A DNA stretch of 34,139 bases. Origin: an uncultured Chlorobiaceae bacterium. Lineage in GTDB: Bacteria > Bacteroidota > Chlorobiia > Chlorobiales > Chlorobiaceae. The notes under the pieces were generated by a model. It was not told where the DNA came from, did not search any database, and was given only the letters and a program-made list of their open reading frames with translations. Positions 1-34,139 of this stretch are shown in pieces (position 1 is the stretch's first letter; each line of letters opens with the position of its first letter). Location: positions 1 through 34,139 of the forward strand of contig CAIPKT010000133.1 in NCBI GenBank assembly GCA_903865705.1. Direction: 5' to 3'. The translations under genes were made by a program, and so were the position numbers.

Positions 1-1
1 G

Positions 2-1300
2 GCGATGCGCTGTCTTCAGTGTAAAGATCCGGCCTGCATCAAGGGATGTCCGGTCAACATCAAAATTGACCAGTTTATCAAGCTGATTGCTGAGGGTGAT
101 TTTCTGGGATCTGCCAGAAAGATCAAGGAGGATAATGTTCTTCCTGCTGTCTGCGGCAGGGTTTGCCCGCAGGAAGACCAGTGCGAGAAGACGTGTATTC
201 TTACCAAGAAATATAAATCGGTTGCCATCGGTAATCTTGAGCGGTTTGCGGCCGATTACGAACGCGAATCCGGAAAAGTGGAGTTGCCGTCAGTACTGCC
301 GCCAACGGGAAAGAAAGTTGCGGTTATCGGCAGCGGCCCGGCGGGGTTAAGCTGTGCTAACGATTTGGTGCAGCTTGGCCATGCGGTAACGGTTTTTGAG
401 GCGTTGCATGAACTTGGCGGTGTGCTGATGTACGGTATTCCCCAGTTCCGCCTTCCCAAAGAGATTGTGCAGGCTGAAATTGATGGAATGAAACAGCTTG
501 GTGTGGTTTTTATTCCGAATTCTGTCGCCGGACGTTCGGTCACTGTTGATGAGTTGCTCCAGGAAGAGGGGTTTGACGCAATCTTTATAGGGGTCGGTGC
601 CGGCTTACCCTGGTTCCTGGGTATCCCTGGCGAGAATCTGCTTGGCGTTTATTCTGCCAATGAGTTTTTGACACGGGTAAACCTGATGAAGTCTTATCAG
701 TTTCCTGACAATGATACTCCTGTTTTTAACTGCAAGGGAAAAAGTGTGGCGGTTTTCGGTGGCGGCAATACGGCTATGGATGCGGTCCGCACGGCCAAAC
801 GGCTTGGAGCTGAACATGCCTTTATCGTCTATCGCCGTTCAGAGGCTGAAATGCCGGCGCGTCTTGAGGAGGTTCATCACGCCAAGGAGGAGGGCATTGA
901 ATTCCTCATGCTTATGAATCCTCTTGAGTTTATCGGCAATGACGAGCAGTGGCTGACAGGGGCCAAGTGTCTCCGGATGGAGCTTGGCGAACCGGACGAT
1001 TCAGGCCGCCGCCGCCCGGTGCCCATCAAAGGCTCGGAATTTGTCCTTCCTATTGATATGGCGGTTATTTCGATTGGCAACGGGTCGAACCCGCTTATCA
1101 AGCAGACAACGCCGGATATTGAGGTCAGCAAGCGGGATACGATTGTTGTCGATATCAATACCATGGCGACGTCAAAAGAAAATGTTTATGCAGGTGGCGA
1201 TATTGTTACCGGTGGCGCTACGGTTATTCTTGCCATGGGCGCAGGACGTACTGCTGCTGCGGCGATTCACGAAAAGCTGATGGGCAAAAAAGAAGATTGA
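2..1300 (+). CDS. NADPH-dependent glutamate synthase small subunit / NfnB-like flavoprotein (5' partial)
   Basis: FAD- and NAD(P)H-binding subunit that passes electrons between NAD(P)H and a partner, either glutamate synthase large subunit or a ferredoxin:NADP reductase partner (NfnA type). The visible part starts at MRCLQCKDPACIKGCPVN, a four-cysteine Fe-S binding motif, followed by a second cluster CGRVCPQEDQCEKTC. An FAD-type Rossmann motif GSGPAGLSCA follows at about residue 109, an NADPH motif GGGNTAMD at about residue 255, and a C-terminal GGDIVTGGATVILAMGAGR. In this family roughly 30-40 residues precede MRCLQC, and the frame is open to the window edge, so the ATG at 5 is probably internal and the gene is cut by the window. 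The partner gene is not in the window, so the choice between GltD and NfnB/SudA stays open. Confidence 0.88.
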   Translation, partial: AMRCLQCKDPACIKGCPVNIKIDQFIKLIAEGDFLGSARKIKEDNVLPAVCGRVCPQEDQCEKTCILTKKYKSVAIGNLERFAADYERESGKVELPSVLPPTGKKVAVIGSGPAGLSCANDLVQLGHAVTVFEALHELGGVLMYGIPQFRLPKEIVQAEIDGMKQLGVVFIPNSVAGRSVTVDELLQEEGFDAIFIGVGAGLPWFLGIPGENLLGVYSANEFLTRVNLMKSYQFPDNDTPVFNCKGKSVAVFGGGNTAMDAVRTAKRLGAEHAFIVYRRSEAEMPARLEEVHHAKEEGIEFLMLMNPLEFIGNDEQWLTGAKCLRMELGEPDDSGRRRPVPIKGSEFVLPIDMAVISIGNGSNPLIKQTTPDIEVSKRDTIVVDINTMATSKENVYAGGDIVTGGATVILAMGAGRTAAAAIHEKLMGKKED

Positions 1301-1334
1301 AGCGTCAAGTCGGTTGAGTCTGCATCTGCTGGCG

Positions 1335-1363
1335 GGAGGGCTGCCGAAAGTGGCCCTCCTTTT
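1335..1363 (+). terminator. Rho-independent terminator after the flavoprotein gene
   Basis: A 7-bp stem GGAGGGC / GCCCTCC (1335-1341 and 1353-1359) is followed by TTTT. It lies 35 bases after the stop codon at 1300 and separates this gene from nikR. Confidence 0.7.
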
Positions 1364-1422
1364 GCCGGCATCGCTGACCAGTTGAGACTGCCTTGTTTTG
1401 TTCACCAACCCTGCAACTCCAG

Positions 1423-1830
1423 ATGAGCGATCTCTACCGATTCGGCGTCTCCCTTGAAAAAACTTTGATCGAGGCTTTTGACCGTCATATCGGAACACAA
1501 CACTACAAAAGCCGATCTGAAGCGATACGGGATTTGATCCGTGAAGAGCTTGTCAGAAAAGAGTGGCAAGAGGGCGGTACTGTGGCCGGAGCGATTGTCA
1601 TGACTTATGACCATCACAAGCGGGAACTGGTCAGCGTGCTCATTGATATTCAGCATGACTTTCAGGAGACCATCATTTCAACCCAGCATGTGCACCTCGA
1701 TCATCACCACTGCCTTGAAATCATTGCGGTAAAAGGCCGGGCTTCCGATGTTGAAAAACTGGCCACAACCCTCAAGGTCCAAGTCGGCGTCAAGCATCTG
1801 AGCCTGAGCATCTCATCCTCTGCTGAGTGA
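1423..1830 (+). CDS. nikR: Nickel-responsive regulator NikR
   Basis: Ribbon-helix-helix repressor with a C-terminal ACT-like nickel-sensing domain; Ni(II) binding promotes DNA binding and represses nickel uptake genes. The N-terminus (LYRFGVSLEKTLIEAFD, then SRSEAIRDLIREEL) is the ribbon-helix-helix. The metal site is visible as HVHLDHHHCLEI, giving the His-x-His and Cys ligands of the family, plus an upstream His in QHDFQE. Start: an upstream TTG at 1393 is in frame, but ATG at 1423 begins the family-typical sequence and gives about 135 residues, the usual length. It heads a plus-strand group with an outer-membrane protein and an ECF metal transporter, which fits control of nickel import. 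Confidence 0.93.
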   Translation: MSDLYRFGVSLEKTLIEAFDRHIGTQHYKSRSEAIRDLIREELVRKEWQEGGTVAGAIVMTYDHHKRELVSVLIDIQHDFQETIISTQHVHLDHHHCLEIIAVKGRASDVEKLATTLKVQVGVKHLSLSISSSAE

Positions 1831-1884
1831 ACCGGAGAAAAACCGGCAATTCTTGAGCTGGAGGATACTTTTTTTTGAATTACA

Positions 1885-1912
1885 GTGACACGATTATTAT
1901 TTTAGTGCTACA
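1885..1912. promoter_or_regulatory. Candidate NikR box 1, upstream of the outer-membrane gene
   Basis: GTGACAC is followed by an A/T-rich spacer (GATTATTATTTTA) and GTGCTAC, an imperfect palindrome. It matches the site at 2799-2826 at 19 of 28 positions, with a shared ATTATTA core. It lies 42 bases before the start codon at 1955, in the same locus as nikR. The assignment to NikR is inferred from location and resemblance between the two sites. Confidence 0.45.
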
Positions 1913-1954
1913 TAAAAAAATCTTGATGCTTCCAGAAAAAGACTCATTACCGTT

Positions 1955-2752
1955 ATGGCCATCCTGAAAAACAGCGTTGTTTTCTTTTTCACTTTTTTTT
2001 TCTCCGCAATCGCTTATGCGGCTCATCCGCTCATAACTGATGATACCGGAACCCAGGGAAAGGGAAAATTCCAGATTGAAATCAACAGCCAGTTTTTGAC
2101 GGACAAAGAACAAACTGATGGATTATCGGTACAAGAAACGGGTGGTGAGGCCGGCGTAGCTCTTTCATATGGAATTGCTGACAACGTTGACCTCGTTGTC
2201 GGGATGCCTCTGAAGTGGTATACGTTCAAAAATGGATGCATGACTGTAGCTGATGAAAGCGGCATCGGTGATATGGGGATTGAATTGAAATGGCGATTGT
2301 TCGAATCTGAAGAGAGCGGCATGAGCCTCGCCCTGAAACCGGGCCTTTCGATACCGACAGGAAATGAGCTTAAGGGACTTGGAAACGGAGCACTGTCGGC
2401 AGGATTGACACTGATTTCGACCCATGAAGGCCGGCTTGGAGCTCTGCACTGTAACCTGGGTTACAGCAGCAATGCGTTCGGCATCAAAGAGAACAATGAG
2501 ACCGCAAGAAACGATATCTGGCATGCTTCGCTGGCGGCAGAACTCAACATGACCGGCAACATCCGGTCTGTCGCTAACATCGGGGTTGAATCCAACGAAG
2601 ACAAAACATCGGATATCCACCCCGTTTTTCTCATCGCAGGATTGATCTGGAGCGTACATGAAAACCTGGATATCGATCTTGGCCTGAAATGCGGACTCAA
2701 TAAAGCTGAAACCGATACAACTTTTCTTGCCGGGCTTGCCGCCCGGTTTTGA
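1955..2752 (+). CDS. Outer-membrane beta-barrel protein, MetA/phenol-pathway transporter-like
   Basis: A 265-residue protein with a clear signal peptide (hydrophobic VVFFFTFFFSAIAYA, cleavage near AYA-AHP). After it comes HPLITDDTGTQGKGKFQIEI, the typical beginning of the mature part in the 'MetA pathway of phenol degradation' outer-membrane family. Alternating hydrophobic strands and a terminal aromatic (LAARF) fit a beta barrel inserted by the Bam machinery. It lies between nikR and the ECF transporter genes and has its own NikR-box candidate, so it may help metal cross the outer membrane. That role is inference from context. No TonB box or plug domain is visible, so it is not a TonB-dependent receptor. 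Confidence 0.72.
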   Translation: MAILKNSVVFFFTFFFSAIAYAAHPLITDDTGTQGKGKFQIEINSQFLTDKEQTDGLSVQETGGEAGVALSYGIADNVDLVVGMPLKWYTFKNGCMTVADESGIGDMGIELKWRLFESEESGMSLALKPGLSIPTGNELKGLGNGALSAGLTLISTHEGRLGALHCNLGYSSNAFGIKENNETARNDIWHASLAAELNMTGNIRSVANIGVESNEDKTSDIHPVFLIAGLIWSVHENLDIDLGLKCGLNKAETDTTFLAGLAARF

Positions 2753-2798
2753 CCGGGGGCGATTCTTACACTCAAGAACCCCGCCGGATTGCATTTTG

Positions 2799-2826
2799 GT
2801 AACACAATTATTAATTTCATAACACG
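2799..2826. promoter_or_regulatory. Candidate NikR box 2, upstream of cbiM
   Basis: GTAACAC, then AATTATTAATTTC, then ATAACACG. It shares the GT-ACAC half site and the ATTATTA spacer core with the site at 1885-1912. It ends 29 bases before the cbiM start codon. On the minus strand it reads as two GTGTTA(T/C) half sites in direct orientation, so the palindrome is poor. Confidence 0.4.
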
Positions 2827-2855
2827 AACATCAACAAACCGGAGAAAATATCATT

Positions 2856-3869
2856 ATGCACATGGCTGACGCACTTCTTTCACCGGTTGTCGGCGGCGCA
2901 TTCTGGATTGCAAGCGGTGCGCTTATCATTCATTCTGCAAAAAAGATCACTGAAGAGCATGATGTGGTAAAAACACCATTGATGGGTGTGCTCGGGGCGT
3001 TTGTTTTTGCTGCGCAGATGATCAACTTCAGTATCCCTGGCACCGGTTCAAGCGGGCACCTTGGCGGAGGGCTTCTCCTTGCGATTTTGCTCGGTCCATA
3101 CCGGGCATTTATAACCCTTGCTTCGGTTCTTATCATTCAGTGCCTTTTTTTCGCCGACGGGGGTCTGCTTGCACTTGGCTGCAATATGATAAACCTTGCA
3201 TTTTTTCCTGCATTTATTGCCTATCCGTTTATTTATCGGGTTATTGCCGGTAATTCCGGATCTCCGGGAAAGCTTGCTGCAGGCAGCATGACGGCCGCAA
3301 CAGCGGGTCTATTAATGGGGTCATTAGCCGTTGTTCTTGAAACGCTTTTTTCGGGTATAACAGAGTTACCGTTCAATACATTTTTGCTCTTCATGCTGCC
3401 GATCCATCTTGCCATCGGTATTGTTGAAGGATTAGTTACCTGGGGGGTGCTTGTTTTTGTTTCACGAACTGATCCGGCACTGCTCATTCCAGCTAAATCA
3501 TCAGTTCGTACCCGTTTTTCTTTCGCACTGTTTGCCATTCCGGCTCTTCTGACCGGAGGGATAGGATCCTGGTTCGCCTCTTCGCAACCTGACGGACTTG
3601 AATGGTCGATAGCAAAGGTATCGGGCACCGAAGTGCTTAGCACGGCAAGCGGACCTGTGCATGAGGCACTCGCCGCCTTTCAAGAGAAGATCGTATTTCT
3701 TCCAGATTATGGCTTTAAATCTGCTCCGAAATTCAACACGGACTCTAAATCACCCTTTAATCCAGGCACCAGTTTGTCGGGGATCATCGGAAGTCTTTCT
3801 GTCCTTGCTGCAGCCGGAACCATTGGTCTTGTCCTTGGCCGGAAACGATCAGGACAAAAAAGCTTGTGA
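2856..3869 (+). CDS. cbiM: ECF-type nickel/cobalt transporter substrate-binding subunit CbiM/NikM with fused N-like tail
   Basis: Integral membrane S-component of a group I energy-coupling-factor transporter for Ni2+ or Co2+. The protein begins MHMADALLSPVVGG; the N-terminal Met-His is the metal-binding signature of CbiM/NikM. Several hydrophobic helices follow. Near residue 250 the motif SSQPDGLEWS appears, the signature of the small CbiN/NikN (PDGK) subunit, and one more transmembrane helix precedes a basic C-terminus. So M and N functions are fused, as in NikMN. Length 337 fits that fusion. A GGAG ribosome-binding site lies upstream of 2856. Nickel is favoured over cobalt because nikR is in the locus and no cobalamin riboswitch or cob genes are seen. 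Confidence 0.88.
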   Translation: MHMADALLSPVVGGAFWIASGALIIHSAKKITEEHDVVKTPLMGVLGAFVFAAQMINFSIPGTGSSGHLGGGLLLAILLGPYRAFITLASVLIIQCLFFADGGLLALGCNMINLAFFPAFIAYPFIYRVIAGNSGSPGKLAAGSMTAATAGLLMGSLAVVLETLFSGITELPFNTFLLFMLPIHLAIGIVEGLVTWGVLVFVSRTDPALLIPAKSSVRTRFSFALFAIPALLTGGIGSWFASSQPDGLEWSIAKVSGTEVLSTASGPVHEALAAFQEKIVFLPDYGFKSAPKFNTDSKSPFNPGTSLSGIIGSLSVLAAAGTIGLVLGRKRSGQKSL

Positions 3870-4636
3870 TGAAGCGACGGTTATCTTTCATTGGTTCTGG
3901 TACTGCAGAGCGTGAAACAGTAACTCCGGCCTCTCCTTTCCTCGGAAGTGACCGGTCTGCTCTGCTGGTGATGGTTCTCTTTGTTTTCGCTCTGCTTTCA
4001 GTTCCAAAATTCAACTTGCCGGGCGTGATTGCGTTCGGGGCCTTTCCGCTTTTTCTCATAAGTGCGGCAAAGCTTCACGTTGGAATAATGGTGAAACGAT
4101 TGTTGCTGATTTCTCCTTTTGTGCTCTTCATGGCTGCAGGAAACCTCTTTCTGGATCGGAACCCTGTTATACTGATATATGGAATAACCTTCAGCGGAGG
4201 CATGATTTCCGGGACGGTTATTGTAGCAAAAACCATCATTTCCGTAGCTGGTCTGCTTTCGGTTACCAGCTCCATTCCCTTTTACCGAATCTGCCGCGCC
4301 CTTGAAGCGTTTCGTGTTCCAGATGTCTTGATAACGCAACTGATACTGCTCGACCGGTACCGCTCTGTTTTGCATGAAGAGGCGCAGTCAATGCTGAAGG
4401 CGAGGAATATCCGCTCGTTCGGCAGGAAAGGCAAAGAGCTCTTCCGTACCGCACCCCTCATAGGATCATTGCTGTTACGAACGACAAACCGTGCCGAAAG
4501 GCTTTACCGCAGCATGAGTGCGAGGGGTTTCCATGGTCGAATAGGGCACAGCTCGACTGAAAACATGAACCTTGATGACTGGAAAACGATTGGGATCTGG
4601 TCTTTCCTCTTCCTTTCACTTCGCCTGATCTTTTAA
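3869..4636 (+). CDS. cbiQ: ECF transporter T-component CbiQ/NikQ
   Basis: Transmembrane coupling subunit that links the ATPase to CbiM. About 255 residues, with hydrophobic helices at about 30-90, 110-145 and at the C-terminus. The cytoplasmic coupling region is visible as ALEAFRVPDVLITQLILLDRY, and the second motif (YRSMSARGFHGR) is the conserved 'RG' coupling helix of the CbiQ family. The ATG at 3869 overlaps the cbiM stop (TGATG); a GTG at 3866 is also possible. AGGA at 3851 could serve as ribosome-binding site. The start overlap implies coupled translation. Confidence 0.87.
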   Translation: MKRRLSFIGSGTAERETVTPASPFLGSDRSALLVMVLFVFALLSVPKFNLPGVIAFGAFPLFLISAAKLHVGIMVKRLLLISPFVLFMAAGNLFLDRNPVILIYGITFSGGMISGTVIVAKTIISVAGLLSVTSSIPFYRICRALEAFRVPDVLITQLILLDRYRSVLHEEAQSMLKARNIRSFGRKGKELFRTAPLIGSLLLRTTNRAERLYRSMSARGFHGRIGHSSTENMNLDDWKTIGIWSFLFLSLRLIF

Positions 4637-4648
4637 ATTACAGCCTGT

Positions 4649-5368
4649 ATGATCGCTCTTGAAGGGCTCAGCTTTTCCTATCCTGACGGGACAAAAGCAA
4701 TCGACCACATCAGCCTTACCATTACTGAAGGGAGCTCTGTGGGTATTGTGGGGGCAAACGGTGCCGGAAAATCGACTCTGGTCAACCACCTGAACGGCTA
4801 TTACCTGCCCCGCGAGGGCTCCATTTCAATTGGCGGGATACTTGTTTGTAAAAAACATCTTGACCGGATCCATAAAATGGTGGGCCTGCTTTTTCAAAAC
4901 CCGGATGACCAGCTCTTTACGGCAAGGCTCTATGATGATGTCGCCTTCGGCCCGGAAAATCTCGGTATCAATAAAGCCGATATCGCAATACTGGTGGAAG
5001 AGGTGCTCCGTGAACTGAACCTCTGGGAGTTGCGCGAAAAACCGCCAGCCCACCTGTCGCAGGGTCAGAAGCGATTTGCATCTTTTGCTACGGTGCTGGT
5101 GATGAAGCCTGAGGTGATTATCATGGATGAACCAACAGCCGATCTTGACCCGAAAAACCGCAGAAAGCTGATTAACCTGGTTAATGGGCTTGGCATAACA
5201 AAAATAACGGTGTCTCACGACCTTGATTTTATCTGGGATACCTGCCAGAGAGTTTGCATCATGAACCGGGGCCGCATCGTGGCTGACGGCCCGGCCAAGG
5301 ATATTCTCGGCAACAGGGACCTTCTTGAGGCCAACAGTCTGGAACTTCCGTTACGTCTTCAGGGTTGA
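4649..5368 (+). CDS. cbiO: ECF transporter ATP-binding protein CbiO/NikO
   Basis: ABC ATPase that powers the metal transporter. Walker A is GANGAGKST (about residue 35), the Q-loop is LLFQNPDDQLF, the signature is LSQGQKR, Walker B is VIIMDEPTADLDP and the switch histidine is in TVSHD. It starts 12 bases after cbiQ, completing an M-Q-O operon. The length, 239 residues, is slightly short for the family. The stop codon TGA at 5366-5368 lies within the end of an IS200/IS605-type remnant that starts at 5365, so the last residues may have been altered by that insertion. Confidence 0.9.
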   Translation: MIALEGLSFSYPDGTKAIDHISLTITEGSSVGIVGANGAGKSTLVNHLNGYYLPREGSISIGGILVCKKHLDRIHKMVGLLFQNPDDQLFTARLYDDVAFGPENLGINKADIAILVEEVLRELNLWELREKPPAHLSQGQKRFASFATVLVMKPEVIIMDEPTADLDPKNRRKLINLVNGLGITKITVSHDLDFIWDTCQRVCIMNRGRIVADGPAKDILGNRDLLEANSLELPLRLQG

Positions 5369-5432
5369 CATCCTCCCCGCCCTAAAAGACGAGGATTCCT
5401 ACTGCGTCAGACACCCCGTGGTTCTGATAGCT
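5365..5432 (-). mobile_element. IS200/IS605-type right-end remnant, copy 1
   Basis: On the minus strand this ends with a hairpin (arms around CCGCCC / CGAGG) and the terminal tetranucleotide TCAA, as known for right ends of IS200/IS605 elements. It matches 34000-34067 with three mismatches in 68 bases. The match stops abruptly at AGCT (5429-5432), after which the sequence is a PHP gene fragment. A continuation of the same element tail is found at 9163-9203. No transposase gene is attached. Confidence 0.72.
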
Positions 5433-5556
5433 CGACCCCGATCAACAGGAGAGGATCTTCTTCTCCGTTATAGGTTCTATAATACTCAGCGTATGCATCA
5501 ACATTGATGATGTTGTGATCAGTTAATGAGAATATTCCGACTCTGTTCTCCACCAT
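5407..5556 (-). pseudogene. PHP-domain phosphoesterase fragment (truncated)
   Basis: A minus-strand reading frame too short for most ORF callers. From ATG at 5556 it reads VGIFSLTDHN, then an aromatic-rich stretch (DAYAEYYRTY), then DPLLLIGVELS. The TDHN and (L/I)GVELS patterns are metal-site motifs of the PHP (polymerase and histidinol phosphatase) domain. It then runs into the IS200/IS605 right end and stops at 5407. In complete PHP proteins an HxH motif lies before TDHN and several hundred residues follow; both are missing. GGAGG lies just upstream of 5556, so the fragment might still be translated (49 residues); an in-frame ATG at 5583 is also possible. Its start lies right after the R' side of attC1, where the next integron cassette gene would begin. 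Confidence 0.6.
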
Positions 5557-5588
5557 TACACCGCCTCCAATTTGTTTCTTCATTTCTC

Positions 5589-5717
5589 AGCGAACGGTTT
5601 GCGTTACCTGCGTGTGGGCGGGCGTGGTCTCTGCTTGGGAGCAGAAAAAAATTAGAGCCAGAAAAATGCTCGAAAATGCCGCAGAATCCCACATGTCAGG
5701 TGCACGCTTTGTTGGGT
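5589..5717 (-). other. Integron-type attC site 1
   Basis: Read on the minus strand, the site begins with R'' ACCCAAC (5711-5717) just after the stop of the GIY-YIG gene and ends with R'-like GTTCGCT (5589-5595). The two arms form a long imperfect palindrome: GCGTGCACCTGACATGTGGG on one side and a near-complement (GCGTTACCTGCGTGTGGG on the plus strand) on the other. A variable middle has its own small hairpin (CTGCTTGGGAGCAG). Length 129 is within the range for attC. R' deviates from GTTRRRY at two positions. The arms share bases with attC2. Confidence 0.72.
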
Positions 5718-5730
5718 GCGTTTTTATTTT

Positions 5731-6417
5731 TCACTGATTCAATAATGTTAACCCTTTTTGCCGATAATAAGATATTAGCAATGTTTCAATAAAAACTCTC
5801 GCTGTTGGCGAGTGCAGGTTATTTAACTTCACATCTATGTTATTTATCGTGATTTGCTCAATCCGCAAAGATTCTAAACCTATTTTGTAACCCTGCTTGA
5901 CAAATTGCTGAAAGTCCTGATGTAAACGTAAGTTTGTGCTAGATGAATCTGGATAAAGATAGCCTTCAAGCCTTTCTGGACAAAGTTGCTTTGTTGTGCC
6001 GATATAAGCATATCGGATTTTCTCTCGACTATCTTGGTAAACAATCCATCGGTAAATTGCTGGATATTTGTAGTTTTCGAGCATGTATGGGCTGACTGGC
6101 TCAGGAAAGAAATACTCTTTTTCTTTCTCACAAAAAACTGCTTCCCATCGAAATTGAAAATCTGTGCCTAGCGAATGACCATCATCTTTTATTTCTGCGT
6201 CAGGCGGAGTTTCGTCATTAGTCACAAATCCTAACTTTCTAATTCTTGACCTGATTGCGCTTGGCTGACGATGGAAAAGTTTTGATAATTGCGAAACGCT
6301 TGCGCCATTTGCAAATTCCTGCTTCAACAAAGCGTCATCAAATTCAGTCCATTTATCATAGGCGTTTGGATAAGAAATTTTGATTTGCTTTAATCGTTCG
6401 TGATATGCCAATGACAT
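5731..6417 (-). CDS. GIY-YIG-like nuclease with N-terminal HTH (cassette gene)
   Basis: A 228-residue protein with no sure family name. Residues about 22-63 form a helix-turn-helix (KWTEFDDALLKQEF, then SVSQLSKLFHRQPSAIRSRI), suggesting DNA binding. Residues 119-140 contain PAIYRWIV and YAYIGTTK, which fit the GIY-YIG hallmark with IY and YIG and about 13 residues between. R149 and E211 (FIETLLISYY) fit the catalytic Arg and metal-binding Glu of that fold. No signal peptide or membrane segment. Start: ATG at 6417 has AAGGG seven bases upstream; the longer frame to 6462 would run into attC2. The gene fills the space between two attC sites in the array direction, a standard gene cassette. A site-specific nuclease or regulator is possible; function is not established. 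Confidence 0.66.
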   Translation of the reverse strand: MSLAYHERLKQIKISYPNAYDKWTEFDDALLKQEFANGASVSQLSKLFHRQPSAIRSRIRKLGFVTNDETPPDAEIKDDGHSLGTDFQFRWEAVFCEKEKEYFFPEPVSPYMLENYKYPAIYRWIVYQDSREKIRYAYIGTTKQLCPERLEGYLYPDSSSTNLRLHQDFQQFVKQGYKIGLESLRIEQITINNIDVKLNNLHSPTARVFIETLLISYYRQKGLTLLNQ

Positions 6418-6456
6418 AATTTGCCCTTGTTTTTTTACTTTATTTTGCAGGAAAGC

Positions 6457-6554
6457 ACCCAACGGTTTGCGTTACCCGCTTGAAACGGCGGGCTTAGATA
6501 ACTGCTTGGATTTACGCACAGCCCGTTTCAAGTCGGGTGCACGCTTTGTTGAGC
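6457..6554 (-). other. Integron-type attC site 2
   Basis: On the minus strand: R'' GCTCAAC (6548-6554) inside the last codons of the small upstream gene, then GCGTGCACCCGACTTGAAAC, a variable middle, the complementary arm, and R' GTTGGGT (6457-6463). Both boxes match the RYYYAAC and GTTRRRY consensus. The two arms pair over more than 20 positions with a few unpaired bases, the structure expected for the folded bottom strand used by IntI integrases. 98 bases long. It shares CAACGGTTTGCGTTAC-type ends with attC1. Confidence 0.8.
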
Positions 6555-6707
6555 GGCTTTTATGCGGGCGCGGATTTTTGTGATGCGTTCACGGTCAATA
6601 TTATCGAAAAGAACATGCTCGTGACCATCCGACTTTGCGGGCTGTGTACATGCGTTACTTTCAAGCATGTTTAGCAACTCAACTATGATTTCCAATAACT
6701 CATTCAT
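6528..6707 (-). CDS. Small cassette protein of unknown function, 59 residues
   Basis: Begins MNELLEIIVELLNMLESNA and ends RIKAAQQSVHPT. Start chosen at 6707 because GAGG lies six bases upstream; the in-frame ATG at 6743 falls in an R'-like box. Predicted mostly helical and acidic at the start, basic near the end. No known family recognised. Its last eight codons lie in the R''/L'' part of attC2, which is common for integron cassettes. It is bounded on the 5' side by GTTGGGC (6735-6741, minus strand), consistent with the recombination point of the preceding site. Confidence 0.5.
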   Translation of the reverse strand: MNELLEIIVELLNMLESNACTQPAKSDGHEHVLFDNIDRERITKIRARIKAAQQSVHPT

Positions 6708-6734
6708 GCAAACCTCACTGGCAGAAGGGATGCC

Positions 6735-6790
6735 GCCCAACAATAATTAGATGGATCCGCCTAAACCGCGGATTTTTGAATAATAACATA
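6735..6790 (-). other. Possible third att site (R'-like box and hairpin)
   Basis: GTTGGGC on the minus strand (6735-6741) fits GTTRRRY at the expected start of the 59-residue cassette. Beyond it a hairpin ATCCGC/GCGGAT (about 6755-6773) is visible, but no clear R'' partner. It could be a decayed attC or the edge of the array. Confidence 0.35.
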
Positions 6791-7015
6791 TAACGCGCGA
6801 TTGAAAAAACACAAAATCATCTGTTAACCACTTGATTATAAATCTCTTATGCCTTATATCGCGGATTATTTCGACTTCTTATACGGATCGACATAACAAC
6901 TTCGCCTTTTCCTGAATGATATTGGTCGTCGGTTACTACCGTCACTCCAGCATAGGAGCAACAATACACCTCATCAGTGGCATTGCGTGGAGAATTACCT
7001 CATGATGTTGATTAA
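6791..7015. other. Non-coding stretch between cassette cluster and AbiE locus
   Basis: A/T-rich sequence without a supported gene on either strand. It joins the minus-strand cassette cluster to the plus-strand toxin-antitoxin pair. I see no further attC arm or repeat in it. Confidence 0.5.
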
Positions 7016-7067
7016 TGTTCAATTATTTGTTATGTTCAAATTAAATGAACAAAGAATATATTGAACA
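7016..7067. promoter_or_regulatory. Nested inverted repeats over the abiEi start: putative autoregulatory operator
   Basis: Four TGTTCA-type half sites: TGTTCAAT (7016-7023), TGTTCA (7033-7038), TGAACA (7046-7051) and ATTGAACA (7060-7067). They form an inner inverted repeat with a 7-base spacer and an outer one of eight matching bases. The start codon at 7045 lies inside. AbiEi antitoxins are known to repress their own operon by binding inverted repeats; use of these repeats here is inference. No good Shine-Dalgarno sequence is present. Confidence 0.55.
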
Positions 7068-8097
7068 TAAATTAGCCGGAGACAACGCAGAAATCCTTCG
7101 GCAGGCTATGGAAGCCCTGAAGAGGATCGCACCACTGGAATACGCGATTGAACCGGGTCACGTCATTCATGACCAGAGATACGACTTCCTGATAAAGGGA
7201 AAAGTTTTCGGGGACGCATTCGTTTGGTGCGTCGAGGTAAAAAAATATCTGACCAAAACCGGCGAACTCCAGGTTCTCGTAAACAGGGATAAGATGCCTC
7301 ATCCATTTGTGCTGGCGACAAGATACATTCCCCCTGAGACCGCGGCGAGATTGCGCGATGCCGGCATCCAGTTCATCGACACGGCCGGAAACGCCTTTCT
7401 CAATCAACCTCCACTGCTGATTTTCGTTCAAGGAAATAAACCGGAAAAGGAAGAAATCGTCCTTCCCACAGCGCGTCTCTTCAGAGGAGTTGGCCTGAAG
7501 ATCGTCTACCTCTTTTTGTGCCAACCGGAACTCGTCGAGAAAACGTATCGCGATCTGGCCGGGATGGCGAATGTCGCCTTGGGAACGGTGAAAAGCACCA
7601 TGACCGAACTGATCCAGAAAGGCTTCATCTTCGACATGGGCAAAAAGGGGAAAAAGCTTCGGGATAAAAAGAAGCTCTTTGAGCGCTGGATTACAGCGTA
7701 TCCCGACTACTTAAAACCTAAACTGTTGATGGGACGATTCCGGGGCGATGGGGAGTGGTGGAAGGACATCCAACTGGATCTCACCCTCGCGCAGTGGGGC
7801 GGCGAGGTTGCCGCAGCGAAACTGACCGGATACCTGAAACCTGGCACGGTAACGCTGTATGCGGACAAGCATCGTCTCGGAGAACTCGTGGTCGCCAATA
7901 GACTGAAAAAAGACCCGCATGGCAATATTGAGATTCTCGAACGGTTCTGGCCGCTGAACAATGACTTCGGTGAAGGCGATACGGTGCACCCGATCATCAT
8001 CTATGCTGACCTTGTCGCTATAGGCGACCAACGCACAACGGAAACCGCAAGAATAATTTATGACCAACATATCGATCAATATTTCAGGCAGGATTGA
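7045..8097 (+). CDS. AbiEi-like antitoxin/regulator of type IV toxin-antitoxin pair
   Basis: A 350-residue protein. The N-terminal half has YDFLIKG (D47) and WCVEVKKYL (E64, K66), spaced like a PD-(D/E)XK nuclease-fold core. Next comes GIQFIDTAGNAFLN (about 108-120), typical of the AbiEi-like family paired with nucleotidyltransferases. Residues about 153-197 (KTYRDLAGMANVALGTVKST...) are a winged helix-turn-helix, and a C-terminal domain follows. The next gene overlaps by 38 bases and encodes the nucleotidyltransferase partner, so this is most likely the antitoxin and repressor. The mid-protein wHTH with a nuclease-like N-terminus differs from the compact AbiEi with an N-terminal wHTH. ATG at 7045 lies within repeated operator half sites. 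Confidence 0.75.
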   Translation: MNKEYIEHKLAGDNAEILRQAMEALKRIAPLEYAIEPGHVIHDQRYDFLIKGKVFGDAFVWCVEVKKYLTKTGELQVLVNRDKMPHPFVLATRYIPPETAARLRDAGIQFIDTAGNAFLNQPPLLIFVQGNKPEKEEIVLPTARLFRGVGLKIVYLFLCQPELVEKTYRDLAGMANVALGTVKSTMTELIQKGFIFDMGKKGKKLRDKKKLFERWITAYPDYLKPKLLMGRFRGDGEWWKDIQLDLTLAQWGGEVAAAKLTGYLKPGTVTLYADKHRLGELVVANRLKKDPHGNIEILERFWPLNNDFGEGDTVHPIIIYADLVAIGDQRTTETARIIYDQHIDQYFRQD

Positions 8098-8935
8098 CCC
8101 TGAAAGAGTATCTGCTTTGAGAGAGATCAATGACGTTGCCAAGGAACTCAACATAAATTTCTTCGTGGTGGGGGCTTTCGCTCGCGACGTGATCTTTGAA
8201 CATATTCATCGAATTTCCGCTCCTCGAATGACGGAAGACATCGATATTGGCATTGAGGTGGCAAGTTGGGAAGAATTCAAACGCCTGACTGACACCCTGA
8301 TCGAGCGCGGGCATTTCTCCCCGACAAATTTACAGCACCGCTTCAGTGCCATTTCATTTGCAACCCTTATAGATATCGTGCCCTATGGGGGGATTGGCGA
8401 CGAAAGGAAGCGGATCAGTTGGCCTCCAAACCATGACATGATCATGAGTATCCTCGGGTTTGAAGAAGCGTATCAATCAGCATTGAACGTGCGGTTAAGC
8501 AACGATCCGCCTGTGGAGATTCTGGTTCCTTCGATACCTGCACTGGCACTCCTGAAAATCATCTCCTGGGACGATGCTTACCCGGAACGCGAGCGTGATG
8601 CCCTTGATCTTCTCTTCATCCTTGAAAAATTCGAATCGACTGACATTCTGAATAAACTGTACGAGTCCCACGTACCCTTGCTCACCGAGGAAGAATTCGA
8701 TCCCCAGCTTGCTTCCGTTCGACTACTCGGACAAGAAATAGCGCAGTTGGGCAACACGGAGACGGTAAGCACAGTAGAGAAAATTCTTGCCCGTGAAACC
8801 GACGAAGACCAGGGGTTCAGGATGCTCTCGCATATGGTCAAGGGTGTTTCGTTGCAGAGTATCATGTTTGAGAAATCTCTGCAACTCCTCAGAAAGCTTT
8901 TGCAAGGGATTCGAGAAGAAATGCAAAGGGAGTAA
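8060..8935 (+). CDS. AbiEii-like nucleotidyltransferase toxin
   Basis: A 291-residue protein of the nucleotidyltransferase superfamily (AbiEii/AbiGii type). The fold's signature is visible: FFVVGAFARD (G38, R42, D43), then TEDIDIGI (D60, D62), and a third acidic residue in LIDIVP (D105). The family motif LLKIISWDDAYPERERDALD (K166, R177, D180, D183) follows. AbiEii proteins block growth by transferring nucleotides to RNA or tRNA targets, giving phage defence or plasmid stability; the target here is unknown. It overlaps the upstream gene by 38 bases in another frame, so the two are translated together. No membrane segment. Confidence 0.82.
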   Translation: MTNISINISGRIDPERVSALREINDVAKELNINFFVVGAFARDVIFEHIHRISAPRMTEDIDIGIEVASWEEFKRLTDTLIERGHFSPTNLQHRFSAISFATLIDIVPYGGIGDERKRISWPPNHDMIMSILGFEEAYQSALNVRLSNDPPVEILVPSIPALALLKIISWDDAYPERERDALDLLFILEKFESTDILNKLYESHVPLLTEEEFDPQLASVRLLGQEIAQLGNTETVSTVEKILARETDEDQGFRMLSHMVKGVSLQSIMFEKSLQLLRKLLQGIREEMQRE

Positions 8936-9162
8936 GAAAACATCAATACATAGCAAATAAACAGCCTTCAGCTTCATCAAGAACCACAACGGGCTATTAT
9001 ATCGTCTTTTAAGCTTTTCACGCCAACGCTTTTTTCAAGCAAAGGCCGCACTGGTGCATCCCGGAGTACCGGAGGGAATTCGCCCGGCAGGCCATTTATG
9101 CCAGCCCGCCGGCGGGTCTATCGTATGTCATACTGCTTCTCGTACAGCAAACAGGAAAGGTA
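8936..9162. other. Non-coding right flank of the island with GC-rich palindromes
   Basis: No supported gene. Contains CCGGAGTACCGG (9061-9072) and the perfect palindrome CCCGCCGGCGGG (9105-9116). A plus-strand frame over 9019-9210 (with REFARQAIYASPPAG) looks somewhat protein-like but has no start and no recognised family; it may be a remnant. Confidence 0.4.
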
Positions 9163-9203
9163 AGCTTCGGCGAGTGCCTTTTGCTGACGGTATTATTGCC
9201 CCG
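9163..9203 (-). mobile_element. Fragment of IS200/IS605-type tnpB 3' tail
   Basis: The first 28 bases (9163-9190) are identical to 34064-34091, within the element tail near the right window end; weaker similarity continues to about 9203. Translated on the minus strand in the second copy this region gives ALAEAIS-like residues just before a stop. It begins with AGCT, the same four bases that end copy 1 at 5429-5432. Confidence 0.6.
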
Positions 9204-9249
9204 ATGAGAAACAACATGAACAAGGGAATTCAACTCACCAGTGTATTCA

Positions 9250-9696
9250 TCATGCCTTCAAGGCGTCACGGAAAGCCGTCCGCAGTTGTTCGACCCGCCC
9301 GCGGTTAACTCCAAGATCCGAGATGCCAAGCCGTGAAGAGGAACGAACATGGATCACCCCTTCCTGGGGGCTGAGCCGGAATTCAACGTCATCAACAAAA
9401 CCAAATACCGGTATAAGATAGGTCGACCATAGGTACTCTTTTTCTGCCTTGTGCACAACTCCCCCGTTTTCCTCGACGATACGTTTCAGTAGCGCCCAGG
9501 CATGTTCCTCCGGGCCGGTGAAACTGAAGGGGTCAATTCGGACTATCGGATTGGTACTTTCGCTGCACACCGCGTTCGGCGTTCCGGCACAGGGCCTCAG
9601 TTTTCCGTTTACCAGTTGCGGTTCCTCAGTTGGTTGCGGCCAAATAGCGGAAAGCTGATTTGTTATTGCACCTACGGCATCATTGAATATGCTCAT
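9250..9696 (-). CDS. DUF1499 family protein
   Basis: A 148-residue protein. Visible family features are CAGTPNAVCSE (the pair of cysteines near the start of the domain), KAEKEYLWSTYLIPVFGFVDDVEFR and IHVRSSSRLGISDLGVNRGRVE, the DUF1499 signature ending in RSaSR.G.sDlGvNR.R. No signal peptide in the chosen frame. Function of DUF1499 is not established. It is the first ordinary gene to the right of the accessory island and is transcribed toward it. Confidence 0.85.
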   Translation of the reverse strand: MSIFNDAVGAITNQLSAIWPQPTEEPQLVNGKLRPCAGTPNAVCSESTNPIVRIDPFSFTGPEEHAWALLKRIVEENGGVVHKAEKEYLWSTYLIPVFGFVDDVEFRLSPQEGVIHVRSSSRLGISDLGVNRGRVEQLRTAFRDALKA

Positions 9697-9831
9697 TTCA
9701 TTTGCTCCGGTTATTTGCTTCTTTTATTTGCTGTTATCATGCTTGCTCAAGATATTGTGGGGGCATGTTTGGGGCGATACCGATATGCACACTTTATGCG
9801 GTCTGTTCGGGGTCCGTTCGGGATTTATGGT

Positions 9832-10674
9832 TTAGCCATCAATCCTTGAGGTCAGCTCCTCAGCCATCTTTTTGTCGGCAAGTTTGACGGTTATCTCGGC
9901 AATATCGCGAGCGGAATTGACGTGAAATACAACCACGTCAAAAACATCGGTCACGCGCACAATTGCTGTCAGATCGTCGATATATTTGCTGATACCAAGA
10001 AAACTCAGGGGCAGCAGACATTTTACATGATAGGGATTGCTGAGAAAAATGCCGTAAGGCTGTACTTTAAGCACCGTACCGGTAAAGGTTTCGCCGACGT
10101 CGGGAAGAGGAACAGAAAAATCGTGATCGGCACCTGCCATGAGCCCTTCGACGCGCATGGTTTCTCCCGGCTTGACCTGTTCGATACGCTCCCGGAGGAC
10201 GGAGAGGTCATAATAGGCTATACCCGGTTCTGTAAGCAACTCCCTTGCGCTCAGCCCTTGTGTGGAATAGACTATAACCTCCTTGCCCCTCTCTTTTAAA
10301 GCCCGCAGCAAGGGAAGAAAATCACTGTCACCACTGAAGAGGATAAAGGTATCGTACTGATCAGCACGGCTTAAGGCATCAACGACAAGTTCAACGTCCA
10401 GATTGCCTTTCATGATGATGACGCCTGTTTCCTTATTGACAATCTTTTTAACGGGTTTGGAGGTGATCCGATAGCCATGGGCCGTCAGCACTCTTGTGAA
10501 TGCTGCATTTTCTTCAGTCACTGGTTCAGATGCCGGAACGTAATAGTTTGCCTGCACTGCGGCATACCCGGACATAAAAAAAGCCATTAAACGGGAAAAA
10601 TCGATCTGCCACCCAAGGTGGCGCTGCGTGAAGAACAGATTTGCTCCATCAATAAAAACAGCTGCACGGCCCAT
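9832..10674 (-). CDS. NYN domain (LabA/DUF88-type) protein with C-terminal S1-like domain
   Basis: A 280-residue cytosolic protein. Residues 1-160 are a NYN/PIN-like ribonuclease domain: AAVFIDGANLFF (D9), GNLDVELVVDAL, and ILFSGDSDFLPLLRAL provide the acidic metal site. About residues 190-275 (VGETFTGTVLKVQPYGIFLS, then CLLPLSFLG, then VTDVFDVVVFHV) look like an S1/OB RNA-binding fold. So it is probably an RNA-processing nuclease with its own RNA-binding module. Typical LabA-like proteins have the NYN domain followed by a shorter OST-HTH or no extra domain. The target is unknown. Confidence 0.78.
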   Translation of the reverse strand: MGRAAVFIDGANLFFTQRHLGWQIDFSRLMAFFMSGYAAVQANYYVPASEPVTEENAAFTRVLTAHGYRITSKPVKKIVNKETGVIIMKGNLDVELVVDALSRADQYDTFILFSGDSDFLPLLRALKERGKEVIVYSTQGLSARELLTEPGIAYYDLSVLRERIEQVKPGETMRVEGLMAGADHDFSVPLPDVGETFTGTVLKVQPYGIFLSNPYHVKCLLPLSFLGISKYIDDLTAIVRVTDVFDVVVFHVNSARDIAEITVKLADKKMAEELTSRIDG

Positions 10675-10739
10675 ATTGGCAACTCCTCTTCGTCTCTTGT
10701 TATGTTATGCGTTACGCAGACTAAAAAAATTAAATTTGT

Positions 10740-11822
10740 TCAGGATTTTCCGGGCGAAATGATGCGAACCTCCGTTCCTTCATGTAAATCTTTTGCGGGA
10801 GCAAGGGCAATTTTATCGCCTTTTTTAATCCCCTGCAATACCTCAACAAAAGTCATATCGCTGGCCCCAATCCGGACAGGCTCTTTTTTCAATCGACCCT
10901 TTTCAATTTTCCAGACGTAGCTCTGATGATTTTCTTCAAATACCGAGCTTTTTCGGACAAGGAGCGCATTCTGCCTTATATTGTAGATAATATTTGCTGT
11001 TGCTGTCATCCCTGCCTGGATGTCGACCGCAGGATGGTCGAGGGTCAGATAAATCTTAGAGGTCTTCGTTATCCGGTCTGTCTGAGGCACAATACGGGAA
11101 ACAACTGCCGAAAGGCGCTTGTCGGGATAGGCATCAAAAGCAACGGTTGCCGCTTGGCCATTGCGTATCCGGGGAATATCAAGTTCGTCAACTTCGACCG
11201 TGACCATATAGCTGGAGGGATCAACTACCCGTGCAACAAGGGAATTGGCCGTAACAAAATCACCCTCCTTGACGTTCTGTAACGTCAGAATGCCGGAGAA
11301 AGGTGCGCTGACCGTCAACTTTTTCAGATCATCTTCGCGCATCTTTAACTGTAAGGCTTTCTGCTGCAGCAGTTCCTGGCCCTGAGTGCTGTTTTTTTCG
11401 GCATCATCAAGCTCCTGACGCGATATCCCCCCTTCACTGAAAAGGTTTTTCTTTCTGATGCGACGAAGCTGGTTATCTTTTGTCTGTGCCTGCTGTTCCG
11501 CTAGCGCAGCCCTTGCCTGACTTAGAGCAAGCTGTGGCTGAGGAGTGCTGAATTGCAGAATTTTTTGGCCGGCGGTAACATGCTGGCCTTCAAGCGCACC
11601 AACATAACTGACCGTTCCTGACAATTCAGCGCTGAGGTTGGCAACCGCATCGGCCTCCACAAACCCTGTCGCATAGATTGCCTGGACCAGCTCTGCATTG
11701 GTAACCTGTACGACCTCAAGATCGACCTTGTTACCCCTCGTCATCAAAAAAATGACTGTAGCAATAAAAACAACAGCAAGAGCAATAGAATATTTAGGAA
11801 GAAATTTCTGTAGGGGTTGCAT
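10740..11822 (-). CDS. Efflux periplasmic adaptor (HlyD/MacA-type membrane fusion protein)
   Basis: A 360-residue adaptor that bridges an inner-membrane exporter to an outer-membrane channel. One N-terminal membrane segment (YSIALAVVFIATVIFLM) anchors it. The lipoyl/barrel-sandwich half is GTVSYVGALEGQHVTAGQKI, then a coiled-coil hairpin (about 105-170: ALSQARAALAEQQAQ through LQLKMREDDLKKL), then the second lipoyl half PFSGILTLQNVKEGDFV and beta-barrel domains. No matching permease is adjacent, so the partner lies elsewhere. Divergently placed from hisI with 169 bases between. Confidence 0.83.
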   Translation of the reverse strand: MQPLQKFLPKYSIALAVVFIATVIFLMTRGNKVDLEVVQVTNAELVQAIYATGFVEADAVANLSAELSGTVSYVGALEGQHVTAGQKILQFSTPQPQLALSQARAALAEQQAQTKDNQLRRIRKKNLFSEGGISRQELDDAEKNSTQGQELLQQKALQLKMREDDLKKLTVSAPFSGILTLQNVKEGDFVTANSLVARVVDPSSYMVTVEVDELDIPRIRNGQAATVAFDAYPDKRLSAVVSRIVPQTDRITKTSKIYLTLDHPAVDIQAGMTATANIIYNIRQNALLVRKSSVFEENHQSYVWKIEKGRLKKEPVRIGASDMTFVEVLQGIKKGDKIALAPAKDLHEGTEVRIISPGKS

Positions 11823-11991
11823 AGAGTACGTTTATTATAAATTCAGCTTAAGGAAGTTACCTGTTTTGATCTTTTTATCCATTCCGATCTTGGTTTTTCC
11901 ATAATTTTATCAATCTTTAACAACATTTTTCTTTTTGCGGCCTTCATTCGGAAGAAGCTCTTGCATAAAAAACACTTAATCTACACCATCA

Positions 11992-12405
11992 ATGGGCGAT
12001 AATCAAGATATCACGAAAAGCTTTTTTGAAACGGTAAAGTTCGATGAAAAAGGACTTGTTCCTGCCATTGTGCAGGATCATGAAACTGGGAAAGTTTTGA
12101 TGATGGCATGGATGAACCGCGAAAGCCTTCAGATGACCCTGGAGAAAAAGAAAGCCTGTTATTGGAGCCGCAGCCGGCAGAAGCTTTGGCTGAAAGGGGA
12201 ATCGTCCGGAAACATGCAGGTGGTGCACGATATTTTGATCGACTGTGATGGAGATACCTTGCTGTTGAAAGTCTCCCAAACCGGCGGGGCCTGCCACGTT
12301 GGTTACCACTCCTGCTTTTACCGTAAAGCCAAGAATGACCTTTCAATGGAAATCTGTGACACACTGCTGTTTAACCCGGAAGATGTTTATGGCAAAAAAA
12401 ACTGA
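11992..12405 (+). CDS. hisI: Phosphoribosyl-AMP cyclohydrolase HisI
   Basis: Third step of histidine synthesis: opens the adenine ring of phosphoribosyl-AMP. 137 residues, a stand-alone cyclohydrolase without a HisE part. Motifs: [25 protein letters not shown] (substrate and metal binding), [11 protein letters not shown] and [15 protein letters not shown], which carry the Zn/Mg ligands and catalytic Cys residues. The menG start codon at 12389 lies inside its 3' end (17-base overlap), so both are likely co-translated. No other his gene is nearby. Confidence 0.95.
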
Positions 12406-13138
12406 GCTGTCGGCAAGTCACGCCAGAGAGAGCGCACAATCTCTTAATCAGACAAAGTCAAGGGCTTCAATTAAGAGGATGTTTGATGAGGTTGCTCCCA
12501 CTTATGACTTTTTAAATCATTTGTTGAGTCTGGGCATAGACAATTACTGGAGGGCAAAGGCAACAAACAAGGCAAAACAACTGCTTGGGAAAACTTTTGC
12601 CTCGAAAATTCTTGATGTTGCTACAGGAACGGGTGATTTGGCAAACTCTATGGCTAAAATAGCAGGGGCAAAAGTTACCGCTCTTGATCTTTCGCCTGAA
12701 ATGCTGGTTCTCGCAAGAAAAAAATACCCGCAGATCACTTTTATTGAAGGGTATGCTGAAAAGCTTCCGTTTGAAACTGCGAGTTTTGAAATTGTCAGCG
12801 CCGGCTTTGGCGTTAGAAATTTTGAAAACCTTGATGAGGGAATGCGGGAGTTTTATCGCGTTCTGAAACCAGGCGGCCATGCGCTCATTATTGAGCCAAT
12901 GATACCGCGCAATGATGTCATGAAAAAACTTTACCTGATCTATTTCAAAAAGGTACTGCCAAAAATTGCGGGGTTGTTCAGCAAGTCCACTTTTGCCTAC
13001 GACTACCTCCCCCACTCGGTCGAAAAGTTTCCGCAGGCTGAAGCGTTCACCGCCATTCTGAAAAAAAGCGGCTTCAAAAAGGCGGACTATTTTCCGATGA
13101 CCTTTGAAACCTCAATTCTTTACGTCGCCCGAAAATAA
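12389..13138 (+). CDS. menG: Demethylmenaquinone methyltransferase MenG/UbiE
   Basis: SAM-dependent C-methyltransferase for the last step of menaquinone synthesis; green sulfur bacteria use menaquinone, so menG is the better name than ubiE. Visible: [20 protein letters not shown] (family N-terminus), [12 protein letters not shown] (SAM motif I), [13 protein letters not shown] (motif II), [20 protein letters not shown] (family-specific) and [13 protein letters not shown] (motif III). ATG at 12389 gives 249 residues, and GGAAG lies six bases upstream; ATG at 12383 is an alternative. It overlaps hisI by 17 bases. Confidence 0.94.
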
Positions 13139-13220
13139 GCCGCTCCAAATTCCTCCCTTCGGGCGCAAGACCGGGGAGTGAGGGAACAGAAAACAGGGAA
13201 GCATTCCGTTACACTGGCAG

Positions 13221-13580
13221 TTACCTTCTCCAGTACCTTCGATAGAGGTGAAGGTATTTGAGGAGCGGGATAAAGAACGCATAGGTACAGATACCGAGAA
13301 TATCAGCATACAGGTCGCCTGCAGAGGCGGAACGGAAGGGCAGAAAAGATTGGACATACTCAATACCAAGCCCGTAGAGGATCAAGACCATTATTTTGGC
13401 AAACCCGAACCGGCTTCGCGGAAATGCGTAATCCAGCAGAAAGGCAAGAACGCCAAAAGCACAATAATGAAGAATCTTGTCGTTATTCATTAAGGGCGGC
13501 AGCTCTATTACATTCTGGATTGTAGCCTGCCAGCTTATAAAAGCAACGGTAATGGCCAGTATGAGACGGGCGACAATCAT
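13221..13580 (-). CDS. VanZ-like membrane protein
   Basis: A small membrane protein of about 119 residues with four hydrophobic segments: ARLILAITVAFISW, HYCAFGVLAFLLDYAF, AKIMVLILYGLGIEYVQSFL and ADILGICTYAFFIPLL. The NNDKILHYCAFGVLAF stretch and GIEYVQ.F.....SAGDLYADILG are typical of VanZ-like proteins. ATG at 13580 is preferred; a GTG at 13604 gives 127 residues but has its AGGGA too close. It lies 46 bases after ligA, likely at the end of that transcript. Role unknown outside teicoplanin resistance. Confidence 0.78.
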   Translation of the reverse strand: MIVARLILAITVAFISWQATIQNVIELPPLMNNDKILHYCAFGVLAFLLDYAFPRSRFGFAKIMVLILYGLGIEYVQSFLPFRSASAGDLYADILGICTYAFFIPLLKYLHLYRRYWRR

Positions 13581-13626
13581 CACGTTATGCTCTTTTGCGT
13601 TCACGTCCCTGGTAGGTTAAAGTTGG

Positions 13627-15654
13627 TTATGAAAGCATTGACTCAAACTCGTCCTCGGTAACGACCCGGACTCCGAGCTTGAGGGCTTTCTGGAGCTTGC
13701 TGCCGGGATCTTGACCGGCGACAACCATGCCTGTCTTTTTGCTGACCGAGCCAACTACCCTGCCGCCTCGCTCAAGTACCAGTTCCGAAGCTGTCTGACG
13801 GTCGTAACGCTCCAGCCCTCCGGTAAAGAGGACGCTGAGCCCTTCAAAGTTGCGGTTGACCTGCTCTCTGGGCTCTGAGGCACTAAGTGGCAAACCGGCT
13901 GTACGAAGTTTTTCGAGGGTGTCGGGCCATGTGGGTTTGGCAAAATAGTCGATAATGCTGCGGGCAACGACCGGCCCGATATCGGGGATGGTTGCCAGTT
14001 GTTCCTCGCTTGCCTGCCGGAGGGTATCAATTGAGGGGCAGGCTTGCGAAAGCTCGCGGGCGGTGGCGCGTCCGACGTGACGGATACCGAGGGCGTAGAG
14101 CAGATGCTCGTAGCTTTTTTGACGACTTTTTTCCAGAGCATGCAGAATATTTTGTGCCGACTTTGTCCCCATGCGTTCAAGCTTTTCAAGCTGCGGTTCC
14201 TGGAGAAAATAGAGGTCGGCGGGTCCTTTAATGAGCCCTCTGGCGACAAGCTGCTCGACCAGGGCGTCGCCGAGAGTCTGGATATCCATGGCGTTGCGCG
14301 AGGCAAAGTGGAGCACCCGTCCCTTGATTTGGGCGGGGCACTGTTCTTCGTTCGGGCAGTAGTAACTGACTTCGTTCTCCGGCCTGACCAGGGATGTGCC
14401 GCATGAGGGGCAGTGTGTTGGCGCCAAAATGGGCCTGGCATCAGCGGGGCGCTCTTCGGGTATGGTGCGCACCACTTTTGGAATTACTTCGCCTGATTTT
14501 TCGATAATTACCCGGTCATGAATCATGACGTTAAGGCGCTCGATTTCATCGAAGTTATGGAGGGTGGAGCGGGAGACGGTTGAACCGGCAAGCAGCACTG
14601 GCTGAAGTTCGGCAACCGGAGTAATAGTACCGAGCCGTCCTACCTGGAATAGTACGTTATTCAATACGGTTCTGGCCTGCTGTGCAGGGTATTTATAGGC
14701 GATTGCCCATCGGGGACTTTTGGCTGTTGCGCCAAGTTTTTCCCGGAAGCGCACATCGTTGAGCTTTAGCACCACTCCATCGGTCTCATAGGGCAGTTGC
14801 CAGCGCTTTGCGGCCCAATCTTCAATAAACGCATTGATATCCTCTACGGCATGGCACAACCGGTAATGGTCTCCTGTAAAGAAGCCAAGCCGGCTGAGCA
14901 GTTCAAGGCGACTGAAGTGTACTGTCGATTCGTCCCTGAGCCCTTTGAGATAGTATGCGACAAAGCACATTCTGCGACGGGCAACCTCGGCGGAATCCTG
15001 CAGTTTGAGGGTTCCCGCGGTTGCGTTCCGGGGGTTGGCAAAGCGATCTTCTTCAGGACGGCTCTCGTTAAGGCGCTCAAAATCATCCTTGCGCATGAAA
15101 ACTTCGCCGCGCACCTCTACCTCCCGTTCCTCCCCCTGCAGATCAGCAACAAGGGCACTCTCAATTCTCAGGGGAATGGTGGCAATGGTTTTCAGATTAG
15201 CTGTTATATCGTCTCCCTGCCGGCCGTCGCCCCGTGTTGCTCCCCTGACCAGGAGGCCATCACGATAAAGAAGGCTGACGGCAACTCCGTCAAACTTCAA
15301 CTCGGCAACCATCTCCTGCTCTTGTACCCCTTCGAGCAAAAGAAGCTTGCGGACACGGTTGCAAAACTCTTCAACGTCAGGTAATGAGTAGGTATTGGAT
15401 AGGCTCAGCATCGGCTCGCGGTGCTGCACTGAAGGAAATTCTCTGGTAATGGTTCCTCCCACCCGCTGCGAGGGGCTGTCGGGGGTAACCAGTTCCGGAA
15501 ACTGGCGTTCAAGAGAGAGAAGCTGCTCAAGAAGCCGATCAAAGTCAAAATCGGAGAGCTCCGGCTTTGCATCAATATAATAGAGATGGTTGTGCCGCTC
15601 AATTTCCTGGCGAAGCTTTGCAATCTCCTCTTGCGGGCAGATAATATTGGTCAT
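13627..15654 (-). CDS. ligA: NAD+-dependent DNA ligase LigA
   Basis: Seals nicks in replication and repair using NAD+. 675 residues from ATG 15654, the usual length. Domain Ia [17 protein letters not shown]; adenylation domain with catalytic K120 in [22 protein letters not shown] fold; zinc finger CPSCGTSLV ... [12 protein letters not shown] (four Cys); helix-hairpin-helix repeats ([28 protein letters not shown]); C-terminal BRCT ([18 protein letters not shown]). An upstream in-frame start at 15744 would overlap cruA and adds residues not found in the family, so 15654 is chosen. It follows cruA by 13 bases. Confidence 0.96.
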
Positions 15655-15667
15655 CAATGAAAAAATG

Positions 15668-17206
15668 TTATCTGACTGATGAAAAGACCCATCCGACCAT
15701 ATTTTTGAAAAAACCGAGAGAGCCTTGAGCGCCAAGTTTATCAAAAGTCACCGCCAGCACTTTCGGGTAGCGCCAGGCAAGCCGTAGCATGACTACTGCA
15801 AGCTCCTCAATTTTCATTTCATCGCGAAACATGGCCTCACGGTAGTGCCGGGGAAGGTCGTCGAGCACAATCATCACATTGTTCATCAGGTCGTTGACAA
15901 AGTTTGGCTCATCGGTGGCTGCATTAAAGCACATGAATTTCATGAGATTGGCCATCGAAGCAACATTGGGCTCATAGGCGTTTATCTGTTCCAGATGTTT
16001 TTTCGACATGTTGTTCTCACTGAGCGCACGGTCGAGATCGGCTGTAAGATGATGAAGGTTGCGAACCATTGATCCAAAGCCGCAGAAGGTAAGCGGAGAG
16101 CCAAGTGATGCCGCGTCACCAAAAAGAATGATGCGGTCATCGGCAATCTCGCGTGTCCGGTTGAAGCCATCATGGCAAAAAGCAGGAATGATGCCGTAGA
16201 CAGGGCGATGAATAACAAAATCAGGGCCAGGCTTTTTGTACTCCGGCAGCGTTCGGAAGTAGGTCTCAAAAAGGCTGAGCAGTGATTTGTCGTTCTGGGA
16301 ATCGGCCTCATCATAAAAGAAAAGATAGGTAATATACTGCTTATCTTTGGCGGGAAAGCCTTCCCAGATAAGTTGGCGCCCTTTTCCGGAAGAAGTATCG
16401 GCCGGCCCCAAGCTGGCAAGAATTTCGCCGGTATCGAAATCAACGTTTTCAAAACCGGTGGCTATGGTGCCGACTGTCGGGCAGACATGGGTCTGGGGAA
16501 AGCCTTTGTTGAGCTGCATGGCGATTGGAGAAAGGATGCCCATGACATCGACCAGCACTTTTGCCTTGTACCAGAATGATTTGCCCTGACGATCTTCAAC
16601 CTCTACAACAATATGGTCATCAAACTGGTAACAGTTTGTGAAGGTGGTTTCAGCGAGAAGGGTGCTGCCCGCAACGGCCAGAACCCTCTCTTTTGCCAGA
16701 GCAAGCAGCATGTCGGCATCAACGGCGCAATCAAGCACATTTTCGATTGTCAGCCTTTTCTGGAGGCCGTCAGGCTGGTAAAACTCAACCCAGCCGGTTT
16801 TGTAGCGGTTGACAATGACTGAATCGACTTCGCTTTCGGTTAAAAGACCGATAGCTGACAAATTCAGCAGTTCATTCCTTGATATATTCCAGTCTCTGGT
16901 CGATTTGGCGGGAGTCTGGCGGTCAAAAACCATCACTTTCCGACCATACTTTTTCGCCATCACTCCCGCATGAAGCAGGCTGAGCGTTCCACCGGCATAA
17001 ACAAGATCATACTCACCGCTGATACGAGCCTCTTTGGGCATGCTGTCGCCTGCCATGATCACCTTCTGAACAGGCTGTTTCAATCTTTCCCAGTAACGGT
17101 CGAGCTCACTGATACTGTGCAGATGCCGCTCACCATCGGCAAGCGTTGAAAATGCTTGATAGAGATGGGGATGGGTGAGCCGGATTTGATCGAGTGTCGG
17201 GTGCAT
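15668..17206 (-). CDS. cruA: CruA-type lycopene cyclase (FAD-dependent)
   Basis: Flavoprotein of the CruA family, which cyclises lycopene in green sulfur bacteria (to gamma-carotene on the way to chlorobactene) and has homologues in cyanobacteria. 512 residues from ATG 17206. Dinucleotide-binding region: [20 protein letters not shown], with [10 protein letters not shown] in place of the usual GxGxxG, as in CruA; then [19 protein letters not shown] (conserved in the family), and [19 protein letters not shown], the FAD-phosphate site. The longer frame to 17299 overlaps lolD and is less likely. CruB, a close paralogue, cannot be fully excluded. It lies between lolD and ligA, with no other carotenoid gene adjacent. 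Confidence 0.82.
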
Positions 17207-17228
17207 GAAAAAGTGTGTATAAAGGTTG

Positions 17229-17972
17229 TTAGTGTTGAGCCTGCGTGTCGGAAAGGGCAGGATGTTTTTCCATGGATCGCAAAGCATGATCGCTCTCAAT
17301 CTGCCCGTCTACCAGATTAATCCGCCGTCCCGCACGATTGGCAAACTCCTCATCGTGGGTAACAACTATAACCGTCTGATGCAGCTCACGGTTCAGGCGG
17401 TCAAAGAGTTGATAGACATTGTTTGCCGAGCGCGAATCAAGGTTACCGGTCGGCTCATCGCCAAGAAGTATTTTTGGTTCGTTGGCCAGTGCACGTGCAA
17501 TGGCAACCCGTTGCTGCTGGCCGCCGGAGAGCTGACTGGGCTTGTTGGTATACTTGTTCTGCATATCAACCATGTCGAGCAGCTTCATGGCCCGCTCCCT
17601 GATCTCTTTTCGGCTTCGGCGACCGTTGATCATCATCGGCATACTGACATTTTCGACAGCGTTGAACTCGGGCAGCAAAAAGTGAAACTGATAGATAAAG
17701 CCTATTTTTTCATTGCGGATACGGTTCATCTCCGTTTCAGTTTTTTCGGTAATCGCCTCTCCGTCAAGCCAAACCTTACCGGAGGTTGGCCTGTCAAGCC
17801 CTCCCATAATATAAAGCAGAGTTGACTTGCCGGAACCTGATGGTCCTGTAATTGAAACAAATTCCCCTGCGTTTATTTCCAGAGAGAGATTGGGAATGAT
17901 GGTTTGGCGGATAGCTTTGGAAAGACCAAGCTCCTTTCGAATATTTTCAAGCCGGAGAATCGTTTCAGCCAT
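17229..17972 (-). CDS. lolD: LolD-like lipoprotein-releasing ABC ATPase
   Basis: ATPase of the LolCDE/MacB type. Walker [10 protein letters not shown] (about residue 43), Q-loop [20 protein letters not shown] (the F.LLPEF.A.ENV form is typical of LolD), signature [11 protein letters not shown], Walker [15 protein letters not shown] and switch VVTHD. 247 residues. No permease gene is adjacent, so LolC/E must lie elsewhere. The product would sit on the inner face of the inner membrane and drive export of lipoproteins to the outer membrane. It starts the lolD-cruA-ligA-vanZ run. Confidence 0.82.
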
Positions 17973-18154
17973 CAGTTACCACATTCATTGTTACTGGATT
18001 ACCCCGAGGGTCGGTGCCGTGAGCAACCTAAAAACTTCGACAACTTCTAACTTTAAGATATTATAACAAAAAAGGCTGAAAAAGGTGGGTGGTATTTGCC
18101 TTATGGTGCATATGAAATCAAATCAGGCTACGCCTTTGCCACATTTATGGATGT

Positions 18155-18267
18155 TCAGGCTCCGGAAAGCTGTTCTTCAATTTTGCTGAGTACACTCTGT
18201 GGCAACAGACCGTGAACCGGCTCGATAATGCGTTCACGGTGTTGCTTTGAAAACTGCCCTACGCGGT
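18155..18267 (-). pseudogene. Possible coding remnant downstream of acr3
   Basis: Minus-strand frame with no start codon: it follows a stop and reads FSKQHRERIIEPVHGLL, then PQSVLSKIEEQLSGA and a stop at 18155. The composition looks protein-like, and its frame differs from that of acr3, which ends at 18259. Family not recognised; it may be the tail of a decayed gene. Confidence 0.25.
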
Positions 18268-19308
18268 TTCAGTGAAGTATTTTCCTTTGAACCAGAGCGA
18301 GACATTGACCAGCGCAATCAGGGCTGGAACTTCAACCAGTGGGCCGATAACGGCGGCAAAGGCTTCGCCTGAATTGATGCCGAACGTGGCGACTGCCACA
18401 GCAATGGCAAGCTCGAAGTTGTTGCTTGCTGCGGTAAAGGCAAGCGTTGCGGTTTTGGAGTAGCCAGCGCCAAACTTGCGACCCATGTAAAAGGAGAGCA
18501 GGAACATGATCACAAAGTAGATCATGAGGGGAATGGCAATTCGCACCACATCAAATGGAATCTGGATGATAGAGCTTCCCTTCAGCGAGAACATCACGAC
18601 GATAGTAAAAAGAAGGGCTACGAGCGTCAGCGGGCTGATGCGGGGAATAAATTCAGCCTCATACCAATCCTTTCCTTTCAGACGCAAGAGGATAAAGCGG
18701 GTCAGAAAACCGGCGATAAAGGGAATGCCAAGGTAGATAAAGACTGACGCAGCGATATCGGCTATAGAGATATCAACAGCAAAGGAGGTGATTCCGAACC
18801 ACCTAGGCAGCACCGTCAGGAATATCCAGGCATAAAGCGGAAAGAAGAGCACCTGAAAAATCGAGTTGAAGGCGACAAGCCCGGCTGCATACTCCGTGTC
18901 TCCTTTGGCAAGATCATTCCAAACAATAACCATGGCGATACAGCGGGCAAGGCCAATCATGATGAGGCCCGCCATGTAGTGCGGCATGTCGGAAAGCAGA
19001 AGGACGGCGAGCACGAACATCAAAATCGGGCCGATTATCCAGTTCTGGACCAGTGAGAGTGCCAGCACGCGGGTGTTACGGAAAACGTCACCCAACTCTT
19101 CATACTTGACCTTTGCCAGAGGCGGGTACATCATGACGATAAGCCCGGCGGCGATCAGCATGTTTGTGGTGCCCGACTGAAAAAGGTTCCAGAAGCCTGG
19201 AATGGCGGGATAGAGCCAGCCGGAGAGCACGCCCACACCCATGGCAAGAAAAATCCAGAGCGTCAGATAGCGATCGAGGAACGACAACTGTTTTGTGGCA
19301 TTACTCAT
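18259..19308 (-). CDS. acr3: Arsenite efflux permease, ACR3 family
   Basis: Exports As(III) across the inner membrane. 349 residues with about ten hydrophobic helices starting at [20 protein letters not shown]. The conserved cysteine needed for arsenite transport is in [19 protein letters not shown], the family's hallmark; [15 protein letters not shown] is also conserved. It begins two bases after arsC ends, so both are made from the same transcript. Typical length for bacterial ACR3. Confidence 0.94.
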
Positions 19309-19310
19309 CG

Positions 19311-19739
19311 TTATTTCCCGGTTAGATTCTCGTTATAAAACTGCCTGAAGCGCTGGTTGATTTCGTCACGGACGCGGCGAAATACGACAAGCTGCTCCTC
19401 TTTTGTTCCTTCTGCGTCTGCAGGGTCGTCAAAACCTATGTGCAAGCGGTGCTCTACTTTACCGGTAAAAACAGGGCAGGACTCATTGGCACCGTCGCAC
19501 ACCGTTATCACATAGTCGAATGCTTTTCCGAGAAATTCATCGACACTTTTCGGCATGTTCAGGCTGATATCGACCCACTCTTCACGCATTACCTGCACGG
19601 CAAGAGGATGAACCGCCGCAGCGGGTTTTGTGCCTGCGGAATGAACTTCAAGCGAACTGTCGAACGAACGGAGAAACCCTTCGGCCATTTGGCTGCGGCA
19701 GGAGTTTCCGGTACAGAGAATCAGGATTGATTTTTTCAT
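19311..19739 (-). CDS. arsC: Arsenate reductase, thioredoxin-coupled (LMW phosphatase fold)
   Basis: Reduces arsenate to arsenite for export by Acr3. 142 residues. P-loop CTGNSCRS (C9-x5-R15) near the N-terminus, plus C81 and C88 in [12 protein letters not shown], matching the three-cysteine relay (C10, C82, C89) of thioredoxin-linked ArsC proteins. The final Asp of the phosphatase-like fold appears in FDDPADAEG. The gene precedes acr3 and follows the permease gene after 124 bases. Confidence 0.95.
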
Positions 19740-19863
19740 TTCTTATTAATTGGTTTGAAACGCCATTACTTGACTGAACACACTCTTACAATGCCCCGAA
19801 AAAGCCTGTACAACGGTACCCCTGGATGCACATCCGGGGAGTTGATCATTTTCGGATTTTTAT

Positions 19864-20928
19864 TTATAAAACGAGATTAAAGACAAAGCCTACCAGCATG
19901 ATTCCCACCGCTACGACGCCGGCAAATACGGCAATAAGCTGAGGCTTCAACACCTTGCGAAGAATGATCATTTCAGGAGCTGACAGGGCGATGACGCTCA
20001 TCATGAAGGCCATCACCGTACCAAGGGCGGCGCCTTTGCCGAGCAGGGCCTGTACAACAGGAAGAATACCAGCGGCATTGGAATACATGGGGACGCCTAT
20101 CAGCACAGCAACGGGAACCGACCACCAGACACTTTTACCCATCAGTGACGCCATGAAATTTTCGGGGACGTAACCATGAATGCCCGCGCCGAGACCAACC
20201 CCGATAACAATATAAAGCCACACCTTGCCAACAATCTCACGAACGTGGCGGATACCTTCCTGTATCCGGAGGGGGACCATCATCGCCTCGTCCTCCACTT
20301 CGGCGGAAATCGTTCTCTCCTGCAGTTTCTGCACCCACTCTTCCAGATAGCGCTCCATGCGAAGCTTGCCTATAACCACGCCGGCAATGATGGCAACAGC
20401 AAGACCCATCCCCGAATAGAGCAAGGCAACCTTCCAGCCGAACATGCCGAAAAGCAGGGCCAGGGCAACCTCATTAATCATCGGCGCTGAAATCAGGAAC
20501 GAAAAAGTGACGCCCAACGGCACACCCGCCTGCAGAAAACCGATGAAAAGCGGTACCGCAGAGCAGGAGCAGAAGGGCGTTACAATGCCAAGACAAGCCG
20601 CCATAACGTTTCCTACCCCGGTACGCCGACCTGAAAGCAATGCCCGGGTACGCTCGGCCGAAATAAAGGTGTGGACTATTCCCATCAGAAAGACCACGGC
20701 GGTGAGGAGCAACAGAACCTTGGGTACCTCGTAGATAAAAAAGTAGAGGGCTTCGCCGAAACGGTTGGCGCGGCTGATCCCCGAAAGATGAAGCAGCATA
20801 CCGGCACACCACTCAAGGTTACTGTACAAAAGAACCCACAGCACCGTGGCAATAAAAACACCGGAGAGCCACTTGACATTTTCAGACCCTGATGCCATGA
20901 GGGATTGTTTCCGAGAACCTTGAGTCAT
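19864..20928 (-). CDS. ArsP-like permease (DUF318)
   Basis: A 354-residue membrane protein with about eight helices. The signature GIVTPFCSCSAVPLFIGFLQAG, with the vicinal cysteine-serine-cysteine group, then FLISAPMINEVAL, is typical of the DUF318/ArsP permease family, some members of which export trivalent organoarsenicals. The second half repeats the fold (GVPMYSNAAGILPVVQALLGKG). It lies between a thioredoxin-like gene and arsC, a common grouping with ArsR. Substrate here is inferred; it could also be a general permease of thiol-reactive metals. Confidence 0.83.
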   Translation of the reverse strand: MTQGSRKQSLMASGSENVKWLSGVFIATVLWVLLYSNLEWCAGMLLHLSGISRANRFGEALYFFIYEVPKVLLLLTAVVFLMGIVHTFISAERTRALLSGRRTGVGNVMAACLGIVTPFCSCSAVPLFIGFLQAGVPLGVTFSFLISAPMINEVALALLFGMFGWKVALLYSGMGLAVAIIAGVVIGKLRMERYLEEWVQKLQERTISAEVEDEAMMVPLRIQEGIRHVREIVGKVWLYIVIGVGLGAGIHGYVPENFMASLMGKSVWWSVPVAVLIGVPMYSNAAGILPVVQALLGKGAALGTVMAFMMSVIALSAPEMIILRKVLKPQLIAVFAGVVAVGIMLVGFVFNLVL

Positions 20929-21030
20929 ATTTCAATGCTTTTGCTTATCCGCTTATTCAAACCTTTTCCAGCTTTTTCAATATCTCTTTGAAGGAGGCAC
21001 GATACAAACAAGGTATCGCCGCCGCTTTCT

Positions 21031-21330
21031 TTAACAGCAGCAGCCTGAACCGCCATTGGATTTGCTGCCATGAGAACCGCAGCAGCCTTGTGGTTTTGCG
21101 GTCAGCAGCTCTTTAATCTCGTCATGAGAAGGAACCCGACCTTTGCAGAGAACCTGCTCATCAACAACAAGCGCCGGAGTCGAAATCACGTTATAGGCCA
21201 TGATCTGCTGAATGTCCTCGACTTTTTCAACCGAAGCGTTAATTCCTTCTGCGGCAATAACGGCTTTTACGGCTTCTACAAGCTGATTGCATGATGCACA
21301 GCCGCTCCCAAGAATTTTAACTTTTTTCAT
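21031..21330 (-). CDS. Thioredoxin-like small protein with cysteine-rich tail
   Basis: A 99-residue thioredoxin-fold protein (redox-active disulfide protein 2 type). Active site CASC in KILGSGCASCNQLVEAV, cis-proline region VISTPALVVDEQV, and a C-terminal tail CCGSHGSKSNGGSGCCC with two cysteine clusters that could bind arsenite or another soft metal. It is the first gene of the ars operon, with an ArsR-box candidate 22 bases upstream of its start. Such proteins are often found beside DUF318 permeases. A role as electron donor or metallochaperone is inference. Confidence 0.83.
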   Translation of the reverse strand: MKKVKILGSGCASCNQLVEAVKAVIAAEGINASVEKVEDIQQIMAYNVISTPALVVDEQVLCKGRVPSHDEIKELLTAKPQGCCGSHGSKSNGGSGCCC

Positions 21331-21351
21331 TGTGTTTTATTATTTATGTGT

Positions 21352-21371
21352 TTATCGCAAATGAACGATTA
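21352..21371. promoter_or_regulatory. Candidate ArsR operator 1 (before thioredoxin gene)
   Basis: TTATCGCAAATGAACGATTA, containing ATCG and CGAT arms. It matches the site upstream of arsR at 16 of 20 positions and lies 22 bases before the start codon at 21330. Confidence 0.6.
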
Positions 21372-21446
21372 TTTAACAGGGTACAAACAATTTCAAACCC
21401 TTTGCTGCAAGCATTTCGTAACATCGGGGATTCAAACAAACGTGGC

Positions 21447-21782
21447 TCATCGGCACTCACACCTGCAGGTCAAATCAGCATTAAAAAAACCCCCAAGAAG
21501 AGTTGAGGCCGTTAACCAAGTCTCCAGATTGATACAGTACCGCACCTTCGGAGGATTGATTTCACCCTGAATCAACCCTGCTTCAAGCAGCGCCTTGAGA
21601 TGCTGCGAAATCGTTGACTGCGCCATGGGAATAATTTCAGTCAACTCACCCGTAAAGCAACATTGGCGACTGGCAAGCAACTTTAATATTTTAATTCGCA
21701 CCGGATGGCTGATAGCCTTGGCAATTGAAGCCATGATCTGCTCTTCCCCACTATACTCCACCGCCGACAACGTTCTTTTCAT
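21447..21782 (-). CDS. arsR: ArsR-family metalloid-responsive repressor
   Basis: A 111-residue winged helix-turn-helix repressor. Family features: AISHPVRIKILKLLASRQCCFTGELTE, then IPMAQSTISQHLKALLEAGLI (recognition helix), then a beta wing with GEINPPKVRYCI. Cysteine pairs CC (41, 42) and the C-terminal CRCECR could be metalloid ligands. ATG at 21782 is chosen because AGGAAGG lies upstream; the frame extends to 21911 and an ATG at 21809 lies in the operator, so those are less likely. It is on the same strand as the ars operon, 76 bases upstream of the operator of the thioredoxin gene. Derepression by As(III) is expected for the family. Confidence 0.9.
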   Translation of the reverse strand: MKRTLSAVEYSGEEQIMASIAKAISHPVRIKILKLLASRQCCFTGELTEIIPMAQSTISQHLKALLEAGLIQGEINPPKVRYCINLETWLTASTLLGGFFNADLTCRCECR

Positions 21783-21805
21783 AACCGACCTTCCTTTATC
21801 ATTGT

Positions 21806-21825
21806 TCATCGTAAATGTACGATAA
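21806..21825. promoter_or_regulatory. Candidate ArsR operator 2 (autoregulation)
   Basis: TCATCGTAAATGTACGATAA: inverted arms ATCGT and ACGAT around AAATGT. It lies 24 bases before the arsR start codon, nearly the same distance as site 1 from its gene. Confidence 0.62.
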
Positions 21826-21946
21826 ATGCAACATAAAAAAAAGAGAAATAATCTATCCGCAATGAATGAGCGGCAAGGATGATCAATTCTGTTCCTCCAG
21901 TTCAGTATCATTTACTTTAAAAAGCCTTTTCAAGGAAGAGAAAAAC

Positions 21947-21970
21947 CGTTATATTCGACACTGCATAACG
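21947..21970. promoter_or_regulatory. ModE-type box upstream of modABC
   Basis: CGTTATATT, eight bases, CATAACG. This is the pattern I recall for the ModE operator of enterobacterial mod genes (CGTTATATT-N8-CATAACG). It is about 410 bases before modA. A weaker similar sequence, CGAAATATA then eight bases then TATAACG, lies at 22235-22257, closer to modA. No modE gene is in the window. Confidence 0.5.
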
Positions 21971-22380
21971 CATCAAAAAGCGATTTAATAACTAACCCCG
22001 GATGACGCAGACAAAGGACTATTCCGCAACAAAAACAGGCAAAGAAACATTATAGTTCTAAATAAATAAGGTGAGGCGCCTATAAATCCTAATTAATTTA
22101 TTATTATGCATTAATGGACAGCAGTAATAAAAACTTTCTAAACGAAGATCACTCAACTGCAACCAGTGGCTAACTTTTGCCTGTTGTTGCCAATTTCTGA
22201 GGTTTCGGCGTCATGCAAGTATTTTTTTGCGCCTCGAAATATACTTAATGCTATAACGATCAAAACAGCATAATCATGCTTTATCATCTGCCTGACAGCG
22301 ATATCGAACGGTTTTTTCAGGAGGAGTGGCTAACGCAGCGAGTTTCAATTTCCAGCTTACAACTATTAATATTCATAGCG
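21971..22380. other. Long leader between arsR and modA
   Basis: About 400 bases with no supported gene. A plus-strand frame opens at 22276 in phase with modA but begins without family similarity before the signal peptide. The stretch holds a degenerate ModE-like repeat at 22235-22257. I do not recognise a molybdenum-cofactor riboswitch, though the length leaves room for one. Confidence 0.45.
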
Positions 22381-23130
22381 ATGATTCGATCAATAAAACG
22401 AATTACCATCCTCTGTTTTGCATTCTTGACCATTGCTGTTCCAGGAATGGCCGGAGAGCTGAACCTTTCTGTTGCCGCAAGCATGAAAGAGGTTATCAAT
22501 GAGCTGAGCGCGAGTTACCAGGCAAAGCATCCTGCCACGGTTTTTATTAAAAATTTTGGCCCATCGGGAACGCTTGCCGGCCAGATTGAAAACGGCGCAC
22601 CGGTTGACCTGTTTATTGCCGCAAACAACCAGTGGATGGATTATCTGAAAAAGAAATATCTTGTGGACGGTGACAACGCAAAGATGCTTGCTTACAACTC
22701 GCTGGTTTTTGCCGGAACAACCACAAAACAGGTCGCATCAATGAAAGACCTGCTGAAACTCGACAAGATTGCCCTTGGCAGCCCGAAGAGTGTCCCCGCA
22801 GGTGAGTATGCGATGGCCGCCATGACAAAAGCAGGCATTGCCTCCAAAATGGCAGGAAAGCTTGTGATGGCCAAGGATGTCAGGGAGTGCCTTATGTATG
22901 CCGAGCTTGGCGAGGTCGATGGCGGATTTGTATACCTCACCGATGCCATGCTGGCGCAAAAAGCAAAACTGCTTTTTGTGGTACCGCAAAAACTCTATCC
23001 AAGGGTGACCTACCCGATGGCGTTGACGGTAAAGGCGACACAAAACGAGGAGGCAAAGGCCTTCTATCTCTTCCTGCAGAGTGCTGAGGCAAAATTGGTT
23101 CTCCGCAAATACGGCTTTATCCTCAAATAA
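22381..23130 (+). CDS. modA: Molybdate-binding periplasmic protein ModA
   Basis: Captures molybdate/tungstate for the ModBC transporter. From ATG 22381 the protein starts with a signal peptide (basic IRSIKR, hydrophobic ITILCFAFLTIAVPGMAG) and continues ELNLSVAASMKEVINELSA, the oxyanion-binding serine region. FGPSGTLAGQIENGAPVDLFIAAN and GSPKSVPAGEYA are family motifs. 249 residues. The longer frame from 22276 puts about 35 residues before the signal peptide and is rejected. First gene of modABC. Confidence 0.93.
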   Translation: MIRSIKRITILCFAFLTIAVPGMAGELNLSVAASMKEVINELSASYQAKHPATVFIKNFGPSGTLAGQIENGAPVDLFIAANNQWMDYLKKKYLVDGDNAKMLAYNSLVFAGTTTKQVASMKDLLKLDKIALGSPKSVPAGEYAMAAMTKAGIASKMAGKLVMAKDVRECLMYAELGEVDGGFVYLTDAMLAQKAKLLFVVPQKLYPRVTYPMALTVKATQNEEAKAFYLFLQSAEAKLVLRKYGFILK

Positions 23131-23166
23131 GAACGACATGGAATACAGAAATACCATTAAGGCTTT

Positions 23167-23853
23167 ATGAGGCTGACACCTGAAGATATCATCGCCATTG
23201 GACTGTCGATGAAAGTTGCGCTGACGGCGACGGCACTTTCGTTGCCGCTAGGTTTTGCCGTGGCCTGGCTGATCGTTTTCAAGCCGTTCAGGGGCAAAGT
23301 ATTGCTCGAAGTTTTTGTCAATCTTCCGCTGACTCTGCCCCCGGTTGTCATCGGCTATTTTTTGCTGCTGACCCTCGGGAAAAACGGCTGGCTCGGCCAC
23401 CTGCTTGCAGAATCGGGAATACGACTCATCTTTACCTGGAAAGCGGCTGTTATTGCCTCGGCAACGGTCGGGTTTCCGCTTCTGGTACGCTCCATCCGCC
23501 TCGGTATGGAGTCGATCGACCGGCAACTGATTGCGGCGTCACGCAGCCTTGGCGCACACTGGTACGATACCCTTTTGACCATCATTCTGCCACTTTCTCT
23601 GAGGGGAATTCTGGCCGGCTCATCGCTGATGTTTGCCCGAAGCCTTGGTGAATTCGGAGCCACCATCATTGTTGCCGGCAATATTCCGGGAGTAACGCAA
23701 ACGATACCACTGGCCATTTATGACTATGCCAGTTCTCCCTCAAGCACCACCATGGCCCTCTCGCTCTGCCTGGTGTCGGTGATTATTTCGGTCACCGTAC
23801 TTTTTCTGCATGAACTGCTTAGCCGCAAACTTGACCGGAGCCGTGCATTGTGA
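23167..23853 (+). CDS. modB: Molybdate ABC transporter permease ModB
   Basis: Inner-membrane channel of the molybdate importer. 228 residues with five to six helices; VNLPLTLPPVVIGYFLLL and RSLGEFGATIIVAGNIPG (the EAA-type coupling region and the typical ModB end) are clearly visible, as is AASRSLGAHWYDTLLTIILPLS, the EAA loop. It starts 36 bases after modA and its stop overlaps the modC GTG start by four bases (GTGA). Confidence 0.95.
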   Translation: MRLTPEDIIAIGLSMKVALTATALSLPLGFAVAWLIVFKPFRGKVLLEVFVNLPLTLPPVVIGYFLLLTLGKNGWLGHLLAESGIRLIFTWKAAVIASATVGFPLLVRSIRLGMESIDRQLIAASRSLGAHWYDTLLTIILPLSLRGILAGSSLMFARSLGEFGATIIVAGNIPGVTQTIPLAIYDYASSPSSTTMALSLCLVSVIISVTVLFLHELLSRKLDRSRAL

Positions 23854-24905
23854 AGCTGCATATCGACATCGAAAAAAAACTTGGCGACTTCTGTCTGCAG
23901 GTAAAGACTGATATTTCAGGCGAGCGGACAGGTATTTTCGGTGAGTCGGGCAGCGGCAAGTCAACGCTGGTGCATCTCATTTCGGGCCTCATGGTACCGG
24001 ATAAAGGGGTGATTACGCTTGACGGTGAGGAGCTGTTCTGCAGCCGGAAAAAGATCAATCTTGCGTCGGAGAGGCGGCGCATTGACATTGTTTTTCAGCA
24101 AGCAATGCTTTTCCCCCACATGAACGTCAAAGCCAACCTGTTGTATGGCTACAAACGGTGCCGGCCGGATAACCGGCGCATCAAGGCGGATGCGCTTGTT
24201 GATCTGCTTCAGCTGCAGCCTCTTCTGGAGCGAGGCGTTGATAATCTTTCAGGGGGGGAAAAACAGCGGGTCGCTCTCGGCAGAGCCGTTCTTGCGAACC
24301 CGCGTCTCCTGCTTATGGATGAGCCACTGTCGGCACTTGATGATACCCTTCGGTTCCAGATCATTCCCTATCTGAGGAGTGTCAGCGAAAAGTTCGGGAT
24401 TCCCTATCTTTTTATTTCGCATTCACTGACTGAGATGCAATTGATGACCGACCATATTCTGGAAATCAAAAATGGCCGATCTTTTGACGAAACAACACCT
24501 GAGCAGCTTGCCCGAAACAGGATGGCACAAAGTCCGAACGGCTATCTCAATCTGCTCCGCCTTTCGAGCCCGCGACATGAAAATGGCCTTTGTGCTTACC
24601 GGTGGGGTAAAAACACTCTGCTTGTTTCCACTGGAGAGCAGGCAGGAGAGGCACTGTTTGAGCTCTCTTCACGTGAAATCATCCTTTTTAAAAAGCATCC
24701 TGAGGCAATAAGCGCCCGGAACCTTTTGGAGTGTAGGGTTACAGAGATGTTTGAGTCGGACGGCAGAATCGGCGTTGTGCTTTTGGTGAACGGCGAAAAA
24801 CTTGTTGCTGAAATTGTCCGCTCAGCCGCCGATGAGCTCAATATTACGCCCCGTTCTACCCTTTTTGCTGCAATCAAGGCCTCGTCATTCAGGGTACTCG
24901 GATAA
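23850..24905 (+). CDS. modC: Molybdate ABC transporter ATPase ModC
   Basis: ATPase of the importer, 351 residues. Walker A GESGSGKST, Q-loop DIVFQQAMLFPHMNV, signature NLSGGEKQRVALGRAVL, Walker B LLLMDEPLSALDD and switch FISHSL. The C-terminal part (LLECRVTEMFESDGRIGVVLL ... LFAAIKASSFRVLG) is a TOBE/Mop domain that binds molybdate. Starts with GTG overlapping modB. Confidence 0.95.
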   Translation: MKLHIDIEKKLGDFCLQVKTDISGERTGIFGESGSGKSTLVHLISGLMVPDKGVITLDGEELFCSRKKINLASERRRIDIVFQQAMLFPHMNVKANLLYGYKRCRPDNRRIKADALVDLLQLQPLLERGVDNLSGGEKQRVALGRAVLANPRLLLMDEPLSALDDTLRFQIIPYLRSVSEKFGIPYLFISHSLTEMQLMTDHILEIKNGRSFDETTPEQLARNRMAQSPNGYLNLLRLSSPRHENGLCAYRWGKNTLLVSTGEQAGEALFELSSREIILFKKHPEAISARNLLECRVTEMFESDGRIGVVLLVNGEKLVAEIVRSAADELNITPRSTLFAAIKASSFRVLG

Positions 24906-24986
24906 CTTCCAGCTCCCGGCTTTCAACTTTTAATGCCGCGTTCATGTTCAAGAAATGAGCAAAAAAAACTATAAACTGTTGCAAAG

Positions 24987-25724
24987 ATGAAACATTCGGG
25001 CAAAAAAGTATGCTTCATGACGGGCGCTTCGGGTATACTTGGGAGTGAAATTGCGCTTTCTGTGGCGGGTCAGGGATATATTATTTTCTTTACCTGGCAC
25101 TCTTCAGAAAAAAGAGCTGCAGAAACCCTTGAAAAAATCCGCTGGATAAGCCCGGAATCGCAGATGGTTCGGTGCGATGTGTCGAAAACCGGCGATATCA
25201 TCAACGCTTTTGAGGCGTTCCGCCAACAGTTTGACCGACTTGACCTGCTCATTACCAGCGCTTCAAATTTTTTCAACACTTCTCTGCCCGACATTACTGA
25301 AAATGAGTGGGACAGTCTGGTCGATACCAATCTGAAGGGTACTTTTTTTACCATGCAGGAAGCGGTTAAAATAATGCGGGAACAGTCTTTCGTCTCCCGC
25401 ATTATTACCATGACGGATATTTCGGCTGACCTTGTCTGGCGAAACTTTGCGCCCTACACTGTATCGAAAGCAGGAATACAGCATTTGACCAGAATTTTTG
25501 CAAAAGAGTTTGCGCCCGCTATTCTGGTCAACTCTATTGCTCCAGGGACGATTACCCTGAATCCTGACAAGGATATGGATTCCGAGGAAGAGATGATCAA
25601 AAAAATACCGCTGCGGCGGCTTGGCGACCCTCTGGATATTGTCAAAAGCATCACTTTTCTTCTTGAAAGCGACTATATCACCGGTCAGATTATCAAGATA
25701 GAGGGAGGACGGCTACTGGTGTAA
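24987..25724 (+). CDS. Short-chain dehydrogenase/reductase (possibly pteridine-reductase-like)
   Basis: NAD(P)H-dependent oxidoreductase with a classical SDR fold, 245 residues. Cofactor motif MTGASGILGSEIA near the N-terminus, acidic residue in RCDVSK, active-site YTVSK with Ser/Asp region ITMTDISAD before it, and APGTI. The usual NNAG is replaced by TSASNFF, a form seen in pteridine reductase/FolM-like members, and the position of the catalytic Ser is occupied by DIS, also seen in that group. Substrate is unknown; FabG-like activity is the other common guess. It lies 81 bases after modC; a link to pterin chemistry is speculative. Confidence 0.75.
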   Translation: MKHSGKKVCFMTGASGILGSEIALSVAGQGYIIFFTWHSSEKRAAETLEKIRWISPESQMVRCDVSKTGDIINAFEAFRQQFDRLDLLITSASNFFNTSLPDITENEWDSLVDTNLKGTFFTMQEAVKIMREQSFVSRIITMTDISADLVWRNFAPYTVSKAGIQHLTRIFAKEFAPAILVNSIAPGTITLNPDKDMDSEEEMIKKIPLRRLGDPLDIVKSITFLLESDYITGQIIKIEGGRLLV

Positions 25725-25825
25725 GAGTGCCATGCAAAGACCATATTGTTTTTATTATATTGCATTCAGATTCTTTTAGATCCCGACTTGTGTCGTAGCA
25801 ACTCATAATCAGTTTTCACTCTTCT

Positions 25826-26101
25826 ATGGAACAGGAAGTACAGGTTACCATTCATCGCGGTGAGCCAACAGATCCGGGGCAGGAGCCGCAGCAGGAAACA
25901 AGCATTCCGGAGCCGCTTAAAGAGATCAGTGACATCATCTTTGAAACTTTTTCCAGTTTCAAGGAGAGCGAATCATATGATTGGCTGGTGAACAGCGCTG
26001 AAAAAGCGAAAATCTATATCAAAAAAAATCCAGCCCAGGCGATACTTGTTTCACTCGGTGCCGGAGCATTGTTCGGACTTCTTTTTAAAAAACGGCGATA
26101 A
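25826..26101 (+). CDS. Small YqjD/DUF883-like membrane-anchored protein
   Basis: 91 residues. A soluble acidic N-terminal part (with many Pro/Gln/Glu) is followed by a helix and a C-terminal YIKKNPAQAILVSLGAGALFGLLFKKRR-type ending, i.e. the K-N-P-A-.-A.....GA..G motif and single membrane helix of the DUF883/YqjD/ElaB family. First of three small genes on the same strand; function in stress or ribosome tethering is known only for distant relatives. Confidence 0.66.
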   Translation: MEQEVQVTIHRGEPTDPGQEPQQETSIPEPLKEISDIIFETFSSFKESESYDWLVNSAEKAKIYIKKNPAQAILVSLGAGALFGLLFKKRR

Positions 26102-26127
26102 CCCGGGCATTTGACCATTCCGAAAAC

Positions 26128-26529
26128 ATGATGAATCGTCAAGCTGAAAATGAACAAGGTTCAAACTCATTGAAACGCAAACGTACCGGTATCCCTAAAC
26201 TTCTTGATGATACGGTAACGTCGACGTACCATGATGTGCTTTCTATTGTAGAAGCAAAATTTGAGCTGCTCAAGATTGAGATTACCGAAAAGATTGCGGT
26301 GGTTGCCACTTTGGGGATTCTTGCCGTTATACTCCTTATTGGAATCACTTACCTTGTCACAACTCTTGCTTTGCTGTTAGGAGAGCTTTTTGGCCATGCG
26401 TTTCTTGGTTACCTGCTTGTCAGCCTTCTTTTTCTTTCATGCTTTTTATTTTTTACCAAATTCAGGCCTTTGCTCCTGAAAAACCTGATTCAGAAAATTC
26501 TTTTATCGCTCCATGACTACAATAAATGA
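26128..26529 (+). CDS. YqjE-like (DUF1469/phage holin-like) membrane protein
   Basis: 133 residues with two long membrane helices (VVATLGILAVILLIGITYLV and LGYLLVSLLFLSCFLFF). The preceding amphipathic part (VEAKFELLKIEITEK) is typical of the 'phage holin family'/Holin_X (DUF1469) proteins, which despite the name are cellular. It starts 26 bases after the YqjD-like gene and overlaps the next by 17 bases, so all three are probably one transcript. Confidence 0.7.
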   Translation: MMNRQAENEQGSNSLKRKRTGIPKLLDDTVTSTYHDVLSIVEAKFELLKIEITEKIAVVATLGILAVILLIGITYLVTTLALLLGELFGHAFLGYLLVSLLFLSCFLFFTKFRPLLLKNLIQKILLSLHDYNK

Positions 26530-26908
26530 GCCGTTAGCCAGCATTCAGGCACGCATCGATGAGTTACAAAATACTATTGCAGAAAAAGAAGCACAGATCA
26601 AGGCAAGAGCACGGAAACTGAAAACCGATATTGAAGCTGAGCTTTCACCGGTTAAACTTGTCAAGAAATACCCTTTTCCTGCTACAGGGATAATGTTTGT
26701 TTCGGGGTTGCTGATTGGACGTGCACTCAGAGGAAGCAGCAACGCCAACGACTCCACTCCGGCAGTACAAAAAGATTGTTCTTCAGTTGAATACTTGCCA
26801 ACGAGCCAGAAAAGTGCGATGTCGACCATCGGACTTGAAGCGCTCCGCTCTGCAAAGGATCTTGGGTTTGCCTGCCTCCAGCGATATATCGACAAAAAAA
26901 TCACATAA
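26513..26908 (+). CDS. Small protein with coiled coil, third gene of the YqjDE-like set
   Basis: 131 residues. Starts MTTINEPLASIQARIDELQN, then a charged coiled coil up to about residue 48, then a short hydrophobic segment PATGIMFVSGLLIGRAL and a polar tail. No family recognised with certainty; position and layout resemble YqjK-type third genes. Overlaps the previous gene by 17 bases. Confidence 0.6.
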   Translation: MTTINEPLASIQARIDELQNTIAEKEAQIKARARKLKTDIEAELSPVKLVKKYPFPATGIMFVSGLLIGRALRGSSNANDSTPAVQKDCSSVEYLPTSQKSAMSTIGLEALRSAKDLGFACLQRYIDKKIT

Positions 26909-27045
26909 CCGTGCATTCAAGCTACCGCCCATTCAAAACTGCCGGAACAACATTCAGTCAGTTTTTAAAGAAATTCCGTACCTTATCCCCGATACGTAAC
27001 CATGCCCGACAAAGCTGCAGGGCCGAGCTAAAATATCAATCTGTT

Positions 27046-27061
27046 CAATGCTTTAGCATTG
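27046..27061 (+). repeat. Small hairpin just before the GH13 start
   Basis: CAATGC TTTA GCATTG, a perfect 6-bp stem with a 4-base loop, 10 bases before the ATG at 27072. No clear ribosome-binding site lies between, so the structure may affect translation. Confidence 0.35.
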
Positions 27062-27071
27062 CATCCCTATT

Positions 27072-30000
27072 ATGACAATCAAGCAAAACTCGCCGGCATC
27101 GCTGAACAAAGAGCATTTTTATGTCAACCGAAATGCCAGAGAACTCTTTCATTTGACTGATCCTGAGTTCCTCTCTTTACCGTCTTCTGGGCAGGAAAGT
27201 ATTAAAACGTCTGAAAGACAGAGTGCTGTCATCAATGATTTTCTGAAAAAGGTGAAAGGTGCCGATGCAAAACCAGTTCTGCCGGCTCAGTTCCTCGGCA
27301 TGAAACTGCTGCATGCGCTTTTTCACTCTCTCATGACGAAGGCAATAGCCGCGCGGCAGCCGGACTTTCTTGAAAAGGTATTTGTAACACTGAAAGAACA
27401 GCTCTCCCCGGAGCAATCGGAACAGTACCTGAACCAGTTTATCACTACCTTTCCCACGCAGCAGATTTATGCCGAAGCTCATACGCCGTCAGATTGGCTT
27501 AATGAGCAGGAGAACAAGAAAATGGTACTTGAAGAGTCTTTTCTTGTATGGCTGAATAACCAGAACCCGGCTCTCGAACAGTTTTCCGATCTTTTGACTG
27601 ATGAGAAGCTGACCAGGGAAAGTGCGTACCAGAAATTGATCATGACCATGCGGAGCTCCATGCAGGCAATGGGCCCCGTGGGACTGGGCAATATCGACCT
27701 TGCCGAGTTGCTCACCAGACCAATAAAACATGCTCCGACCTCAATTCTTGAACAGCTTCGCTACATCCGCCTGAACTGGGGCGATTTGCTTGAAGAGTCG
27801 CCCTTCTGGGGATTGCTTCAAGGCGCCATTGACTTTATTGAGGATGAGGACAAGTATCTCTTTTTTGAGCAAATCGCTCAGGAGCGTTCGCTCCGCAAGG
27901 ATGGCCATGAGTTTGCAAAAGAGGCTCATGTCCCGGAGTACAACTCTCCGGATGATGCCAATGCACCGGCGAACTACTCTGTGGATTCATCATGGATGCC
28001 TGAAGTGGTCATGCTGGCCAAAAGCACCTACGTCTGGCTCGATCAGCTCAGCAAAATTTATCGGCGCCCCATTACCCGACTGCAGGATATTCCAGATACC
28101 GAGCTTGACCGTATCGCCGAACGCGGCTTTACAGCATTATGGCTGATAGGAATCTGGGAGCGAAGCCACGCTTCACAGAAAATCAAGCAGCTTCAGGGGA
28201 ATCCTGAAGCAAAAGCGTCGGCCTATGCCCTTGAGAAATATGAGATTTCCGGAGACATCGGTGGTTATGAGGGCTATCAGAACCTCCATGAGAGAGCAAA
28301 GGCTCGCGGCATCCGTCTTGCAAGCGATATGGTACCTAATCATACCGGAATGGATTCGGAACAGGTACGGAACAATCCCGACTGGTTTCTTTCGTCTCCC
28401 AATACACCCTATTATAACTACTCGTATAACGGGCCAAACCTCAGCAGTGACTCCCGCTATGGCATCTACCTTGAAGATGGCTACTGGAACCGTTCCGATG
28501 CTGCGGTAACCTTCAAGCGGGTTGATTACCTGACCGGTGATACTCGATACATCTATCATGGCAATGACGGCACCATCATGCCGTGGAATGATACTGCGCA
28601 GCTTAACTTTTTGAGCGCAGAGGTGCGTGAAGAAGTTATTCAGCAGATTCTGCATGTTGCAAGAATGTTCCCCATCATCCGTTTTGACGCTGCCATGGTG
28701 CTGGCCAAACGGCATATCCAGCGGCTCTGGTTTCCGCTTCATGGACACACCGCCGGCGTTCCTTCACGCTCGGCCAATGCCATGAGCATGTCGGAGTTTG
28801 ATGCCGCGATACCTGAAGAGTTCTGGCGCGAGGTTGTTGACCGCATTCACCTTGAAGTTCCTGATACCCTGCTGCTGGCCGAGGCGTTCTGGATGCTCGA
28901 AGGCTATTTTGTACGCACACTGGGCATGCACCGGGTCTATAACAGTGCTTTCATGCACATGCTCAAGAAAGAGGATAATGCCAATTATCGCTACCTGATC
29001 AAGAACACTCTCGAATTCGACGCTGAAATTCTCAAGCGCTATGTCAACTTCATGAACAACCCGGACGAAGATACCGCCATTGCGCAGTTTGGCCGGGGAG
29101 ATAAATATTTCGGGGTCTGCATGATGATGCTGACCATGCCCGGGTTGCCGATGTTCGGCCACGGACAGGTTGAAGGATTTACCGAAAAATATGGCATGGA
29201 GTACGCCAAGGCTTATTATGATGAACAGCCTGACGAAAATCTGGTCGGGCGTCATTATCGCGAGATTTTTCCTATCATGAAGAAGCGTCCTCTTTTTGCT
29301 GAGGTACGCAACTTTTTCCTCTACGATGTCTATTCGCCGGATGGGTCGGTGAATCAGAATATTTTCGCCTACTCGAACCGACTTGGTGGTGACACCGCTC
29401 TTGTCGTCTTCAACAACTGCTTTGAACAGGCTACAGGCTGGATCAAGACATCGGTCGGCTACCGGCAGAACGACGAAATTCGTCAGAGCTCACTTTCTGA
29501 GGGGCTCAACCTGAGTTATGAGGATGGCACTTTTGTGATTTTCAGAGACCATGCCAGCGGCATGGAGTTTATCCGTTCAAACAGAGAGATTGCCGAAAAC
29601 GGCATGCTGGTTGCGCTTGACGGATACAAGTACAACGTCTTCCTTGACTTCAGGGAGGTACGCCCATCAAAACTCAGGCCCTACGATCGGCTTGCTGCGG
29701 AACTCAACGGAAGCGGAACCCATTCAATAGAGCTTGCCGCTCTCACCATGAGCCTCTCGCCTCTGCACCGGATAGTGACCGCAGCCCTTACTCCGGAACA
29801 GCCGGTACCTGTGGAAAATGATGCCGGGGTGATAGAGGAGAAGGATGAGATTCTGGCGTTTGAAGCAACGATGATTTCGCTGCTCGACGCGGTTGCCCTT
29901 CAGTTCAGTGAACTCATGGAAAAGCCGCTTGCCGTTCCCTTTAACCTTGCGTCGACGACGGCTGAGCTTTACCGGAGTGCACTGTTGTTTCCGGATTTGC

Positions 30001-30554
30001 TGAAAAATGAGGCTAATTCCCGAAAACTTCAGACTGCGCTTGGACTGGGCAGCAAAGATGGCCGGGAGTATGAGACTATTGCAAGAAATTGGATTGTGCT
30101 CGACGCACTGCAGCAAATGGCCGCATCGGCCGGAGAGCTGCGCTCGAACCTTATTGACGACTGGCTGATGAACGATGCACTCAGGACTATCTTTCCGGAA
30201 TCAGGAATGATCGGTATTCCGGGTGAAAATCTGGCTGACCTGCTTGCCAGCATGCTCACGCCAAAACCTGAGCTCACATCGGAGGAAACTCCTGAAACAC
30301 GCCTGCTCGCCTCCGTAAAAGCACTCAATCGGCTCAATCAGCCGCATCTGGGCAGCATGTTGCAGTTTGACCAACGACATCAGAAAACCTGGTTCCGTGA
30401 GCACCGATTCAGTGTGCTTATTGCCTGGTTCTCGTTGCAGGAGTTGCTTCTGGAACCGAAAACAACTATAGCAGAATGGGTTGAAGCTACCGAAAAACTT
30501 GACATGCAGGCATTCCTTTCGGGATATGAGATGGGGGAATTGATCCGGGATTAA
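27072..30554 (+). CDS. Large GH13-family (alpha-amylase-type) protein
   Basis: A 1160-residue protein, much longer than common amylases (450-700). Residues 1-290 are helical and unassigned. The (beta/alpha)8 catalytic barrel begins about residue 310. Motifs in order: ARGIRLASDMVPNHTG (region I), IIRFDAAMVLAK (region II; nucleophile Asp in RFDAAM), DTLLLAEAFW (region III; acid/base Glu) and FMNNPDED (region IV; the usual NHD is NPDED). TMPGLPMFGHGQVEGFTEKYG follows. A C-terminal helical part (about 880-1160) has no recognised domain. No signal peptide, so it is cytosolic and probably acts on storage glucan or maltodextrin. Substrate not known; region IV recalls maltosyltransferases of the GlgE type, but the order of domains does not match. 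Confidence 0.85.
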   Translation: MTIKQNSPASLNKEHFYVNRNARELFHLTDPEFLSLPSSGQESIKTSERQSAVINDFLKKVKGADAKPVLPAQFLGMKLLHALFHSLMTKAIAARQPDFLEKVFVTLKEQLSPEQSEQYLNQFITTFPTQQIYAEAHTPSDWLNEQENKKMVLEESFLVWLNNQNPALEQFSDLLTDEKLTRESAYQKLIMTMRSSMQAMGPVGLGNIDLAELLTRPIKHAPTSILEQLRYIRLNWGDLLEESPFWGLLQGAIDFIEDEDKYLFFEQIAQERSLRKDGHEFAKEAHVPEYNSPDDANAPANYSVDSSWMPEVVMLAKSTYVWLDQLSKIYRRPITRLQDIPDTELDRIAERGFTALWLIGIWERSHASQKIKQLQGNPEAKASAYALEKYEISGDIGGYEGYQNLHERAKARGIRLASDMVPNHTGMDSEQVRNNPDWFLSSPNTPYYNYSYNGPNLSSDSRYGIYLEDGYWNRSDAAVTFKRVDYLTGDTRYIYHGNDGTIMPWNDTAQLNFLSAEVREEVIQQILHVARMFPIIRFDAAMVLAKRHIQRLWFPLHGHTAGVPSRSANAMSMSEFDAAIPEEFWREVVDRIHLEVPDTLLLAEAFWMLEGYFVRTLGMHRVYNSAFMHMLKKEDNANYRYLIKNTLEFDAEILKRYVNFMNNPDEDTAIAQFGRGDKYFGVCMMMLTMPGLPMFGHGQVEGFTEKYGMEYAKAYYDEQPDENLVGRHYREIFPIMKKRPLFAEVRNFFLYDVYSPDGSVNQNIFAYSNRLGGDTALVVFNNCFEQATGWIKTSVGYRQNDEIRQSSLSEGLNLSYEDGTFVIFRDHASGMEFIRSNREIAENGMLVALDGYKYNVFLDFREVRPSKLRPYDRLAAELNGSGTHSIELAALTMSLSPLHRIVTAALTPEQPVPVENDAGVIEEKDEILAFEATMISLLDAVALQFSELMEKPLAVPFNLASTTAELYRSALLFPDLLKNEANSRKLQTALGLGSKDGREYETIARNWIVLDALQQMAASAGELRSNLIDDWLMNDALRTIFPESGMIGIPGENLADLLASMLTPKPELTSEETPETRLLASVKALNRLNQPHLGSMLQFDQRHQKTWFREHRFSVLIAWFSLQELLLEPKTTIAEWVEATEKLDMQAFLSGYEMGELIRD

Positions 30555-30630
30555 GCAGATATTGGGCAGATATTGCCCATTTCACTTTTTCAGGTAAATC
30601 TCTATGGGTAATATTCCCCGCCTTCAAAAT

Positions 30631-30660
30631 ACCCCGTTGCTTGCGGCGGGGTTCTTTATT
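30631..30660 (+). terminator. Terminator after the GH13 gene
   Basis: ACCCCG / CGGGGT stem with a GC-rich loop, followed by TCTTTATT. It lies 76 bases beyond the stop at 30554. Confidence 0.55.
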
Positions 30661-30662
30661 TA

Positions 30663-30705
30663 GAAATGCAAAAAGCCCGGAATCAAACCGGGCTTTTTGC
30701 ATTTC
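30663..30705. terminator. Bidirectional terminator between convergent GH13 gene and petB
   Basis: A perfect 18-bp inverted repeat (GAAATGCAAAAAGCCCGG and its complement) around AATCAAA. The GCCCGG stem is flanked by A-run and T-run, so it can act on both strands. It is 16 bases past the petB stop codon. Confidence 0.85.
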
Positions 30706-30721
30706 ATGAACAAGCATTCAG

Positions 30722-31915
30722 TTACCAGCCATAAGTCGCGAAGACACGCCAGGTATTGATAACCAGACCCGCAAGATAGAGAAGACCGATAATGGTAAAT
30801 ATCGGGCTTTTCTCTTCTCTTGAAGCCTTACGGTCAAGAAAGGGAACCATAAACCATATCACGGCGCCAAGGGTAATCAAAACAATGGCAAGAAGCTCTC
30901 CGCCCTCGAAACTGAAATCTTTAAGCAGGAGAAACTGTGCCCAGAAATACCATTCCGGCTTGATGCCATCAGGCGCAGGCGAGAGTGGATTGGCCTCAAG
31001 CCCGATTGGACCCGGTAAAACCACGGCAAGATAGAGAATCAGGCCAAAACCGATCAGCCATCCGATAGCGTCCTTGGCAAGGAACGTTGGGAAAAACTTT
31101 TCGTACCCTTTGATGCGTCCCGTCTCCTTGTAACCGATTGGAGCTGAAGTCCCAAGAATCTGGACAAGAAGAAGATGGGCTGAAAGAAGGAGCAAAAGAA
31201 GGCCTGGAAGCAAAACAACGTGCACCGAGAACATGCGGGTAAGCGTTTCGCCAGTCACCTCTTCGCCACCGCGAAGAATGTTGACAATAAAAGCACCGCC
31301 TGGCATAACTTTTGGTACTTCAGTCCCCACCTGAGTTGCAAAGAATGCAATCTCATTCCACGGAAGCAGGTATCCTGTAAATCCAAAACCGAGAGTGAGT
31401 ACAAAAAGCACAGAACCAGTCAACCACATCAGCTCACGTGGCTTGCGGTATGACTTCATAAAAAAGGAACTGAACATGTGCACAAAAACCATCAGTACCA
31501 TGAGGTTCGCTGACCATGCATGGATCTGACGGACAAGCCAGCCGTAAGAAACCTCTCGCTGAATAAAGACGAATGATGCATAAGCCTCAGCCGAAGTTGG
31601 TTTGTAATACTGCATCAGCAACAAGCCCGTGATGATCTGTACCATGAAAAAAAAGAGGCCAAGACCGCCAAAATAGTACCAGAATGAGAGTCGGTGCTTG
31701 GGAACTTCCTTTTTCTTCAGATAATCGATTACCGGCATCACCACATAAAAGCGATCCTGAAGCCACGCGCCTATATCACTGAGCCGTGACCGGTTGTAGG
31801 GGTTCGGGTCTGCACGCTCTACGGGTGGTTTATTGACACCGCCGCCTTTGGAGACTGCGGGTTTCTGCTTGGCCGGAGCACTGCCTGCCATAGCGTTCTG
31901 ATTGTTTTCAGCCAT
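30722..31915 (-). CDS. petB: Cytochrome b (single-chain, b6-type) of the Rieske/cytochrome b complex
   Basis: Quinol-oxidising core subunit with two haems b. 397 residues with a polar N-terminal extension of about 60 residues and about eight helices, so cytochrome b6 and subunit IV parts are in one chain. Haem ligands: helix [16 protein letters not shown] (14 apart) and helix [17 protein letters not shown] (15 apart). The 15-residue spacing in helix D is the b6f type rather than bc1. The quinol-site motif is [15 protein letters not shown]. It follows petC directly in one operon; no cytochrome c1 or f gene is next to it, as known for green sulfur bacteria. Confidence 0.95.
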
Positions 31916-31950
31916 CGTTCCTGACTCCCTTGGTTTTCAAGAATTAAAGG

Positions 31951-32496
31951 TTAAGATTTTGAGATAATGATGTTTTCTCCTTCAACCCTTGCTTTAAAAA
32001 CGGGCAGAGGCAAAGGCTGGGGACCGGAGATTATCTCTCCTGTCTGCTTGTATTTTGCACCATGACAGGGGCATAAGATGAGATTCTGTGCATTATCCCA
32101 ATGCACAAGGCAGCCGAGGTGGGTACAGACCGCGCTGCATGCCGTAAGCTTGCCGTTATCGTTGATAACGATCACCCTGTCTTTGTTGAACTGGTAAATC
32201 TTTCCGCTCTTTTCCGGTACTTCAGTGGCTTTTCCGACAATAAGCTCATTGACACTGGAAACTTTTAGTACAGGAGGAATAATGTACTTGATAATCGGAT
32301 AGATGGTGGAGACGGCAACTGCTGCGCCAATGCCCCCCACAACTTTTACAAGAAAACCACGACGCTCAAAATCAACATCTTTCAACCCCTGATCTCGTGG
32401 CTTCCCACCGGAAAGCAAATCGGTCGAGGAGGATGAAGCACCATCTCCAAGACCACCCATTCTTGACGAGCTCTTGAAATTACCTTGTTGTGCCAT
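31951..32496 (-). CDS. petC: Rieske iron-sulfur protein
   Basis: 181 residues. An N-terminal polar part with ERRGFLVKVVGG (twin-Arg-like) is followed by one membrane helix (GGIGAAVAVSTIYPIIKYII). The 2Fe-2S site is CTHLGCLVHW and CPCHGAKY, with two Cys and two His plus the disulfide cysteines. The order petC-petB and the crtC neighbour are as in green sulfur bacteria. Spacing to petB is 35 bases. Confidence 0.96.
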   Translation of the reverse strand: MAQQGNFKSSSRMGGLGDGASSSSTDLLSGGKPRDQGLKDVDFERRGFLVKVVGGIGAAVAVSTIYPIIKYIIPPVLKVSSVNELIVGKATEVPEKSGKIYQFNKDRVIVINDNGKLTACSAVCTHLGCLVHWDNAQNLILCPCHGAKYKQTGEIISGPQPLPLPVFKARVEGENIIISKS

Positions 32497-32661
32497 TACA
32501 ACCTATCTCCTTTTTAAATCTATTGTTAGTAAAATCAAAAGGCATTTACATTTTATTGGGTTTTCAGCGATGGCCACTTTCACTTCTTGCTGTTTCTTTT
32601 GCAACAACGATCCGGCATGAAATTCAGGCGAACCCAAACAATGTGTGAATTTATCATTTTT

Positions 32662-33792
32662 TCAATGATTATTCCAATCCAAAGAACGCTTAAATCTATT
32701 ATAGTTGTTGTACATGATCGATCGATCGCCATCCCTCCAGATTCGGCTGCGAGTGAAAAAGCGCATGAATCTTGATTGCAAACGGGCTGGATTGAGAAAC
32801 TCAGATATACCGCTCATGTCCTCGAAATTCCCGCTATCTCTCTGCAATGAAATCGCGGATGCAAACCGAAGATAAAACGGGCCGGTATCCAGCACCGTGT
32901 CATGATGAATCTTCAGGTGTATGTTATCATATTGCAGATCGATATCCCTGCTGTGCTGGGGCGAAAAAAAGCCGCTTCTGAAATTGCGTTCACGAAACTG
33001 CAGCGTATCATGAACGGTGACGGTATCGCTCTTGTTGTCGTTAAGAACCAGTAAGGAAAGGGGCGGATAGTCATTATTCTTAAAAAACACCACGTAATAG
33101 ACAAGATCGAACAGGTCAGAAAAAGCACGGCCCCAATACCAGCGGGAAATATACTCCTGCATGGGGACAGCGCCGAGATTATGGTCGTGATATCCGACCG
33201 CCCTGACAGGAATGGTACGAACTGCACCGGCGGGTTGTTCCATGACGGTAATGGTGCCTTCAACATCAGCTTTTGGAACACTCAAAAGCCACTGGTGAAG
33301 AGGTACCTTGCCATTATTGTTGGCATCTTTTTTTTCGTAAATAAACCTCCGGCATGCCTTGAACAACAGATTTGCTTTTATGGCTTTGCGACGGGCGGGA
33401 AAAGAAAAGTCAATATCCAGCAAGTACTCATCCCTCAGTGCGTCATAGGTAAAGAGGTTCTTTTCGAACCGGACGCCAATATCAAGGCTGTTGCCCTCAA
33501 AAAGCTCTCGCGAACCTTCTTTGATAAAATTAACGATCTCCCGGCCGTTTTCATATAACTGAAAACTAAAGCCTGAGTAGTTGGAGGGAAGAGGGGCCCC
33601 GGAAGCAGGTCGGCTGTTCCACTTTTCATAGTGATTGGTATAGGAAGGAGAAAAAGGAAAGCCGGAAAACCAGATAAGCACAACTGAAATTCCACTTTCC
33701 TTATCTTCTGCATCAAAATACCACCACTCGTATGCGCCTGGTTCCTGCATCTCATGCCAGAGTTCCTGATCGAGGTTCGTGGTAATATTCAT
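32662..33792 (-). CDS. crtC: Carotenoid 1,2-hydratase CrtC
   Basis: Adds water to the psi end group of a carotene; in green sulfur bacteria it makes hydroxychlorobactene. 376 residues; PGAYEWWYFDAEDKESG near the start, LIWFSGFPFSP, RAVGYHDHNLGAVPMQEYISRWYWGRAF with conserved His-Asp-His, and a beta-rich rest are typical of the CrtC (hydroxyneurosporene synthase) family. No signal peptide. It lies upstream of petC on the same strand with 165 bases between. Confidence 0.88.
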   Translation of the reverse strand: MNITTNLDQELWHEMQEPGAYEWWYFDAEDKESGISVVLIWFSGFPFSPSYTNHYEKWNSRPASGAPLPSNYSGFSFQLYENGREIVNFIKEGSRELFEGNSLDIGVRFEKNLFTYDALRDEYLLDIDFSFPARRKAIKANLLFKACRRFIYEKKDANNNGKVPLHQWLLSVPKADVEGTITVMEQPAGAVRTIPVRAVGYHDHNLGAVPMQEYISRWYWGRAFSDLFDLVYYVVFFKNNDYPPLSLLVLNDNKSDTVTVHDTLQFRERNFRSGFFSPQHSRDIDLQYDNIHLKIHHDTVLDTGPFYLRFASAISLQRDSGNFEDMSGISEFLNPARLQSRFMRFFTRSRIWRDGDRSIMYNNYNRFKRSLDWNNH

Positions 33793-33999
33793 GCGAGCGA
33801 TTGATAATATTCAAACACTGAAGCACAACGGTATGCTTTGCATGACCTTTGAGACTCAGATATAAGGTGAACCGAAGGATAAAAGGGGCAGATAGCGTTA
33901 CAATTTGCCTCGGCATAACAACCCTTTTTTTTAGCGTTAACGGTGTGAATAGGAAATGTTGTTATAAAGATAGTTAAAACGGTGGGATTATAGAGCATT
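33793..33999. other. Non-coding stretch upstream of crtC
   Basis: About 200 A/T-rich bases with no supported gene; expected to hold the crtC promoter. No repeat seen before the transposon tail at 34000. Confidence 0.4.
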
Positions 34000-34105
34000 T
34001 TGACATCCTCCTCGCCCTAAAGGACGAGGATTCCTACTGCGTCAGACACCCCGTGGTGCTGATAGCTTCGGCGAGTGCCTTTTGCTGACGGCCTTGTTGC
34101 ACCGT
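34000..34105 (-). mobile_element. IS200/IS605-type tail, copy 2 (tnpB 3' remnant and right end)
   Basis: Read on the minus strand: a short frame ends ALAEAISTTGCLTQ-stop (stop at 34034-34036), followed by the right-end hairpin (CCTCGCCC / GGACGAGG) and the terminal TCAA at 34000-34003. An in-frame stop at 34106-34108 shows the frame is not continuous to the window edge. The first 68 bases match copy 1 at 5365-5432; 34064-34091 match 9163-9190. The window ends at 34139, so a larger element beyond the edge cannot be judged. Confidence 0.68.
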
Positions 34106-34139
34106 TCACTTGGAAGGCTGATATGGCTTGTCCAGCCAC

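Follow-up and report, generated by a model that had tools for sequence, protein, structure and literature searches.

The window, by which we mean the whole stretch of 34,139 nucleotides analysed here, comes from an uncultured Chlorobiaceae bacterium, and the evidence fits the earlier assignment of its host to the green sulfur bacteria. Beside cbiO it carries a 3.9-kb island comprising the 3′ end of a tnpB relic, what is very probably an integron remnant, an AbiE pair and a second tnpB piece. The array in this island reads, in order, attI, cassette A, attC2, cassette B, attC1 and a truncated cassette C. The features are as follows.

5365-5432, minus strand: 3′ end of a tnpB relic of IS200/IS605 type, fused to cassette C; 96% identical to 34000-34067
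5433-5594, minus strand: cassette C (third, truncated); ORF from just past attC1 into the tnpB relic
5589-5717, minus strand: attC1; leave-out nhmmer E = 1.2e-30; covariance model R1, 126 bits
5595-6462, minus strand: cassette B, 868 bp; 81% identity over its whole length with a Chloroflexi array cassette
5731-6417, minus strand: cassette B ORF, 228 aa; 83% amino acid identity to the Chloroflexi copy
6457-6554, minus strand: attC2; leave-out nhmmer E = 5.3e-9; covariance model R1, 88 bits
6463-6740, minus strand: cassette A, 278 bp, from the TT of the attI core to the G of attC2, with G|TT recombination points
6528-6707, minus strand: cassette A ORF, 59 aa; stop inside attC2
6741-6905, minus strand: attI, by homology to nine intI-bearing same-genus integrons; core G|TT at 6741/6740
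7045-8097, plus strand: AbiEi-like antitoxin gene; Pfam PF09952, E = 8e-44
8060-8935, plus strand: AbiEii-like nucleotidyltransferase toxin gene; Pfam PF08843, E = 1e-6
9163-9203, minus strand: following piece of the tnpB relic, at the opposite end of the island; 90% identical to 34064-34104

Recombination sites, cassettes and island borders

By every sequence test applied, 5589-5717 and 6457-6554 are attC sites, as the original prediction had proposed from their architecture. A leave-out nhmmer profile of 10 homologous attC sites, all from genomes other than the window's, gives two matches in all in the 34-kb window, both significant and both at these positions, 739 bp apart. On the minus strand, which is also the strand of both genes as had been predicted, each site consists of R'', AAAGCGTGCACC, a variable middle, GGTAACGCAAACC and R'. 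The proposed RYYYAAC and GTTRRRY end boxes are present (R'' GCTCAAC and R' GTTGGGT in attC2, R'' ACCCAAC in attC1), with the exception of the attC1 R' box, GTTCGCT, which deviates from GTTRRRY because its final bases belong to the truncated cassette C. Alignment of the two sites bears out that their arms are nearly identical; the arm ends occur as a pair nowhere else in the window's genome, and covariance model R1, which represents the window attC type, matches just the two window sites in that genome. In an alignment of 12 sites (A2), 92.7% of the stem cells are paired and 11 pairs have changed on both sides, a covariation reached by 0 of 500 shuffles. The extrahelical base C16 is invariant and A22 nearly so, and both are the unpaired bases expected of attC. 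Moreover, attC1 shows 78% identity over 123 bp (E = 1e-18) with the attC adjoining an intact intI in a same-genus genome. Thermodynamic folding of both palindromes is moderately unusual only (z from -1.6 to -3.3), and an Rfam search gave no match. R3, a generic attC model trained on the heterogeneous attC of the genus itself, detects sites downstream of many attI copies; it misses both window attC and has no match in the remainder of the window's genome.

A third box, GTTGGGC at 6735-6741, had been read as the start of the 59-residue ORF's cassette. The box is real, and what had escaped notice is that it forms the core of an attI. The stretch 6735-6905 shares 72-76% identity with the segment that separates the first cassette from the intI stop in nine same-genus integrons that have intI, and the match extends from a few bases from the intI stop through the core ATTATTG|TT. 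The last ~45 bp of attI, AAAAATCCGCGGTNTAGGCGGATCMATCTAATTATTGTT, are nearly invariant over 42 full-length copies, and the window fits this consensus. Judged by homology, 6741-6905 is a complete attI. It probably contains the cassette promoter. The genus attI consensus includes TATAAT, where the window has TATTAT; in a promoter scan no candidate stands out, and the number of candidates is about equal to the chance expectation.

The ORF of cassette A ends within attC2 (stop at 6528), in agreement with the original prediction; it has no Pfam or PADLOC match, and no homologue was found in 300 Chloroflexi relatives. The ORF of cassette B shows a dN/dS of 0.10 over 228 codons against its Chloroflexi copy, and the gene is therefore under purifying selection. 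Searches of Pfam, PADLOC, PDB, phage and viral sequences gave no relative; one partial plasmid match covers 24%, and the AlphaFold model of the protein (pLDDT 37) is unusable. The first 162 bp of cassette C remain, with a ribosome-binding site and an N-terminal ORF (ATG at 5556), up to an abrupt cut at 5433.

The AbiEi- and AbiEii-like genes are divergent from the array and lie upstream of attI, where intI would be expected. In most relatives compared, which are without the island, cbiO is followed directly or after a short gap by sequence starting at window 9250-9860, and in two of them (L160 and L161) the island-less joint is nearly exact. The tnpB piece at 5365-5432 is absent from relatives. 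Because the two relic pieces have a contiguous copy at 34000-34104 and have AGCT in common, it appears that the integron-AbiE segment was inserted into the tnpB relic or was joined to it via the 4-bp match.

Probable origin of the cassettes

A counterpart of cassette B, with 83% identity in protein and 81% in DNA, lies within a multi-cassette array in a Chloroflexi MAG (QMIW01000087.1, isolate CFX4; L171, 428-1323). The cassette, its attC and the proximal arm of attC are all included in the similarity, which drops to 23% just past the distal recombination point. Six attC were found in this Chloroflexi array, all of the window's type. Among relatives of the MAG, model R1 detects this attC type in 46 of 61 genomes, with up to 55 sites per genome, many of them in long arrays, and a full IntI is present in 33 of the 61; in the window's genus, at least one R1 site is found in 8 of 61 genomes. 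The attC type is thus homogeneous in one lineage and present as rare single copies in the other, which argues for transfer from the first to the second. These results suggest that the window cassettes came from Chloroflexota-type integrons, where the phylum of the MAG that holds cassette B is given by its database label and by the abundance of the attC type across its relatives. The original prediction had not recognized this attC type as that of another phylum. At the level of sequence, the locus is a clean case of cassettes passing between Chloroflexota and the genus to which the window belongs.

Inference of donor taxa from attC types was established with taxon-specific attC models, of which 11 have been published, Chloroflexota not being among them (PMC8352920). 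Our reasoning is of the same kind, whereas the donor type in the window is one that those models leave uncovered, and the cassettes were received by a sedentary integron from a different phylum. Since the published models are without that phylum (PMC8352920), a Chloroflexota attC model could serve as a new tracer of cassette origin.

Absence of intI and history of the locus

No IntI over the TIGR02249 cut-off was found in the window's genome (2.48 Mb, 226 contigs, completeness 100), in line with the earlier claim that the cassettes lack an integrase, and tblastn detected no intI remnant at the window locus. Because the genome is a 226-contig draft, intI could be held by a missing contig. Three candidates, on C30, C177 and C95, were rejected as ordinary tyrosine recombinases, with matches that skip the IntI insert (profile ~180-240) and score far below the cut-off. 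A frame-broken tyrosine recombinase, with frames of 129 and 131 aa and also not IntI, lies at G000:C30:57727-58382 (L014).

In the same genus, IntI exceeds the TIGR02249 cut-off in 10 of 37 genomes. G002, G008 and G023 carry attC of the window type 3′ of intI, and G010 carries it next to a broken intI; the genus therefore includes integrons whose intI points towards attI and the cassettes. In Treponema, too, intI is transcribed towards attI, and the Treponema IntI groups with that of Chlorobium phaeobacteroides (PMC3607928). Same-genus relatives of the window's host share this arrangement, with attI 3′ of intI and with intI and cassettes in the same direction, whereas at the window locus intI is gone and attI is kept. 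A study on integrons with intI pseudogenes cites such pseudogenes in Xanthomonas (PMC2426708). There, as at the window locus, the integrase is lost and the cassette array is left; the difference is that the window intI has been removed wholly and that the genus has many attI relics at differing loci.

Taken with the attI, these comparisons make us rather confident that the locus is a decayed remnant of an 'atypical' chromosomal integron, which has lost intI and has kept attI together with Chloroflexota-type cassettes. Recombination of attI with attC by IntI is the established capture mechanism for integrons in general. A chromosomal integron with intI transcribed towards attI would once have occupied the locus, and its IntI, now lost, would have put circular cassettes into the attI core (6741/6740) by recombining a folded single-stranded attC with the double-stranded attI. 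The cassettes would have been imported from Chloroflexota-type integrons, carrying their attC with them. Later, intI and the upstream flank up to the intI stop codon would have been lost, so that the AbiE-like pair now adjoins attI, and the distal end of the array would have been cut inside cassette C and joined to the tnpB relic. Transcription of the surviving genes probably starts from a promoter within attI, and the array would be frozen in the absence of an integrase provided in trans.

We weighed this history against three other readings. That imperfect palindromes sit between genes would also be expected if they were REP- or MITE-like repeats or terminators, a reading to which we give almost no credence: the genome-wide search found two copies only, which disposes of the dispersed REP elements named in advance as the counter-case; their boxes, arms and extrahelical bases match those of attC beside intI and in multi-cassette arrays; and the cassette between them has moved as a unit. 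A cluster of attC lacking integrase (CALIN) is defined by at least two attC and no IntI (IntegronFinder, PMC9024848; PMC8618304), and this label, under which the locus was originally described, is formally correct because the locus has at least two attC with genes in cassette orientation and the genome has no IntI. As a description it is incomplete, since attI is retained and a truncated third cassette follows attC1. In its plain form, cassettes would have been inserted off target at a secondary site by an IntI encoded elsewhere, and the locus would never have been a platform. The formal label and the lack of an intI remnant speak for such an origin, whereas the site upstream is homologous to attI over its full length and is no random GTT, and we therefore consider it very improbable. 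A CALIN is defined by attC alone, whereas the window locus keeps a complete attI in which its integron origin is visible; because the third box is the core of this attI, the locus is better described as a decayed integron than as a free attC cluster.

The third reading is a variant of the decayed-integron explanation, in which an orphan attI already without intI was loaded in trans by an IntI encoded elsewhere. It agrees with the orthologous attI loci that lack intI and differ in their first cassette, of which C12 lies in this genome. Against it, no orthologue of the window locus with other cassette content was found and the genome is now without IntI, and we judge it unlikely, yet with a far stronger claim to attention than the two readings above.

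attI copies and apparent cassette turnover in the genus

With the window attI as query, copies were found in 29 of 37 same-genus genomes, compared with the 10 that have IntI over the cut-off. G010 and G012 have 11 matches each, and G003 has 8 on an assembly of 10 contigs with no intact IntI. Among the 67 attI copies examined, some lie beside an intact intI, many beside truncated 3′ intI remnants and many beside neither. Of these 67 copies, 24 have an attC within 4 kb. Every attC hit outside the training set (36/36) shares its strand with an attI of the same locus, and 32 of the 36 are downstream of it. We set aside the view that the attI copies are ordinary repeats, given this strand agreement and the intI tails that many copies carry. 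These results suggest repeated gain and decay of integrons, with attI outliving intI, and attI may perhaps persist owing to the promoter it carries. In the window's own genome, a second attI core without intI is found at G000:C12:7705-7750 (L141, 4206-4251), and a third, more degenerate attI-like sequence lies at G000:C182:3460-3506 (L142, 3460-3522).

Four groups of intI-less loci have a common upstream flank and a different first cassette. In G000:C12, G024:C50 and G003:C3, a stretch of 0.7-1.1 kb with 87-91% identity ends 4-5 bases beyond the attI core. Unrelated cassettes of ~0.8, 1.2 and 1.2 kb, respectively, come next, and after them the three loci have a common downstream flank again; the cassettes of G024:C50 and G003:C3 terminate in attC-like sites. 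L124 and L139 (G012 and G002) show 87% identity in the 4.15 kb that lead to the core and are different past it, and as both have the same degenerate intI tail, intI had already decayed by the time the two loci split. L151 and L158 (G023 and G006) match at 99.8% in the 3.9 kb preceding the core and are different after it, where L158 has just 185 bp of downstream sequence, and L135 and L136 show the same pattern over 0.5 kb. No intI was found upstream of these cassette-swapped orphan loci within the up to 4 kb searched.

The simplest reading of these comparisons is that an IntI encoded elsewhere acts on orphan attI in trans. Differences in the first cassette may also come from misassembly at repeated cores, from transfer of whole loci or from differential loss out of longer ancestral arrays. 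The usual description of an integron is of a single platform that encodes its own integrase. We tentatively propose, rating the chances a little short of even, a distributed integron in which an IntI from another locus still lets dispersed orphan attI take up and swap cassettes, the window locus being a port loaded with Chloroflexota cassettes. The literature searched contains no description of dispersed orphan attI, which is weak evidence as subscription papers were mostly outside its reach. The parts are of known kind; what is new is their combination and the network of orphan attI of which it forms part. The window locus would document genes captured across the border between phyla and draws attention to a genus rich in orphan docking sites like it, and orphan attI with different cassettes at orthologous positions make integrase service in trans around the chromosome testable.

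Tandem attI-type sites follow intI in L065 (G017, 4883-5108). The second of them resembles the divergent attI of G002 and G008, and two attI lineages therefore seem to coexist in the genus. The cassette-array stretches of L062 (G023), L126 (G019) and L138 (G028) are ~98% identical with different first cassettes, and these three loci form a series of intI decay, in which intI is intact, internally deleted and nearly gone, respectively.
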